DNA of 64,000 bases from Acidobacteriota bacterium (lineage in GTDB: Bacteria; Acidobacteriota; Terriglobia; Acidiferrales; UBA7541), in NCBI GenBank assembly GCA_021788095.1, contig JAJYLB010000003.1:62001-126000 (forward strand), in the 5' to 3' direction. The position numbers were made by a program, and so were the translations under genes. Under the pieces are notes generated by a model, which searched no databases, had not been told where the DNA came from, and worked only from the letters and a program-made list of their open reading frames with translations. This document shows, in pieces, positions 1-64,000 of this stretch (position 1 is the first letter of the stretch; each line of letters opens with the position of its first letter).

Positions 1-1
1 G

Positions 2-253
2 GGGATTTTGAACAGGCTGGAGGCGGGCGGGGGGAAAGCGCTGCTGGTGGCGGAAGGCGAAAACCGCAATCTGGAGCTGGCGAGCCGGAATTTGGAGGGA
101 GTGAAGCTGATGCGGCCGGGCGAGTTGGGCGCGTACGACGTGCTGCAGCACGGGCGGCTGGTGCTGTCGAAGGAAGCGGCGCTGCGTTTGGGCGCGTCGC
201 TTTCCGGCTCAGGCGCCTCGCGGCAAGGGCGCGGGGCAGGGGAACGGTCATGA
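2..253 (+). CDS. rplD: 50S ribosomal protein L4, C-terminal part (gene enters from the left edge)
   Basis: Open from the left edge of the window, so the start lies outside. The visible residues match the end of L4: KALLVAEGENRNLELASRNL, then the YDVLQHGRLVLSKEAALRL segment that closes the globular domain. L4 binds 23S rRNA early in assembly and its extended loop lines the peptide exit tunnel; that loop is not in view. The stop TGA overlaps the rplW ATG (ATGA), which implies translational coupling. A short Ser/Gly/Arg-rich tail follows the conserved end. The neighbour order confirms the identity. Confidence 0.93.
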   Translation, partial: GILNRLEAGGGKALLVAEGENRNLELASRNLEGVKLMRPGELGAYDVLQHGRLVLSKEAALRLGASLSGSGASRQGRGAGERS

Positions 254-546
254 TCACCAACGCGTTCCAGATCATTCGCCGGCCGATCATCACCGAGAAG
301 GGCCTGGCGGTGAAAGAGACCCAGCACACGGTGGTGTTCGAGGTATCGGTCGCAGCGACCAAGACCCAGATCAAGGAGGCGGTACAGAAGATCTTCAAGG
401 TGAAAGTGGACGCGGTGCGCACCGCGAACTTCCACGGCAAATTCCGCCGCCGCGGCTTGCGCGGGGGCTACCGAGCCGATTGGAAAAAGGCGTACGTCCG
501 GCTGGCGCCGGGCGAGAAGATGATCGAGTATGCGGAGAATCTGTAA
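250..546 (+). CDS. rplW: 50S ribosomal protein L23
   Basis: 98 residues, the usual bacterial length. The protein opens with the typical IIRRPIITEKGLAVKE segment and has the basic loop KFRRRGLRGGYRADWKKAYVRL that contacts 23S rRNA. L23 sits at the exit of the ribosomal tunnel and is the docking site for trigger factor and SRP. The ATG overlaps the rplD stop by four bases. rplB follows after about 40 bp. Nothing unusual is seen apart from lineage-level divergence. Confidence 0.97.
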   Translation: MITNAFQIIRRPIITEKGLAVKETQHTVVFEVSVAATKTQIKEAVQKIFKVKVDAVRTANFHGKFRRRGLRGGYRADWKKAYVRLAPGEKMIEYAENL

Positions 547-585
547 ACCCGCTGCCGGCCGCCATGCCGGCGGGAGGGCCGAACG

Positions 586-1407
586 ATGCCGCTAAAAAGC
601 TTCAAACCCTATACCGCTTCGCGCCGGTTCCTGACGGTGCTCGACAAGAGCGAGATCACCAAGGACCGGCCGGAAAAGAATCTGCTCGAGCCGCTCGCGC
701 GCTCGGGCGGCAGGAACAATCACGGCGAAATCACCTCCTGGCACCGTGGCGGGGGCCACAAGAAGATGTACCGGCGGATCGACTTCCGACGGGACAAAGT
801 GGGAGTGCCGGCGCGCGTGGCGGCGGTGGAATACGATCCCAACCGGTCGTCTCTGGTGGCGCTGCTGCACTACGCCGATGGAGACAAACGCTACATTCTC
901 CGGCCGCTGGGACTGGAGGTCGGGATGACGGTGGTGAGCGGGCCGGAGGCGGACATCCTGCCCGGCAACTCGCTGCCGCTGCGGAATATTCCTCCCGGCA
1001 CGCTGGTCCACAACATCGAGTTGTACCCAGGCCGCGGCGGGCAGATGGTGCGGGCGGCGGGCTCGGCGGCGCAACTGCTGAGCAAGGAAGGCGATTTCGC
1101 GCTGCTGAAACTGCCTTCGGGCGAAGTGCGGCGGGTGCGGGTGGAATGCACGGCGACCGTAGGGCAGGTGGGGAACGTCGATCACGAGAATGTGACGTTA
1201 GGCAAGGCCGGCCGGTCGCGCTGGCTGGGGATACGGCCGACGGTGCGCGGCGTGGCGATGAATCCGGTCGACCATCCGCACGGCGGCGGTGAGGGCCGAG
1301 TCAAAGGGAACCATCCGCAAACGCCATGGGGCCAGCCGACGCTGGGGGCGAAGACGCGCCGGCGTTCGCAAGGCCAGCAATATATCGTGCAGCGGCGGAA
1401 GCCCTGA
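586..1407 (+). CDS. rplB: 50S ribosomal protein L2
   Basis: 273 residues, full length. The N-terminal [15 protein letters not shown], the RNA-binding [19 protein letters not shown] and the C-terminal [20 protein letters not shown] are hallmark L2 segments. The histidine-containing HPHGGGEG loop lies near the peptidyl transferase centre. The gene ends with the expected YIVQRRKP, so it is complete. rpsS normally follows directly, but here a 366-bp stretch intervenes that holds a further open reading frame (see next entry). Confidence 0.98.
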
Positions 1408-1427
1408 CGGGCCGACAGGAAGCGTCG

Positions 1428-1763
1428 ATGAGCTTGGCGAGAAGAGAGACGAAGCGAAGAGGGATCGGGACGGCGCGAAGGCGCGAAGGCGCCCGGCGCC
1501 GGAGCGGCCGGCGGGCCGCGGCTCGGCTCAGAGGGAAAGCGCCGGTGACGGCGAAGGGCCGGGTGCAAACGGGACCGCCGACGGTGCTGTTCCGGGTGTG
1601 CAAATCGGGCTGGGCGGTGCTGACCGAGAAAGTGCCGAGCGCTCCCGACACGCGTTTCGTTTGTCCGTTTTGCCCGCGATCTCACCGGGTGCCGGGGCCG
1701 GTGCGCGGATTTCGCCGGGTGCGGCGGCCGCAATGGCTGAAGCTGCACCGGGTGCTGGAGTAA
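1428..1763 (+). CDS. unidentified basic protein with a CPFC motif, between rplB and rpsS
   Basis: I do not recognise this 111-residue protein. The start ATG at 1428 has AGGAAG about 6 bases upstream, and the stop lies 10 bp before the rpsS ATG, so the gene fits the operon exactly. The first 40 residues are very Arg-rich ([17 protein letters not shown]). The second half looks folded: [17 protein letters not shown], then [10 protein letters not shown] and a tail [12 protein letters not shown]. Three cysteines and nearby histidines could form a zinc site, but only one CxxC pair is present. Codon use is G/C-rich at third positions like the neighbours, which favours a real gene. An rRNA-binding or ribosome-associated role is inference from context only. 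The ORF track extends it upstream into rplB, but the RBS supports the inner start. Confidence 0.65.
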
Positions 1764-1773
1764 GGAACCTTTC

Positions 1774-2154
1774 ATGCCGCGCTCACTAAAGAAGGGACCG
1801 TTCGTGGATGAGCCGCTACGGGAGAAGGTGGAAGCGCTCAACTCGAGCAACGAGAAGAAGGTGGTGAAGACCTGGTCGCGGCGATCGACCATCGTGCCGG
1901 ATATGATCGGGCACACCATCGCCGTGCATAACGGGAAGAAGTTCATTCCCGTGTACATCACCGAACAGATGGTGGGGCACAAACTCGGGGAATTTTCGCC
2001 GACGCGCAGTTTCCGCGGGCACGCCGTGCACGCCGCGCTGGAAAAGGCGGCGGCGCTGGCCGGCGCGCCAGGCGCGCCAGTGGCGCCGGGCGGGCCGGGC
2101 GCGCCGGTGAAGGCGCCGGCGGGCGGCGGAACGCCGGGCGGAGGCCAGGGGTAA
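1774..2154 (+). CDS. rpsS: 30S ribosomal protein S19 with a Pro/Ala/Gly-rich tail
   Basis: Residues 1-90 are a normal S19: [44 protein letters not shown] and [17 protein letters not shown]19 contacts the head of the 30S subunit and the A-site tRNA together with S13. The protein is 126 aa, about 35 longer than the usual 92, because of the low-complexity tail [20 protein letters not shown]. The DNA of the tail contains repeated ggcgcgcc units, suggesting growth by slippage. The rplV ATG follows after three bases. Confidence 0.97.
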
Positions 2155-2157
2155 GCC

Positions 2158-2685
2158 ATGGCGACCGAGCCGTTGCCGATTTCGCAGCCGCTGGAAGGGG
2201 TAGCCATCGCGCGTTTCGTGCGGCATTCGCCGCAGAAGGCGCGGCTGGTGATCGATCTGATCCGAGGCGAAGGGGCCGGGCAGGCGCTGACGGTGCTTGG
2301 CGGGGCGAGGAAGCGCGCGGCGCGAGACATCGCCAAGGTGCTGCGCAGCGCGATCGCCAACGTCCAGCGCAAAGCCGAGGACGCCGGCTCGTCGCTCGAC
2401 GTCGACCACCTGTACGTAAGCCGGTGCGCGGTGAACGCGGGGCCGGTGATGAAGCGGTTCCGGGGCGCGCCGTTCGGGCGCGCGCACGGCTACGTCCACC
2501 GCACCTGCCACATCGTCGTGGCGGTGGCCGAGCGGGCGAGGGCGGCGGCGCAGCGCGCCGAAGCGCCCACGACCGTGCGAGGGCGTGTGGGGAAAGCTTT
2601 GGACACGGCGCGGCGGCAGCAAGAGGTCCAGGCGAAGAGGAGGCAGAAGGTGGAGAAGAGACTGAAGAAGGGTGGGAAGAAGTAG
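2158..2685 (+). CDS. rplV: 50S ribosomal protein L22 with an extended basic C-terminus
   Basis: L22 core is clear: [18 protein letters not shown] near the N-terminus and the beta-hairpin region [24 protein letters not shown], which lines the exit tunnel and is the place of macrolide contact in known L22 proteins. Length is 175 aa against about 110 normally. The extra 50 residues form an Ala/Arg/Lys-rich helix-like tail ending [16 protein letters not shown] short N-terminal extension before [10 protein letters not shown] is also present. rpsC starts two bases after the stop. Confidence 0.97.
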
Positions 2686-2687
2686 CC

Positions 2688-3344
2688 ATGGGACAGAAGA
2701 CCCACCCCTACGGCTTCCGGCTGGGCTACAACAAGACCTGGCGATCGCGCTGGTTCGCGCGCCGGGAATACGCCGACCTGCTGCACGAAGACGTGGAGCT
2801 GCGGGATCGGCTGAAGAAGCGGCTGGCCTCGGCCGGGGTCAGCTCGATCGAAATCGAGCGGGCGGCGAACAAGCTGGTGATCCGGATCTACACGGCGCGG
2901 CCGGGGATCATCATCGGGCGCAAGGGCTCGGAAATCGACAAGCTCAAGAACGAGATTCAGCAGCGCACCCGCCGCGAGGTGCACATCGACATTCAGGAAG
3001 TGCACCGGCCCGAGCTGGACGCGCAACTGGTGGCGGAGTCGATCGCGCTGCAGCTCGAGAAGCGGGTGGCGTTCCGGCGGGCGATGCGGAAGGCCGTGGA
3101 TTCAGCGCTGCGGTTCGGCTGCAAGGGGATCAAGGTGCGCGTGGCGGGGCGGTTGAACGGGGCGGAAATCGCGCGGAAGGAGTGGTACCTGCAGGGGCGG
3201 CTGCCGCTGCAGAACCTGAGCGCCGACATCGAGTTTGGATTCGCGCAGGCGTACACCACCTACGGCGTGATCGGGGTGAAGTGCTGGGTCTACCGCGGGG
3301 AGAGCCGGCCCACAGGCCTGCAGCTCGACACCGCGCTGGCGTAG
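2688..3344 (+). CDS. rpsC: 30S ribosomal protein S3
   Basis: 218 residues beginning [20 protein letters not shown], the canonical S3 start; the longer ORF in the track begins inside rplV and is rejected. The KH domain is visible ([22 protein letters not shown], with the GRKG loop), followed by the C-terminal S3 domain ([20 protein letters not shown]). S3 forms part of the mRNA entry site and its helicase activity with S4 and S5. The ATG lies two bases after the rplV stop, and rplP follows after 21 bp. Confidence 0.98.
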
Positions 3345-3365
3345 AGCAAGGAAGAGGATACGGCG

Positions 3366-3782
3366 ATGTTGATGCCGAAGAAAGTGAAATACCGGAAGCA
3401 GCAGCGCGGCCGGCGCAACGGCAAGGCGTGGCGCGGGTCGAGCCTGGCGTTCGGCGAGTACGGGCTCAAGGCGATGGAAAACGCCTGGATCACCGACCGG
3501 CAAATCGAAGCCGCGCGCGTGGCGATTACGCGGTTCATCAAGCGGTCGGGGAAGCTGTGGATCCGCGTGTTTCCCGACAAGCCGTTCACCAAGAAGCCCG
3601 CGGAAACCCGCATGGGGAAGGGGAAAGGGGCGGTGGAGCGCTGGGTGGCGGTGGTCAAGCCCGGGCGGATTCTCTTCGAGATGGCGGGGATCGACCAGCA
3701 GACGGCCCGGAAGGCGCTGGATCTGGCGGCGCACAAGATGCCGATTCCAACCGAGTTCGTGGCGCGCGGCGGGGGCGAGTGA
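3366..3782 (+). CDS. rplP: 50S ribosomal protein L16
   Basis: 138 residues starting [20 protein letters not shown], which matches the family start; a second ATG two codons in is also possible. The conserved [25 protein letters not shown] segment, which contacts the A-site tRNA and 23S rRNA, is present. L16 is a late assembly protein that organises helix 38-42 of 23S rRNA. The stop codon overlaps the rpmC start (TGATG), implying coupled translation. Confidence 0.98.
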
Positions 3783-4009
3783 TGCCGGAGAAGGCGGGGA
3801 AGCTGCGGCAGGTGGGCCCGAAGGAGCTCGAAGTGCAGAAGGGCGAGCTGGCCGAAGAGCTGTTCCGGCTGCGTTTTCAGATCGCCTCGGGGCAACTCGA
3901 GGGCCTGAAGCGCTACCGGGAGGCGCGGCGGGATTTGGCGCGGGTGAATACGCTGCTTGGCGAATTCGCGCGCGCGGAGAAGAAGGAAAAGGAATCCGAT
4001 GGACGCTGA
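3782..4009 (+). CDS. rpmC: 50S ribosomal protein L29
   Basis: 75 residues. The helical hairpin is typical: LEVQKGELAEELFRLRFQIASGQLE followed by RYREARRDLARVNTLLGE. L29 sits beside L23 at the tunnel exit. The start ATG overlaps the L16 stop; the track shows only a longer ORF opening far upstream in rpsC. A charged tail (ARAEKKEKESDGR) extends beyond the usual end, and its last codons overlap the rpsQ start by eleven bases. Confidence 0.95.
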   Translation: MPEKAGKLRQVGPKELEVQKGELAEELFRLRFQIASGQLEGLKRYREARRDLARVNTLLGEFARAEKKEKESDGR

Positions 4010-4316
4010 GACGAAACAGGCGCCCCAGGCGCCGGGAACCGCTCCCGGGGGCAAGCGCCGGCAGTCGGTGGTGGGCGTGGTGACCAGCGCGAAGATGCAG
4101 AAGACGATTGTCGTGCGGGTGAACCGCGCGGCGAAGCACCGGCTCTACCAGCGGGTGATCCGGCGCGCCAAGAAATTCTACGCCCACGACGAACACCAAC
4201 AGGCGCGCGCGGGGGACACCGTGCGGATCGAAGCCACCCGGCCGCTCTCGCGGCTGAAGCGGTGGCGGCTGGTGGAAGTGCTGTCGCGGGCGCGCGGCGC
4301 GGAGCGGGAGGAGTAG
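3999..4316 (+). CDS. rpsQ: 30S ribosomal protein S17
   Basis: 105 residues from ATG 3999. The OB-fold sequence is clear: VVGVVTSAKMQKTIVVRVNRAAKHRLYQRVIRRAKKFYAHDE, then AGDTVRIEATRPLSRLKRWRLVEVL. S17 is a primary 16S rRNA-binding protein. About 20 residues precede the conserved core (MDAETKQAPQAPGTAPGGK), a Pro/Ala-rich extension. The start lies inside the last codons of rpmC, so the two genes overlap by eleven bases. rplN starts six bases after the stop. Confidence 0.96.
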   Translation: MDAETKQAPQAPGTAPGGKRRQSVVGVVTSAKMQKTIVVRVNRAAKHRLYQRVIRRAKKFYAHDEHQQARAGDTVRIEATRPLSRLKRWRLVEVLSRARGAEREE

Positions 4317-4322
4317 CGAGCC

Positions 4323-4685
4323 ATGATCCAGATGCGCACGTGGCTGACCGTCGCCGACAATTCCGGCGCCCGCCGGATCACCTGCATCCTGCCGCTGGGC
4401 GCGGGTCTGCGGGCTGGACTGGGCGACGTGATCACGGCGGCGGTGAAGGAAGCCGCTCCCGACAGCAGCATCAAGAAGGGCAAGGTGGTGCGGGCGGTGG
4501 TGGTGCGGACGCGGAAAGAGCACCGGCGGCGCGACGGCACCTACATCCGGTTCGACGACAACGCGGCGGTGCTGATCAACGAGGCCGGCGAGCCGGTGGG
4601 AACGCGCGTCTTCGGCCCGGTGGCGCGGGAGCTGCGGGAGAAGAAATTCGCCAAGATCATCTCGCTGGCCCCGGAGGTGTGGTAG
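4323..4685 (+). CDS. rplN: 50S ribosomal protein L14
   Basis: 120 residues, normal length. [22 protein letters not shown] is the standard L14 opening, and the [36 protein letters not shown] segment is highly conserved. L14 lies at the subunit interface, forms bridges with 16S rRNA and in many bacteria is the target of the silencing factor RsfS. rplX follows after two bases. Confidence 0.98.
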
Positions 4686-4687
4686 CC

Positions 4688-5011
4688 ATGGAGAGGCGAA
4701 CGCTGCTGCGCCGCGGGGACACGGTCCGCGTGATCGCCGGGCGCGACAAAGGCAAGAGCGGGAAGATCCTCGGAATCGACGCGGGGCGGGTGACCGTCGA
4801 GCGGGTGAACATCATCAAGCGGCACACGCGCGCCAACCCTTCGCGCAACGTGCGGGGAGGAATCCTCGAGAAGGAATCGCCGATCCACCTTTCGAACGTC
4901 ATGATCGTGTGTCCGGGCTGCGGGAAGGCCACGCGCATCGGGCGCAGCGCGCGCCCAGACGGCACCCGGGCGCGAACGTGCCGGCGCTGCAACGTTTCCT
5001 TGGACCAGTGA
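4688..5011 (+). CDS. rplX: 50S ribosomal protein L24
   Basis: 107 residues. The KOW motif is at the start (LRRGDTVRVIAGRDKGKSGKILGID), followed by VNIIKRHTRANPSRNVRGGILEKESPIHLSNVM. The C-terminal part carries CPGCGKATRIG and TCRRCNVSLDQ, a four-cysteine CxxC pair arrangement expected to bind zinc, as in one of the two common L24 subtypes. L24 initiates 50S assembly by binding the 5' domain of 23S rRNA. rplE starts three bases downstream. Confidence 0.97.
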   Translation: MERRTLLRRGDTVRVIAGRDKGKSGKILGIDAGRVTVERVNIIKRHTRANPSRNVRGGILEKESPIHLSNVMIVCPGCGKATRIGRSARPDGTRARTCRRCNVSLDQ

Positions 5012-5014
5012 GCC

Positions 5015-5557
5015 ATGGCGACCCGACTCCATGAACGCTACGTGAACGACGCCGTCCCGGCGCTGATGAAGCGGTTCGGATACAAGAACCGGATGGCCGT
5101 GCCGCGCCTGGTGCGGATCACGCTGAATATCGGGCTGGGGGAAGCCAGCCAGAACATCAAGCTGCTCGACGTGGCGGCGCAGGAGCTGGGCCAGATCACC
5201 GGCCAGAAGCCGGTGATCACGCGGGCGAAGAAATCGATCGCGAATTTCAAGATCCGGAAGGGGATGCCCATCGGGACGATGGTGACGCTGCGGGGCGAGC
5301 GGATGTACGAGTTTCTCGACCGGCTGGCGAACGTCGTCTTGCCGCGCGTGCGCGATTTCCGCGGTTTGCCGGCCAACGCGTTCGACGGGCGCGGCAACTA
5401 CACGCTGGGGTTGAGGGATCAACTGGTATTTCCGGAAATCGATTACACCCGGGTGGACAAGGTGAAGGGGCTGAACATCTGCTTCAGCACCTCCGCCGCC
5501 ACCGACGAAGAGGGGCGGGAGCTGCTGCAATTGCTCGGCCTGCCCCTGCGGGGTTAA
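5015..5557 (+). CDS. rplE: 50S ribosomal protein L5
   Basis: 180 residues. Recognised by [54 protein letters not shown] and the C-terminal [36 protein letters not shown]5 forms the 5S rRNP with L18 and contacts the P-site tRNA. Full length with no anomaly. The next gene, rpsN, begins 11 bp after the stop behind a clear AAAGGAG. Confidence 0.98.
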
Positions 5558-5568
5558 AGGAGCGAAAG

Positions 5569-5754
5569 GTGGCGCGCACCTGTCAGTTCGCCAAGATGCA
5601 CAAGAAGCTGAAATACAAGATTCGCGCGCGGAACCGGTGCCGCATCTGCGGCCGGCCGCGCGGTTTCCTGCGCAAATTCGAGATGTGCCGGATCTGTTTC
5701 CGGGCGCGGGCGCTGCGCGGGGAGATACCGGGCGTGATCAAGGCCAGTTGGTAG
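5569..5754 (+). CDS. rpsN: 30S ribosomal protein S14, zinc-binding (type Z) form
   Basis: 61 residues from a GTG start preceded by AAAGGAG. The protein has the two zinc-ligand pairs of the short S14 form, [24 protein letters not shown], and ends [12 protein letters not shown], as in type Z S14. Only this zinc form is visible; the longer zinc-free paralogue found in some bacteria is not in the window. S14 sits in the 30S head near the mRNA path. Confidence 0.97.
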
Positions 5755-5764
5755 GACGCCGAAG

Positions 5765-6163
5765 ATGATGACAGACCCAATCAGCGACATGCTCACCCGA
5801 ATCCGCAACGCGGCGCGCGGCCGGCAGGCGCGCGTCGAGATGCCGGCCTCGCACCAGAAGACCGAGATCGCCCGCATCCTGAAGGAGGAGGGTTACATCT
5901 CCACCTTCAAGGTGGTGGAAGAGACCAAGGCGAAGAAGACGCTGCGGGTGTTTTTGAAATCCGCGCCTAGCCGGCAGAACGTCATCACCAACCTCCAGCG
6001 CGTTTCGCGGCCCGGACGCCGGGTGTACGTCGCCAAGGACGAAATCCGGCCGGTGATGGGCGGGACGGGAATCAATATTCTGAGCACGCCCCAGGGAGTG
6101 ATGACCGGGCATGCGGCGCGCCGCGCCGGTGTGGGCGGCGAAGTACTCTGCGAGGTCTGGTAA
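5765..6163 (+). CDS. rpsH: 30S ribosomal protein S8
   Basis: 132 residues starting [20 protein letters not shown] (the first or second ATG could be used). The C-terminal [26 protein letters not shown] is diagnostic for S8. S8 is a primary binder of the central domain of 16S rRNA, and in E. coli it represses the spc operon by binding its mRNA; whether that holds here cannot be told from the sequence. rplF starts one base after the stop. Confidence 0.98.
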
Positions 6164-6164
6164 C

Positions 6165-6707
6165 GTGTCGCGCATCGGAAACACACCGGTACCGGTTCCC
6201 GCGAAGGTGAAGGTGGAAATCGCGGACGGTTCGGTTCGCGTCGAAGGACCCAAGGGCAAGCTGGAAATTTCCTTGCCGCCAGGCATCCGGTTCGAGCGCC
6301 AGGGGGAGAACCTGGTGGCGCTGCGGGACGGGGAAAACCGGCGGGCGTTCCACGGGCTGGCGCGGGCCTTGGTGGCGAACGCGGTGCTCGGGGTGAACCA
6401 GGGCTTCAAAAAGGATTTGATGATCGTCGGAGTCGGGTACCGCGCCGAGGTCAAGGGGCGGACGGCGGTGTTCAGCCTGGGCTATTCGCATCCGGTGGAA
6501 TTCCCCATTCCCGCGGGCATCGATATCTCCGTCGATCGCCAGACGATCAGCGTGAGCGGAGCGGACAAGGCCCAGGTGGGCCAAGTCGCCGCGAACATCC
6601 GCGCGTTGCGGCCGCCCGATCCCTACAAGCAGAAGGGAATCCAACTGGTCGGCGAGCGGCTGAAGAAGAAAGCGGGCAAGGCCGGCCTCAAGGCCGCCGG
6701 AACGTAA
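6165..6707 (+). CDS. rplF: 50S ribosomal protein L6
   Basis: 180 residues from GTG 6165 (VSRIGNTPVPVPAKVKVEI). The track start lies further upstream inside rpsH and is rejected because the family begins with SRIG. The second L6 repeat is clear, with the conserved GVGYRAEVKGRTAVFSLGYSHPVEF and the end PPDPYKQKGIQLVGERLKKKAGK. L6 lies near the sarcin-ricin loop and the factor-binding site. Confidence 0.97.
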   Translation: MSRIGNTPVPVPAKVKVEIADGSVRVEGPKGKLEISLPPGIRFERQGENLVALRDGENRRAFHGLARALVANAVLGVNQGFKKDLMIVGVGYRAEVKGRTAVFSLGYSHPVEFPIPAGIDISVDRQTISVSGADKAQVGQVAANIRALRPPDPYKQKGIQLVGERLKKKAGKAGLKAAGT

Positions 6708-6728
6708 GGATCAAGGAAGGGAGAAGCC

Positions 6729-7109
6729 GTGGCTGTCGTACCGATACGCAAGCTAACGCGAAGCGCCCATCGCCGCCAGTTGCACCGGAGGGTGAGGCGG
6801 CGGGTCCGCGGCACGGCCCAGCGGCCGCGCCTGGCGGTGTTCCGCTCGCTGCGGCACGTCTACGCGCAACTGATCGACGACCAGACGGGGCGCACGGCGG
6901 CCTCGGCCAGCTCGGTGGATCCCGAGTTTCTGAAGCAGCTCAAGACCGGCGGTAACATCGCCGCGGCAAAGCTGGTGGGCAAGCTGATCGGTGAGCGAGC
7001 CCGCGCCGCCGGCCACACGCAAGCGGTCTTCGACCGCGGCGGCTACCAGTATCACGGCCGGGTAAAGGCGCTGGCGGAAGCCGCGCGCGCCTCCGGCCTC
7101 GAGTTCTAA
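6729..7109 (+). CDS. rplR: 50S ribosomal protein L18
   Basis: 126 residues from a GTG start with AGGGAG upstream. Conserved segments are [29 protein letters not shown] and the C-terminal [35 protein letters not shown]18 binds 5S rRNA together with L5. The arginine-rich N-terminus is typical of the RNA-binding arm. rpsE follows after three bases. Confidence 0.98.
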
Positions 7110-7112
7110 CCC

Positions 7113-7649
7113 ATGTCGAAAAACGTGCTCAAACAAATGCTCGCGGTTCGCCGGCCCGTGGAAGTGAACGCGGCGAATCTGAAAGACCAAGTCGTGGCCA
7201 TCAACCGCGTGACGAAGGTCGTCAAGGGCGGCAAGAACCTGAGCTTCTCGGCGTTGGTGGTGGTGGGCGATCAAGCCGGCCACGCCGGCTTCGGAATGGG
7301 GAAGGCGCGCGAAGTCCCCATGGCGATCCGGAAAGCGATCGAGCAGGCGAAGAAGAACATGATCCGGGTAAACCTGAAGGGGACGACCGTGCCGTACATG
7401 GTGGTCGGGCGATTCGGATCGGCGCGAGTGTTGCTGAAGCCGGCGCCGGAAGGCACGGGCTTGATCGCGGGCGGCGCGGTGCGCGCGGCGATGGAAGTGG
7501 CGGGGATCGGGAACATCCTGACGAAGTCGATCGGGGCGTCGAACCCGCACAACGTGGTCAAGGCCACGTTCGACGCGCTGTTGCGGCTGCGCGACGCTTC
7601 GGAAGTGGCGGAGCGGCGCGGGAAGCATTCCCAGACGGCATCGGCGTAG
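7113..7649 (+). CDS. rpsE: 30S ribosomal protein S5
   Basis: 178 residues. The double-stranded RNA-binding-like domain is present ([27 protein letters not shown]), with [24 protein letters not shown] and the C-terminal domain [36 protein letters not shown]5 is involved in translational accuracy and mRNA entry. The N-terminal extension ([24 protein letters not shown]) is moderately longer than in E. coli. rpmD follows after 20 bp. Confidence 0.98.
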
Positions 7650-7669
7650 GAGCGGGCGGAGGCGCGAGG

Positions 7670-7885
7670 ATGGCGAAACGGAGCAAAGCGGCGGCGGAAA
7701 GCCGGCTGCGGATCCGCTGGGTGCGCAGCGCGATCGGCAACCCCGACCGCGTGAGGGAAACGATTCGCGGGCTCGGCTTGCATCGCCTGCACGAAGTGGT
7801 GGAGCGGCCCGACACGCCCGCGGTGCGCGGAATGATCGACAAAGTGCGTCATTTGGTGGAAGTGACCACGGGAACGGAACAGTGA
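7670..7885 (+). CDS. rpmD: 50S ribosomal protein L30
   Basis: 71 residues. The L30 signature is visible: [53 protein letters not shown]. The standard bacterial protein is about 60 residues; here a short basic N-terminus ([11 protein letters not shown]) precedes the core. The stop overlaps the rplO GTG start (GTGA), indicating coupled translation. Confidence 0.96.
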
Positions 7886-8345
7886 GCGCGAACGAAACGA
7901 CACCTCCCACGCTCTCGAACCTGCGGCCGCCGGCCGGCTCGCGCTCGCGCAAAACGCGCGTGGGCCGCGGCATGGGCTCGAAGCTCGGGAAAACCGCCGG
8001 CCGCGGAAACAAGGGCGGCAAGTCCCGCAGCGGATTCCGGCGGCGGCGGGGATTCGAAGGCGGGCAGATGCCTTTGCATCGCCGGCTGCCGAAGCGCGGC
8101 TTCCGGAACGTTTTCGGCCACGACTACGCCGTGGTGAATCTCGGCTCGCTGGGCGGTTTCGCCGCCGGGGAGACCGTCACGCCGGAGCGGCTGCGCGAGT
8201 TGGGGATGGTGCGCGACCGGACGCTGCCGGTGAAGATTTTGGGAGAAGGCGAGCTGAAGGCGGCGCTCACGGTGCGCGCGCACGCTTTTAGCAAGTCGGC
8301 GCTCGAGAAGATCAGCGCCGCAGGCGGGACCGCGGAGCGGCTGGG

Positions 8346-8349
<4 letters not shown>
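7882..8349 (+). CDS. rplO: 50S ribosomal protein L15
   Basis: 155 residues from GTG. The glycine/arginine-rich N-terminal extension is clear ([49 protein letters not shown]), followed by the globular L15 domain ending [13 protein letters not shown]15 is a late-assembly protein reaching into the 23S core. It overlaps rpmD by four bases upstream and secY by four bases (ATGA) downstream, the usual arrangement before secY. Confidence 0.98.
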
Positions 8350-9761
<1,412 letters not shown>

Positions 9762-9762
9762 T

Positions 9763-10467
9763 TTGAGTGAAGCGGATCGAGCGATAAGAGGCCTGCCACG
9801 CCCGGTGGTTTTGATCGGTCCCCCGGGCGCCGGCAAAGGCACCCAGGCAAAGGGACTCGCCCGGGTCTACGGCGTGCCGCACCTATCGACCGGTGACATG
9901 TTTCGCGAGAACATCCGGCGGGGCACGGCGGTGGGCCGGCAGGCGCAAGCGGCGATGAAGCGGGGCGACCTGGTTTCGGACGAGATCGTCGTGGCGATGG
10001 TGGGCGAGCGGCTGGCGGAGCCGGATTGCGCCGGGGGATTCGTCCTCGACGGCTTTCCGCGCACGGTGGCGCAGGCGGAAGCGCTCGCAGGCTTGCTGCG
10101 GCGCGCGGGCGGCGCCGAGCCCGTGGCGGTGGAGATTCAGGTGGATTCGTCGCTGCTGCTGCGGCGGCTCACCGGCCGGCGCATGTGCAAAGTGGACGGG
10201 GAGATATACAATATCTACGATCGCCCACCTAAGACGCCGGGCCGCTGCGACCGCGATGGCGGCGAGTTGGTGCAGCGGGACGACGACCGCGAGGAAGTGA
10301 TTCGGGAACGGCTGGCGGAATACGAGAAGCATACCTTGCCTCTGTTGGAGTACTACCGCCGGCAGGGCCAACTCGAGGAAGTGGATGGCTCGGGAGAGGC
10401 CGCGGCGGTGACGCGCGCCCTGGTGGATGCGATCGAGCGAAAAGAGTACCGTGGCCGTCATCTGTAA
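9763..10467 (+). CDS. adk: adenylate kinase, long form with an unusual lid
   Basis: 234 residues from a TTG start one base after the secY stop. Makes ADP from ATP and AMP. The P-loop GPPGAGKGTQA, STGDMFREN, the GFPRTVAQAEAL motif and the lid segment are all present. In zinc-binding long-form kinases the lid carries C-x2-C and C-x2-C/D pairs; here they read CKVD and CDRD, so both second positions are Asp. A zinc site with two Cys and two Asp is possible but unproven. The map gene overlaps the 3' end by 17 bases. Confidence 0.95.
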   Translation: MSEADRAIRGLPRPVVLIGPPGAGKGTQAKGLARVYGVPHLSTGDMFRENIRRGTAVGRQAQAAMKRGDLVSDEIVVAMVGERLAEPDCAGGFVLDGFPRTVAQAEALAGLLRRAGGAEPVAVEIQVDSSLLLRRLTGRRMCKVDGEIYNIYDRPPKTPGRCDRDGGELVQRDDDREEVIRERLAEYEKHTLPLLEYYRRQGQLEEVDGSGEAAAVTRALVDAIERKEYRGRHL

Positions 10468-11227
10468 GTCCCGGACGGAACTCGAGACGATGCACCGGGC
10501 CGGGCTCGTCGTTTGGAACGTGCTCGAGGAATTAAGGCAGATGGTTCGACCGGGCATGACGACGATGGAACTGGACCAACACGCCGAACGTCGCGTAGCC
10601 GAGTTGGGGGCGCGGCCGGCGTTCAAGGGATACCGCGGGTACCCGGCCGTGCTGTGCACGTCCATCAACGAGGAAGTGGTACACGGGATTCCGTCGCCCA
10701 AGCGAGTGCTGAAGGAGGGCGACATCCTTTCGCTGGATTTCGGGGCGGAGGTCGACGGCTATTTTGGCGACGCGGCCGTCACCGTGCCCGTAGGCAGGAT
10801 TTCGGCCGAGCTCGAGCGCCTGCTGCGAACGACGCGCGAGTCGCTCGATCGGGCCATCGATCAGTGCCGGCCTGGCAACCGTCTGGGCGACATCTCGCAC
10901 GCGGTGCAGAGCTGGGCAGAGCGGCATGGGTATTCGGTGGTTCGCGAGCTGGTCGGACACGGCATCGGCACGCGGATGCACGAGGACCTGCAACTGCCGA
11001 ATTACGGCGAGCCGGGCCGCGGGCCGCGGCTGCGGGAAGGGATGACGCTGGCCATCGAACCGATGGTGAACTCCGGAGGGCCGGGGATCCGGGTGCTCGA
11101 CGACGAATGGACGGCGGTGAGCGCCGATGGCAGCTATTCCGCCCATTTCGAACACACGGTGGCCGTTACCGCGGAAGGTCCGTGGATCTTGACGCGGCCG
11201 CGCGAGGTGGAGGGGCCGAGTTGGTAG
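10451..11227 (+). CDS. map: type I methionine aminopeptidase
   Basis: 258 residues from GTG 10451 ([18 protein letters not shown]). Removes the N-terminal methionine from nascent proteins. The metal ligands of the pita-bread fold can be placed: [16 protein letters not shown] supplies the two Asp, [18 protein letters not shown] the His, and the C-terminal segments AIEPMVN and FEHTVAVT the Glu and the last His region. No N-terminal zinc-finger extension is present (type Ia). It follows adk as in many spc operons. Confidence 0.96.
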
Positions 11228-11249
11228 AGGCAGGGGCGCCAAAGCGATC

Positions 11250-11516
11250 GTGAACAGACCCAGGAGCAAGCAGGATCGGCGGCGGGAGCAGTCGGAAACC
11301 CCGAAGGAAGGCGCCATCGAGGTGATGGGGACGGTGATCGAACCGTTGCCCAACGCCATGTTCCGGGTCGAGCTGGACAACAAGCATCAGGTGCTCGCCC
11401 ATATCTCCGGCAAGATGCGCAAGAATTTCATTCGCATCCTGGCCGGCGATCGCGTCACCGTGGAGCTTTCGCCGTACGATTTGACGCGCGGCCGCATCAC
11501 CTACCGCTTCAAATAG
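11250..11516 (+). CDS. infA: translation initiation factor IF-1
   Basis: 88 residues from GTG. The core from [26 protein letters not shown] to [16 protein letters not shown] is standard IF-1, an S1-type OB-fold that blocks the A site during initiation. The usual protein is 72 aa; here about 17 charged residues ([17 protein letters not shown]) precede the core. A shorter product would need a non-ATG/GTG start, so I keep the GTG, but the start is uncertain. The Shine-Dalgarno upstream is weak. rpmJ follows. Confidence 0.95.
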
Positions 11517-11542
11517 GTTGCGGCCGAGCTGGGGAGTGGAGA

Positions 11543-11656
11543 ATGAAGGTACGAGCTTCGGTGAAGAAGATTTGCGATAAGTGCAAGGTCATACATCGGC
11601 GCGGCGTGGTGCGGGTGATCTGTCCCAACCCGAAACACAAACAGCGCCAGGGATAA
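11543..11656 (+). CDS. rpmJ: 50S ribosomal protein L36, zinc-binding form
   Basis: Too short for the ORF track. 37 codons read [20 protein letters not shown] and end [13 protein letters not shown]. The C-x2-C then C-x4-H ligand set of the zinc-containing form of L36 is complete. A GGGAG lies about 10 bases before the ATG. L36 is one of the last proteins added to the 50S subunit. The position between infA and rpsM is the expected one. Confidence 0.97.
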
Positions 11657-11668
11657 AGGGAGAGACAC

Positions 11669-12055
11669 GTGGCGCGCATTGCCGGCATCGATCTTCCGCC
11701 CAACAAACGGCTCTGGGTGAGCCTGACCGCGATCTACGGCATCGGCCAGGAGCGGGCCCGCTCGCTCGCCGAGCGCGCGGGAGTGGAATGGGCCAAACAC
11801 GTCAAGGACCTGACCGAGGACGAGGTGACGCGGCTGCGTCAGGTGATTGAATCCGAGGGGCAGGTGGAAGGCGATCTCCGCAAGGAGATCCAGATGAACA
11901 TCCGCCGGCTGATCGAGATCGGGAGCTATCGCGGGCTGCGGCATCGGCGCAACCTGCCGGTGCGCGGACAGAGAACTCATACGAACGCCCGCACGCGCAA
12001 GGGTCCGCGGCGCGGAGCGGTGGCCGTGAAGAAGAAGGCGATCCTGAAGAAATAG
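11669..12055 (+). CDS. rpsM: 30S ribosomal protein S13
   Basis: 128 residues from GTG with AGGGAGA upstream. [26 protein letters not shown] is the typical start, and [26 protein letters not shown] the conserved tail that reaches the P-site tRNAs. S13 forms intersubunit bridges with L5. A few basic residues ([12 protein letters not shown]) extend the C-terminus. rpsK starts 15 bp later. Confidence 0.98.
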
Positions 12056-12070
12056 GACGGAGGAAACGAC

Positions 12071-12523
12071 TTGGCGAAGGAACCACAGACGCCCGCCGGC
12101 GGTCCGGCGGCTGCCGCGCCGGCGAAGTCGGCACGGCGTAAGAAGGAATTTCGGCGGAAGCGGGAGAAGCGGGTGGTGCCGCACGGGATCGTGTACATCC
12201 AAGCGACGTTCAACAACACGATCGTGACCATCACCGATCCGAACGGGCGCGCGGTGTGCTGGGCTTCGGCCGGCTCGATCGGTTTCAAGGGCTCGCGCAA
12301 GGGCACGCCCTACGCGGCGCAGCAGGCTTCGGTTTCCGCGGCCTCGAACGCCCGCGAGCACTACGGGATGTCGTCGGTGGACGTGCGGGTGAAAGGGCCG
12401 GGCTCGGGCCGCGAGTCGGCGGTGCGGGCGCTTTCGGCCGGCGGATTGCGGATTCATTCCATCAAGGACGTGACGCCCATTCCCCATAACGGTTGCCGGC
12501 CGCCCAAGCGGCGGCGAGTGTAA
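12071..12523 (+). CDS. rpsK: 30S ribosomal protein S11
   Basis: 150 residues from a TTG start behind GGAGGAAA. The core is standard: [46 protein letters not shown] and the end [21 protein letters not shown]11 lies on the platform near the E site with S7. About 20 extra residues rich in Pro, Ala and Lys precede the core ([20 protein letters not shown]), so the protein is longer than the usual 128 aa. Confidence 0.97.
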
Positions 12524-12552
12524 CCGGGCGGGCGGCTCGGGAGGAGACGAAG

Positions 12553-13185
12553 TTGGCAAGGGAACGCGAATCGGTTTGCCGGCTGTGCCGACGGGAGGGC
12601 ATGAAGCTGTATCTGAAAGGGGCGCGGTGCTTCACGGAGCGGTGCGCCATCGAACGCCGGAATTTCCCTCCCGGCCAGCACGGCCAGTCGCGGCGCGTGA
12701 AACTCACCGCCTACGGCCAGCAGTTGCGCGAGAAGCAGAAGGTGAAGCGGGCTTACGGGCTGCTGGAGCGGCAGTTCCGGAACTATTTTGAGAAGGCGGA
12801 ATCGTCCAAGGGCCCGACGGGCGAGAACCTGATCGTAACGCTGGAACGGCGGCTCGACAACGCGGTCTACCGGATGGGGCTGGGGAGTTCGCGGGCGCAG
12901 GCGCGCCAATTCGTTTCCCACGGTCACTTGCGGGTCAACGGCCGGAACGTGAACGTGCCCTCGTTCCTGGTGTCGGTTGGCGACGAGATCACGCTGCGCG
13001 ACAAGATGCGCGAGAACGCGATGGTGATGCAGGCGCGGGACGTCTCGCAGAGCCAGAGCGTGGCGCCGTGGCTGGAGATCGACCGGGAGAACCACCGGGC
13101 GAAGGTGGTGGCGCTGCCGAAGAGGGAAGACGTCCAATCGCCGGCGATCAACGAGCAGTTGATCGTCGAGCTGTATTCGAAGTAG
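12553..13185 (+). CDS. rpsD: 30S ribosomal protein S4, zinc-binding form
   Basis: 210 residues from TTG 12553 behind GGAGACGAAG; the track start lies upstream inside rpsK. The N-terminal zinc site is intact: [21 protein letters not shown] and [10 protein letters not shown] give four cysteines. The S4 domain follows ([41 protein letters not shown]). S4 nucleates 16S assembly and in E. coli represses the alpha operon. The rpsM-rpsK-rpsD-rpoA order is standard. Confidence 0.97.
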
Positions 13186-13225
13186 GGACTGGTTCCCGCC
13201 GCGCGCGGGAGGAGGAAAAGCCATC

Positions 13226-14254
<1,029 letters not shown>

Positions 14255-14280
14255 CGGGGCGCCCGAAAGCGTAAGCGAGC

Positions 14281-14395
14281 AGCCCTCAGCGGCTGAAGCC
14301 GCTTTCGCGCGCGAGCACTTGCGGCACGACCAATCCCGTCCCGAACGTTCGGGATTCGGGACGTGCCCTTACCACCAGTGGTCTTCTACAGCATC
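14281..14395. repeat. palindrome-rich spacer between rpoA and rplQ
   Basis: The spacer contains several nested inverted repeats. The perfect 14-base palindrome CCCGAACGTTCGGG lies at about 14338-14351, and CGTCCCGAA with TTCGGGACG forms a longer 9-bp stem around it. An outer GGCAC...GTGCC pair extends it further. At the left is CAGCGGCTGAAGCCGCT, which has the same GGCTGAAGCC core as the palindromic element at 24.6 kb. It may act at the RNA level in the operon, or be an inserted repeat; I cannot tell which. Confidence 0.6.
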
Positions 14396-14421
14396 CTGCT
14401 AAGGCTGAAGAACGAGGGAGC

Positions 14422-14856
14422 ATGAGACACCGCAAAGGCGGCGCGAAACTTGGGCGCAACCCGGCGCATCGCCGGGCCACCCTGCGCAATCTGGTTACCA
14501 ACGTAATCGAGCGCGAGCGAATCGAGACGACGCTCGCGCGCGCGCGCGCGGCGCGCCCGCTCGTCGATCGCATGATTAGTTTGGGCAAGCGAGACAGCCT
14601 GCACACCCGGCGGCAAGCCGCCGCGTTTCTCCAAACGCCGCAAGCCGTCAAGAAGCTGTTTGACGTGCTGGCGCCGCGCTTCGCCGAGCGCCCGGGCGGC
14701 TACACGCGGATCGTTCGCGCCGGCTGGCGGCACGGCGATAACGCCGCCGTGGCCCTGCTCGAGCTGGTTGGCTCGGAGATGAAAGTCAAGGAAACGAAAG
14801 AGAAGAAGGGCAAGAAAGCCAAGGGCGAAGAGCCCGAAGCCGAGGGGAAGGAATAG
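14422..14856 (+). CDS. rplQ: 50S ribosomal protein L17
   Basis: 144 residues. MRHRKGGAKLGRNPAHRRATLRNLVTNVIERERIETT is the signature start, and GGYTRIVRAGWRHGDNAAVALLELV the conserved end of the core. A lysine/glutamate-rich tail (KETKEKKGKKAKGEEPEAEG) adds about 25 residues. L17 lies near the tunnel exit. It closes the alpha-operon part of the cluster; a strong hairpin lies 18 bp after the stop. Confidence 0.97.
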   Translation: MRHRKGGAKLGRNPAHRRATLRNLVTNVIERERIETTLARARAARPLVDRMISLGKRDSLHTRRQAAAFLQTPQAVKKLFDVLAPRFAERPGGYTRIVRAGWRHGDNAAVALLELVGSEMKVKETKEKKGKKAKGEEPEAEGKE

Positions 14857-14870
14857 CGCTCGTTGCCCTT

Positions 14871-14895
14871 GTGGTGCGGGCGTCTCGCCCGCAGC
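14871..14895 (+). terminator. hairpin after rplQ, dispersed palindromic repeat copy 1
   Basis: TGCGGGCG-TCT-CGCCCGCA forms an 8-bp perfect stem with a 3-base loop 18 bp after the rplQ stop. There is no U-tract, so it is not a classical intrinsic terminator. An almost identical 25-base unit (one base different) occurs at 50201-50225. It probably belongs to a dispersed repeat family and may end or stabilise the ribosomal transcript. Confidence 0.55.
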
Positions 14896-15210
14896 ATTCC
14901 GTCATGGCTCCGGCATCGTGCCGGCTCATTTACCCGTCCAACTGCTGCCCCATCCCTTCCCACGCGCGTCTCTAGCCTTGGCGAGAAATGCCGGCATAGA
15001 GGCTACCGCCGTTGAGCACGCGGTCTGTCGGGTTCACGCCAGCTCAGTTGGAATCCCTCCGCGAGCTGTCCGACGTTGCCCGGTAAGAGCAATAGGCATC
15101 GGGCGGGGCGTTGCCATGGCTCCCGGGGTTTGAACGACGACGGCTGGGCCGTTGGTGGCCATCCTCACCAGTTCTCTTGGCGAAGATCGTTCCCTCTTTG
15201 GAGAAGGAAT
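14896..15210. other. 315-bp stretch without a supported gene
   Basis: Short ORFs here have no recognisable product and no ribosome binding site. No toxin partner is found in this stretch downstream of the antitoxin-like gene that ends at 15211. I see no RNA gene or clear repeat. Confidence 0.5.
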
Positions 15211-15432
15211 TTACCAGCCATTCGGCTCGGTTTTTTCGGAGCCTTCCTGCATGGCCCGAGAAATCGCTTCTAAGTCGGCGGGGTCAATAGAGCCGGCGAA
15301 GCGAAGCAGTTCGCGCCCTGGTGCTCCAGGGGGCGTGCGAAGCCCGCGCGCAAAATCGAGCACGCTGCGCTGCTGGGGCGGCGGGAGCAGGTCAACCTGC
15401 TCGATGATCTCGTCTTTGAGCGTTTTCGGCAT
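15211..15432 (-). CDS. antitoxin-like protein (DUF2281 type), orphan
   Basis: 73 residues: MPKTLKDEIIEQVDLLPPPQ then QRSVLDFARGLRTPPG. The pattern of an N-terminal helix, LPPxxQxxVLDFA and a disordered tail resembles DUF2281/VapB-like antitoxins that pair with PIN-domain toxins. The second half contains DPADLEAISRAMQEGSE, a common antitoxin-like helix. No toxin gene is found on either side: downstream is non-coding and upstream are IS remnants. It is either an orphan left after loss of the toxin or a stand-alone regulator. Family assignment is from memory of the motif. Confidence 0.6.
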   Translation of the reverse strand: MPKTLKDEIIEQVDLLPPPQQRSVLDFARGLRTPPGAPGRELLRFAGSIDPADLEAISRAMQEGSEKTEPNGW

Positions 15433-15505
15433 TCTCGGTCCAAACTAGGCAAGGCTCGCGGCGAAGTCAAGCTCTGCCAGGCGGGGGTAGTGGGCTACTT
15501 TGAAA

Positions 15506-15672
15506 TCACGCGGCCTTCTTCTTATAGGGGCCTCGCCGACCGCACGCCCGTTCCGGAATGAGAGCAACTAGGTCGATGGCGTCCCACAGCCGATCTGTGA
15601 CCCCCGCTGCCATCGCCGGGGTCGTGCGTAGGGTGCGGTGAATCCGTATGAAGTTGTAGGCAAAGTAGTTAA
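15506..15672 (-). pseudogene. C-terminal remnant of an IS1-like transposase
   Basis: Reading the minus strand, an open frame runs from the IS1380 left end to a stop: YFAYNFIRIHRTLRTTPAMA, AGVTDRLWDAIDLVALIPE, then GRRGPYKKKAA. This matches the conserved tail of IS1-like transposases (YNFxRIHKTLRxTPAMAAG...RGPYKK). Only about 55 residues remain. The rest of the gene should lie to the right of the inserted IS1380 element, but nothing matching is found there. It is therefore truncated and non-functional. Confidence 0.75.
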
Positions 15673-17358
15673 CCCGGAAATCTCACAAGGTGCGAGTTGC
15701 GTGGGCTTGCGCGGCGAAATTTGGGGTTCCGGGGCCCTCAGGTTACCAGACCTCGATGGCGTGGGGACCGCCCTGTTGCTGGGCAAGGACTTAGCGGGTC
15801 GCTGAGGGCGATTTTGAGCGGACTGCGACCGATGGAAACCAGCGGAAACGGACTGTGGCGCGGAGACGGCCGCCAGTCAGCGGCGCAGGGCGGACCAGGC
15901 CGTGGCGAACAGAGGCTTCCAAGGATAGGCGCTGCTGTAACTGACCCAGATCCGCCGCGCGGTGACACGCACCTGCGCGGCGATCTTCAGCAGTCGCAAC
16001 CGGATCGTGTCGACCTGCGCCTGGGCCCAGTCGGTGCCGCGCAGCGCGAGACGGCGCAGGGCATCGACCAGAACATAAGCCAGCGAGGAGAAGTAGAGTC
16101 GGAGTTGGTTGGCGCGCATGGTCTCGGTGCTCAGCCGATCGGCGAAGAGGTTCAACTGTTCCTTGATCCGGTTTTCCATCTCGCCGCGGGCGCAGTAGAG
16201 CCGCTCGTAGAGCCTTTGTGCCGGCCAAGCTTGAGGGCCGAGCGAGGTGACGACGAAACGCGGATTCTCTCCCTTGTCCAGGTACTCGGCCTTCGCCACC
16301 ACGCGCCGCGAGCGCGACCAACTCGAACGGGTGCGGTAGGAAAACTCGGTGAAGACGCGCGCCGGCCCGCCTCGGCGCCGGTGCTCTTGCTTGGCCTGAC
16401 GCATCGAGCGGCCGACCTTGCGGCGCAGCCGCCGATTCCGCGCCAGCCCGAATAGGTAGTCCACGCCGCGTTTTTCGCACCAGGCCATCAGTTCCTCGCG
16501 GCAGAAGCCCGAGTCGGCTCGCAGAACGATACGGGCGTGTGGCCAACGCCGGCGGATCTGCCCCACGATGCGCCGCACTTCCTCGAGGCTTCCCGCGCTA
16601 GCGTCTTGGTTCGACGGCCGTAGCCGCGCGCACAGCAGGTGGTCGCCGCAGAAGATGTACAGAGGCAGATAGCAGTAGTGGTCGTAGTAGCCGTGGAAGA
16701 AGCGCCCCTCTTGGTGGCCGTGCAGGGGCATGTCGGTCACATCCAGGTCGAGCACGATCTGGCGTGGGGCATTCCCGTGGGCCTCCAGGAAGATCTCCAC
16801 CAGCAGATCATCGATCGCTTCGGCCGAGTAGCGGATCTTGTGGTAGCGCTCCGGCTCGGCCGACTCGCCTGGGGCGAGTTCCAGCCGGTTCAGCGTGCTC
16901 TTGCCGGCCAGCGGCTGGTCAGGTTCGCGCTTGCCGGCTAGCACGCCGAGCAGCGGATCTTTGCGCAGTTCCTCATGGTCGTTCACGTCCTCGTAGCCGA
17001 GAGCCAGACCGTAGATCCTCTGCGCCAGCATCTGCCCCAACTCATGCTTGATCCGGGCCGGCTCCCGCCCGTCGGTGAAGCAAGCCACCACCCGCCTGAG
17101 CAGCCCGAGCCTCCGGTCGACCTCCCGTAGCAACAGCGCTCCGCCGTCGCTCGTCAGCCGGTCGCCCCCAAACCGCCCCACCACCTGCCGCGAAAAATGC
17201 GCTTCAAACTCGAACTCGGACTGGCTACACTCTGTCATGGAAAAGGCCGCCTTTCCTTGGCATCGACTACGTCTCCAACAACGCAGTTATGCCTGAGAAA
17301 GCGGCCTTTTCCTATACCCAAATTTCACCTTCGGCTTATTCGTGGTGAGATTTCCGGG
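15673..17358 (-). mobile_element. IS1380-family insertion sequence, 1686 bp
   Basis: The element is bounded by 14-bp perfect terminal inverted repeats, CCCGGAAATCTCAC at 15673-15686 and GTGAGATTTCCGGG at 17345-17358. It contains one transposase gene on the minus strand. IS1380 elements normally duplicate about 4 bp of target. Here the left flank is TTAA and the right flank CTAG, so no duplication is visible. Together with the missing half of the disrupted IS1-like gene, this suggests a deletion or recombination at the right side after insertion. Confidence 0.9.
15877..17238 (-). CDS. IS1380-family DDE transposase
   Basis: 453 residues, full length for the family. The catalytic acidic residues can be placed in IVLDLDVTDMPLHGHQEG (first Asp), IVLRADSGFCREELMAW (second Asp) and CARGEMENRIKEQLNLFADR (Glu, in the typical RGxxENxIKE motif). 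N-terminal VGRFGGDRLTSDGGALLLREVD is also characteristic of IS1380 transposases. It catalyses cut-and-paste movement of the surrounding element. The frame is intact, so the element could still be active. Confidence 0.93.
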   Translation of the reverse strand: MTECSQSEFEFEAHFSRQVVGRFGGDRLTSDGGALLLREVDRRLGLLRRVVACFTDGREPARIKHELGQMLAQRIYGLALGYEDVNDHEELRKDPLLGVLAGKREPDQPLAGKSTLNRLELAPGESAEPERYHKIRYSAEAIDDLLVEIFLEAHGNAPRQIVLDLDVTDMPLHGHQEGRFFHGYYDHYCYLPLYIFCGDHLLCARLRPSNQDASAGSLEEVRRIVGQIRRRWPHARIVLRADSGFCREELMAWCEKRGVDYLFGLARNRRLRRKVGRSMRQAKQEHRRRGGPARVFTEFSYRTRSSWSRSRRVVAKAEYLDKGENPRFVVTSLGPQAWPAQRLYERLYCARGEMENRIKEQLNLFADRLSTETMRANQLRLYFSSLAYVLVDALRRLALRGTDWAQAQVDTIRLRLLKIAAQVRVTARRIWVSYSSAYPWKPLFATAWSALRR

Positions 17359-17407
17359 CTAGACCTCGGGCGCCTCCGAGGGGTTCCCGCGGACCCGAAC
17401 GCCCATC

Positions 17408-17458
17408 TTGACTTCACCGCCGGCTCGTGGTATTACAAATCCATAAATGTAATGGAGG
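17408..17458 (+). promoter_or_regulatory. promoter and operator of the AbrB/PIN toxin-antitoxin pair
   Basis: TTGACT at 17408 and TATTAC at 17431 are separated by 17 bp, a good sigma-70-type promoter. The -10 box overlaps an inverted repeat ATTACA-N10-TGTAAT (17432-17453). A GGAGG follows at 17454, four bases before the GTG start. AbrB-type antitoxins usually repress their own operon, so the inverted repeat is a likely operator (inference). Confidence 0.65.
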
Positions 17459-17462
17459 CGCT

Positions 17463-17720
17463 GTGGAGTCGGCTGTCACCGTGAAGGGTCAGGCGACCAT
17501 CCCCAAGGCGATTCGGGAGCATCTGAGGTTGAAGCCCGGGGATCGGGTCAAATTCTTCGTGCATCCCGACGGGACCGTGGTCCTCTTGCCGAAGCTCCCT
17601 GCCTCGGCCTTGCGGGGGATCGCCAGATCCCGGCGAAGGCGGCCCGTCACTGCGGCGGAGATGGAGAGGGCCGCCGCGGAGGGCGCAACTCGCGGCGGCA
17701 TTGGCAAGGGCCGCCGGTGA
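17463..17720 (+). CDS. AbrB/MazE-type antitoxin
   Basis: 85 residues from GTG 17463. The SpoVT-AbrB swapped-hairpin fold is recognisable: AVTVKGQATIPKAIREHLRL followed by KPGDRVKFFVHPDGTVVLLPK. The C-terminal half (RRRRPVTAAEMERAAAEGAT) is the usual toxin-neutralising tail. It would bind DNA as a dimer and the PIN toxin through the tail. The stop overlaps the toxin start by four bases (GTGA). Located just right of the IS1380 element, in an accessory patch. Confidence 0.9.
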   Translation: MESAVTVKGQATIPKAIREHLRLKPGDRVKFFVHPDGTVVLLPKLPASALRGIARSRRRRPVTAAEMERAAAEGATRGGIGKGRR

Positions 17721-18112
17721 TCGGGCTCGACACCAACGTTTTAGTCCGCTATCTGACGCAAGATCATCCCATCGAGTCACCCAAAGCGACGGAAATCATC
17801 GAACGGCGCCTGACGGAGGAAACCCCCGGTTTCGTCAGCATCGTGGCCATGGTCGAGACCGTGTGGGTGCTCGACCGCGCCTACGGCCTTTCGAGCCGGG
17901 AAATCGCCGCGGCGGTCGAGCGCATGCTTCAGACAGAAGTGCTGGTGGTGGAGAACGAGCAGGAGGTTTTCCAGGGCCTGGTTGCGCTTAAGGACGGCCA
18001 AGGCTCGTTCGCCGATGCCATCATTGCGGCCCTTGCCGCCCGAGCCAACTGCGCTTGTACTTTGACCTTCGACCGGAAGGCGCTGCGGCTTCCGGGATTC
18101 CAGCCTGCCTGA
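17717..18112 (+). CDS. vapC: PIN-domain ribonuclease toxin, VapC-like
   Basis: 131 residues. The acidic residues of the PIN active site are in place: MIGLDTNVLVRYL (Asp5), MVETVWVLDRAYG (Glu), GSFADAIIAALA (Asp) and LTFDRKAL (Asp). VapC toxins are magnesium-dependent RNases that cut tRNA or rRNA; the target cannot be told from sequence. Start GTG overlaps the antitoxin stop, giving tight coupling. Intact and probably functional. Confidence 0.92.
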   Translation: MIGLDTNVLVRYLTQDHPIESPKATEIIERRLTEETPGFVSIVAMVETVWVLDRAYGLSSREIAAAVERMLQTEVLVVENEQEVFQGLVALKDGQGSFADAIIAALAARANCACTLTFDRKALRLPGFQPA

Positions 18113-18253
18113 CCTGTCGGTACCGCCTGCGGTAGCCGGTGGCGCCGCTCCCGCCGCAATACCAACCGCGCCATCTGCTACCCTTCGGCTTCGCTCAGGG
18201 CAGGCCGAGGATGGTACTGACATCGCTGGGCGTGCGAGCCGCTTTGCCTTGCC

Positions 18254-18502
18254 CTATTCCTGGCGCAGCACGGTCACTGGATCGACGTGGGTCGCGCGAC
18301 GCGCTGGGATGTAGGAGGAAGCAAGGGCCACGGCTGCGAGTATGACGACGACGCTTGCAAATGTGATCGGGTCTTTGGCCGAGATTCCAAACAAAAATGC
18401 CTTGAGGAGATGTGTCAGGGAATAGGCTCCCGCAAGGCCCAAGGCGATTCCTGCGGCGCATAATTTCATGCGGGCCTTGTGCCCGCCCCCGATCCACGGG
18501 TC
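18254..18502 (-). pseudogene. C-terminal remnant of an ADOP-type ABC permease
   Basis: The frame reads CAAGIALGLAGAYSLTHLLK, a DPITF segment, then SYIPARRATHVDPVTVLRQE. This is the last membrane pair and terminal motif of the large FtsX/MacB-like permeases known as ADOP (acidobacterial duplicated orphan permease). A whole protein has about 800 residues; only about 80 remain. The upstream edge is fused to a tcacgggtcaccggcc repeat, so most of the gene was lost by deletion. It lies directly downstream of padR, the normal gene order for this family. Confidence 0.8.
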
Positions 18503-18516
18503 ACGGGTCACCGGCC
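18501..18516. repeat. 16-bp repeat tcacgggtcaccggcc, copy 1
   Basis: The same 16 bases occur exactly at 28315-28330. Copy 1 marks the junction where the ADOP remnant begins, and it is preceded by a second partial unit (ccacgggtcacggg). Copy 2 lies just after the 3' end of the ComM-type gene. Confidence 0.6.
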
Positions 18517-18532
18517 GCGGGACCCTGCCTTT

Positions 18533-18868
18533 TCATTCCGCCGTGCGCAGAATCAGCGCGACCGCTTCCGTCATGCGCTCCCAGCTTTCCAATTCCGTTT
18601 CCAGGCGTTTCCGGCCCTTTTTCGTGAGCTTGTAGAATTTGGCTTCGCGGCCGGATTCGGTGGCTCGCCAGTCGGCTTCGAGGAAGCCTCGATTTTCCAG
18701 CCGATACAGCGCCGGATAGAGCGAGCCCTCCTGAACCTGGAAATAGTCCTTCGAAATCTGCTGGATGCGTTGGGAAATGGCGTAGCCGTGGCTCGGCCCG
18801 AGGGCGAGGACCTTCAGAATCAGCATGTCGAGCGTGCCCTTGAGGATTGCGGCTCTTTCGTCGCTCAT
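18533..18868 (-). CDS. PadR-family transcriptional regulator
   Basis: 111 residues from the ATG giving MSDERAAILKGTLDMLILK; the longer track start adds 17 unrelated residues. The winged helix-turn-helix is typical for PadR: LGPSHGYAISQRIQQIS, VQEGSLYPALYRLENRGFLEADW and GREAKFYKLTKKGRKRLE. Proteins of this subgroup control the neighbouring ADOP permease gene, which here is reduced to a fragment. An AAGGAA precedes the start, and a symmetrical operator lies immediately upstream. The gene itself looks intact. Confidence 0.93.
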   Translation of the reverse strand: MSDERAAILKGTLDMLILKVLALGPSHGYAISQRIQQISKDYFQVQEGSLYPALYRLENRGFLEADWRATESGREAKFYKLTKKGRKRLETELESWERMTEAVALILRTAE

Positions 18869-18878
18869 GGCGAGATTC

Positions 18879-18893
18879 CTTAGATGTTCTAAG
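18879..18893 (-). promoter_or_regulatory. probable PadR operator
   Basis: CTTAGA-TGT-TCTAAG is a perfect 6-bp inverted repeat with a 3-base centre, ending 11 bp before the padR start. Auto-repression by PadR at such a symmetrical site is the usual arrangement; binding here is inferred. Confidence 0.6.
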
Positions 18894-18930
18894 TATGGTC
18901 CCGGAATTCCAGATGTCAACCCAAAATGAT

Positions 18931-18977
18931 AGGGGACAGGTTACAGGAAACAGGGGACAGCGAGCCGACAGGGGACA
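18931..18977. repeat. imperfect tandem repeat of the ACAGGGGACAG type
   Basis: The sequence reads aggggacaggttacaggaaacaggggacag, then acaggggaca after a 7-base gap. It is a degenerate direct repeat with a period of about 10. It lies upstream of padR in a 380-bp stretch (18894-19274) that holds no supported gene; a short minus-strand ORF at 18995-19240 has no recognisable content. Confidence 0.55.
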
Positions 18978-19274
18978 ACGCCGCGGCCTGCCATTCATCC
19001 GAGTTGGCTCGCCTCCGCCGCTGCCTCCTGCGGCGAGTCGGCGCGTTGAACTTGAAGCACATCCACCAGCTTGTAGAGATTGGCTCTGATTGTACGGCCG
19101 GGAGCGATTCGTTCCGTCAAGGCTTCCACCGGCCATGCCTTGGGGCTTGTGGCTTCGCGAGCGCTGGCACGCTTGCTGCGGGAAGGGCCAAAGAGTATGC
19201 TGCACGCCATATCTGAGGCCGAACGGGCGGCGTTTTTCACCTGCGCTGCTTAACTCACTCGGGAGGATACATCC

Positions 19275-19673
19275 ATGCTCGGAAAGCAGATTAGCGAGAC
19301 GACCGGAAGGAGAATCCTGCGGAGGGTATTGTCGAGCGCGCCGCTGGAAGTCGAGGTGTCGTTCGAGGACAGCGGCAAGATGCTGGGAGTCGGCACGAAC
19401 GGATTCGGAACGTATAAGGCGTCGGTGGGTCCAGGCGGGGCGCTGTTCGGTGAAGGCGCAGGCGCGATGGTCACCGAAAAGGGGGAGATGATTACCTGGG
19501 AGGGTTCGGCGCGAGGCAAGCTGAAGCAGGACGGCGGTGTCAGCTATCGAGGGGTCCTCTACTTTCAGACAGCTTCGAAGAAGTTCGCGCAACTGAACGA
19601 GATGACCACCGTTTTCGAATACGAGGTGGACGCGGAAGGAAAGTCGGTGTCGAAAGTTTGGGAATGGAAGTGA
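19275..19673 (+). CDS. conserved hypothetical protein
   Basis: 132 residues from ATG with GGGAGG ten bases upstream. I recall similar unnamed proteins in several phyla, with the pattern MLGKQISETTG, SGKMLGVGTNGFGTYKA, LFGEGAGAMVTEKGEMITWE, GVLYFQTASKKFAQLN and FEYEVDAEGKSVSKVWEWK at the end. It looks like a small soluble beta-rich protein of the lipocalin/calycin kind, but this is a guess from alternating hydrophobic strands. No signal peptide or membrane segment is present. The function is unknown. Confidence 0.75.
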   Translation: MLGKQISETTGRRILRRVLSSAPLEVEVSFEDSGKMLGVGTNGFGTYKASVGPGGALFGEGAGAMVTEKGEMITWEGSARGKLKQDGGVSYRGVLYFQTASKKFAQLNEMTTVFEYEVDAEGKSVSKVWEWK

Positions 19674-19756
19674 GACGACAGCCGGCGTAGCCGGCCGAGA
19701 GCGATCGAGAAACCGGTGTGGGAGTGGCGGCCCCACTCCCGCCGTTTCGGCCCGGG

Positions 19757-20215
19757 CCTACTTGAGTGCTTCCCAGCGCCTGAAGCAACTTTGCGCCGTG
19801 AGGCGTGCCCCAGCCGGTGCACGGATCCCAGCCGGGCCCGGCCGCAAAGCGGCCGTTGCGACCCTTCGTAACGTCGTTCAGGTGGCGGAAGAATTTGCCG
19901 TAAAGCAGCGGAGTGAAGAACCCAAGGTTCGCGCCGAGCGCCTGATTGATTCACGCCACCAGCGCCGCCCACAGCGGCGCCGTGGCGGGCCACCATCTGC
20001 TTGTAGGTCAGGTACTTACGCTTGTGGGGTGGCGTGAGCCCCAGCTCGCGGATGTCGATCGGAGCGCCCCGCTGCCGAACGTAGACGGTGACCGTCAAGG
20101 GCTCCGCGGGATCGCAAGGGCCGATCTCCAGCGCGCCGGGCAGCCCATGTCGCTCGCTGCCGGCGAGAGGGACCGCGTCTCTCGAAATCTTGCGACGCGT
20201 TTTCATGGGCGTCAT
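19757..20215 (-). pseudogene. degraded S53 (sedolisin/kumamolisin-type) protease
   Basis: The start is an intact propeptide: MTPMKTRRKISRDAVPLAGS, then LPGALEIGPCDPAEPLTVTV, as in kumamolisin-type pro-domains. After about 75 residues (TYKQMVARHG) the sequence jumps straight to the family's C-terminus in another frame: PLWAALVA, an in-frame TGA, INQALGANLGFFTPLLYGK, and GPGWDPCTGWGTPHGAKLLQ. The whole catalytic domain with its Ser-Glu-Asp centre is missing apart from this end. So the gene has a large internal deletion, a frame change and a stop. Confidence 0.8.
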
Positions 20216-20331
20216 CTTACCCTACTGTCCACCAGCACAGAATAAGGCGAAAACCAAGCTGGCGGATGGTCATTCGTTTTCTTAGGAACGGAGGGCGAAC
20301 GGGCGGCCCGGCCGATTCCCCGAGCGAGGCG

Positions 20332-21267
20332 CTACTTCTTGTGGGCCGGCTTCGCGGGCTTGGCGCTCGGGCCGTCGATGCCGAAATCCCAGACGTCAAG
20401 GTCGATGCCCTCGTGAGGATTGACTTCGGCGAGAACGTATTCCCCGGGCGCGAGGTCCTCGTTGGCGGAGAGGCGGTAGGTATCGGAGTAGACGCGCAGA
20501 ACGTCCAGCGGGATTTCGCTCGTTTGCGTGCTTTTCTGGCCGAAATAGATGTCGAGCAGCTCGATTTGGCGGCGATTCCCCTTCACCTTGGCGCGGAGCA
20601 GCCGGAGTTGGGGCTCCGTGTCCGTCGCCGAGCGATAGAAGAGGAGCGGCTCGGTGTCGGCGACGCGCGTGACGGCGTGCTTGCCTTCGAGGAAGACGGT
20701 ATATCGGGTGGTGAGGACCGGAACCGGCACGACGAGCGAGGCGAGGAAGCGGCCTTTGTTCAGCTTGCTCTTGGCGAGGTCCTGCGTGAGTTTGAGTATC
20801 TTGTGGCCGTCGAAAGCGAAGACGCCTTGGCCGGGCGGCAGAAGCACGTCAGGCGGCAAGCCGAGCCCGGGACCTATATCGTAATCTCCGGGATGCTTTT
20901 CGATATCGAGATTATGGGCGACGTCCAGCGCCTGCCGGGCTTGCGGATTCGGTTGCGCCTCCGCCTTCCGCGTCGCGGGCCAGTCCACCAGGCTCGCCGG
21001 TATCTCTTCCCATTCGCCCCGCTCGACGCTGTAGAAACGCACGCGATCGCCGATCACCTGGTACTCGCGGACGAGCTGGAACGTGCCGTCTTTGAGGATG
21101 AGCTGCTTTCCGCGAATCCCCTCTTGAGCCTCGATGCCGGACGCTGAGACGCTGGAACGGGACTGGGCGGGAGCGGCCGGAGGGGAAGCCGGCTTCGATT
21201 GCGCGAGGAGCGGCGCGGCGGCGAGAGCCATCGCCAGCATCGGCACGAAGTTTTTTGCCAAGCGCAT
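20332..21267 (-). CDS. secreted protein of unknown function
   Basis: 311 residues from the ATG giving MRLAKNFVPMLAMALAAAPL; the 478-aa track ORF extends further upstream through non-coding-looking sequence and is rejected. The N-terminus is a clear Sec signal peptide with likely cleavage after LLAQS. The body contains IRGKQLILKDGTFQLVREYQ and DRVRFYSVERGEWEEIPASLVDW, a pattern seen in unnamed acidobacterial exported proteins. The C-terminus has EYVLAEVNPHEGIDLDVWDFGID and a Lys/Pro tail. No catalytic motif is recognised. Confidence 0.8.
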   Translation of the reverse strand: MRLAKNFVPMLAMALAAAPLLAQSKPASPPAAPAQSRSSVSASGIEAQEGIRGKQLILKDGTFQLVREYQVIGDRVRFYSVERGEWEEIPASLVDWPATRKAEAQPNPQARQALDVAHNLDIEKHPGDYDIGPGLGLPPDVLLPPGQGVFAFDGHKILKLTQDLAKSKLNKGRFLASLVVPVPVLTTRYTVFLEGKHAVTRVADTEPLLFYRSATDTEPQLRLLRAKVKGNRRQIELLDIYFGQKSTQTSEIPLDVLRVYSDTYRLSANEDLAPGEYVLAEVNPHEGIDLDVWDFGIDGPSAKPAKPAHKK

Positions 21268-21452
21268 AGGCCGGATGCCTGCTCGCGGACTCACGATGAT
21301 CCTCAAAGGCAGGGCCGCCGATTCCCCATCCCCGCACCCTTCGCCTTCCAGCATATGACGGCGACGAGCCCGTGGCAATGGGCGGCAGATCGCGTAGCGG
21401 AAGCCCGCTGACGAAAGGTTCTTGGCCTGGTGGGTCGCGCGGCTACCGGCGG

Positions 21453-21902
21453 CTAATGCTCGCAGCGGGGCAAAAGCGCGGTGACGATATAAAGATCGGA
21501 CTTGGTGAACAGGCGCTGGGCGTGCGCTCCGGCGGTCTGCGCCGCCACGAGCGCTTGCGCTCCCGCGGCTTGGGCCGCTTCCATCGCCGTCGCACCAGCC
21601 ATTTGCGCGGCTTCGATGAAGAATCCGAGATGGCGATTGCGCGCGAGGGCGCGCAGATGCTCCAGACAGATTCCTGTAAGGGAGGAAACCTCTTCCTCTG
21701 TGAAGTACTCTTGGCTCGATCGTACGGTAACCACTTCTTCTTCTCCCCTTACTTTGATGCTCGCGCAAAACACGGGGCTGTACAAGTTACACTTCGGACA
21801 CACGAAAGTGGGGGTGCTCAAAGTTGCATATCCCACAAAGGTGGTAGCCCCATCCGACGCTTCTCGACTACTCGTGGTATCGCGACGGGTTTCGACTCCC
21901 AT
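21453..21902 (-). CDS. small protein with CPKC motif and PRCEH terminus
   Basis: About 149 residues; the start is uncertain (ATG 21902 preferred over the TTG at 21941). An N-terminal CPKCNLYSPVFC suggests a zinc site or a degenerate tag. The middle, YFTEEEVSSLTGICLEHLRALARNRHLGFF, looks like a MerR-type helix-turn-helix. Then comes an Ala-rich run IEAAQMAGATAMEAAQAAGA, and the protein ends LYIVTALLPRCEH. I recall this HTH-plus-PRCEH pattern from acidobacterial genomes, without a known function. It may be a small regulator. Confidence 0.65.
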   Translation of the reverse strand: MGVETRRDTTSSREASDGATTFVGYATLSTPTFVCPKCNLYSPVFCASIKVRGEEEVVTVRSSQEYFTEEEVSSLTGICLEHLRALARNRHLGFFIEAAQMAGATAMEAAQAAGAQALVAAQTAGAHAQRLFTKSDLYIVTALLPRCEH

Positions 21903-22123
21903 GGCGCACGCTGCTCGTTCGCCAAGCCGGATCGGCTGCAACGGTACTAAGGGAAACTGCGGGGTCTGAAGCGCGCGGAGGCAGGCCCCGCCAGGAGAGG
22001 TGCCCGTCCTGGAACACGTTTGGGGGGGGGAGACCCTCAGATCATAGACGGAGTCCGCCTCGCCACCCGCGGCCGCCGAGCGCCTGCCGAGGGCTCTTCC
22101 GCGCCTTGGTGACGCCCCGTTGG

Positions 22124-23569
22124 CTACAGGCTGGCTCCGCCAGCGCGCTCGAAGGCGTGCGCAAGCTGCAAAACCCGCGACTCGCCAAAGTGAGGCCCGA
22201 AAATCTGAAGGCCTACCGGCAGGCCCAGCCCGGTGCGGCCGCAGGGCACGGAAATCCCGGGAACGCCAGCCAGCGAGCCGGTAACGGTGTAAATGTCCGC
22301 CAAATACATCGCCAGGGGATCGGCCGTACGCTCCCCAAGCCGGAACGCCGGCACGGGCGAGGTGGGGGTGACGAGGAGGTCGGCCTTCTCGAAAGCCTGC
22401 TGGAAATCGCGAGCGATGAGCGCCCGCGCTTTCTGCGCCTTCAAATAGTAAGCCTCGTAATAGCCGGTGGAGAGGGCGTAGGTGCCGAGCATGATGCGGC
22501 GCTTCACCTCGGGCCCAAAACCCGCGCCACGCGTTTTCCGATACATCCCCGCCAAGGTATCGGCGGGAATGCGCAGGCCGTAGCGGACGCCGTCGTAGCG
22601 GGCAAGATTCGAACTGGCTTCGGCCGTGGCGATCAGATAGTAGGTAGCGATGGCGTAGTCGGTATGGGGCATCTCGAGCGCGACCCGGCGGCAGCCCAAC
22701 CCTTCGAGCAGCGCGATTCCTGCTTCGACCTTCTTCCGCACTTCAGCGTCCATTCCCTCGCCGAAATATTCGTTGGGAACACCGATTCTCAGGCCGGAAA
22801 TCGGCTGGGAGAGTTCCTTCGTGTAGTGGGGCACGGGGACGGGGGCGGAAGTGGCGTCGCGCGGATCCTGGCCGGCGATCGCGCCGAGCAGGGCCGCGAC
22901 GTCGCCTACCGTCGTCGCCATGGGTCCGACGCGGTCGAGTGAAGAGGCGAAAGCGATGAGGCCGTAGCGCGAAACGCGGCCGTAAGTGGGCATCAGCGCG
23001 GGAATCCCGCAAAACGCGCCCGGCTGCCGCACCGAACCGCCCGTGTCGGTGCCCAGCGCCGCCACGGCCAAGCCCGCAGCCACCGCGGCTGCCGACCCGC
23101 CGCTCGATCCTCCCGGAACGCGATCGGGAGCCGCGGGATTGCGCACCGGTCCGTAAGCCGAGTTCTCGTTTGAACTGCCCATCGCAAATTCGTCGCAGTT
23201 CGTCTTGCCCAGCACGATAGCCCCCGCCTGCTCGAGCCGCTCGACCGCGGTGGCGTCGTAGGGTGGTCGGTAGTTTTCGAGGATGCGCGAGCCGCAGGTG
23301 GTGGGGACGCCACGCGTCGCGAGGACGTCCTTCACGGCCAGCGGGAGACCCGCCAGCGGAGGCAATTCCTCTCCGCGCGCCACCAGCCGGTCGATTCGGT
23401 CGGCCTGGGCGAAGGCGCGGTCGGGCGAGAGGGCTAGGAAGGCGTTCCAGTGCGGGTTTTCGCGCTCGATCCGGGCGTAGTACTTGCCGGTGAGTTCGCG
23501 CGCGGATATTTTCTTGGCCGCGAGATCGGCGCGCACACCCGCGGCGGTGGGTTTCGCTTCGCCCGTCAC
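22124..23569 (-). CDS. gatA: aspartyl/glutamyl-tRNA(Asn/Gln) amidotransferase subunit A
   Basis: 481 residues. GatA releases ammonia from glutamine and with GatB converts misacylated Glu-tRNA(Gln) or Asp-tRNA(Asn). The amidase signature is complete: [13 protein letters not shown] (catalytic Lys), [16 protein letters not shown] and [15 protein letters not shown] (two Ser). The C-terminal [17 protein letters not shown] is typical. The GTG start overlaps the gatC stop by four bases. gatB is not in the window. Confidence 0.97.
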
Positions 23570-23874
23570 GGCTCGCGCTCGATAACTTTCGGCACCCGAA
23601 AATAGGGTGCGCGGGCATCGGGCGCGGCCGCCAGGGCCTCGGCGGCGACCTCACAGGCTCGGGTTCGGTCGTCGCGCCAGCGAGTCGCGGGATCGGCGCC
23701 CGCGACCGCGATCTGCGCCAGCGGATCGACTTGGCGGGTATCCAGTTCGTTCAGCTTTTCGACGTAGGTGAGGATCTGGTCGAGCTGGTTCCGATAGGTT
23801 TCCACCTCGGCTTCCTGAAGCTCCAGGTGTGCCAGATCGGCCACATACAGCACGGTTTCTTTCGTGATTTTCAT
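23566..23874 (-). CDS. gatC: aspartyl/glutamyl-tRNA amidotransferase subunit C
   Basis: 102 residues from the ATG giving [20 protein letters not shown]. The GatC pattern continues with [24 protein letters not shown] and DPLAQ, and ends [10 protein letters not shown]. GatC wraps around GatA and stabilises the GatAB complex. A TACACT -10-like box lies about 15 bp before the ATG; no good -35 is seen. It is followed by gatA with a four-base overlap. Confidence 0.95.
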
Positions 23875-24068
23875 CGTGGCCCCTTCAGTGTAGCAGAAGA
23901 GGCGAGGCGCGCTGCGAGCTGCCAACTGTCCCGTCCCCTACCGGGAATGGCTGCCGTGAACGGCGAGCCGGTTCGGGTGTCAATACACCCCGGCTCGCCG
24001 CAGGTTCGGGCTTTTCTCCCGCTTGCGTTCAGGACCAGATGGCTGCCCCGCAGGGGGCTTAGGGTGAG

Positions 24069-24314
24069 TTATGCGGTGGCGGAAGCGAACTGTTTTTGCC
24101 AGGTTGCCAGCAAATAGACTTTCCCGGTAGCGGGAGAAGCGTAGATGTAGTAGACGTCCACCTCGTCGTGGACTTCGTAGAAATCCCTTCGTTGCGGGTC
24201 CTCGTGCACGTTGGCCGCGTCGACCAGGAGGGCGCGCAATCTTTCCACCGCCGTGCAGTCGTACCTCTCGGAATGCTCGATGCGCGGATTTCGATCCCAC
24301 TTTGCTTGTGCCAT
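24069..24314 (-). CDS. small conserved hypothetical protein
   Basis: 81 residues from the ATG giving MAQAKWDRNPRIEHSERYDC. A GGGGG run lies about ten bases upstream. The central part (AVERLRALLVDAANVHEDPQRRDFYEVHDEVDVYYIYASPATGKVYLLATW) alternates helix and strand and looks well folded, resembling small toxin-like or DUF-type proteins common in soil bacteria. No catalytic residues are obvious. No operon partner: gatC lies about 200 bp downstream on the same strand. Confidence 0.65.
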   Translation of the reverse strand: MAQAKWDRNPRIEHSERYDCTAVERLRALLVDAANVHEDPQRRDFYEVHDEVDVYYIYASPATGKVYLLATWQKQFASATA

Positions 24315-24590
24315 AAGGCTTACCCCCACTCGGTACTTCCGCCCTGTTTTGATATACGAGACCGACCTTCGGAAGGTTTCCTGAGGTAAAGGCGCTCCCC
24401 GGCGCACCCACAGGTGTCTCATCAGCATTGGACATCCCGAGGCAGGCAAAAGTTGCACCTGGGATGAGACTTTTTGGATGGCGGTTTTATCGCATTTCCG
24501 CCCGCGAGCGGTGCGGTCGCGAAGAACTCTGGCGGGAGCGAATAGGAAGCGGCCTGCACGGCCTCCTTGCAAAGCCATCGGTATTTTCCC

Positions 24591-24713
24591 TAGGAGCTGT
24601 TGCAAAAACCTCGCTTGGGCGGTCCTCAGGGGCTGAAGCCCTTTTTTTTCGGCTGCTTCTTGTCGGAGCTGAAGCTCCGACCCCCGAAAACGAGGGCCTT
24701 GCAACAGCTCCTA
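24591..24713. mobile_element. MITE-like palindromic element, 123 bp
   Basis: Terminal inverted repeats TAGGAGCTGTTGCAA and TTGCAACAGCTCCTA are perfect over 15 bases. Inside are further imperfect inverted arms (CCTCGCTTGGGCGGTC against GACCCCCGAAAACGAGG) and two GCTGAAGC hairpins (GGGCTGAAGCCC and CGGAGCTGAAGCTCCG). The element begins with TA and ends with TA, as expected for insertion at a TA target (IS630/mariner type), but this is inference. It has no coding capacity. It lies between the small hypothetical gene and marR. Confidence 0.75.
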
Positions 24714-24810
24714 CAAACACGTGCCCGGGCAGGATTCTCGCGGAGCGACCCAGGATGGGGCATCCGAACCGCGCCGCGCGAGCCGGGCCTTGGAGCGGTG
24801 GCCGGCAGAA

Positions 24811-24840
24811 ATATCGCGTTGTGATATAATCTGAGGGGAG
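24811..24840 (+). promoter_or_regulatory. marR promoter -10 with overlapping inverted repeat
   Basis: TATAAT lies at 24825-24830, with no clear -35. It overlaps ATATC-N7-GATAT (24811-24827), an inverted repeat of the kind MarR dimers bind. GAGGGGAG follows just before the ATG at 24845. Confidence 0.5.
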
Positions 24841-24844
24841 AACC

Positions 24845-25303
24845 ATGGAGCCTGATTCCTCCAGCCGGCGCGCTTCGGAAACGATTCGGTTGCTGGCGCG
24901 GTTTCGCTACCAGTTGCGCCAATTCCTGCGCTTCAGCGAGACGGCGGCGCGGCGTGCGGGCCTGACGCCGCAGCAGCACCAACTGCTTCTGGGAGTCGCC
25001 GGGCACACCGGACGCGGCTGGGCTTCCGTCTCCGAACTCGCCGAATTCCTCCAGGAACGCCACAACGCGGTGGTCGGGTTGGTCGAGCGGGCGCGGCGTG
25101 CGGGCCTGGTCCGGAAGGGACTGGACGCTGGCGATCGCCGTATGGTGCGCGTCCAGCTCACGGCCAAAGGCCGGAACGTTCTGCACCGGCTTTCGGCACA
25201 GCACCGGCAGGAACTCGAGCGGTTCCAGGTGCTCGCCGGATTCGCCTTGCCCTCCAAGGCTCGGACGGAGGTAAGCGGTGTGCGCGCCTCGAGATCGGAG
25301 TGA
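24845..25303 (+). CDS. MarR-family transcriptional regulator
   Basis: 152 residues. The MarR winged helix is clear: GLTPQQHQLLLGVAGH, SVSELAEFLQERHNAVVGLVERARRAGLV and the wing DAGDRRMVRVQLTAKGRNVL. The pattern DRRMVRV matches the conserved DxRxxxV. It lies 10 bp before a ClC channel gene on the same strand, so it most likely controls the pair and itself. The ligand is unknown. The C-terminal helix ends in a short non-conserved stretch. Confidence 0.93.
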   Translation: MEPDSSSRRASETIRLLARFRYQLRQFLRFSETAARRAGLTPQQHQLLLGVAGHTGRGWASVSELAEFLQERHNAVVGLVERARRAGLVRKGLDAGDRRMVRVQLTAKGRNVLHRLSAQHRQELERFQVLAGFALPSKARTEVSGVRASRSE

Positions 25304-25313
25304 GGCAGGCGCC

Positions 25314-27221
25314 ATGCCCTTCCCAGGGACACCCGCGGACTTGCTCCAACCCCAGGACCTGCTTGAAGCCGGTCGCCGCACCCAGGGATACCGCCTGGGT
25401 TTCGTCTCCCTGCTCGCCGCCCTGGTGGGTGTCCTGGCCGGCTTCGTTGCCTACCTCCTGTATCACCTCATCGCGTTCTTCACCAATCTGGCCTTCTACG
25501 GCCGGCTCTCGTTCGTGTTCCTCAGTCCGAGCATAGGGCGGGTCCACCAGATGGGCCCTTGGGTGATTGGCATTCCCGTGGGGGGCGCCATCCTCATCGG
25601 CTTCATGGTGAAGTACGGTTCGAAGAAGATCGAGGGTCATGGGATTCCCGAAGCGATGGAGGCGGTTGTCGTTTCCGAAAGCCGTATCGAGCCCAAGGTC
25701 GCCATCCTGAAGCCGCTCTCTGCCGCCATCGCCATCGGTACGGGCGGTCCTTTCGGAGCCGAGGGGCCGATCATTCAGACGGGCGGCGCGCTCGGGTCAA
25801 TCCTCGGGCAACTGGTCTCGATGACGGCGGCAGAACGGCGCGTGCTGCTGGCTTGCGGTGCCGGCGCCGGAATGGCGGCGACGTTCAGCACGCCGATCGC
25901 CGGCGTGATTCTCGCGATCGAACTGCTGCTGTTGGAATTCCGTTCGCGCTCGTTCGTTCCGCTGGTCATCTCCTGCGTCATGGCGACCGGCATCCGATTC
26001 TGGCTGATGGGCCAACAGCCGCTGTTCACCTTCACGCACGCCGCCGATTTTCGCGTCCCCGCCGGTCTGCCCTGGTATCTGCTGCTCGGCCTGCTGTGCG
26101 GCGTCGCCGCCGTCGCCTTCACCCGATTCCTCTACTGGGTCGAAGACCTTTTCGATCGCATCCGGGTGGACGAACTCTGGCATCCGGCGATCGGCGCGCT
26201 GGGTCTGGGGATCATCGGGTTTTTCGTGCCGCTGGTTTTCGGCGTCGGCTATGACACGATCGGAGCGATCCTCAACAATCACTTCACCTGGAAGCTGCTG
26301 CTCGTGTTGATGGTGGCCAAGGCGCTTGCCCTGGTCATTTCCCTCAGCTCGGGAACGTCGGGAGGCCTGCTGGCGCCGATGTTTCTATCGAGCGCGGCGA
26401 TGGGCGGGGCCTTCGCGATGGGAATCAATCATCTGGTCCCGAGCGCGCATCTCGATCCCGGCGCCTTTGCGCTGGTAGCGATGGGAGCGGTTTTCGGGGC
26501 GGCGGCCCGTTCGACTTTTGCCTTCATCGTTTTCGCCTTCGAGATCACCCGCGACTACAACTCGATTCTTCCGCTGATGCTGGTGGCCGTCATTGCCGAT
26601 GCCGTCGCCATCCGCTACCTGCCACATTCGATCATGACGCTCAAACTCGCGCGCCGGGGTGTCGAGCCGGAACTCGACTACCAAGCCGACGTGCTGAAGC
26701 GCGTGCGGGTGAGCGAGGTCATGGGAACCGGGATTGTCAGCGTGCGTCCGGAAATGACCGCCGGAGAACTCGCCGCCCGCTTCGCGAGCGATCCGGTCTA
26801 TGCCGCGCACCACGCCCTGCCCATTGTCAACGCCGAAGGCAATCTCGTTGGCCTGGTCACCCAGAGCGACCTGCTTCGTGCCTTGCGCGCCGATCCGAGC
26901 GGCCGGACTACCGTGGGCGAGGTGGCCGGCGGCAAGCCCGTCATCGCGTATGCCGACGAGCGGGTATTCGACGCTCTGTTTCGCATGCTCCAGCACAACA
27001 TCGGCCGCTTACCCGTGGTCACCCGCTCCGAGCCGGAGAAGGTCGTGGGGATGATCGGCAGGCAAAGCGTCTTGAGCGCATGGACGAAACAGATGCGGGA
27101 AGAATACCAGCGGCAGCACGGCTGGCTCAATCACCTGCTCAAGAAGGACCCTGCGAAACGGCCTGCCGAACAGGCCGGCAGAGAGGCCGCCGGGAATTCG
27201 CATCCGCCGGACGTGCTATGA
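25314..27221 (+). CDS. ClC-type chloride channel/antiporter with CBS domains
   Basis: 635 residues from ATG 25314; the track GTG start would overlap marR. About ten hydrophobic helices form the ClC fold. The selectivity motifs are GHGIPEAM near residue 108, GPFGAEGP near 145 (retaining the gating Glu; the usual Arg/Lys is Ala) and GTSGGLLAPMF near 352. Two C-terminal CBS motifs follow (VSEVMGTGIVSVRPEMTAGE and VGEVAGGKPVIAYADERVF), which bind nucleotides in related proteins. Probably a Cl-/H+ exchanger or channel in the inner membrane, possibly for acid resistance. Confidence 0.93.
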   Translation: MPFPGTPADLLQPQDLLEAGRRTQGYRLGFVSLLAALVGVLAGFVAYLLYHLIAFFTNLAFYGRLSFVFLSPSIGRVHQMGPWVIGIPVGGAILIGFMVKYGSKKIEGHGIPEAMEAVVVSESRIEPKVAILKPLSAAIAIGTGGPFGAEGPIIQTGGALGSILGQLVSMTAAERRVLLACGAGAGMAATFSTPIAGVILAIELLLLEFRSRSFVPLVISCVMATGIRFWLMGQQPLFTFTHAADFRVPAGLPWYLLLGLLCGVAAVAFTRFLYWVEDLFDRIRVDELWHPAIGALGLGIIGFFVPLVFGVGYDTIGAILNNHFTWKLLLVLMVAKALALVISLSSGTSGGLLAPMFLSSAAMGGAFAMGINHLVPSAHLDPGAFALVAMGAVFGAAARSTFAFIVFAFEITRDYNSILPLMLVAVIADAVAIRYLPHSIMTLKLARRGVEPELDYQADVLKRVRVSEVMGTGIVSVRPEMTAGELAARFASDPVYAAHHALPIVNAEGNLVGLVTQSDLLRALRADPSGRTTVGEVAGGKPVIAYADERVFDALFRMLQHNIGRLPVVTRSEPEKVVGMIGRQSVLSAWTKQMREEYQRQHGWLNHLLKKDPAKRPAEQAGREAAGNSHPPDVL

Positions 27222-27372
27222 TGAGCGCGCGATGATTCTAGGAGACCCCGATCCGTCAAGGACTCGCTGCGGAGGGAATACCGCTTCGATGATCGGCGGG
27301 CCGAACCGAATCGCTTCGCAGCCCAGATTGCCGAAAGCGGGCCCCGGAGGGAGAGGAGCGTAGAGAAGAGAG

Positions 27373-28101
27373 ATGTCCCGTCTGGCCGTCCTCATTGATG
27401 CCGAAAACGCCCAACTCGCGATCCTGGACGGTTTGTTAGCCGAAATTGCCAAGATCGGAACCGCCAGCGTGAAGCGAGTCTATGGCGATTTCACGAGCCC
27501 TGCCCTCGCTCCCTGGCGCGAGCAACTGCTCGCTCATTCGATCCAGCCGATTCAGCAGTTCCGAAATACGGCGCACAAGAACGCGAGCGACAGCGCCCTG
27601 ATCATCGACGCGATGGACCTGCTGCATTCCAAGCGATTTGACGGATTCTGCATCGTCTCGAGCGACAGCGACTTTACCCGGCTCGCGAGCCGGATCCGGG
27701 AGGAAGGCCTGCTCGCTTACGGCTATGGCGAGCGGAAGACGCCCACTTCGTTCGTAGCCGCATGCGATAAATTCACCTATACGGAGGTGTTGCGAGCGCC
27801 GGCAAAAGGGCGATCGGCGCCCCCGGCGGTCCGCAAAGAGGCGCTCGTGGAGAACAGCGAGCTGATGCGCCATCTCGTCGATGCGGCGGAATCCTGCGCC
27901 AACGAAAGCGGCTGGGCTCCGCTCGGAAACGTTGGCTCGGTGGTTGCGAATCATCTGCCCGAGTTCGATCCTCGCCACTATGGCTTCAAAAAGCTTTCGG
28001 CCCTCGTCGAGGCCACCGGATTATTCGAGTTGCAAAAGCGCGGGAGCGGTGATTCTCTCTCCCTCTACGTCAAACTGAAGCCCGCACCGGCCTCCCGGTA
28101 G
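27373..28101 (+). CDS. NYN-domain protein with LOTUS/OST-HTH domain
   Basis: 242 residues. The NYN (PIN-like RNase) domain covers residues 1-140: LAVLIDAENAQLAILDGLL, SDSALIIDAMDLLHSKRFD and IVSSDSDFTRLASRIREEG give the conserved acidic residues. The C-terminal part (SGWAPLGNVGSVVANHLPEFDPRHYGFKKLSALVEATGLFEL) matches a LOTUS/OST-HTH RNA-binding domain. Likely an RNA-targeted nuclease of the LabA/DUF88 type; the substrate is unknown. AGAGAAGAGAG provides the ribosome binding site. It stands alone. Confidence 0.9.
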   Translation: MSRLAVLIDAENAQLAILDGLLAEIAKIGTASVKRVYGDFTSPALAPWREQLLAHSIQPIQQFRNTAHKNASDSALIIDAMDLLHSKRFDGFCIVSSDSDFTRLASRIREEGLLAYGYGERKTPTSFVAACDKFTYTEVLRAPAKGRSAPPAVRKEALVENSELMRHLVDAAESCANESGWAPLGNVGSVVANHLPEFDPRHYGFKKLSALVEATGLFELQKRGSGDSLSLYVKLKPAPASR

Positions 28102-28181
28102 GCTCCGATCCAAGCCCGAAGTAGGCTCAAAAGCCCCCCTGCGCCCGCTCGGTATACCGCGACAACGAGGAGCCGCCCTGC

Positions 28182-28205
28182 AGCACAGCCATTTCTGGCT
28201 GTGCT
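28182..28205 (+). terminator. hairpin downstream of the NYN gene
   Basis: AGCACAGCC-ATTTCT-GGCTGTGCT forms a perfect 9-bp stem with a 6-base loop, 80 bp after the NYN stop. The following bases (CTTGG) are not a U-tract, so termination efficiency is uncertain. It lies between two convergent genes and could serve both. Confidence 0.5.
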
Positions 28206-28314
28206 CTTGGCCGGAAGAGCCACCTCGGCACACCGGTCTGACCGCGAAAGGGAGCATCCCAGGAGTCGGGCGGGGGACGCGATTCCACGGAAGCTTGGGG
28301 TGGACGCGCACGAA

Positions 28315-28330
28315 TCACGGGTCACCGGCC
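28315..28330. repeat. 16-bp repeat tcacgggtcaccggcc, copy 2
   Basis: Exact second copy of the unit at 18501-18516, sitting 14 bp beyond the 3' end of the ComM-type gene. Confidence 0.6.
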
Positions 28331-28343
28331 ACGGGTCCGGCGC

Positions 28344-29918
28344 TTACGACCAGTAGCTGCGGTCGAGGGAGCGGTACTGGACGGCTTCCATGAGGTGTTT
28401 CGGCTCGATCCCGGCGGAATCGTTGAGATCGGCGATGGTGCGGGCGACTTTGAGGACGCGATCGTGCGCGCGAGCCGAGAGGCCCAGCTTGGCCATCGCG
28501 CCTTCGAGCAGCTTCTCGCCTTCGGCGGAAATCTGACAGTACTTGCGGATGTGTTTGGGCGGCATCTGCGCGTTGGCGAAGACCTGCTTCTCCCCGGCGA
28601 ACCGCTCGAGCTGCTTTTCGCGCGCGCAAACTACGCGCCCGCGCACCGCCGCCGAGCCTTCGCCCAGCGCCTTCTCGCGCAGCTCGCGGTAGCGCACGGC
28701 AGGCACTTCGATGTGGATGTCGATCCGATCGAGCAGCGGGCCGGAAATTTTCGAGACGTAGCGCTGGATCTGGGCGGGGGTGCAGCGGCAGTCGCGCGTC
28801 GCGTCGCCGAAGAAGCCGCACGGGCAGGGATTCATCGCGCCGGCGAGCATGAAGCGCGCCGGAAACGTGATGGAAAGCGCCGCTCGGGCGATGGTCACCG
28901 AGCCCTCCTCGATGGGCTGGCGAAGCACTTCGAGCACGTTCCGCTGGAATTCCGGCAGCTCGTCGAGGAACAGCACCCCGTGATGCGCCACCGATACTTC
29001 GCCCGGGTGCGGCACCGTGCCGCCGCCGATGAGTCCGGCGTCGCTGATGGTGTGGTGCGGCGAGCGGAACGGCCGAACACCCACCAGACCGCGGGAATCT
29101 TCGAGCAGGCCGGCGACGCTGTGTATGCGAGTCGTTTCGAGCGCTTCTTCGAGCGATAGGGGCGGAAGAATGGTGGGGATGCGCTTGGCGAGCATCGTCT
29201 TCCCGGCGCCCGGCGGCCCGATGAACAGGATGTTGTGTCCGCCGGCGCAAGCGACTTCCAAGGCGCGCTTGGCGGCCAATTGCCCGCGCACGTCGGCGAG
29301 ATCGACGGGGTACTGGCTGGCTTCGGCCAGCATCTTCCGCGCGTCCACGCGCACCGGCGCAAACGATTCCGGCGAATTGACCAGATCGGCGGCCTGGGGC
29401 AAGTTGCGCACGCCGTAGACGTCGATCCCGTCCACCACCGCCGCTTCCTGCGCGTTGGCTTCGGGCACGACGAGACTCTTCACGCCATGCTCGCGCGCTT
29501 CGAGCGCCGCCGAAAGCGCCCCGCGGATCGACCGGACGCTTCCGTCGAGGGATAACTCGCCCAGAAAAACGTGGCCGGTAAGCGGCTTGCCGAAAAACGA
29601 TCCCTGGCACCCCAGCAGCCCCATCGCCATCGGCAGATCGAATCCCGATCCTTCCTTGCGCACGTCGGCGGGAGCGAGATTGATGGTGACGCCCTGGGGC
29701 GCGGGGAAATCGAATCCGCAGTTCTTGAGCGCGGCTTTGATCCGCTCGCGGCTCTCCTTCACCGCCAGGTCGGGCAAGCCGACGACGTTGAATTCGCCCA
29801 TCTTGCCCGAACCGACGTCGACTTCCACTTCGACGAGGTACGCCTCGATGCCGAATACCGCCGCGCTTTGGGCCTTGAAGAGCAAGGGAAAGAGATAGCG
29901 CGTAAATCCGGCGAACAC
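28344..29918 (-). CDS. comM: YifB/ComM-family magnesium chelatase-like AAA+ ATPase
   Basis: 524 residues. N-terminal Lon-protease-like domain ([34 protein letters not shown]), then the AAA+ core with Walker [20 protein letters not shown], Walker [12 protein letters not shown], and a [19 protein letters not shown] cysteine cluster typical of the family. The C-terminal Mg-chelatase domain ends [15 protein letters not shown]. ComM is a branch-migration helicase that helps integrate DNA during transformation in Gram-negative bacteria. The GTG start gives a few extra residues before [12 protein letters not shown], so it may begin slightly later. Confidence 0.95.
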
Positions 29919-30001
29919 AAGAGAAAAGAAAGATGCGCGGGTTGTCGGGAACAGGCGGGTGATGCTTCTTGCGGGGCTAAAAACCGAGGGAGAAAAGACG
30001 C

Positions 30002-30337
30002 TCAGACGGAAAGGCCAAGGCGCTTCTCGATGATCTGAACCCTGTGCTCTAAAGTCTCTACCCGCTCCTGAAGCTGGCGGTAGGAAAGCTGGATCAGCGA
30101 GCGCGTCTCGAGGAATTCATACTCCATTCTTGCCTCCAGCTTCTCGATCTTCTGGTCGAGGGCTTGGTGGCCTTCGACGACCAAATCGAGCCTGCGGAGC
30201 ACATCTTCGTAGAGCACGCCGCTGTGGCGCTTCGCTTCTTCGATCTTTTCGCCAAACTCTTTCCGGAGCCGGCCTTCGGCGCCGCTGACGACGGCGGTGA
30301 CGATTCGCTCGACTTGAGTCAATGACTCAGCGTCCAT
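30002..30337 (-). CDS. coiled-coil hypothetical protein
   Basis: 111 residues, almost entirely helical with heptad patterns: [37 protein letters not shown] and [32 protein letters not shown] lies before the ATG. It has no signal peptide or membrane segment. Such small coiled-coil proteins are common and usually unnamed; it may act as a scaffold or a partner of another protein. It lies 84 bp downstream of nothing in particular on this strand and just before comM, which could share its transcript. Confidence 0.65.
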
Positions 30338-30467
30338 TAATTGCTCCTTCTCGTAGGGGTCAGTGTACGGATGCGGGAGCGGGAAATCAATCCCGCATCG
30401 CGGGGCGCTCTTCGTCCCGCGAAGCGGACACGCAGGATGGCCCGGGAATCGCCCCGGGCGGCCTCCC

Positions 30468-32093
30468 TCAGCCGATGCCCAATTCGCGGAGCGCCGCGCC
30501 GGCCGCCGCGAGATTTGTGAGTTTCATTTCCGCGTACTTGCGCGAGAGGACAACGCCTTGCGCGCCTGCGCCGAAAGCGGCGAGCACGGCGGCATGGACG
30601 TCGGCCGGCTGCGTCCGCTTTTCGTCGAGCGCGGTTGGGATATCGATATCGATTCCCGGATAAATTTCCGCGGCGCCTTGGACATCGGCGAGGGCGCGCC
30701 GGGCCTCGTCGGCGACGGTACGGGCGGAAAGGCCCGCCGTCGGCAATTTCTCGAGGCTCGGCTCGTCCTGATAGCCGAGCAGGTGGTAATGCAGGTCGAG
30801 TACCTCTTCCGGCGGGCAATCGCGGAAAACGGCGGACTGCACGTTTCGGATGTAGCGGGCGAAACGCGGCCCTCCGCAGTTGTTGTAGGTGGACGGCTTG
30901 ATAAAGTCGGCGTAATGCGCCATCTGCCCGTAATCCACGGCGCCGCGGTAGAACGGGCTCATCGCGATGAGGTGCATGATGTGCCAGCCCACCCGGGCCC
31001 TGGGCGCGACGGATTTCACGGCGCCGTAGAGGAGCGCGTAGACCTCGTTCTGGCTTTCGTACCAGAATTTCTCCCAAGCCACGATTTCCGGGTATTCGAC
31101 CATGTGCCGCCAGAACGTTACGAAAGCGCCGTCGGGGGAACGAGGCCGGCCGAGGGTCGCTTTCACCCATTGTTGCAATGCGAGATAGCCGTGGCGGGCG
31201 CGCTCGACATCGATTCCTCGCGCTCTGGCTTTCGCCGTGCAGTAGGAGCAGAAGCAATGGATGAACGCTTCCCCGTCGAACCGGCCGAAGTGCATTCCCA
31301 GCGTATTTTCCAGCGGCCCCTGGCGCTCCGACTCCCACATCATGCCGTCGAGGTCGTTGTTCGAGAACCAGTCGGTGACGAGCGAAACCAGGAAATTCCG
31401 CGCGTAGGGATTGTTGAAGCAGGTGCTGCGGCCGACCCGGCCGTAGACGTCGACTTCGGCGATCTTCTCGAAGTTGGGGATCAGGCGGGGATTGTAGGCT
31501 TCCTCGAAGAGGGCGTAGGTCTGGATGCCACGCGCTTTCGCGCGGGGGATCACGTCGGCAAAGATATCGAAGCTGCCCAGCTCCGGCGCGCGGATGTCTT
31601 GGATCACCGAATCGGCGTAAAACGCGGGATGGACCCGGGTATAGCTTCCTCCGTGGATTTTGTCGTATGCCTGTACGCCATGGTCGGGAAGCGGCTCGCC
31701 AGGCACCTGCCGGCCCGCCAAACCGCGGCCGTAGGTAAAGACGGTGGACATCAGTGTGTTCACGCCGGCCTTTTCCTGTAGCGTGGCGAGGCAACGGTCC
31801 ACTCCTTCGTCGACGAAGGAGCGAGCGCCAATTTGGATGGCGACGAGTTTCTTGCCCGGCGCCAGGCGGGGCGGCACGGCTTGCGGATCCGCCGTGGCCT
31901 GCGCTTCGCGGGCGGGCAGGCTCAAGCCTCCCGCGAGGGCGAAAACCGGGAATGCCGAGACCCCTTGAAGGAATCGGCGGCGCGTGACCTCCTCGCTTCG
32001 GCCCTGGGGAGGGGCGGGTTCCTCCGGCCCGGCCGGTCCCGGCCGAGCACCCGCCACTCGACGCAACGCTTCTTTCGAGGCTGCTTTCTCCAT
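30468..32093 (-). CDS. Tat-exported TIM-barrel-like protein, possible glycoside hydrolase relative
   Basis: 541 residues from the ATG after a perfect AAAGGAGG. The N-terminus carries a twin-arginine signal (TRRRFLQGVSAFPVFALAGG). The mature part has a sequence pattern of putative glycosidase barrels: GVNTLMSTVFTYGRG, AKARGIQTYALFEEAYNP, NPYARNFLVSLVTDWFSNNDLDGMMWESERQG, CFCSYC and VGWHIMHLIAMSPFYRG. The acidic residues in DLDGMMWESE are candidates for catalysis. I cannot name the exact family. It is the last gene of the minus-strand operon with the cytochrome and ASPIC proteins. Confidence 0.75.
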   Translation of the reverse strand: MEKAASKEALRRVAGARPGPAGPEEPAPPQGRSEEVTRRRFLQGVSAFPVFALAGGLSLPAREAQATADPQAVPPRLAPGKKLVAIQIGARSFVDEGVDRCLATLQEKAGVNTLMSTVFTYGRGLAGRQVPGEPLPDHGVQAYDKIHGGSYTRVHPAFYADSVIQDIRAPELGSFDIFADVIPRAKARGIQTYALFEEAYNPRLIPNFEKIAEVDVYGRVGRSTCFNNPYARNFLVSLVTDWFSNNDLDGMMWESERQGPLENTLGMHFGRFDGEAFIHCFCSYCTAKARARGIDVERARHGYLALQQWVKATLGRPRSPDGAFVTFWRHMVEYPEIVAWEKFWYESQNEVYALLYGAVKSVAPRARVGWHIMHLIAMSPFYRGAVDYGQMAHYADFIKPSTYNNCGGPRFARYIRNVQSAVFRDCPPEEVLDLHYHLLGYQDEPSLEKLPTAGLSARTVADEARRALADVQGAAEIYPGIDIDIPTALDEKRTQPADVHAAVLAAFGAGAQGVVLSRKYAEMKLTNLAAAGAALRELGIG

Positions 32094-32219
32094 TTTCCTC
32101 CTTTCGTCTCCCCGGTGGCGCACGGCCCTCGGCACCGCAAACAGATACTCCGTTTGTGCCACCAGACACAAGAGGAATCCTTGGGGAATTTTGCGCGGCG
32201 GGAACGACGGCGTCTGCGG

Positions 32220-33908
32220 TCAGTCCTCGCGGAGATGCAGTGTTTGCCGCGCCTTGAGGTTGGCGACGCTTTGGAGGCGTCCGCTGGGCCAGGCGACTTC
32301 CACGGTGTCGACGCGAGCGGCCTCGCCCAGGCCGAAATGCAGCGGCGTGGCGTGCTGGGAAAGGTAGGAGCCCTGGCTGCCGACGGCTTCGAGCCAGCTT
32401 CGTCCACCGGCGCGAACCCGGACGAGGGCCCCGATCCCCTGGCGATTGCTTCGCGTCCCTTCCAGACTCACTTTGAGCCAATTGCGGCCTTCGGCGCCAT
32501 CAGCGCGCAGCAGAATCAACGGCCCGCGATTGGTAGACACGGCCAGATCGAGATCGCCATCGTTATCGAAATCGGCTGTCGCCAGTCCCCGCGCGTTGAG
32601 CGGGCGAGCGAAATCCGGAGCGAGGGAGGCGGTGACGTCGCGGAATTCGCTGCCGTCGTAGTGGAAGAGGAAAGGCTTTTGCGGCACCAGCAACTCGGGA
32701 TGCTCGGGGTCTTCGAGCGTATTCCCGTTGACGACCGCCAGATCGCTCAGACCGTCATTGTCGTAATCGAGGAAGGCGCAGCCCCAGCCGACCATGGGCA
32801 AGGAAATATAGGCAAGGCCGACCATGCCGGCGGCGTCGGCGAAGTTCAAGTGCTTCGTTTCCGCCCAAAGGTTTTGGTAGAGGGAATCACCCTGGGAGAG
32901 CCAATGGGAAACGAAAAAGTCCAGGTCTCCATCGCCATCGTAATCGTTGACGGCCAAACCCATCGAGCCCTTGTTCTCCGAGGTGAACGTCTGGGTGCTG
33001 CGATCGGCGAAGCGGCCGCCTCTCTCGTTGAGGAAAAAGCGGTTCATGCTCAGATCGTTTCCGACGTACAAATCGGGCCAGCCGTCGAGGTTGAAGTCGG
33101 CGGCGGCGACCGTGAGGCTGCGGCCGTCGGCATCGGCCAGGCCGGCATGGCGGGTGACGTCGGTGAACGTGCCGTCGCGATTGTTGTGCAGCAGGCGATT
33201 GGGCTGCGCGCGGAAGGATTGCGGATTGAGCGCCGCGGGCACGACCACGCCATACTGAGTTTCACGGGGGAAATGCAGTTGGGCGGGCTTGGCCGGGTAA
33301 TCGACGTAGTGCAAGACGTAGAGATCGAGCCAGCCGTCGCGATCGAAGTCGACCCAGATAGCGCCGCTGCTCCAAAGGTTGTCTTCCACGCCGCTCGCGC
33401 GCGTGACGTCGCGGAAGCGGCCGTTGCCCTCGTTGTGGTAGAGGCGGCAGCCACCCGCGCCGGTCACGAACAAGTCGAGCCAGCCGTCGTTATCGTAGTC
33501 GCCCCAATAGGCCCCCATGCCGAAATGGACGTATTCGAGTCCGGCCTCTTCGGTGACGTCGGTGAACGTGCCATCGCGCTGATTGCGGTACAGGCGGTCG
33601 CCGGGGCCTGCGAGTTTCCCCGAGCCGAACGCGCCGGCTTGGTTGACGACGTAGAGATCGGCATAGCCGTCGTTGTCGAAATCCCCCCAGGCGAGTCCCG
33701 AGCCCATGTCTTCAGGCAGCAGACGGCTCCTTGGCCCCACGGAATGAACGAAGGAGAGCCGCGCTTGCCGGGTGACGTCGCGGAAGAGCACGCCGGCCGT
33801 CGAGGGCTCGGCCGCCGGCCCGGTCGCCTGGCGGTTGGCGCGGCTACAACCGGCGGCGGCCACCAGAGGCGCGGTGGCGAGCCAGCGCAGGCATTCCCGC
33901 CGGGTCAC
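32220..33908 (-). CDS. FG-GAP/VCBS repeat lipoprotein with ASPIC/UnbV domain
   Basis: 562 residues. The N-terminus reads MTRRECLRWLATAPLVAAAGC, a lipoprotein signal with lipobox AAGC and a twin-Arg. The body is a series of FG-GAP calcium-binding repeats of the form DFDNDGYADLYVVN, DYDNDGWLDLFVTG, DFDRDGWLDLYVLH, DYDGDGDLDFFVSH and DFDNDGDLDLAVS, giving a beta-propeller. The C-terminal RSWLEAVGSQGSYLSQHATP and DTVEVAWPSGR are the ASPIC/UnbV motif. Its start overlaps the cytochrome stop by four bases. Confidence 0.93.
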   Translation of the reverse strand: MTRRECLRWLATAPLVAAAGCSRANRQATGPAAEPSTAGVLFRDVTRQARLSFVHSVGPRSRLLPEDMGSGLAWGDFDNDGYADLYVVNQAGAFGSGKLAGPGDRLYRNQRDGTFTDVTEEAGLEYVHFGMGAYWGDYDNDGWLDLFVTGAGGCRLYHNEGNGRFRDVTRASGVEDNLWSSGAIWVDFDRDGWLDLYVLHYVDYPAKPAQLHFPRETQYGVVVPAALNPQSFRAQPNRLLHNNRDGTFTDVTRHAGLADADGRSLTVAAADFNLDGWPDLYVGNDLSMNRFFLNERGGRFADRSTQTFTSENKGSMGLAVNDYDGDGDLDFFVSHWLSQGDSLYQNLWAETKHLNFADAAGMVGLAYISLPMVGWGCAFLDYDNDGLSDLAVVNGNTLEDPEHPELLVPQKPFLFHYDGSEFRDVTASLAPDFARPLNARGLATADFDNDGDLDLAVSTNRGPLILLRADGAEGRNWLKVSLEGTRSNRQGIGALVRVRAGGRSWLEAVGSQGSYLSQHATPLHFGLGEAARVDTVEVAWPSGRLQSVANLKARQTLHLRED

Positions 33909-35836
33909 TGGCCGACTCGGGCTCGGGATGATTTCGTCGCGAGCGAAGCACGCGGCCGGCGGCGTCGCGAAGCCAGTGGCACTTCGATCGTCGCGCGCGA
34001 GATCTCGATCACCGGGACCTTTGGCGGGTTTACGGGGAAGAGCTGCGCGAGGGAGCTGGCGTTGAATTTGCGGTAGAGCAGGCGCAAGCGGCAGCGCAGC
34101 GGCCCCGCCGCACGAAGGGGAACCGCGAAGCGGAATTCGGCCATGTCGCTCCCGCCGGGAAGCACGGTTCGCCTGTCCCGCGCGCCGACGACGTTCCAGA
34201 GCGAATGGGTGAAGACCGGCTGGGCGTGGCGATCCAGAAGGTAGGAGCGATATTCGACGGTTTTTCCTTCGACGTGTCCGCCGGGGCCAAGCGTGCCCGC
34301 GGCATAGATGCTATGTCCCTGCCCGTCCGTGACCGTCAGCTCCAGCCAGGCCTGGATCACGTCGAGCGGGCCGGTGGGAAATTGATGACCCACTTTGCGA
34401 TTGATTACCAGGGCCCGGAGGGTGGCCTCCTTTCCGGGGACGAAGTCTCCCTCGGCCTCGAGTGCCACCGGGACAATAGGCCCGCTCGGCCACCGGTTGG
34501 CGATCTCGGGAATCACGGTTTGGCCGGCGAGCCACTGCTTCACCAGACTGACCTGCCGATCCGCGCCGGGCAAACCGAGCATGAGCGGGGCGAAGGTATT
34601 GGCCGCCAGAATGCGATGATCGTGAATGAATCCCTGGGCGTCGCGGGCCGGGTCGTCGGCGCGCACCAGGTGCATATGGCAATTCTGGCATTGGAGGTTG
34701 CGCCGGGGATCGGTGTGCCAGGGACCGCTCTTCCAGTCGTCGTACTGATCCTGGAGCTGGACGAAGCCCCAGCCGTTTTCCTCCTTGCTGATGTACTGTT
34801 TGTGACACGTGCCGCAAAATTCCGGCGTCTCGGAAGGCTGCACGGCGAAATCGCGATTGTGCTGGCCGGGATGCAGGCGGATGAGCAGGTAGGCGATACG
34901 GCGCAGGGCGGGGTTGGGGGAAAGCTCGAAGAGGTAGGGATCGGGCGGGTGAACGACGTAGTTGGCGTTGCCGCGCGTGAGCGTATCGCGGATCGAATGG
35001 CACATGGCGCAGGAGCTGCCTTCACCCCCGTCGCCTCGCGTTTTCGAGACGATGGGTTCGTCGGCCAGAAGCGTGACCGGCTCGTGGCAGCCGGCGCAGT
35101 AACGCGGCGCCGTCGCCCCGCGATCGTGGATGTAGTTCGTTTTGACCGCCTGGTAGAAGGGATCCGTAGCGGAGAAGTGGTGCGCCCCGGGCAGCCATTC
35201 CCGGTAGATCGTGCTATGGCAACCCGACGCTCCGCACGAGGCCGAATCGGCCAGCAGACCCGCGGGGATCACGCGTCCGGTGGTGGTGCGAGCATTCGAA
35301 GGAAGGAATTGGCCCTCCGGAAGGTTTGCCGACCGCCGGACATAGGCGATGGCGCCGGCTCCGACCGCGAAAACCGCCATCCACACGGCGAGCGGCAACG
35401 CGAGACGACGGTACCGCTCCTGGGGGAACCGGGTTTTGGCCAGACCGCGAACGATGTGAAACAAGCCCACGCCGCCCAGCGCCACGCCCGCTGCCACGTG
35501 AACGACATGCATCCGGTAAGGCGTGAAGACTCCCCCTACCCCCTTGCCTACAAGCCAGAGACCGCTCGCCGCCAAGACGCCCCAACCCAGCCCCGCCCAC
35601 AAGCCGGGACTCCACCAGCGCGTTGGCTCGATTCGGCTGGCCGCGCGGGCGTGCTTCCAGAAAATCCACGTGAGCGGGATCAGGCCGGCCAAACCGATCG
35701 CGATGTGCAATAGCAGGATCCACTGCGAAAACACCCCGTACGGGAATAGCCAGGGAGCCACTCCGCTCACAACTAGGAATAGGAACACGCCCGAGGCGCG
35801 CCGCAGGGGATTCAGGTTCGGTCTCGCTCCGTTCAC
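33905..35836 (-). CDS. membrane-anchored multihaem c-type cytochrome
   Basis: 643 residues. The first 180 contain about five hydrophobic helices with histidines (LLLHIAIGLAGLIPLTWIFW, MHVVHVAAGVALGGVGLFHIV), resembling a small cytochrome b-like anchor. The periplasmic part has haem-binding motifs CAGCH, CAMCH, CGTCH and CQNCH, plus an atypical CGASGCH, together with YREWLPGAHH typical of the c554-type cytochromes. The C-terminal third is beta-rich (VALEAEGDFVPGKEATLRAL). Likely electron transfer; substrate unknown. First gene of the operon with the ASPIC and Tat proteins. Confidence 0.9.
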   Translation of the reverse strand: MNGARPNLNPLRRASGVFLFLVVSGVAPWLFPYGVFSQWILLLHIAIGLAGLIPLTWIFWKHARAASRIEPTRWWSPGLWAGLGWGVLAASGLWLVGKGVGGVFTPYRMHVVHVAAGVALGGVGLFHIVRGLAKTRFPQERYRRLALPLAVWMAVFAVGAGAIAYVRRSANLPEGQFLPSNARTTTGRVIPAGLLADSASCGASGCHSTIYREWLPGAHHFSATDPFYQAVKTNYIHDRGATAPRYCAGCHEPVTLLADEPIVSKTRGDGGEGSSCAMCHSIRDTLTRGNANYVVHPPDPYLFELSPNPALRRIAYLLIRLHPGQHNRDFAVQPSETPEFCGTCHKQYISKEENGWGFVQLQDQYDDWKSGPWHTDPRRNLQCQNCHMHLVRADDPARDAQGFIHDHRILAANTFAPLMLGLPGADRQVSLVKQWLAGQTVIPEIANRWPSGPIVPVALEAEGDFVPGKEATLRALVINRKVGHQFPTGPLDVIQAWLELTVTDGQGHSIYAAGTLGPGGHVEGKTVEYRSYLLDRHAQPVFTHSLWNVVGARDRRTVLPGGSDMAEFRFAVPLRAAGPLRCRLRLLYRKFNASSLAQLFPVNPPKVPVIEISRATIEVPLASRRRRPRASLATKSSRARVGQ

Positions 35837-35899
35837 GCTGGTTCCTCTCTGTCCCCGGGCGCCTGTTCTCCGGCCGCTCCGGAATCGCTCTTGATTAAT

Positions 35900-35933
35900 C
35901 CCGATCGGGAAATCCTGCTGTAACTTAAGTTAC
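35900..35933. promoter_or_regulatory. two adjacent perfect palindromes in the divergent intergenic region
   Basis: CCCGATCGGG (35900-35909) and GTAACTTAAGTTAC (35920-35933) are both perfect palindromes, 10 bases apart. They lie 64 bp upstream of the cytochrome gene on one side and about 150 bp upstream of the anti-sigma gene on the other. They are candidate binding sites for dimeric regulators of the divergent genes; no factor can be named. Confidence 0.5.
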
Positions 35934-36037
35934 GCCGGTGCCTTGGCGCTTAAGCCGGGCTCCACCTCCCGCCGCGGGGCGAAGCCTTTCTCCCGGCAGG
36001 TACCGGGCAAGCGCGCCACTTTCCCCGGGCGATGTGT

Positions 36038-36066
36038 TTGCCCCAGGGGTTGCGCGCCGGTATCAT
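36038..36066 (+). promoter_or_regulatory. candidate promoter of the anti-sigma-type kinase gene
   Basis: TTGCCC at 36038 and TATCAT at 36061 are separated by 17 bp, ending 20 bp before the chosen ATG. Match to the sigma-70 consensus is moderate. Confidence 0.45.
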
Positions 36067-36085
36067 TACACGGACGGGGATGGTC

Positions 36086-36538
36086 ATGTCGGCCCCTGTG
36101 GGCAGCAAAACAGTCGAAGTGACGCTCGAGACCGCCTGGCAAACGATCGATTTGGCGCAGGCCATCAGTGAGGGCGTCGCCGAATCCGCTGGGTTCGAGG
36201 AAGACGATATCCATAAGATCGGCATGTCGGTGCGGGAGGGGATCATCAACGCGATCCACTACGGCAACCGCATGCAGCGGGAGAAGAACGTCTTCCTGAA
36301 GTTCGTTTTCGAGCCCCAGCGCCTAGTGATCCACATGATCGATCAGGGCAAGGGCTTCGAGGTGAACCACGTCGAGGACCCTCTCGCCGAAGAGAATCTG
36401 ATGAAGACGTCGGGCCGGGGTCTGCTGATCGTCCAGGCGTTCATGGACGAGATGCGGATCGGCCGCGGCCCCAATGGCGGCGCCGAACTCACCATGGCCA
36501 AGCAGTTCCCCAGACCTTTCGGCGACAAGGAGAATTGA
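36086..36538 (+). CDS. anti-sigma regulatory factor, RsbW/SpoIIAB-like Ser/Thr kinase
   Basis: 150 residues from ATG 36086, with GGGGA six bases upstream; earlier in-frame ATGs exist. The GHKL ATPase fold is clear: KIGMSVREGIINAIHYGNR (N box), IHMIDQGKGFEVNHVEDP (G1 box, DxGxGF) and MKTSGRGLLIVQAFMDEM (G2). Such proteins bind and inhibit sigma factors and phosphorylate anti-anti-sigma factors. No sigma factor or STAS partner gene is adjacent, so the partner must be elsewhere. A TPR protein gene starts immediately downstream. Confidence 0.9.
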   Translation: MSAPVGSKTVEVTLETAWQTIDLAQAISEGVAESAGFEEDDIHKIGMSVREGIINAIHYGNRMQREKNVFLKFVFEPQRLVIHMIDQGKGFEVNHVEDPLAEENLMKTSGRGLLIVQAFMDEMRIGRGPNGGAELTMAKQFPRPFGDKEN

Positions 36539-36539
36539 C

Positions 36540-37259
36540 GTGCACCATATCAGCCGCCGAGAGCTGAAGACCGACGAATTCCACGACGCGATGGAGCGCG
36601 GCGTCGAGATACTCCGCACTCACCAGAAAACGATCTGGCAGGCCAGCCTCGTTGTCGTGGTGGCGGCCGCGGCGTTCTTTGGCTGGCGCTATTACTCGAG
36701 CCGGCAGACCGCCAAGGCCTCCGCTGCCTTCGCTCGCGCCATCGCCATTTACGATACCCCGGTACAGGGCACCACCCAGCAGCCCCTTCCGGGCCAGGCG
36801 ACCTTCCCCTCGTCCGCGGCCAAGTATACGGCGGCGGATCAGGCGCTCGCTTCGGTCGCCACCCAGTATCCGAGCACGCACTACGGCGAGATTGCGCGTT
36901 ATTACTCGGGGATCAGCCTGGAGAAGTTGGGGCGCTACAGCGAGGCGGAGATGTGGCTCCGGCCGCTGGCCGATGGCGGCGACACCCAATTCAAGGCGCT
37001 CGCCCAGTTCGAGCTTGCCCATGTGTACGAGCAGATGGGCAAGTCGCAGCAGGCGGTGGCGCTCTACCAGCAACTGCTCGCCAAACCGAGCGTCTTCGTT
37101 CCCAAACCGGTCATCCTTCTCGCGCTCGGCGATCATTACGCGGCGGCGAAAGACGTCGCGCAAGCCGTGAAATATTACGAGCAGGTCAAGAGCGAGTACG
37201 CGAACACCGGCCTCGCCGATCAGGCCGATCAGCGGCTCGAGATGCTCGGCAAGACGTAA
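36540..37259 (+). CDS. membrane-anchored TPR protein, YfgM-like
   Basis: 239 residues from GTG 36540, behind AAGGAG inside the end of the preceding gene. Cytoplasmic N-terminus (VHHISRRELKTDEFHDAMERGVEILRTHQK), one membrane helix (TIWQASLVVVVAAAAFFGWRYY), then TPR-like repeats: YTAADQALASVATQYPSTHYGEIARYYSGIS, RYSEAEMWLRPLADGG and AVALYQQLLAK. The layout matches YfgM/TPR_21 proteins, which assist export in association with the Sec translocon. The ranking of helix then repeats is certain; the role is by analogy. Confidence 0.85.
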   Translation: MHHISRRELKTDEFHDAMERGVEILRTHQKTIWQASLVVVVAAAAFFGWRYYSSRQTAKASAAFARAIAIYDTPVQGTTQQPLPGQATFPSSAAKYTAADQALASVATQYPSTHYGEIARYYSGISLEKLGRYSEAEMWLRPLADGGDTQFKALAQFELAHVYEQMGKSQQAVALYQQLLAKPSVFVPKPVILLALGDHYAAAKDVAQAVKYYEQVKSEYANTGLADQADQRLEMLGKT

Positions 37260-37269
37260 CCGGCCGACC

Positions 37270-38418
37270 ATGGCCCCGGCGCCGTATGCGATGGAGGTGG
37301 AGCGTTCCCGGGGCCGGCGCCATCCCGAACCGCCCCATCCCTACCGGAATCCCTACGCCCGCGACCGCGACCGCATCATTCACTCGCGCGCCTTCCGCCG
37401 CTTGGAAGCCAAGACCCAGGTCTTTACCACGCGGTTTTCCGATCATTTCCGCAATCGGCTCACCCATACCCTCGAAGTCGCTCAGATCGCCCGCACGGTG
37501 GCCGGCGCTCTGGGCCTCAATACCGACCTGGCGGAAGCCCTGGCCCTCGCCCACGATATCGGCCATCCTCCGTTCGGCCACGCCGGCGAGCGCCGGCTCG
37601 ACGAGCGGATGCGGCGCTACGGGGACCAGTTCGAGCACAATCGCCATGCGCTGCGCATCGTCGAGCAATTCGAGATGCGCTACCTGGATTTCCCCGGCTT
37701 GAATCTGACTTTCGAGGTGCGCGAAGGCATCGTGAAGCATTCCCGCGATTACACGGCGGCCGAAGCGCCCGACCTGGCCGAGTACCAGCTCGATTCGCGC
37801 CCCCCTCTCGAGGCGCAAATCATCGATCCCGTCGACGAGATCGCCTACCACATCGCCGACACCGATGACGGTTTCGAAGCTCGTATCGTCGATCCCGACC
37901 ACCTGCTCGCCGAGGTGGAGTTCGTGGCCGAGATCTATCGGGAGGTTGACCGCGGCCACAGGGAGGGGCGCCACTGGATGAAGCTCACCGAAGCGCTGCG
38001 GCGCGCGCTCGACCGGATGGTGACCGACCTTATCGACCAAACCCGCGCTGCCGCAGCCGCCGCGGGCGTCGGCGACGTGGAAGATGTCCGGCGGGCGCCC
38101 GCGCGCCTGGCTCGGCTGTCGCCGGAAGTGGCGGCGGGGGCGGCCGCCTGGAAGCGCTTCCTCACCGCCCATTTGTACGAACAGCCGTCTATCGTCGCCG
38201 ATCGCGCCCGGTCGGTGGAATCTTTGGACGAACTTTTTCAGTTCTTCCTCGACCGCCCCGGCGAGATGCCCGGCTATTTCGCCGAACAGGCGCGCCAGTT
38301 GCCGGTTCATCGGGTCGTGTGCGACTACATCGCGGGAATGACCGATTCGTATCTGTTGCGACTCCACCGGGAGCGCGTGCTCGGCCAGCGTCCTTCGACC
38401 AAACGGTCCTCGCGGTAA
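37270..38418 (+). CDS. dgt: deoxyguanosinetriphosphate triphosphohydrolase (dGTPase) family
   Basis: 382 residues. The HD-domain metal ligands are visible: RLTHTLEVAQIARTVA (His), LALAHDIGHPPFGHAGE (His-Asp plus the following conserved His) and later DPVDEIAYHIADTDDG (Asp). RIIHSRAFRRLEAKTQVF near the N-terminus and GIVKHSRDY are diagnostic. The enzyme hydrolyses dGTP (or other dNTPs) to the nucleoside and triphosphate. It begins 10 bp after the TPR gene on the same strand. Confidence 0.95.
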   Translation: MAPAPYAMEVERSRGRRHPEPPHPYRNPYARDRDRIIHSRAFRRLEAKTQVFTTRFSDHFRNRLTHTLEVAQIARTVAGALGLNTDLAEALALAHDIGHPPFGHAGERRLDERMRRYGDQFEHNRHALRIVEQFEMRYLDFPGLNLTFEVREGIVKHSRDYTAAEAPDLAEYQLDSRPPLEAQIIDPVDEIAYHIADTDDGFEARIVDPDHLLAEVEFVAEIYREVDRGHREGRHWMKLTEALRRALDRMVTDLIDQTRAAAAAAGVGDVEDVRRAPARLARLSPEVAAGAAAWKRFLTAHLYEQPSIVADRARSVESLDELFQFFLDRPGEMPGYFAEQARQLPVHRVVCDYIAGMTDSYLLRLHRERVLGQRPSTKRSSR

Positions 38419-38496
38419 GTGCCGAAGGATGAGAGGGTTGCGCCCTGGCTCCGCGGAGGGCGGCCCGGACGAGGGGCCAGATACCGACTTCGCTCC

Positions 38497-38524
38497 TTGA
38501 CTCGGCAAGGGGCACTTTTATAAT
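38497..38524 (+). promoter_or_regulatory. strong sigma-70-type promoter of the DUF177-rpmF-fab cluster
   Basis: TTGACT at 38497 and a perfect TATAAT at 38519 are separated by 16 bp. The -10 box overlaps the first ATG of the ORF track (38523), so transcription should start around 38531 and that ATG cannot be used from this promoter. Confidence 0.75.
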
Positions 38525-38543
38525 GGCTTCTGGACAATCCTCG

Positions 38544-39077
38544 ATGTTCCTCGATATTCACGAACTGGCTGTCCATCGCGTCCCGATTCGCAAGTCGTAC
38601 GCCCCGGGAAGCCTGGATTTCCACTCGACCGAATTCAGGCAGCTCGAGCCATTGACGGTGAGGGCGATGGCGGAACTCGTCGAGGGCCAAATCCACATCT
38701 TCGGCACGTTGCACACACGGATCGAACTGAACTGCGCCCGCTGCCTTGAGCCGGTGGCGGAGGAGGTCAGCCGGGATTTCGATCTGATCTATCGGCCGGC
38801 GAGCTGGGCCCCGCGGCAGGAAGACATCCACCTGAGCCTCGAGGAAACCGAGATCGCTTTCTTCCAAGGTGACGGGCTTTTTCTCGCCGATATTCTCTCC
38901 GAGCAGATTAACCTGGCCGTTCCCATGAAGGCGATCTGCCGGAGCGATTGCCGGGGCCTGTGCTCGCATTGCGGCGCCAATTTGAATTACGAGCAATGCG
39001 GTTGCGAAGCTCGGTCTGCGGATCCCCGCCTGGCGTCCCTCGAGCAGTTCAAGCTCGAATGGTTCAAGAAGCACTGA
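38544..39077 (+). CDS. DUF177 family protein (YceD-like), 23S rRNA accumulation protein
   Basis: 177 residues from ATG 38544 (MFLDIHELAVHRVPIRKSYA). The track ATG at 38523 lies in the -10 box, and the family usually begins near this second ATG. Typical features are the C-terminal domain with CARCLEPVAEEVSRDFDLIYR and the zinc-like CRSDCRGLCSHCGANLNYEQCGCE. The YceD family lies next to rpmF in nearly all bacteria and affects 23S rRNA levels. rpmF follows within 90 bp, as expected. Confidence 0.92.
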   Translation: MFLDIHELAVHRVPIRKSYAPGSLDFHSTEFRQLEPLTVRAMAELVEGQIHIFGTLHTRIELNCARCLEPVAEEVSRDFDLIYRPASWAPRQEDIHLSLEETEIAFFQGDGLFLADILSEQINLAVPMKAICRSDCRGLCSHCGANLNYEQCGCEARSADPRLASLEQFKLEWFKKH

Positions 39078-39165
39078 CAACACACGCCTGCCTGGGCGGG
39101 ACCCGAGTCCAGGGGTCCCCACATGAGGCGGCACGAGAGTAAATTTCAGCCGGTGAGGCTCGACG

Positions 39166-39345
39166 ATGGCAAATCCTAAGCGGCGACATTCGAAGGCACG
39201 GAAGAACAAGCGGCGGGCCCAGGACCGGCTGTTCGCGTCCTCGCACGCCCCTTGCCCCCATTGTCACGAGATGAAGCTTCCGCATCAGGCTTGTCCCCAT
39301 TGCGGGTACTATAAGGGGCGGCAAGTCATCGCGGCGGAAGCCTGA
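39166..39345 (+). CDS. rpmF: 50S ribosomal protein L32, zinc-binding form
   Basis: Not in the ORF track because of its length. 59 codons: MANPKRRHSKARKNKRRAQD at the start, then CPHCHEMKLPHQACPHCGYY with two C-x2-C pairs. The start ATG at 39166 follows GGTGAGGCTCGACG. L32 is a 50S protein near the E site. The position between DUF177 and plsX is the standard order linking ribosome and fatty-acid synthesis genes. Confidence 0.97.
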   Translation: MANPKRRHSKARKNKRRAQDRLFASSHAPCPHCHEMKLPHQACPHCGYYKGRQVIAAEA

Positions 39346-39392
39346 CCCGCCTGCCGGTGGGAACTTCACCTTTCCCGATCAGGCCGACACTC

Positions 39393-40415
39393 ATGATTAG
39401 GGTGGCTCTCGATGCGATGGGAGGCGACCACGCGCCCCGGGTGGAGGTGGAGGGGGCCATCGCTGCCGCACGCGAGCTTGGCGCCACGGTCCTGTTAGTC
39501 GGCCGTCCCGAAGCGCTCAAGGCGGAGCTGGGGCGGCAGCGCCAGCGGGGTCTTCCCATCGAGATCGTTCCGGCCAGCGAAGTCATCACCATGTCGGATT
39601 CTCCCGGCTTGGCGTTCCGCAAGAAGCGGAACAGCTCCGTCCACCTCGCCGCCCATCTGGTGCGGGACGGCAAGGCCGACGCCCTGGTGAGCGCAGGGAA
39701 CACCGGCGCCGTCCTGGCCGTGGCCCGGTTCGTTTTGGGAATGTTGCCCTCGGTGAGCCGGCCGGCCCTGGCCGCTCCGTTTCCCACGAGCCGCGGGGGC
39801 GTCGCGGTCATCCTGGACGTCGGGGCGAACGTCGATTCGAAGGTCAATCACCTGCTGCAATTTGCGGTGATGGGCGAGATCTATTATCGAACCGTGTTTC
39901 GCGCCCGCCGGCCCCGGGTGGGCCTGCTCTCGATCGGCGAGGAGGAAAGCAAGGGCAACGAGCTGGTGCGGGAAGCGCACAACGAACTGAAGAACATTCC
40001 GCTCCACTTCGTCGGCAACGTCGAAGGCCGGGACGTCTTCACCGGAGCCGTCGCCGACGTAATCGTTTCCGACGGCTTCATCGGCAACATCGCCCTCAAG
40101 ATCAGCGAAGGGGTGGCCGAACTGATTTCCACCAAGCTGAAGGAAGCCTTGAGCAGCACGCTTCGCGCCCAAGTCGGTTACGTCCTCTCGAAGCGGGCGT
40201 ACGCCGACTTCCGGCGCAAAATCGACTATTCAGAGTACGGTGGCGCGCCGCTCCTGGGCGTTAGAGGCATCTGCGTCATCGCCCACGGCCGCTCGAACCC
40301 CAACGCGATCAAGAACGCCATTCGCGTTGCCGTCGAAATGGCCCAGGGGCGCGTCAACGAGAAAATCGAACGGGAACTTTCGGCCGCGTGGGTTACCTCC
40401 ATACGCGAGGACTGA
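39393..40415 (+). CDS. plsX: phosphate acyltransferase PlsX
   Basis: 340 residues from ATG 39393 (MIRVALDAMGGDHAPRVEVEG); the earlier track start adds unrelated residues. PlsX converts acyl-ACP to acyl-phosphate, the first step to phospholipids with PlsY. Conserved motifs are ALDAMGGDHAP, VSAGNTGA, RPALAAPFPT, LDVGANVDSK, SIGEEESKGNELVREAH, VSDGFIGNIALK and GGAPLLGVRG. fabD follows after nine bases. The gene normally next in order, fabH, is absent. Confidence 0.97.
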   Translation: MIRVALDAMGGDHAPRVEVEGAIAAARELGATVLLVGRPEALKAELGRQRQRGLPIEIVPASEVITMSDSPGLAFRKKRNSSVHLAAHLVRDGKADALVSAGNTGAVLAVARFVLGMLPSVSRPALAAPFPTSRGGVAVILDVGANVDSKVNHLLQFAVMGEIYYRTVFRARRPRVGLLSIGEEESKGNELVREAHNELKNIPLHFVGNVEGRDVFTGAVADVIVSDGFIGNIALKISEGVAELISTKLKEALSSTLRAQVGYVLSKRAYADFRRKIDYSEYGGAPLLGVRGICVIAHGRSNPNAIKNAIRVAVEMAQGRVNEKIERELSAAWVTSIRED

Positions 40416-40424
40416 GGCAACGGA

Positions 40425-41384
40425 ATGGGCAAAATCGCGTTTCTCTTCCCCGGCCAGGCTTCCCAATATCCTTCGATGGGGCGCGAGCTGTTCGAGAAGT
40501 TTCCCGCTGCCCGCGAGGCCTTCCAGCAGGCCGATCAGGCGGCGGGATTCCCGCTCTCGAAGCTGTGCTTCGAAGGCACGGAAGACGACCTCAAGCTCAC
40601 CGAGAATACCCAGCCGGCCATTCTGGCCGTCTCCATCGCCGCCTACCGCGTTCTCGCCGAGCGCGGCAACATTCCCGACTTCGTCGCCGGACATAGCCTG
40701 GGGGAGTATTCGGCTCTGGTGGCGGCCGGCTCGCTCGATTTCACCGAGGCCATCCGGCTCGTGCGCAGCCGCGGACGCTTTATGCAGGAAGCGGTTCCGG
40801 CGGGTGTGGGAGCCATGGCCGCCATTCTCGGACTCGCCCCCGCGCTTGTGGCCGAGATCTGCCACCGTGCCGCCGACGGCGAGGTGCTCGCCCCGGCCAA
40901 CCTCAACGCGCCCGAGCAGACCGTGATTTCCGGCGCGGCGGCGGCGGTGAAGCGCGCGGTCGAAATCGCCTCCCAAAGCGGCGCGAAGCGCGCGGTGTTG
41001 CTCCCGGTTTCCGCGCCCTTTCATTGCGAGTTGATGAAACCGGCGGAGCAGCGGCTGGAAGCCGATTTGCGGCGCGCCACCTTCGGCGAGCTGAAAGTGC
41101 CGCTCTTCACCAACGTGGACGCCGAAGCCATCACTTCGGGCGAGGAGGCGCGCGCGGCGCTCGTCCGGCAAGTTTGCCAGCCGGTGCTCTGGGAGGAATC
41201 GGTGCGCGGAATGATTGGGGAGGGTGTCTCGCTGTTTGTCGAGGTGGGGCCCGGCCGCGTACTCAGCGGGTTGGTACGGCAGATCGACCGCTCGGTCCGC
41301 GTCGCCAACGTCGAAGACGAAGCGACTTTGGCCTCTGCGACGGACAAACTCTCGCGCGAGCGGCTGTCGGTTGCGGAAACGTAG
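40425..41384 (+). CDS. fabD: malonyl-CoA-ACP transacylase
   Basis: 319 residues. FLFPGQASQYPSMGRELFE is the typical start, GHSLGEYSALVAAGSLDF holds the nucleophile Ser, and VSAPFHCELMKPAEQRL the catalytic His. The ACP-binding and substrate Arg lies in VRSRGRFMQEAVP. The enzyme loads malonyl groups on ACP for elongation. Part of the plsX-fabD-fabG-acpP-fabF operon; fabG follows after a 93-bp gap. Confidence 0.97.
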   Translation: MGKIAFLFPGQASQYPSMGRELFEKFPAAREAFQQADQAAGFPLSKLCFEGTEDDLKLTENTQPAILAVSIAAYRVLAERGNIPDFVAGHSLGEYSALVAAGSLDFTEAIRLVRSRGRFMQEAVPAGVGAMAAILGLAPALVAEICHRAADGEVLAPANLNAPEQTVISGAAAAVKRAVEIASQSGAKRAVLLPVSAPFHCELMKPAEQRLEADLRRATFGELKVPLFTNVDAEAITSGEEARAALVRQVCQPVLWEESVRGMIGEGVSLFVEVGPGRVLSGLVRQIDRSVRVANVEDEATLASATDKLSRERLSVAET

Positions 41385-41477
41385 CGAAGCTTCGCGGCCG
41401 CTTGACCCGGTGCGAACGGGCCTCGCCGCCGCCCTGCGGCTCGTCTTTTCCGGCGCTTCCCAAGGAAGCAGACGGTC

Positions 41478-42224
41478 ATGTTCCGACTCCAGGATCGAGT
41501 GGCTCTCGTCACCGGCGCCTCGCGGGGTATCGGGGAGGCCGTAGCCCGCGCGCTGGCCGAGGCCGGCGCGAGCGTCGCTCTGGCCGCGCGCGACACCGGG
41601 AAGCTTGCCGCCGTCAAGGCGGGGATCGAGGCTGCCGGAGGCGTCGCCTTCGAAGTCGCCCTCGACGTCGCCGATCCCGCACAGGTGAAGGCGGGCTTCC
41701 GGCAGACGCTCGAGCGGTTTGGCCGGCTCGATATCCTGGTGAACAACGCCGGCATTACCCGCGACGGCCTCTCCCTCCGCATGAAGCCGGAGGATTGGGA
41801 ATCGGTCCTGCGCACCAATCTCACCGGCGCCCACCTCTGCGTGCAGCAGGCGATTCCGCCGATGCTGCGGCAGCGCTGGGGCCGCATCATCAATATCTCT
41901 TCCGTCGTCGCCGAGATGGGAAACGCCGGCCAGGCGAACTACATCGCTTCCAAAGCCGGCTTGATCGGGCTGACCAAGGCCTTGGCCACGGAACTGGCTT
42001 CGCGGAACATCACCGTCAATGCCGTTGCGCCCGGATTCGTCGCCACCGCGATGACCGAGTCGCTCCCGGAAAAGGCCGCCGAGCAGCTCGCGTCCCGGAT
42101 TCCGCTGGGGCGAATGGGTCAACCGGCCGACGTGGCCGCCGCAGTCCTCTTTCTGGCCACCGAGGAAGCCGGCTACATCACCGGGCACGTCCTCGACGTC
42201 AATGGCGGGATCTACATGGCTTGA
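41478..42224 (+). CDS. fabG: 3-oxoacyl-ACP reductase
   Basis: 248 residues, a classical short-chain dehydrogenase. The NADPH-binding VTGASRGIGEAVARAL, NNAGITRDGLSLRMKPEDW, and the catalytic Ser-Tyr-Lys (INISSVVAEMGNAGQANYIASKAG) are complete. The C-terminus GYITGHVLDVNGGIYM is typical for FabG. Reduces 3-ketoacyl-ACP in fatty acid elongation. Context (fabD before, acpP after) leaves little doubt. Confidence 0.97.
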   Translation: MFRLQDRVALVTGASRGIGEAVARALAEAGASVALAARDTGKLAAVKAGIEAAGGVAFEVALDVADPAQVKAGFRQTLERFGRLDILVNNAGITRDGLSLRMKPEDWESVLRTNLTGAHLCVQQAIPPMLRQRWGRIINISSVVAEMGNAGQANYIASKAGLIGLTKALATELASRNITVNAVAPGFVATAMTESLPEKAAEQLASRIPLGRMGQPADVAAAVLFLATEEAGYITGHVLDVNGGIYMA

Positions 42225-42347
42225 CGAAGTTGACCGGGTGCGGGGCGCTGACTAGAATGGGCGAGTCTCGTGGCCTAGACGCGCGCGGCTGGTGACGGCC
42301 CCGCGCCAGGTCCTGGAGTGAGGAAGCCGAGCGGAGGAATCGAGAGC

Positions 42348-42593
42348 ATGGCCAGTGTTGAGGAACGCGTAAAGCAGATCATCGTGGAACAGCTCGGCGT
42401 GGACGAGGCGGAGGTGACTCCCACCGCCTCTTTCGTGGACGATCTGGGCGCCGATTCGCTCGACACGGTCGAGCTGGTGATGGCCTTCGAGGAGTCGTTT
42501 GGGATCGAGATTCCCGACGAAGACGCCGAAAAGATCGCCACCGTTCAGGATGCGATCAACTACATCGAGAAGCACACGCAAGCCAAGAAGTAG
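42348..42593 (+). CDS. acpP: acyl carrier protein
   Basis: 81 residues from ATG 42348 ([20 protein letters not shown]), preceded by GGAGGAATCGAGAGC. The phosphopantetheine attachment Ser is in the [19 protein letters not shown] motif. The acidic helical protein carries growing acyl chains between Fab enzymes. The track start is 10 codons upstream and is less likely. fabF follows after about 50 bp. Confidence 0.97.
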
Positions 42594-42644
42594 GCTCATC
42601 CGCCGTCCCCGGATCCTTTTCTCCGAGTGCAGGAGGAACACGCC

Positions 42645-43886
42645 TTGAGTCGTCGCGTGGTCGTTACCGGCGTAGGGTTGGTCTGCGCCTGCGGCATTGG
42701 GGCCGCCGAGGCCTGGCCGAACCTGCTGGCAGGCAAGCCGGGCGTCCGGCGGATCACCCAGTTCGATCCCAGCGGGTTCGATTGCCAGATCGCCGGCGAA
42801 GTGCCCGATTTCGATCCGCTGCGCTGGGTGGAGAAGAAAGAGCTGAAGAAGATGGGGCGGTTCATTCAGCTCGCCATCGCCTCCGCCGACGACGCCGTGC
42901 GCATGGCGGGCCTTACCGTCACACCCGAGATTGCCGATCGCGTCGGCGTCTATATCGGCTCGGGCATCGGCGGGTTCGACGTGATCGAGCGGGAGCATTC
43001 GAAGCTGCTCCAAGGCGGGCCCGGCAGAATCAGCCCCTTTTTCATACCTTCGGCGATCGTCAATCTCGCTTCCGGTTACGTTTCCATCCGCTACGGCGCT
43101 CGCGGACCGAATTCGGCGACGGCCACGGCGTGTTCGGCTTCCGCGCATGCGGTGGGCGACAGTTTCCACATCATCGGGCGCTCCGACGCCGAGGTGATGA
43201 TCTGCGGCGGCTCGGAGGGCGCCATCACCCCGATGTGCATAGGCGGGTTCGGCGCCATGCGCGCGCTATCGACCCGCAACGACGCGCCCGCGCGGGCCAG
43301 CCGGCCCTTCGACGCGCAGCGGGACGGGTTTGTGGTGGGCGAGGGCTCGGGCGTTCTCGTGCTGGAATCGCTCGAACACGCCCAGCGCCGCGGCGCGCCG
43401 ATTCTCGCGGAGATCGTCGGCTACGGGATGAGCGGCGACGCTTTCCACATCACGCAGCCCGCCGACCAGGGCGACGGCGCCTATCGCGTGATGAAGCTCG
43501 CCCTTCAACACGGCGGCGTCCCGCTCGAGGAGATCGGCTATATCAACGCGCATGGCACCGGCACGCAAATCGGCGACGCCATCGAAACCGTGGCCATCAA
43601 GCGGGTTTTCGGCGAGCGCGCCGCCCAAGTGCCGATCAGCTCCACCAAGTCGATGACTGGGCATCTGCTCGGCGGCGCCGGCGGGCTCGAGGCGGGGATC
43701 AGCGTCCTCGCCCTGCGCGACAGGATCCTGCCGCCCACGATCAATTACGAAACCCCCGACCCTGCCTGCGATCTCGACTACATCCCCAACCATGCACGCC
43801 GCGCCGAGCTGCGCTACGCCCTGTCGAATTCCTTCGGCTTTGGCGGGACCAATGCCGCCCTGCTCTTCAAGCGCTGGGAGGGGTGA
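42645..43886 (+). CDS. fabF: 3-oxoacyl-ACP synthase II
   Basis: 413 residues from TTG 42645, eight bases after AGGAGG; the GTG at 42627 in the track lies upstream of that RBS. The Cys-His-His triad is complete: TATACSASAHAVGDSF, YINAHGTGTQIGD and SSTKSMTGHLLGGAGG. It also keeps SNSFGFGGTNAALLF. FabF elongates acyl-ACP by condensation with malonyl-ACP. Ends the fatty acid cluster; etfB follows 10 bp later. Confidence 0.96.
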   Translation: MSRRVVVTGVGLVCACGIGAAEAWPNLLAGKPGVRRITQFDPSGFDCQIAGEVPDFDPLRWVEKKELKKMGRFIQLAIASADDAVRMAGLTVTPEIADRVGVYIGSGIGGFDVIEREHSKLLQGGPGRISPFFIPSAIVNLASGYVSIRYGARGPNSATATACSASAHAVGDSFHIIGRSDAEVMICGGSEGAITPMCIGGFGAMRALSTRNDAPARASRPFDAQRDGFVVGEGSGVLVLESLEHAQRRGAPILAEIVGYGMSGDAFHITQPADQGDGAYRVMKLALQHGGVPLEEIGYINAHGTGTQIGDAIETVAIKRVFGERAAQVPISSTKSMTGHLLGGAGGLEAGISVLALRDRILPPTINYETPDPACDLDYIPNHARRAELRYALSNSFGFGGTNAALLFKRWEG

Positions 43887-43896
43887 GGGAGGCGCG

Positions 43897-44670
43897 GTGA
43901 AAATCGGCGTATGCATCAAGCAGGTTCCCGCGCGCGATGCTCCGCTCGCCATCGCCCCGGACTCCGCCTGGATTCGCGAAGCCGATATCGGTTTCGAAAT
44001 GAACGAGCCGGACGGCTACGCCCTCGAGGAGGCGCTGCGGCTCAAGGAGAAGCACGGGGGCGAGGTCGTCATCATCTCGCTCGGCCCCGAGCGCGCGAAG
44101 CAGACCATCAAGGAAGCCCTGGCCAAAGGCGCCGACCGCGCCATCCACGTCGTCGATCCGCTCTTCCACCGGCTCGATCCACTCGCTTCCGCGCGCTCGC
44201 TGGCTGCCGTGCTCCGCCCGGAAGCCCCCGATCTGGTTCTCACCGGCTTGCAGAGCGACGACCACGGCTTCGGGCAAACCGGCGTGCTGCTCGCGGAGCT
44301 GCTCGGGATGCCGCACGCCACCATCATCATCGAGATCGAGCTGCTCGACGGTAAGCTCAAGCTCAAGCGCGAACTCGAAGCCGGCTGGTTCCAACGGATC
44401 GAGGCGCCGCTCCCAGCCGTCCTGAGCATCCAGTCGGGCATCAACAAGCCCCGCTACGCCACGCTTAAGGGGATCATGGCGGCGAAGAAAAAAGAGATTC
44501 AATCCGTGGATCGCTCGAGCCTGGGCTTGGCGGACGAGCCCACGCAGAAACTCGAGCGCATCTACGTCCCGCAAAAGACCAAGCAGACCGAGTTCCTTAC
44601 CGGCTCGCCCAAAGAGGTAGCCGAAAAACTGCTCGAGAAGCTGCGTCACGAAGCCCGCGTGCTGCCCTAG
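43897..44670 (+). CDS. etfB: electron transfer flavoprotein beta subunit
   Basis: 257 residues from GTG 43897 (VKIGVCIKQVPARDAPLAI). Recognised by FEMNEPDGYALEEALRLKEKHGGEVVIISLGPERAKQTIKEALAKGADRAIHV and the signature-like IEIELLDGKLKLKRELEAGWFQRIEAPLPAVLSIQSGINKPRYATLKGIMAAKKK. EtfB binds AMP and shuttles electrons with EtfA from acyl-CoA dehydrogenases. It starts right after fabF and precedes etfA by 33 bp. Confidence 0.96.
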   Translation: MKIGVCIKQVPARDAPLAIAPDSAWIREADIGFEMNEPDGYALEEALRLKEKHGGEVVIISLGPERAKQTIKEALAKGADRAIHVVDPLFHRLDPLASARSLAAVLRPEAPDLVLTGLQSDDHGFGQTGVLLAELLGMPHATIIIEIELLDGKLKLKRELEAGWFQRIEAPLPAVLSIQSGINKPRYATLKGIMAAKKKEIQSVDRSSLGLADEPTQKLERIYVPQKTKQTEFLTGSPKEVAEKLLEKLRHEARVLP

Positions 44671-44703
44671 CAGGGCGCTGCAAGACGCCCTGGAGGACCG
44701 TCC

Positions 44704-45684
44704 ATGAAAATTCTGGTGGTTGCCGAACAGCGGCAAGGCAAATGGAATCCCGTGAGTTTCGAGACGCTGGCTGCCGCTCAGCAGCTTGCCCGGGAAAGCT
44801 CCTCCGAGCTGCGCGTCGCCTTGGCGGGGCACGAGGTCGCCGCGCTCGCCGAAGAACTCGCCGCCAAGCAGCTCGACGAAGTTCTCCTGCTCGATCACGC
44901 CCTCCTCGAGCCGTACACCGCCGACGGTTTCGCGGCCGCGATTCGGCAGGCGGTCGAGCGGTCCGCACCCGATCTCTTGCTTCTGCCTCACACCTATCAG
45001 GTACGCGACTTCGCCCCGAAACTCGCCGCGTCTCTGGGCAAGGGCATGATCGGGGATGCCATTGGCTACCGGTACGAAAACGGACGCGTGGTCTTCGTTC
45101 GCCAGATGTTCCAGGGCCGCACGAATGCCGACGTCGCTCCGGCCGGCGCGCCGCCCTGGTTCGCGTCGTTCCAAGCCGGCGCGTTCCGCGCCGATCGCCT
45201 CGAAACATCCAGCGGCGGGAACGCGCCCATCACGCGCGTGGCCATCGGCCTCGATCCCGGCGCGATTCGCACCAGGCCGCTCGAGCTATTCCGCGAGGCG
45301 AAGCAAGCCGTCGACCTGACCCAGGCCGCGATCATCGTCTCGGTGGGCCGCGGGATCAAGGAGCAGACGAATCTCCCGCTCGCCGAGAAGCTCGCGAAAC
45401 TACTCGGCGGCGAGCTCGCGGCGTCGCGGCCCATTTGCGACGAAGGCTGGCTGCCCATGGATCGCCAGATCGGCAGTTCCGGCCAGACGGTCGCGCCGAA
45501 ACTTTATCTCGCCTTGGGCATCAGCGGCGCCATCCAGCACGTGGTGGGCATGAAAGCTTCGCGAACGGTCGTGGCCGTCAATAAGGATCGGAACGCGCCC
45601 ATCTTCGAAGTCGCCGATTACGGCATTGTGGGCGACCTCTTCGAAATCGTTCCCGCGCTCATCGCCCAGCTCGAAGCCCCCTAA
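44704..45684 (+). CDS. etfA: electron transfer flavoprotein alpha subunit
   Basis: 326 residues. The C-terminal FAD-binding domain is clear: [108 protein letters not shown]. The N-terminal domain is more divergent ([20 protein letters not shown]). It accepts electrons from flavin dehydrogenases and passes them to the ETF-quinone oxidoreductase encoded 550 bp downstream on the same strand. Confidence 0.97.
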
Positions 45685-45914
45685 TACCGATTCCCGCGGC
45701 GGGGGCCTTCGCGTCGTCCCCGCGCCCCGTGCACTGCATATGACAAGCCGATCCTCGAGCCCTCGTCCAACTCGGGGGCAATGGAGATGCGGACACTGTG
45801 CTCCAAAAGGTCAAGTCGATCATGGCTCCCTCTTTGCCGGATTGTCACATAGCCGAATTTTTCGAGGATGCCGATCAGGTCGTCGCCCGACAGAACCGGG
45901 AGCTTCGGGCTCAT
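45681..45914 (-). CDS. hicA: HicA-like mRNA interferase toxin, divergent C-terminus
   Basis: 77 residues. MSPKLPVLSGDDLIGILEKFGYVTIRQRGSH holds the dsRBD-like HicA fold with the catalytic His in the RGSH motif. The usual C-terminal strand and helix (VTVPxH...GTLRSILRQAGL) are replaced by RISIAPELDEGSRIGLSYAV followed by an Arg-rich tail, so the end may be frameshifted or decayed. It overlaps etfA by four bases on the opposite strand. The ATGA overlap with hicB suggests one transcript, antitoxin first. Confidence 0.8.
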   Translation of the reverse strand: MSPKLPVLSGDDLIGILEKFGYVTIRQRGSHDRLDLLEHSVRISIAPELDEGSRIGLSYAVHGARGRREGPRRGNRY

Positions 45915-46138
45915 TTCGTTACGACAACGCTACCGATGAGCACCCCGGAGGGGTCCGGTGTCGGCTCGCCGTGTGCCTGCATATCCTCGAGAGTCAACTC
46001 GATAGCCTCGCGGACATTCGCGAGAGCCTCCGGGGCCGCTTCCCCCTGCGAGTAACAGCCGGGGAGAGACGGGCAAACCACTACGTACCCCCCGTCTTGG
46101 TCCGGTTCTAGGAACACCTTGAAATCCATAACCTTCAT
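45911..46138 (-). CDS. hicB: HicB-like antitoxin
   Basis: 75 residues from the ATG giving MKVMDFKVFLEPDQDGGYVV. The HicB fold is recognised by YVVVCPSLPGCYSQGEAAPEALANVREAIELTLEDM. The typical C-terminal DNA-binding domain is absent, so this is a short antitoxin. A longer N-terminus in the track reads as spurious (Arg-rich). The module lies between etfA and the ETF-quinone oxidoreductase gene on the opposite strand. Confidence 0.85.
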   Translation of the reverse strand: MKVMDFKVFLEPDQDGGYVVVCPSLPGCYSQGEAAPEALANVREAIELTLEDMQAHGEPTPDPSGVLIGSVVVTK

Positions 46139-46238
46139 GAGGCCATCCCACCCGCTTTCATGCCTTGCCTCAAGCGAGCCGTCCCAGAAGGAGCCCCGGC
46201 GGCGCCGGCGGCCTGGCGCTGCGCTAGAATCCAAAGCG

Positions 46239-47900
46239 ATGGCTATAGAGCGCGAGCGGCTGGACGCGGACGTGCTGATCGTTGGCGCGGGGCCGGCGGG
46301 GCTGGCCTGCGCGCTGCGGCTCGCCCAACTGGCTTCCGCCGACCGGAAGGCAGGCCGCGCGCCGGTCGTGCCGGCGGAGAACGTCTACGTGCTCGAGAAG
46401 GGCCGCGAGCTGGGCGCGCACCAGCTTTCCGGCGCCATCATGGATCCGCGCGGGCTCGCCGAGCTCGTTCCCAACTTCCGGAATTCGGCGCCGCTCGGCC
46501 CCGCAGTTTCTTCCGATGCCGCCTATTTCCTCACCGCGACAAAGGCGCGGAAGTTTCCCCTCACCCCGCCGCCCCTGCGCAATCACGGCAATTATGTGAT
46601 CTCGCTGAGCCGGCTGACCCGGTGGCTCGGCCAGCAAGTCGAGCAAGCGGGCATCAACCTCTTCACCCAGTTCGCCGGCGCCAGCTTGATTTTCGAAAAC
46701 GATGGCATCGCCGGCGTCATCACTGAGGACAAGGGCCTCGGCAAGCGCGGCGAGCCGAAGCCCAACTTCACTCCCGGTTACGAGTTGCGCGCCAAAATCA
46801 CCGTTTTGGCGGAAGGCACGCGCGGCTCGCTCACCAAGACTCTCGTCGACCGCCACAGGCTCGACGGCATCAACCCTCAGCTCTACGCCGTGGGCATCAA
46901 GGAACTCTGGGAGGTTCCCGAAGGCCGCATCGCTCCCGGCTGGGTGGCGCACACGATGGGCTGGCCGCTCGATTCGCATACGTACGGCGGCGGCTGGATC
47001 TACGGTTTCGAGGAGAACCGCGTATCGGTGGGACTCGTCGTCGGCCTCGAATACCACAATCCGCTCTTCGATCCGCAGGAGGCGTTCCAGCGCTTCAAAA
47101 CCCATCCTTTCGTTCGCCGGATTCTCGAGGGGGGCAAGCTCGTTCGCTACGGCGCCAAGAGCCTGCCCGAAGGCGGCTGGTATTCGATGCCTCGGCCCTA
47201 CATCTCCGGCGGGCTCGCGATCGGCGATTCCGCGGGCATGCTCAATTCCCAGCGGCTCAAGGGCATCCACATCGCCATCAAGAGCGGCATGCTCGCCGCG
47301 GAAACGATTTACGACGCACTGGCTTCCGGCGATACCTCGGCGGCCAAGCTGTCCACATTCCAGCGCCGGCTCGAAGGCAGTTGGATTCGGGAGGAGATGT
47401 GGCCCGTGCGGAATTTTCACCAGGCGTTCCGACGCGGCCTCTGGAGCGACCTGGTTCAAACGGGCATCCAGATGGCGACGGGCGGCCGCGGCCTGGCGGA
47501 TCCCCTGCGCGTGGGCCCGGGCCATCTCGAGTATCACAAGCTGGCGAACGGCCAATGGAAACCGCTCGATCGGTATCACGGCGATGGCGCGCTCACCTTC
47601 GACGTGCTCACCGACCTCTATCATTCCGGCACGCGCCACGACGACGATCAACCCTGTCATCTCCACGTGCTCGATCCCGAGATCTGCGTCACGCGCTGCC
47701 TCGAGGAATACGGCAATCCCTGCCAGTATTTTTGCCCCGCGATGGTTTACGAGATGGTGCGCGAAGACGGCAGGCTGCGGCTCAAAATCAACGCCGCGAA
47801 TTGCGTCCACTGCAAGACCTGCGATATCGCCGATCCCTACCAGATCATCGTTTGGGTGCCACCCGAAGGCGGCGGCGGGCCGAACTACGAGGGGATGTAG
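46239..47900 (+). CDS. electron transfer flavoprotein-ubiquinone oxidoreductase
   Basis: 553 residues from ATG 46239 (MAIERERLDADVLIVGAGPA). The FAD-binding VLIVGAGPAGLACALRLAQ is near the N-terminus, and GAHQLSGAIMDPRGLAEL, GIKELWEVPEGR and GLAIGDSAGMLNSQRLKGIHIAIKSGMLAAE are typical. A 4Fe-4S cluster is bound at the C-terminus (QYFCPAMVYEM and NCVHCKTCDIADPYQII). The enzyme moves electrons from ETF to the quinone pool. Downstream of etfBA on the same strand. Confidence 0.96.
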   Translation: MAIERERLDADVLIVGAGPAGLACALRLAQLASADRKAGRAPVVPAENVYVLEKGRELGAHQLSGAIMDPRGLAELVPNFRNSAPLGPAVSSDAAYFLTATKARKFPLTPPPLRNHGNYVISLSRLTRWLGQQVEQAGINLFTQFAGASLIFENDGIAGVITEDKGLGKRGEPKPNFTPGYELRAKITVLAEGTRGSLTKTLVDRHRLDGINPQLYAVGIKELWEVPEGRIAPGWVAHTMGWPLDSHTYGGGWIYGFEENRVSVGLVVGLEYHNPLFDPQEAFQRFKTHPFVRRILEGGKLVRYGAKSLPEGGWYSMPRPYISGGLAIGDSAGMLNSQRLKGIHIAIKSGMLAAETIYDALASGDTSAAKLSTFQRRLEGSWIREEMWPVRNFHQAFRRGLWSDLVQTGIQMATGGRGLADPLRVGPGHLEYHKLANGQWKPLDRYHGDGALTFDVLTDLYHSGTRHDDDQPCHLHVLDPEICVTRCLEEYGNPCQYFCPAMVYEMVREDGRLRLKINAANCVHCKTCDIADPYQIIVWVPPEGGGGPNYEGM

Positions 47901-47914
47901 ACCCGCCGAGTGGG

Positions 47915-50068
47915 CTAAGGCTTCGAGGGTTCCAGCCCGCGGTTCTCGAGCATGGGTCCGATCTCCGGATTCCGCCCGTAAAAGGCGCGAAACATCTTGC
48001 CGTAATCCTCGGTGTGGCCCCGGGAGAGAATCAGATCGCGAAAGCGCTGGCCGTTGGCGCGCGTGAGGCCGCCATGCCGCAGGAACCAGGAGTAGGCGTC
48101 GTCGTCCAGCATCTCGCTCCACAAGTAGGCGTAATAGCCGGAGGCGTAGCCCTCGCTCCAGATGTGCAGGAAATAGCTCGACCGGTAGCGCGGGGGAACG
48201 TCGGACAAGTCCATGTGCGTCGCGCCGAGCGCGGCGCTCTCGAACTTGTCGGGATCCTGCTTCGGAGCGCTCGCCGGCAGCGTGTGCCATTGCATGTCCA
48301 ACTCAGCCGCCGCGAGCAGCTCGGCGAAGGCGTAGCCCTGATTGAATTTCGCGGCAGCCTTGATCTTGGCCACCAGCGCCGCGGGCATGGGTTTGCCGGT
48401 CTTGTAATTCAGGGCGTAATGCCGGAGCACCTGGGGATAGAGCGCCCAATGCTCGTCGAATTGCGAGGGAAACTCGACGAAGTCGCGCGCCACGTTCATG
48501 CCCGACAGCGTGGGGTAGACTTCGTCGGCGAAGAGGCCGTGCAGGGCGTGGCCGAATTCGTGAAACATGGTGGTGACGTCGTCGAAACTGATGAGTGCCG
48601 GCTGGCCGGGAGCGGGCCCAGTGAAGTTGGCGACGTTGTAGACGACGGGCTTCGTGCCGAGCAGCTTCGATTGCCCGACGAACTCGTCCGTCCAGGCGCC
48701 GCCTTCCTTGTTGTCGCGCTTGAAATAATCGAAATACATCAGGCCCAGAGGCGATCCGTTCTGGTCGAAAACCTCGAAGACGTGGACGTCCGGCTGGTAG
48801 ACCGGCAAGTCCTTGCGCTCCTTGAAGGTGATGCCGTAAAGCTGGTGAGCGGTGTAGAACAGGCCGTCCTTGAGCACGTTGTCGAGGACGAAATACGACT
48901 TCACCTCGTTCTCGTCGAGCCGGTATTTCTCGTTGCGCAACTGGTTCGCGTAGTACTCCCAGTCCCAAGGGCGCAGCGTGAAACTCTTCCCGTCGCGCCG
49001 AACGAGGCCCTGGAGCTCAGCCGCTTCCGCTTGCGCTTGGCGCCGGGTGGCCGGCACGAGCGCGTTCAGGAATTGCTCGACGGCCGCGGGAGTCTTGGCC
49101 ATTTGATCCTGGAGCCGGTACGCGGCGTAGTTGGGAAAGCCGAGGAGCCGGGCTTTCTCGGCGCGTAGCTGGGCGAGCGTGGCGATCGTGTCCCTGGTGT
49201 CGTTGGCGTCGCCCTTCTCGGCGCGGTTCCAGGAATGCTCGAAAAGTTCCTCGCGCACGGCGCGATTCTCGAGCGAGGCCAGCGCCGGCTGCTGCGTGGT
49301 GTTCTGCAACGGGATCAGCCATTTGCCCTTCAGCCCGTGGCTCTCGGCGTCGTGAGCGGCGGCGGCCAGGGCGCCCGGAGTCAAGCCTGCCAGGCTGGCT
49401 TGGTCGTCCACCACGAGCGCGCCAGCCTTGTTGGCGGCCAGGATTTTGCGCTCGAAGGCCGTCTCGAGCGTGGAGATTTGCTCGTTGATGGCCTTCAGGC
49501 GGGCTTTCTCGGCGTCCGGCAGCTTGGCGCCGGCGAGCACGAACTGCTGATCGTAGACCTCGACCAACTGCCGCGCTTCGGGACGCGCGGAGAGACGATT
49601 GCGCTGGGCGTAGACGGCTTCGACTCGCGCGAACAACTTCGGATTCAGGTAAATCGCGTCCTGATGAGCGGCGAGTCGCGGCGCTTCATACTCTTGCACC
49701 TTTTGCAGGGTGTCGTCGATATTCGCCGACGTCAGCGCGTTGAAGACGTTCATCACGCGGTCCAGCATCCGCCCCGACTTCTCCATGGCTACGATGGTGT
49801 TCTCGAAAGTCGGAGGTGCCGGATTGTTGGCGATCTTTTGGGTCTCCGTTATTTGGCGCTTCATGCCCTCTTCGATCGCCGGCTGGAAATCGCTGTCCCG
49901 GATGCGGTCGAAAGGCGGCGCCTGGAAGGGCAGCGAACTCGGCTGGAAGAAAGGGTTGGTTGCCGCGGGGGACTGCGCAGCGGTGTGGCCGGTGCGCGGC
50001 AGCGCGGCGACGGCCAGCGCGAGCCCTACTGCCGCGGCAAAACCAAGCGAACGGATCGGATGGGCCAT
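47915..50068 (-). CDS. dcp: secreted M3 peptidase, peptidyl-dipeptidase Dcp type
   Basis: 717 residues with a Sec signal peptide (MAHPIRSLGFAAAVGLALAV). The M3 zinc site is MFHEFGHALHGLFADEVYPT (HEFGH) and the third ligand in ARDFVEFPSQFDEHW. The C-terminal HIWSEGYASGYYAYLWSEMLDDDAYSWF matches the Dcp group. It would cut dipeptides from the C-termini of peptides, presumably in the periplasm. Its 3' end lies 14 bp from the 3' end of the ETF-QO gene (convergent). Confidence 0.95.
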   Translation of the reverse strand: MAHPIRSLGFAAAVGLALAVAALPRTGHTAAQSPAATNPFFQPSSLPFQAPPFDRIRDSDFQPAIEEGMKRQITETQKIANNPAPPTFENTIVAMEKSGRMLDRVMNVFNALTSANIDDTLQKVQEYEAPRLAAHQDAIYLNPKLFARVEAVYAQRNRLSARPEARQLVEVYDQQFVLAGAKLPDAEKARLKAINEQISTLETAFERKILAANKAGALVVDDQASLAGLTPGALAAAAHDAESHGLKGKWLIPLQNTTQQPALASLENRAVREELFEHSWNRAEKGDANDTRDTIATLAQLRAEKARLLGFPNYAAYRLQDQMAKTPAAVEQFLNALVPATRRQAQAEAAELQGLVRRDGKSFTLRPWDWEYYANQLRNEKYRLDENEVKSYFVLDNVLKDGLFYTAHQLYGITFKERKDLPVYQPDVHVFEVFDQNGSPLGLMYFDYFKRDNKEGGAWTDEFVGQSKLLGTKPVVYNVANFTGPAPGQPALISFDDVTTMFHEFGHALHGLFADEVYPTLSGMNVARDFVEFPSQFDEHWALYPQVLRHYALNYKTGKPMPAALVAKIKAAAKFNQGYAFAELLAAAELDMQWHTLPASAPKQDPDKFESAALGATHMDLSDVPPRYRSSYFLHIWSEGYASGYYAYLWSEMLDDDAYSWFLRHGGLTRANGQRFRDLILSRGHTEDYGKMFRAFYGRNPEIGPMLENRGLEPSKP

Positions 50069-50200
50069 GGCGACTCCTGATTTGCGGTATGCGAAAACCG
50101 TTTGGCTTCCGCTTTGCCTACCAAGAACGCGCAGTATAAACCCTCAGGCACGCGCCGGGCCACGCGCTGGCAGGCCGGGGGTCGGCGGAGAGTGGCGGGT

Positions 50201-50225
50201 GTGGTGCGGGCGTTTCGCCCGCAGC
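50201..50225. repeat. dispersed palindromic repeat, copy 2
   Basis: TGCGGGCG-TTT-CGCCCGCA is an 8-bp stem with a 3-base loop, almost identical over 25 bases to 14871-14895. It lies in the 290-bp gap between the dcp-type gene and the kinase gene. Confidence 0.65.
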
Positions 50226-50360
50226 CTTCTCTCCTGCCCGATCGCCAGGAGCCCATCCTCAAGGATCCGACCGTTCGCGGCTCGCGTCGGGCGAGAGAGG
50301 CGAAGCGACAAGGCTCGAGGCCCCCACGTTACCCCCTGGCGCACTCCGCGATAGGGCGTG

Positions 50361-53345
50361 CTATTGCAGCTTGGCGTATTCGGCTTTGGCCCGCCGCAGA
50401 ACGGGAATGCCGGGATCGGCGTGCTGCCAGAGAGCGAAGAAGTCTTGATAGGCCTTGCGCGCGCCGGGCTTGTCGCCGGAGAGAGTGCGGGCGCGGGCGA
50501 GGCCGAGATGCGCTAGAGGCAGAATCGCTGCGCTGTTCACGATACCGGGGTGGTCGAGGATTTTCTGGAATTCAGCAGCGGATTGCGCGCCTTGATCCGC
50601 AGCGAGATACGCCAGTCCGCGGACGTAAACCGGGAAGAGGCCCACGGAGGCACGGAGGAGCGACCCGCCGAGTTCATACAGCGTGGCGGGCTGACCACCC
50701 GCGGTCCCTTTCGCCGGAGCCTTCTGGTCGAGGGAAATAGCGGCACGAATCGTGGGCAGGTACATAGACTGGACGAGGGTATCCTTGGGATAGCGCTTGG
50801 CCAGATCGCTCGCGAGCTTCTGAGTCTGGGCCGAATCGGCGGCGAGCGCAAAGGCAAGCGCGGCGGTGGCTTCTGTCTCCCGGCCATTCGACATTTTCAG
50901 TGCTGCTGCCGCTAGCTGCCGAGCTTGAGCAGCGTCTCCGACCAGCGCCTCGCGCAGCGCGGCCTCGGCCCGGTAAGCCCCCGCTGTTTCTTTCTTCCCC
51001 GCTTGCTCGGCCGAAGCGATCGCCCGCGCGGTCAGGTCGTTCGCCTTGGCCAACTGGCCGGCGTAGGCCGCCGCCTCGGATTGAAATGCAAAGAAGGAAT
51101 CCTCGATTCCAGGCTTACCTGACCCCCAGGCCGCTTCTCGTGACATCGCTGCGGCATCGCCTTGCAGGAAGGCGATCACGTATGCAAGAAGGTGCAGGTG
51201 CATCGGATCGAATCCGCGCGCTTTAGCTTGCTGAAGGATCGCCGCGGCCTCGTCCAAACGATCGAGTCGTATGTAGGCGCCGGCGAGGTCTACATAACTT
51301 GCTCCGCTGCCCGAATCCAGATCGAGTGCCCGCCGAGACATCTCTAGCGCCTTGTCGTGCTCGCCGAGCTCCATGTCGTCGAAGCCGAGGTTGATAATCG
51401 GGACCGGGTCCCGCGGATAGGTCTCCGCCCAGACCTGGTAGACCTGATCCGCCTTGAACAGGTCGCCGGTGACCAGCCAATCGTAGTGGGAGGAAATGTA
51501 GAACTTCTCGCGTTCGCTGACGCGGTCGCGCAGATCGAAGGCTTTTTTCATGCTCTCGGCCCCGAGGCTGGGTTCGCCGATGTTCCAATAGGTCGTGCCG
51601 AGTGCCGCATAGGCCATGGCGAAGTTCGGATCGAGCGAAATGGCGCGCTGAAAGGACGCGATAGCGGCGGTCGCATCAGCGTTCCTGGTTGCCTGCCAGC
51701 CAAGCGTATAAGCCTGGAGCGCCTCGAGCGAAGGTGTGGTCACGTCGGCGAGCGGCTTATCGAATTTTTGGATCGAGGCAAGCGATTCGCCGAGCTTGCC
51801 CCGAATCGAAGTGGCGACGTTACCCAGCGCTTCGAGCACGCGGTTCTTGTCGCTCGCGACCGCCTGCGCGCTCGCCAGCGTGGCGCCGGTCGAGCAATTC
51901 TCCGCGTCCAAAACCAGGTTGTACTCGCTACCCACTTGGCCGATGGAAGGATCGAGCACGGCGGCGGCGCCGGTGCGCTGGCAGATCTGGCGCGCCAAGT
52001 CGTGGGCAAGCCGCGCGCCGCCGGGCTGGCCCATCAGGCGCAGCGCCTGGGAAACCTGCTCGTCGGAGACGATGTTCAGGAACGGCGATTGGGCGAGCTG
52101 GGCGGCCAGACCCTGTCGCAGCGTGGCATCAAACATGCTGTCGCCGGTGGTATTCGTGAAATCGGCGAGCACGACTGAATCTTTAGAAGTGAGTTTCGGC
52201 CCGCGCGGCCAGAAATAAAACATGCCGGTAGCGACGGCCAGAACCGACACAGCAGCCGCCGCGATCCAGATGCGAATGCCCCGGCGCGCCACAGGCCCGG
52301 GCGTTGGTGCGCCCCTCATTTGTAGGGGCGGGGTCTCCCCGCCCGTCCCCATCGCCGAGTCCTGTAGGGGCAGGCCTTGTGCCAGCCTTTGTTGCGGCGG
52401 CGCCGGGATAGCGGGCTCCGGCGTCGCGACCGAGTGGCGGCTCGAATCCGAATCTCGCTTCAGCCGCTTCAAATCGCTCCGGATGTCGGCCGCGTGCTGA
52501 TAGCGCAACTCGCGGTCTTTCTCCAGGCATTTCTCGATGATCCGCTCCAGCTCCGGCGGCAGCTCCAGGTTCAGCCGCACCGGAGCCACCGGCGTCTTGT
52601 GCAGGATGGAGTCGAAGATCGCCGCCGACGTGTCGCCGCGAAATGGCATCGTCCCCGTGGCCATCTCGTACAGCACCGCCCCGAAGCTGAACAGGTCCGT
52701 GCGGGCATCCAGATCCTTCCCCAGCGCCTGCTCCGGCGACATGTAGGCGATCGTGCCCACCGCCGTTCCGGGGCCGGTGACCATCTCTTCGCTCGCGGTA
52801 AGCGACTGCGTGGGCGCGGCCGGCTCCTCGGGCTTGCCGCTTGGCTTGAGAACTTTGGCCAAGCCGAAATCCAGCACCCTCACGTGCCCGCGCCGAGTGA
52901 TGAAAATGTTGGCCGGCTTGATGTCGCGGTGCAGGATGCCTTGCGCGTGCGCCGCGTCCAAGGCGTCCGCCACTTCCGTCGCAGTCTGGAGCAAATTGTC
53001 GAGGTCGAGCGGCCGGCCTTTGATCAACTGCTTGAGCGTCTGCCCCTCGAGGAACTCCATGACGATGAACCGGCGGCCGGCTTCTTCGGCAATCTCGTGA
53101 ATCGTGCAGATGTTGGGGTGATTCAGCGCGGATGCGGCCTGCGCCTCGCGCTCGAAACGCGCCAGGGCCTGCGCGTCTTGGACAATCTCCTCGGGAAGGA
53201 ACTTCAGCGCGACGAAGCGGTGCAGGCGAGTGTCTTCGGCCTTGTAGATTACACCCATCCCGCCCCGACCGACCATCTCGACGATGTGGTAATGCGCGAC
53301 GGTTTGGCCGACGAGCGAGTCCAGGGCCCCTGGGCGGCCGGTCAT
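50361..53345 (-). CDS. Ser/Thr protein kinase with membrane helix and C-terminal TPR domain
   Basis: 994 residues from the ATG behind AAAGGAGG; the track start 22 codons earlier is rejected. The kinase domain covers about 16-292: Gly loop [15 protein letters not shown], Lys48 (VALKFL), [10 protein letters not shown] with Asp141, DFGLAK with Asp159, and [14 protein letters not shown] Pro/Gln-rich linker (about 300-356) leads to a membrane helix (358-380). The remaining 600 residues are TPR-like helices ([20 protein letters not shown]). Two palindromic repeats fall inside the linker coding sequence. Likely senses or scaffolds through the TPR part. Confidence 0.93.
52322..52390. repeat. palindromic repeats inside the kinase coding sequence
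   Basis: GGGCGGGG-TCT-CCCCGCCC (52326-52344) is a perfect 8-bp stem, followed by a related but weaker unit gtaggggcaggccttgtgcc. Both carry the same TGTAGGGGC start. They encode the linker residues [10 protein letters not shown] and RLAQGLPLQ. Confidence 0.6.
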
Positions 53346-53401
53346 GGGGGGCCCTCCTTTTCCCCCGCGCTTTTCATGCGAATCGTAGGCCCGCTGCGAG
53401 G

Positions 53402-53730
53402 CCCAAGTCAACGCGGCGGGTTCGGTCCTGAGCGAGATCTATTTCCCTATTGGCGTCACCGACGGGGCCGTTCGAGAGCTTCAGACGGCAACGGAGGTTG
53501 GCGCCAGCCAGGAGGTGAGCTTTCGGCCTTATGGCCATTTCCATCACCTGGCGGGCCTTCTCGCCGGCATCTACGCGCAACAGAAGGTGCCCGAACAAGT
53601 GCTAGCATGGCTTGAGGAGACGGCGGCGAAATCTCCGGCGGCCAGGAGCTCACGAACATCCACCTGCTCGCCACCCTGCTGATGGAAGGCGTGATCGTCC
53701 CTGGATTGCCCCGGTCGGTCGGCGACGTTT
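53402..53730 (+). pseudogene. unidentified frameshifted coding remnant
   Basis: A frame without a start codon reads [35 protein letters not shown] and PEQVLAWLEE. It then changes to another frame reading GGEISGGQELTNIHLLATLL, MEGVIVPGL. Both pieces look protein-like. I cannot name the family. It may be the decayed tail of a gene whose 5' part was lost when the kinase gene arrived. Low confidence. Confidence 0.35.
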
Positions 53731-53744
53731 CGTCGGGCCGGCAT

Positions 53745-54074
53745 TTATGCCCCATCGGCGTCTGGTCTCTCGCGCGTCGCGATCTCCTCTCTGTTCTTAA
53801 CCTTGCCGGCGGTCTTCGTCCTGGAGATGCGGCGGTCTCGGGACGCCTTCTCCCGAACCCCTCCCAGCACCGCCACGATACCGACTGCTGGCATAACGAG
53901 CACATAGGCCAGACTGACAAGCACGGCGAGGGGAATCACCAGGATCGCGGGAACGCCCACATATTTCACGTCGGCGTCTCCAGGCAACCTGCCCCGACTG
54001 CCCTCTATGGTCACAATCTCCCAATCCCTCAGGTAGAACCCTCCCTCTACCTCGCTTCCACCCTGGTGTGTCAT
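53745..54074 (-). CDS. small single-pass membrane protein of unknown function
   Basis: 109 residues from the ATG giving MTHQGGSEVEGGFYLRDWEI; AGGAGAGGAG precedes it, which is a better start than the track M 30 codons earlier. A soluble start (FYLRDWEIVTIEGSRGRLPGDADVKYV) is followed by a long hydrophobic stretch VPAILVIPLAVLVSLAYVLVMPAVGIVAVLG (one or two membrane passes) and a basic tail. Similar FYLNxxxWEIV proteins occur in related genomes, without function. No operon partner. Confidence 0.6.
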   Translation of the reverse strand: MTHQGGSEVEGGFYLRDWEIVTIEGSRGRLPGDADVKYVGVPAILVIPLAVLVSLAYVLVMPAVGIVAVLGGVREKASRDRRISRTKTAGKVKNREEIATRERPDADGA

Positions 54075-54474
54075 GGCGCTCCTCTCCTGGTCGCCTTCCG
54101 CAGCCGGGGAGAGTCGAGCACCTCCCTGGCTTTTGAGATCGGGCCGATACCCATCGCTCGCCACAGGTCAAGGCCGAGCCAAGAGGAACTCCTCGTGAGT
54201 CCTCTGCTCGCTGGCCGGCGTCGCCGCCTTCCGGCAATCTCGGCCGCGTCGACCCTCGAGCGATTCGGCCTGGGCCCTCGCCGAAGGCCCACTCTGATTC
54301 GACGGCCCGGCATTCGCAAGGCACGTGAAGTCAACTGCCGATAAATTGTTTGTCATCCACTCGGTTTCCCTTGGCCCGGGGCGCACCGGCCCCGGGGAAG
54401 AGGAGAGGGAAGTCCTTGACTATCTCTTTGATACGGACTCCCGCGGTGTTAGACTGCCGTTGACGGTGTGAGTC
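54075..54474. other. 400-bp stretch without a supported gene
   Basis: The only clear structure is a perfect 8-bp hairpin, CCCGGGGC-GCACCG-GCCCCGGG (54374-54395), about 80 bp upstream of the CadC-like gene. A TTGACT at about 54417 could be a -35 box, but no good -10 follows. ORFs on both strands here have no recognisable content. Confidence 0.5.
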
Positions 54475-56349
54475 ATGGGTGCTGCCGACCCAGGCGACAA
54501 TCTGATCGAGTTCGGGCCCTTTCGCGTCGATCTTCAAACAGGCGAGTTGCACAAGGGCCAGCTCAGGGTCAGATTGCAGCAACAGCCCCTGGAAATCCTC
54601 AAACTCTTGCTTGAACGGCGCGGCGGCCTGGTCACTCGGGAGGAACTGCGCAGCCGGTTGTGGTCCGACGGCACCAGCGTTGATTTCGCCCACAGCCTGA
54701 ATACCGCGGTACGTAAGCTCCGCCAGGCACTCGACGACGACGCGGACCGCCCGCACGTCCTCGAAACCCTTCCACGACGCGGATATCGGCTAATCGTTCC
54801 AGTTGCGCCGAGCAGACTACTCCCGCCGGTTCCAGGCCCCCCTCCCCCGCCTGCCCGCGCACGAATCTGGAACCTGCGAAATGCGGTCATCGCCGGGGCT
54901 CTTCTATTCGGCTTATGGGCAGGGGCTTTCTGGCTATGGAATTCGCGCCTTCCGACGGCGACCGCCTCGAAGCGAGTCATGCTGGTGGTATTGCCGTTCG
55001 ACAATCTCACCGGAAGCCAGGATAGGGAGTATTTGAGCGACGGGGTGACCGAGGAGATCAACACCCAACTGGCACAACTCGATCCGGCGCACCTGGGCGT
55101 GATTGCCAAGACCTCGGCGATGAAGTTCACGGGCCGGAACCAGGACCTCTCGGCGGTAAGCCGGGAATTGAAGGTCGACTACGTCCTGGAGGGCACCGTG
55201 CGCTCAAGTCCCGCACGCCTGAGAGTCACAGTGCAGCTGGTTCGTGTCCACGACCGAATGGAGCTTTGGGCTGAGGAATACGACGGAAACTTGCGCGATC
55301 TGCTCCCCTTCGAATACGGCGTGGCCGAGCGCACGGCGGAGGCATTGAGCCTCAAGCTGCTTCCCGCGGCGCGCAACCGCCAAGCTGCTCTGCGTGCCGT
55401 CAAGCCGGAGGCCCGCGAAGCGTACCTGCGGGCCCGCTTCCTCCTCTCGCAGGGAGACTCCCGAAGGTTCCAAGATGCGCTGAAGGACTTCCAAGAAGCG
55501 GCGCAAGAGGACCCCAACTATGCAGAGGCCTATGCGGGCATTGCGGAGTCGTACCTTTTCCTCAGCGGCTACGGGCTCCTTCCCCACGCCGAGGTGATGT
55601 CGAAGGCCAAGTCCGCGGCGCTCAAGGCGCTGGACCTTGACGGAACTCTGACCGACGCCCGTGTGACACTGGCCGACATTCGCTGGGAATATGACTGGAA
55701 CATTCGCGCAGCGGGGGATGATTTCCGCCGCGCCGTGGAAGGCGACCCCAATAGCGCCCTCGCTCATCAGTGGTTCGCGGACTACCTTGCGTCGCTGGGG
55801 GAATTCGACGCGGCCATCGCGCAGCTCGAGAGGGCCTTGGAACTCGATCCGGTGTCTCCCAACACCACTGTGGACCTGGGTCGCGCCTATTACTTCGCGC
55901 GGCAATACGATCTTGCCATTGCCCAATTTCGGAAGACTCTCGAATTGCAGCCGAACTTCGCTCGGGCGCACAGCCAGCTCGGATTGGCCCTATTGGAGAA
56001 GGGCCAATATGACGAAGCCATCGCCGAACTGCGCACCGGTATGGGTGGTGTGCCTGCCGGGCACAGCATCTGGTTGGGCTACGCCTATGCGCGCGCGGGC
56101 AAGAAAGCCGAGGCCAGAAAGCAGCTTGCCGCCCAGATCGAAAATTGGAATCAGTCCCACACCGGCGCCGACGGCATCGCGCTTACTTATGCAGGTCTGG
56201 GAAACAAAGACCAGGCGTTCGCGTGGCTCGAAAAGGACTTCGCAGCCCACGGGCCCATCCACATGCTCAAGGCTTGGCCCTATTGGGATTCTTTGCGCTC
56301 GGATCCTCGATACGGTGACTTGCTGCGGCGCATCGGCCTGCCCTCATAG
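54475..56349 (+). CDS. CadC-like winged-helix transcription factor with membrane helix and TPRs
   Basis: 624 residues. Residues 10-110 form an OmpR/PhoB-type DNA-binding domain (FGPFRVDLQTGELHKGQLRVRL, LVTREELRSRLWSDGTSVDF, LETLPRRGYRLIVPV). One membrane helix follows (NAVIAGALLFGLWAGAFWLW). The periplasmic part starts with a FlgO/adenylate-cyclase-like module (VLPFDNLTGSQDREYLSDGVTEEINTQLAQL, VDYVLEGTVRSS) and then TPRs (LERALELDPVSPNTTVDLGRAYYFARQYDLAIAQFRKTLEL). Probably senses outside conditions and acts on DNA from the membrane. Near the kinase/TPR gene. Confidence 0.92.
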   Translation: MGAADPGDNLIEFGPFRVDLQTGELHKGQLRVRLQQQPLEILKLLLERRGGLVTREELRSRLWSDGTSVDFAHSLNTAVRKLRQALDDDADRPHVLETLPRRGYRLIVPVAPSRLLPPVPGPPPPPARARIWNLRNAVIAGALLFGLWAGAFWLWNSRLPTATASKRVMLVVLPFDNLTGSQDREYLSDGVTEEINTQLAQLDPAHLGVIAKTSAMKFTGRNQDLSAVSRELKVDYVLEGTVRSSPARLRVTVQLVRVHDRMELWAEEYDGNLRDLLPFEYGVAERTAEALSLKLLPAARNRQAALRAVKPEAREAYLRARFLLSQGDSRRFQDALKDFQEAAQEDPNYAEAYAGIAESYLFLSGYGLLPHAEVMSKAKSAALKALDLDGTLTDARVTLADIRWEYDWNIRAAGDDFRRAVEGDPNSALAHQWFADYLASLGEFDAAIAQLERALELDPVSPNTTVDLGRAYYFARQYDLAIAQFRKTLELQPNFARAHSQLGLALLEKGQYDEAIAELRTGMGGVPAGHSIWLGYAYARAGKKAEARKQLAAQIENWNQSHTGADGIALTYAGLGNKDQAFAWLEKDFAAHGPIHMLKAWPYWDSLRSDPRYGDLLRRIGLPS

Positions 56350-56445
56350 CCGGCCTGCTGCAAATCCGCGAAATGTGCTGCAGGGGTGGTGCGGCCGCGC
56401 GGGAATCGAGGCTGCAACACGATCCGGCCGCAGAGTTCGGCGAAG

Positions 56446-57534
56446 CTAGGATGAGGGAACGTGGGCGGGCAACGCCGCTGCCTGCTCGATCGAGGCGAGC
56501 TGGCCGCAGGCGGCCATGACGTCGCGCCCGCGGGAATCGCGAACGAAGACAGGGACGCCGCGACCCAAAAGCGCGCGGCGAAATTCCTCCACCGCTCCCG
56601 GCTCGGGTATTCGGTAGGGCAATTCGCCCGGATTCCACGGAATCAGGTTCACCTTGGCGCGCAGGCTGGAGAGCAAGCGCGCGACCCGGCGGGCGTCATC
56701 GGGACTGTCGTTACATCCGCCCAGGAGGACGTATTCGAAGGTGAGCCTCTCCCACGAGCGAAGCGGGTAGCGGCGGCAAGCGGCCAGCAGTTCCCCAAGC
56801 GGGTATTTGCGGTTGATCGGCATGAGGCGGGAGCGCTGTTCGTCGTTCGAGGCGTTGAGCGAGATCGCCAGCTTGGGCCGGACGCGCTCTCCGGCCAGCC
56901 GGTCGATTCCCGGCAAGATGCCCGAGGTGGAAAGCGTAACGCGGCGCGGCGCAAGCGCCATGCCGGCGGGGTCCAGCAGGATGCGCGTCGCCTGAAGCGT
57001 CGCGTCGTAATTCAGCAGAGGCTCGCCCTGACCCATGTAGACGACGTTGGTGCGCGGAGCGAGCCGGGTGGCGTTTTCCGCGAGCGCCACCAGCACCTGG
57101 GTGAGGATTTCGCCTGCGGTGAGATTGCGAACGAGGCCGAGCGTCGCCGTAAGGCAGAAGCGGCAATTCACCGCGCAGCCGGCTTGCGTCGAAACGCAAA
57201 TGGTTTGCCGGTCCTCGCTCGGCATGAAAACCGTCTCGATCGCCGTGGGAGCGGGCGAGTGGCTCGCGCCGCTTTCGGGCGCCGGGCCGAGTGCGAGCAG
57301 ATAGCGCACCGAGCGGTCAACCGATTCGTGCCGGCGCGCGACACGCGGCAGCTCGACCGAAGCTTCGGCGGCAAGCCGCCGGCGCAAGGGAGCCGGCAAA
57401 ACGGTCATCCGCGCAAGGTCGAGTTGGCGCTCGGCGTACAGGGAGTGGTAAAGCTGGGCGCCGCGGTAGTCCGGCTCGCCCAGGGAAACAGCCAGCGCGC
57501 GAAGCTCTTCGAGCGATTTGCCTAGCAGGTCCAC
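56446..57534 (-). CDS. rlmN: dual-specificity 23S rRNA/tRNA A2 methyltransferase RlmN
   Basis: 362 residues. Radical SAM cluster motif QAGCAVNCRFCLTATLG, VYMGQGEPLLN, ISLNASNDEQRSRLMPINRKYPL and the C-terminal VFVRDSRGRDVMAACGQL, whose Cys is the second catalytic residue. RlmN methylates A2503 of 23S rRNA and A37 of some tRNAs. The N-terminal domain (LRALAVSLGEPDYRGAQLYHSLYAERQLDL) matches the family. Stand-alone gene on the minus strand. Confidence 0.96.
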   Translation of the reverse strand: MDLLGKSLEELRALAVSLGEPDYRGAQLYHSLYAERQLDLARMTVLPAPLRRRLAAEASVELPRVARRHESVDRSVRYLLALGPAPESGASHSPAPTAIETVFMPSEDRQTICVSTQAGCAVNCRFCLTATLGLVRNLTAGEILTQVLVALAENATRLAPRTNVVYMGQGEPLLNYDATLQATRILLDPAGMALAPRRVTLSTSGILPGIDRLAGERVRPKLAISLNASNDEQRSRLMPINRKYPLGELLAACRRYPLRSWERLTFEYVLLGGCNDSPDDARRVARLLSSLRAKVNLIPWNPGELPYRIPEPGAVEEFRRALLGRGVPVFVRDSRGRDVMAACGQLASIEQAAALPAHVPSS

Positions 57535-57594
57535 GAACGTGGTTTAGTGCGTCACAGAAACCATTGCACGGGGGCGAGCGCTAAGCTCGTGTCG

Positions 57595-57614
57595 TGCCGG
57601 GCTTTAGCCCGGCA
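57595..57614. repeat. hairpin TGCCGGGCT-TT-AGCCCGGCA
   Basis: A perfect 9-bp stem with a 2-base loop in the divergent gap between rlmN and the M16 peptidase gene. It resembles the other palindromic units of the window in form, not in exact sequence. Confidence 0.5.
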
Positions 57615-57806
57615 TGCCGCGTAAACCCATTTCCGATGCCCACGAGTAGCGCGACGCGGGGAAAAACCATCATAACATGCCCGTCCCCGGGATCCCGGCC
57701 TCCGCTCGGCCGGCAGGGGCATTCGGCTTGCCGGTATGTCACAATAGTGCCTGGGCTCCCTTCCTCCTTCGGGGCTCGGCCTCAAGAGAAAAAGTCAAGG
57801 ACCGTG

Positions 57807-59081
57807 ATGAACGAACTCGACGCCGTGCGAAGAACGGTACTGCCGAATGGTCTGACCGTAATCACCGAGCGCATGCCTCAGTTTCGCTCGGTTTCCGTCG
57901 GGATCTGGATACGTACAGGCTCCCGAAGCGAACCCGAGGAAATCACCGGGGTGTCGCACTTCATCGAGCACATGGTGTTCAAGGGCACCGAGCGGCGCTC
58001 CTGCGAGGAGATCGCCGGAACGATGGACTCGGTGGGCGGGATGCTCGATGCGTTCACCACCAAGGAAACCGTCTGTTTCAGCGCGAAGGTCCTGGACCAG
58101 CACCTTCCGCTCGCCTTCGATGTGATCTCCGACATGATGCTCCGCCCGCTCTTTCCCGAGCCGGAAATCGAGCGCGAAAAAAAGGTGGTGCTCGAAGAGA
58201 TCAAGATGGACGAGGACAACCCCGAAGCGCTGATCAACGAGGAGTTCCTCCAGGGCTTCTGGAAAGGCCATCCGCTCGGCCGGCCGATTCTCGGCACGCG
58301 GGAAACGGTCGGGAAATTCGATCGAACGAGCGTTTTCGGGTGGTTCCGGCGCTCCTACACCCCCAACGAAATGGTGATTGCGGCCGCGGGGAACGTGGAG
58401 CACGAGCGGCTGGTGGAACTCGCCGCAGGGGCCTTTGGGGCGCTGGCCTGCGGAGCGGACGGCAGCCGTCGCGTGCCGCCCCAGCCCCAGGCGCCCGTGC
58501 TGGTGCGGCGCAAGCCGGAGCTCGGACAGGCCCACATCTGCCTGGGCGTGCCGGCATGCGCGGTGACCGATCCGCAGCGATACCCGGCTGCGCTGCTGAA
58601 CAGCGTTCTGGGAGGGGGCATGTCCTCGCGCCTGTTCCAGAATATTCGCGAGCGGCAGGGACTGGCCTACGCGGTGTTCAGCGAGGTGACTCCCTACCAC
58701 GACGCGGGCTTGCTCAGCGTCTATGCGGGGACGGGAGCCGGCATGGTGGAACAGGTCGTTCGCTCGGTCATGGCGGAATTCCGGCGGCTGAAGGAAGAGC
58801 CGGTCGCTCCCGAAGAGCTGCGCCGAGCCAAAGAGCAGCTCAAGGGTTCGATGACGCTTTCGCTCGAATCCACCGGAGCGCGCATGGGCAACCGGGCGCG
58901 GCAGGAGATCTATTTCGGCCGATTCTATTCCCTCGAGGAGACTTTCTCATTCGTCGACGCGGTCACCGCCGCCGATGTCCAAGCTCTCGCCCGCCAACTC
59001 CTCGCTCCCGAACGCATCGCCTTCGCCGCCCTCGGCCCGCTCGACGGTTTCCGGCCCAGCCGCGAGTTGCTGGCATGCTGA
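57807..59081 (+). CDS. M16-family zinc peptidase
   Basis: 424 residues from ATG 57807 (MNELDAVRRTVLPNGLTVIT); the track start 71 codons earlier is rejected. The inverted zinc motif HxxEH is in TGVSHFIEHMVFKGTERRS, with the downstream Glu in VVLEEIKMDEDNPEALINEE. The C-terminal half has the non-catalytic M16 fold (NSVLGGGMSSRLFQNIRERQGLAYAVF). Related to mitochondrial processing peptidase and PqqL; the bacterial substrate is usually unknown. It is followed by the MBL-fold gene. Confidence 0.95.
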   Translation: MNELDAVRRTVLPNGLTVITERMPQFRSVSVGIWIRTGSRSEPEEITGVSHFIEHMVFKGTERRSCEEIAGTMDSVGGMLDAFTTKETVCFSAKVLDQHLPLAFDVISDMMLRPLFPEPEIEREKKVVLEEIKMDEDNPEALINEEFLQGFWKGHPLGRPILGTRETVGKFDRTSVFGWFRRSYTPNEMVIAAAGNVEHERLVELAAGAFGALACGADGSRRVPPQPQAPVLVRRKPELGQAHICLGVPACAVTDPQRYPAALLNSVLGGGMSSRLFQNIRERQGLAYAVFSEVTPYHDAGLLSVYAGTGAGMVEQVVRSVMAEFRRLKEEPVAPEELRRAKEQLKGSMTLSLESTGARMGNRARQEIYFGRFYSLEETFSFVDAVTAADVQALARQLLAPERIAFAALGPLDGFRPSRELLAC

Positions 59082-59100
59082 CCATGGCCGGAAACGGGCG

Positions 59101-59129
59101 TTGACGCAAGCCCTGCGCTTTGCCATCAT
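59101..59129 (+). promoter_or_regulatory. candidate promoter of the MBL-fold hydrolase gene
   Basis: TTGACG at 59101 and CATCAT at 59124 are 17 bp apart. Transcription would then begin about 59136, downstream of every other in-frame start-like codon except those inside the gene. Confidence 0.4.
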
Positions 59130-59162
59130 CCACTGGGAAAGGGTTCTAGGGGGAGCGCGGCG

Positions 59163-59972
59163 ATTTCTCTAAGAATCACGATTCTGGCGTCGGGAAGCTC
59201 GGGCAATGCGACCCTGGTGGAAACCAGCCGAACGCGCCTGCTGGTGGATGCCGGACTCTCTCGCCGTGAAACCATGCGCAGAATCACGGGGCTTGGCCTC
59301 ACCACCGAGCCCCTGGACGCCATCCTCATCTCCCACGAACACACCGACCACTCGAGTGGCTTGCCGGCTATCGCGAAACAGGCCCGCTGCCCCGTGTTTC
59401 TGACCAAGCCGACGCATCGGGAAATTTGCCGGATTTTGCCGGAAGAGAGTGGCCGGAGCGTCGAGCGCGTCGAGCACATCGCCGGCGGGGACGAGTGGAC
59501 GATTGGGGACATCGAGGTGAACGCCTTCTCCATCCCGCACGATGCCGCCGATCCGGTTGGCTACACGCTCCGCGCCGAAGGCTTCAAAATCGCGTTGGTG
59601 ACCGATCTCGGCTACCTGCCGGAACTCGTGAAATTCCATCTGCGCGGCGCCGATTGCCTTGTCCTGGAATCGAATCACGATCTCGAGATGCTCAAGGTGG
59701 GGCCCTATCCGTGGGCGGTGAAGCAGCGGGTGATGAGCCGCACCGGCCACCTGTCGAATCACGTGGTCAGCGAATTCCTCGCCGACCCGGAAGCGTTCGA
59801 TGCCCGGCCCCGCCATCTGGTGTTGGCGCATCTGTCGGAAAACAACAACACCCCGGAACTGGCCAAGATCTCCGCCGAAGAGGCGCTGGGCCGCCGCCCC
59901 GCGGAGGCGGCATTCCAAGGCGAGCTGCTCGTCGCCTCCCAAAGCGTTCCCCTCGGCCCGTTCACGCTTTGA
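59163..59972 (+). CDS. MBL-fold metal-dependent hydrolase (WalJ/YycJ-like), probable ATT start
   Basis: 269 residues if started at ATT 59163. The family begins MSLRxxxLASGSSGNATLV, and here the in-frame sequence reads ISLRITILASGSSGNATLVE with AGGGGGAG seven bases before the ATT. No ATG, GTG or TTG lies in the conserved N-terminus, and the track start at 59217 would remove the first strand. Metal ligands: ISHEHTDHSSGL, SIPHDAADPVGY, LVTDLGYL, SNHD and LAHLSENN. WalJ-type exonucleases act with WalR systems; the role here is unknown. Confidence 0.85.
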   Translation: MSLRITILASGSSGNATLVETSRTRLLVDAGLSRRETMRRITGLGLTTEPLDAILISHEHTDHSSGLPAIAKQARCPVFLTKPTHREICRILPEESGRSVERVEHIAGGDEWTIGDIEVNAFSIPHDAADPVGYTLRAEGFKIALVTDLGYLPELVKFHLRGADCLVLESNHDLEMLKVGPYPWAVKQRVMSRTGHLSNHVVSEFLADPEAFDARPRHLVLAHLSENNNTPELAKISAEEALGRRPAEAAFQGELLVASQSVPLGPFTL

Positions 59973-60183
59973 CGCCCTGGGTTTCGCGACCCCTACTCGT
60001 CGCTGGCAGCCTCCTCGCCGGCGCCCTGCTTGGCCAAAGGAGTCGCCTCATGAGGCCACCTGACGTCGATCCTGAATTGGTCTTTTGCCGCTGGACGGCT
60101 CCGATCGGTTCTTTGTCCATGGAGGATGCTTCGGAAGCGGCCGCCAACAGAACGTGACCGCAGGGTTTGCAGGAGGAAGGAAC

Positions 60184-61407
60184 ATGCGAGGGAAATCGAT
60201 AGTTTTCGTCGCGGCCGCGCTAGGGCTGCTGGCGCTCTTTCCGCAAACAGAATTCGCTCAGGAGCCGCAACGGGCACGGGACTTGGGCGTGCCTTTTGAA
60301 GGCGCGCCGGGACCCCGTGATGCCATCACTGATGTGAAGGGCGTCGAAGTCGGCTACACCACGCTGATTTCCGGGTCGGGGAAGCTCATTGTCGGCCAGG
60401 GACCCGTGCGGACAGGAGTGACCGCGGTGCTGCCGCGCGGCAAGGCGTTCAAAGACCCGGTTTTCGCCGGTTTCTTCTCCCAAAACGGCAATGGCGAGAT
60501 GACGGGAATCCATTGGGTGAAGGAATCGGGCTTTCTGGAAGGGCCGATCATGGTCACCAACACGCACAGCGTCGGCGTGGTGCGCGACGCGGTGATCGCG
60601 TGGGAAGTCAGGCATGGGGCGACGCAATATCCCTGGTCGTTGCCCGTGGTTGCGGAAACGTGGGACGGCTGGCTCAACGACATCAACGGCTTCCATGTGA
60701 GACCCGAAGATGCCTGGCACGCGATCGAGACGGCGGCATCGGGCCCGGTGGCCGAGGGCAACGTGGGCGGAGGGACCGGGATGATCTGCTTCGGATTCAA
60801 AGGGGGAACGGGAACGGCGTCTCGGGTGCTGCCGGCATCGGAGGGTGGCTATACCGTCGGCGTCCTGGTGCAATGCAACACCGGCTCGCGCAGTGAGTTG
60901 CGGATTGGCGGGGTTGCCGTGGGCAGGCACGTCCGGTTTCCGAAGCCTTACACGCAGCTTGGCGGGCCGGAACAAGGGCTCCCTGGGGCCGATACCGGCT
61001 CGATTATCATCGTGATAGCGACGGACGCGCCGCTCGTCTCGAAGGAACTCGACCGGCTGTGCAAGCGGGCGACTCTGGGGCTGGGCCGCGTGGGCGGCAC
61101 TTCGGGCGACGGGTCGGGCGATCTGTTCGTCTCTTTTTCCACGGCAAATCCTCGCGCCGATCCCGCGCGTGGCCAAGCGGCGAAAACGGCAGCCGGCGCG
61201 ACCGCGCCAGTGGACGTCCGCATGCTGCCGAATTGGGCGATGGACTCGCTCTTCAATGCCACAATCGAGGCGACCGAGGAAGCCATCATCAATGCTATGG
61301 TCGCCGCGCGCACGATGAAAGGAATCGACGACCACACCGTCCATGCCTTGCCGCGGCAGTTGCTCGAGCAGTTGATGCACGAAAAGCACGCCCCGGCGCC
61401 GTGGTAG
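60184..61407 (+). CDS. secreted P1-family (S58) aminopeptidase, DmpA-like
   Basis: 407 residues from ATG behind AGGAGGAAGG, with a Sec signal peptide (SIVFVAAALGLLALFPQTEFA). Ntn-type fold: ITDVKGVEVGYTTL, GIHWVKESGFLEGPIMVTNTHSVGVVRDAV, GNVGGGTGMICFGFKGGTGTASRV. The autoprocessing Gly-Ser site is in TSGDGSGDLFVSFST. DmpA-type enzymes release N-terminal D-Ala or beta-amino acids from peptides. The gene is bracketed by the MBL-fold gene and a copy of its 3' end. Confidence 0.93.
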   Translation: MRGKSIVFVAAALGLLALFPQTEFAQEPQRARDLGVPFEGAPGPRDAITDVKGVEVGYTTLISGSGKLIVGQGPVRTGVTAVLPRGKAFKDPVFAGFFSQNGNGEMTGIHWVKESGFLEGPIMVTNTHSVGVVRDAVIAWEVRHGATQYPWSLPVVAETWDGWLNDINGFHVRPEDAWHAIETAASGPVAEGNVGGGTGMICFGFKGGTGTASRVLPASEGGYTVGVLVQCNTGSRSELRIGGVAVGRHVRFPKPYTQLGGPEQGLPGADTGSIIIVIATDAPLVSKELDRLCKRATLGLGRVGGTSGDGSGDLFVSFSTANPRADPARGQAAKTAAGATAPVDVRMLPNWAMDSLFNATIEATEEAIINAMVAARTMKGIDDHTVHALPRQLLEQLMHEKHAPAPW

Positions 61408-61432
61408 CGGCGTGGCACGGGTGGGCGCTCCG

Positions 61433-61521
61433 TCGCGGGCCGCTGCCGCGCCGAGCGGACATCCCAAGACGAGATGCTTGTCGCCTCCCAAAGCGTTCCC
61501 CTCGGCCCGTTCGCCTATTAG
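61433..61521 (+). pseudogene. duplicated 3' end of the MBL-fold hydrolase gene
   Basis: The end reads EMLVASQSVPLGPFAY and a stop, against ELLVASQSVPLGPFTL in the intact gene. 33 bases (gtcgcctcccaaagcgttcc and onward) are identical in both copies (59931-59963 and 61480-61512), with weaker similarity for about 50 bases upstream. Only the tail of the gene is present. Confidence 0.8.
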
Positions 61522-61667
61522 GGTCCGTCTGGCTCCGCTGACATCCCGGCCGCGAGCCGCTCCCCAACGCTCCTCCCTGCATCGGGTATGATGGTGCCTC
61601 CTGCGAGGCTGCGGTGTTCGAGGCAGGAGCGTTGGGTGCCGAAACTTCGGAAGGAAGCGAGCGACCC

Positions 61668-62987
61668 GTGATTCCACGATACACGCGGCCGGAGATGGGC
61701 CGAATCTGGAGCGACGAGAACCGGTTTGCCAAGTGGCTGGAAGTCGAACTCGCCGCGGCGGAGACCCTGGCGGAAGCCGGAATCGTTCCCGCCGCCGCGG
61801 CGCGGCTGCTGCGCGAGCGCGCGCGGGTGGACGTCGCGCGCATTCTCGAACTCGAGGAGAAGGTCCGGCACGATGTGATTGCCTTCACGATGGCGGTGGG
61901 CGAGACGATTGGCGACCCCGCGACCGCGCGCTGGCTGCACTACGGCTTGACGTCGAACGACGTGGTGGACACGGCGCAGGCGCTGCAGGTTCGCGAGGCG
62001 TCGCGAGGGATCGAAGTGGGCCTCGCCAAGCTCGGCGAAGTGCTCGAGCGGCGCGCGTGGGAATTCAAGGATACGCCGCAAATCGGTCGCACGCACGGCG
62101 TCCATGCCGAGCCGATCACCTTCGGGCTCAAGCTGGCCAATTGGTACGACACGAACCGGCGCAACCAGGAGCGGTTCCGGCGCGCCGCGCGCGAGATGGA
62201 AGCAGGCAAGATCTCCGGCGCGGTGGGAAACGCCGCCCACCTCGGCCCGGAAACGGAAGAGAAGATTTGCCGCCGGCTGGGCCTCGACCCGGCGCCCATC
62301 GCTTCCCAGGTGATCGAGCGGGATCGCCACGCGCATTACCTCGACGGCCTGGCGCTCATCGCCGCCCAGCTCGAGCGGTTTGCGCTCGAGATTCGCCATT
62401 TGCAGCGCACCGAAGTGCGCGAAGCCGAAGAGCCTTTCGGCGGCGAGCAGCGCGGCAGCTCCGCGATGCCCCACAAACGCAATCCCGTCGGCTGCGAGCA
62501 GATCTGCGGCCTGGCGCGCGTGGTGCGAGCCAACGCGCAGGCGGCGCTCGAGAATGTCGCGCTCTGGCACGAGCGCGACATCTCGCACAGCTCGGTCGAG
62601 CGCGTGATCCTGCCCGATTCGACGATACTGGTGGATTACGCCTTGGCGCGGATGGCGGGCATCCTCTCGAAAATGCGCGTATTCCCCGAGCGCATGCGCC
62701 GGAACCTGGATTCGACGCACGGGCTGGTGTTTTCCGGAGTGCTGCTGCAAGACCTGGTGGAAGCCGGCGCGCCGCGCGACGACGCCTACCCATGGGTGCA
62801 ACAGCACGCCATGGCGGCGTGGGAGAGCGATGGGGACTTCCGCGCGCTCGTCTCGGCCGACGAGCGCATCCGCGGCGCCCTGGGCGAGGCGGGCCTCGCT
62901 CGCACGTTCGATCTGGGGCGCCAGCTTCGCTACGTGGACGCCATCTTCGCTCGAGTCTTCGGCAAGAAAGGGGCTGGCAGGACGTGA
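61668..62987 (+). CDS. purB: adenylosuccinate lyase
   Basis: 439 residues from GTG 61668 (VIPRYTRPEMGRIWSDENRF), with GGAAGGAAG upstream; the track start is 18 codons earlier. The lyase signature GEQRGSSAMPHKRNPVGCE holds the catalytic Ser loop. LHYGLTSNDVVDTAQAL and QIGRTHGVHAEPITFGLK (catalytic His) are also diagnostic. It acts twice in purine synthesis: SAICAR to AICAR, and adenylosuccinate to AMP. No other purine gene is near. Confidence 0.97.
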   Translation: MIPRYTRPEMGRIWSDENRFAKWLEVELAAAETLAEAGIVPAAAARLLRERARVDVARILELEEKVRHDVIAFTMAVGETIGDPATARWLHYGLTSNDVVDTAQALQVREASRGIEVGLAKLGEVLERRAWEFKDTPQIGRTHGVHAEPITFGLKLANWYDTNRRNQERFRRAAREMEAGKISGAVGNAAHLGPETEEKICRRLGLDPAPIASQVIERDRHAHYLDGLALIAAQLERFALEIRHLQRTEVREAEEPFGGEQRGSSAMPHKRNPVGCEQICGLARVVRANAQAALENVALWHERDISHSSVERVILPDSTILVDYALARMAGILSKMRVFPERMRRNLDSTHGLVFSGVLLQDLVEAGAPRDDAYPWVQQHAMAAWESDGDFRALVSADERIRGALGEAGLARTFDLGRQLRYVDAIFARVFGKKGAGRT

Positions 62988-63062
62988 TAGGGAGCTGCGA
63001 AAGGCCCATGAAATCTTCGTTCAGGATGACAGCCCTAATGCGGAATGCGCGCCAGGTGTGGG

Positions 63063-63623
63063 TTATCCCTGCGAGCGCTGCACGTACCGAGCTTCGCTCG
63101 TGTCGACCCGGACCTTGTCTCCCACGTTGATGAAGGGCGGAACCTGAATCGTCAGGCCGGTTTCGAGCTTCGCCGGCTTCATCACCGAGCTGGCCGTGGC
63201 CTTCTGGATGCCCGGCTCGGTCTCGACCACCGCCAAATCCACCGTATCGGGGAGTTCGACGCCAATCGGCTTGCTTTCGAAAAATTCCAGCTTCACGGGC
63301 AGGTTCGGCACGAGGAATTCCACGGCTTCGCCCAGCAGCTCGCTGGTGAGCGCGATCTGCTCGTAATTTTCCAGATTCATGAAGTGGTAGCCCTGGGCGT
63401 CGTTGTAGAGGAATTCGAAATCGATTTCGTCGAGAATCGCCCGGTCCACCGAATCCTCGGCGCGGAACTTGTAATCGATGATGGCGCCGGTGCGGAGATT
63501 GCGCATTCGGGTCTGCATCGCGCCCCGCTTGTTGCCCGGGGTACGGTGCTCGACGCTGAAGACGGAATACAAATCGCCTTCGTGCTGAATGATCATGCCA
63601 GGACGCAGTTGCGTTGCTTTCAT
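63063..63623 (-). CDS. efp: elongation factor P
   Basis: 186 residues from the ATG giving MKATQLRPGMIIQHEGDLYS, with GAGGA upstream. Three EF-P beta-barrel domains are visible: RGAMQTRMRNLRTGAIIDYKFRAEDSVDRAILDE, GYHFMNLENYEQIALTSELLG and VDLAVVETEPGIQKATASSVMKPAKLETGLTIQVPPFINVGDKVRVDT. EF-P relieves stalling at polyproline. The tip loop, where E. coli has PGKG with the modified Lys34, reads TPGNKRGAM, so it is one residue longer. Confidence 0.96.
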   Translation of the reverse strand: MKATQLRPGMIIQHEGDLYSVFSVEHRTPGNKRGAMQTRMRNLRTGAIIDYKFRAEDSVDRAILDEIDFEFLYNDAQGYHFMNLENYEQIALTSELLGEAVEFLVPNLPVKLEFFESKPIGVELPDTVDLAVVETEPGIQKATASSVMKPAKLETGLTIQVPPFINVGDKVRVDTSEARYVQRSQG

Positions 63624-63701
63624 TCCTCGGTAGCTCCCGGAAAACCTGCGGCGCTTCGCGCAGGGGGAATGCGCGGAATCGGCTTTCTTGAAACCGCAAC
63701 C

Positions 63702-63732
63702 ATTATAAATGCCGGGCGAAAGTCGGGTCAAA
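63702..63732 (-). promoter_or_regulatory. candidate promoter of efp
   Basis: On the minus strand TTGACC (63727-63732) and TATAAT (63702-63707) are separated by 19 bp, a rather long spacer. Transcription would start about 70 bases before the efp ATG. Confidence 0.5.
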
Positions 63733-63867
63733 CCCCCAACCCCCGAACGGCGCCGTTTCCCGCTCACTCCCTCGAAGCTTATACTGGACGCATCGGGGGC
63801 GCGAAGCAGGACTCTTGACTCCGTAGTCTTCCGACAGGGTTTTGCAGGCGAAAGCGAGGTCCCGGGA

Positions 63868-64000
63868 TGAAGAATCTCCTCGTCCAAATCTGGCGGGATC
63901 TCCAATTCGCTCTTCGCAGCCTCAACAAGGACCGGCGATTCACGCTGCTGGCCGTCCTCGCGCTGGCGCTGGGCATCGGCTCGGTCACGGTGATCTTCAG
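63868..64000 (+). CDS. ADOP-type ABC permease, N-terminal part (runs off the right edge)
   Basis: The visible 44 residues, starting MKNLLVQIWRDLQFALRSLN and continuing TLLAVLALALGIGSVTVIF, are the typical start of acidobacterial duplicated orphan permeases: a short amphipathic RDLxxALRxLxKxxxFT segment and the first membrane helix LALGIGxxTxIF. A TATACT at 63781 may be its -10 box. The rest lies outside the window. No PadR gene is adjacent at this edge, unlike the remnant at 18.3 kb. Confidence 0.85.

Follow-up and report, generated by a model that had tools for sequence, protein, structure and literature searches.

Within the 64-kb stretch of DNA analysed here (the window), through which the S10, spc and alpha operons all continue, an additional open reading frame, designated X, occupies a position between two ribosomal protein genes that lie side by side almost always in bacteria. 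The upstream gene, rplB, ends at 1407 and the downstream gene, rpsS, starts at 1774, leaving a 366-bp gap in which X runs on the forward strand from an ATG at 1428, 20 nt after rplB, to a TAA at 1763, stopping 10 bp upstream of rpsS and encoding 111 residues. The genes for L23, L2 and S19 beside it are assigned with certainty by Pfam and NCBIfam together, and the features of the locus are as follows.

586 to 1407, forward strand: rplB (uL2), the upstream neighbour of X (TIGR01171, 419.8 bits)
1417 to 1422, forward strand: Shine-Dalgarno-like AGGAAG, 5 nt before the X ATG, from reading of the sequence
1428 to 1763, forward strand: gene X, encoding a 111-aa basic protein of a new family; intact frame, conserved locus
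1428 to 1583, forward strand: N-terminal tail, residues 1-52, rich in R, A, P and K, variable in length and predicted to be disordered
1584 to 1760, forward strand: C-terminal domain, residues 53-111, the conserved core with five predicted beta strands
1599 to 1601, forward strand: codon of C58, a candidate metal ligand invariant in alignments of 77 and 69 sequences
1662 to 1685, forward strand: C79-P-F-C82-P-R-S-H86, a candidate metal knuckle whose three ligands (C79, C82 and H86) are invariant
1774 to 2154, forward strand: rpsS (uS19), the downstream neighbour of X (TIGR01050, 146.7 bits)

Re-reading of the sequence bears out the coordinates of X, the 366-bp gap, the 10-bp spacing to rpsS and the ribosome-binding site given in a preliminary description of this DNA, and the two peptide stretches quoted there are both present in the X translation, whose tryptic peptides include LCKPGWAVIVEK and VPGPVR. 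The G/C-rich third positions, described there as resembling those of the neighbours, correspond to a GC3 of 0.79 for X vs 0.82-0.89 for rplB, rpsS and rplV. The length of the frame is by itself no proof of a gene, because G+C content is high and a mechanical ORF list holds an antisense ORF of 396 aa that overlaps the X locus; since 111 open codons are weak evidence at the G+C content of the window, the reality of X rests on its conservation across genomes.

A tblastn-like search of 61 genomes returned strong, stop-free matches to X (E 1e-22 or better, 48-76% identity) in 33 of 37 members of the family Ca. Acidiferrales/UBA7541, Acidobacteriota subdivision 2 (hereafter the family), and no credible match outside it. 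A C-terminal-domain profile detected X at E < 1e-34 in 65 of the 72 family genomes contained in a 299-genome sample of the class. The X-less family genomes, seven of the class sample plus two of those searched first, are in all nine cases also without rpsS, and are attributed to assembly gaps in which the corresponding contig is absent; all family genomes are drafts and nearly all are metagenome-derived. By this comparison, every family member whose assembly covers the spot carries X. At each of the 30 family loci of the first search the gene is flanked by rplB and rpsS and shares their strand, ending 4-126 bp, mostly 4-36 bp, ahead of rpsS, and most orthologous starts are preceded by a purine-rich stretch. 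Searching 85,462 species genomes with exact motifs, by which distant relatives would be missed, yielded 77 X loci with titles naming Acidobacteria 'gp2', Ca. Acidiferrales and Ca. Acidiferrum typicum UBA7541, as well as a few mislabelled MAGs, and the rplB-X-rpsS order recurs in nearly all of them. MAGs titled Bacillota, Betaproteobacteria and Acidipila (L046, L079 and L094) carry X beside rplB and rpsS of the Ca. Acidiferrales family and are probably mislabelled members of it. X is present twice, on separate contigs, in the family genomes G227 (C33 and C35) and G288 (C34 and C63), which are likely to be mixed bins given the ~4% contamination of both.

Outside the family, X is absent at all 21 Terriglobia loci from genomes with rpsS, a set that includes both other families of the order and in which the rplB-rpsS gap measures -4 to 130 bp. 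A 396-genome sample of Acidobacteriota contained no credible homologue, returning only the genome of the window itself and two trivial matches, and none was found in phages, plasmids or PHROGs. Weak matches in G080, G052/G078 and G339 were rejected as chance similarities that were short or without cysteines after re-scoring. The preliminary designation of X as lineage-specific is therefore upheld, the gene being family-wide and absent beyond the family, of which it constitutes a clean marker. The parsimonious reading of these genomes is a single gain in the family ancestor followed by no observed loss.

Conservation of the frame extends to its coding signature. None of the 77 loci has a stop in the X frame, whereas the remaining five frames are each interrupted in 34-77 loci. 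Within the C-terminal domain, mean pairwise differences at codon positions 1, 2 and 3 amount to 0.16, 0.13 and 0.47, respectively, and omega (Nei-Gojobori, close pairs) is ~0-0.14 over the final 59 residues for every listed pair except one, in which synonymous changes are almost lacking. In the N-terminal tail, omega ranges over ~0.15-1.1 in nearly all listed pairs. Absence of a conserved frame in relatives, or its disruption by indels, had been named at the outset as the mark of spacer DNA, and dN/dS as a further check; the X frame survived the former, and the latter indicates purifying selection on the domain. From the codon-level pattern, constraint acts on the X protein and not on an RNA element. 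That the locus might be spacer DNA kept open by high G+C, or have the antisense strand as its only coding strand, draws on the abundance of long spurious ORFs here and on the overlapping 396-aa ORF, but the stop-free X frame among broken alternatives, the third-position bias of changes and an omega near 0 in the domain refute this reading by locus comparison and leave it with practically no probability.

Across the 77 loci X measures 97-149 aa and consists of two dissimilar parts. The tail, composed of 21% R, 20% A, 11% P and 9% K, carries a net charge of +9 to +28 in the family (median +14), and residues 1-46 are predicted with pLDDT <50 in an AlphaFold model of the full chain, consistent with a disordered tail. 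The C-terminal domain carries +9 to +11 (~+10) and, when modelled alone, features five strands at a mean pLDDT of 84.7 and a pTM of 0.67. C58, C79, C82 and H86 are invariant in both alignments, in the pattern C-x20-C-x2-C-x3-H, and strands are predicted around these sites, so that X presents the four potential ligands expected of a zinc ribbon. Two CxxC or CxxC-like knuckles were not found: X has a single CxxC, its other site is a lone Cys, and the His lies four residues after C82. Zinc binding, raised as a possibility in the preliminary description, is consistent with these four residues, and the domain is probably zinc-stabilised, with C58, C79, C82 and H86 as putative ligands.

Searches for known relatives gave no significant match to X in Pfam, NCBIfam or PHROG, ribosomal families included, and none among PDB profiles, where the best, L37a (eL43), reached E = 0.03 over 20 residues at VCPFC. 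Foldseek comparison of the predicted domain with the PDB gave a best E of 3.2 and no hit at or below 0.001, and nothing significant was obtained against BFVD. The Elf1 zinc ribbon (PF05129) and DUF7836 (PF25206) share with X a CPFC knuckle placed after a strand, but scores lie at ~13 bits, with cut-offs at 29.8 and 26.7, respectively, and the second CxxC is missing in X; membership in Elf1 itself was rejected at 12.2 bits vs the gathering cut-off of 29.8. By these scores, the L37a and Elf1 similarities are leads, not membership. No mention of an rplB-X-rpsS insertion was found in the literature, and on the evidence of these searches X is an undescribed protein family.

The resemblance to Elf1, a transcription-elongation zinc ribbon that is among the weak best profile similarities (E 0.05-1.6), together with the location of X inside the operon, would suit an RNA-binding regulator of the S10 operon that acts on its mRNA or nascent transcript, or a link between transcription and translation, in either case off the ribosome. 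We consider such a role improbable, as the similarity spans 17-20 residues at the VCPFC knuckle, falls short of all cut-offs and does not include the second CxxC, and no Rfam element is present in the window.

Several properties point instead to the ribosome. Translation of X with the S10-operon proteins, proposed in the preliminary description, is strongly indicated by its position, strand and tight spacing, as well as by the absence of any promoter- or terminator-like match between 1200 and 2200 around the gene. Operon position alone is no proof of ribosomal function, because the non-ribosomal secY, adk, map and rpoA share these operons. X combines a conserved ribosomal locus and family-wide presence, with absence outside, with a small, strongly basic and slowly evolving product: mean identity within the family is 81% for the X domain, 80% for L2, 86% for the S19 core and 71% for the L22 core, and X distances correlate with S19 distances (r = 0.77). 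Values for S3 were left out of this comparison because its loci are truncated. We infer ribosome association of X from its place in the operon, its charge, its rate of evolution and its family-wide presence, and its size, its universality in the family and its combination of a Cys/His domain with a basic tail lead us to favour, as reasonably probable, a lineage-specific accessory ribosomal protein that resides on the ribosome. Against residence stand the lack of any ribosomal protein recognisably related to X by sequence or fold and the lack of a family-specific rRNA insertion for X to bind. No such insertion was found in 16S rRNA, where a single 1-nt difference separates eight family from five outgroup sequences, or in a partial sampling of 23S rRNA beyond one 3-nt difference; with no family-specific rRNA expansion, X, if ribosomal, must bind ordinary rRNA or proteins.

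Separately from these comparisons, the 23S rRNA gene of the genome to which the window belongs (G000:C78 16178-18460; L144 and L162), located outside the window, contains at E. coli position 1931/1932 an insert of ~0.6 kb for which RF00028, the group I intron model, gives 52.8 bits. G031 (L161) likewise has one (63.5 bits), and G163 (L155) has an insert of similar size at the same site. Among the neighbouring proteins, S19 (1774-2154) ends in an Ala/Gly/Pro-rich C-terminal tail that is not family-specific, total lengths being 103-126 aa in the family and 92-133 aa in other Terriglobia, and L22 (2158-2685) bears a long Lys/Arg-rich C-terminal extension, with 175 aa here, a family median of 170 and an outgroup median of 130.

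The absence of an accompanying rRNA expansion speaks for a ribosome assembly or translation factor that binds pre-ribosomal particles, L2 or S19 transiently and substoichiometrically. The basic character of X, its zinc-ribbon-like motif and its location beside possible clients also agree with such a factor, which we regard as unlikely but the most serious of the alternatives: the rate of X is near-identical to that of core ribosomal proteins and its long tail resembles those that thread into rRNA, both of which residents fit better, and no enzymatic or factor domain was detected. A gain inside the S10 operon could also offset a loss elsewhere, with X replacing a ribosomal protein that the family no longer has. 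This is highly improbable, since L28, L31, L32 and S21 are encoded in 10 of 10 family genomes, L33 is too (one copy being cut by a contig start), and the genes for L36, L30, S14, L17, S4 and S13 lie in the window, in a check of part of the ribosomal protein set. The first five occur in the family and its sisters alike. With all of these proteins retained, X has probably been added to the set and does not stand in for a lost member.

Residence on the ribosome can be cast as a model in which X would have been inserted once between rplB and rpsS in the ancestor of Ca. Acidiferrales/UBA7541 and would be made from the S10 operon message along with L2 and S19. Its compact C-terminal beta domain would be held by one zinc at C58, C79, C82 and H86 and may dock on rRNA via an invariant Arg/Lys/Trp surface that includes the RRxxW and LRRV motifs, with the disordered R/K/A/P tail threading into rRNA grooves, so that X would join the normal protein set as a near-stoichiometric component of the ribosome. 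Co-translation, zinc binding, RNA binding and ribosome residence are what we infer here from gene sequences. The full form of this proposal, in which X is an obligate, zinc-stabilised additional subunit of the ribosomes of the whole family, acquired once, with no relative elsewhere and absent from solved ribosomes, appears to us evenly poised between right and wrong.

The set of ribosomal proteins is mostly taken to be invariable, and the few additions known from particular lineages came to light by chance when ribosomes of cultured species were imaged by cryo-EM. In the present case a fixed ribosomal addition, throughout a soil lineage that is for the most part uncultured, is indicated by comparative genomics alone. 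If true, X gives the ribosomes of the family a permanent extra subunit encoded in one of the most conserved bacterial operons, and provides a directly testable case of a new protein joining the ribosome; such proteins can be found by looking through core ribosomal operons for conserved insertions.

Among known systems, zinc-binding ribosomal proteins (eL43/L37a, bL36, bL31, Zn-type uL24, uS14 and uS4) are, like X, small and basic with a Cys/His pattern, but X differs in its C-x20-C-x2-C-x3-H spacing, with one single-Cys site and one CxxC, and is distinct from bL36, uL24, uS14 and bL31, all four of which are separately present. Similar in kind are the lineage-limited ribosomal proteins recognised through cryo-EM: the accessory bL37 of Actinobacteria (PMC5876184), and bS22 and bL38 of Borrelia, the latter also found in Flavobacterium (PMC10618245). 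As proposed for X, these proteins are small and lineage-restricted, supplement a standard ribosome and escape ordinary annotation (PMC5876184, PMC10618245). X is unrelated to them in sequence and differs in its length of 97-149 aa, its predicted folded Cys/His domain and its S10 operon locus.
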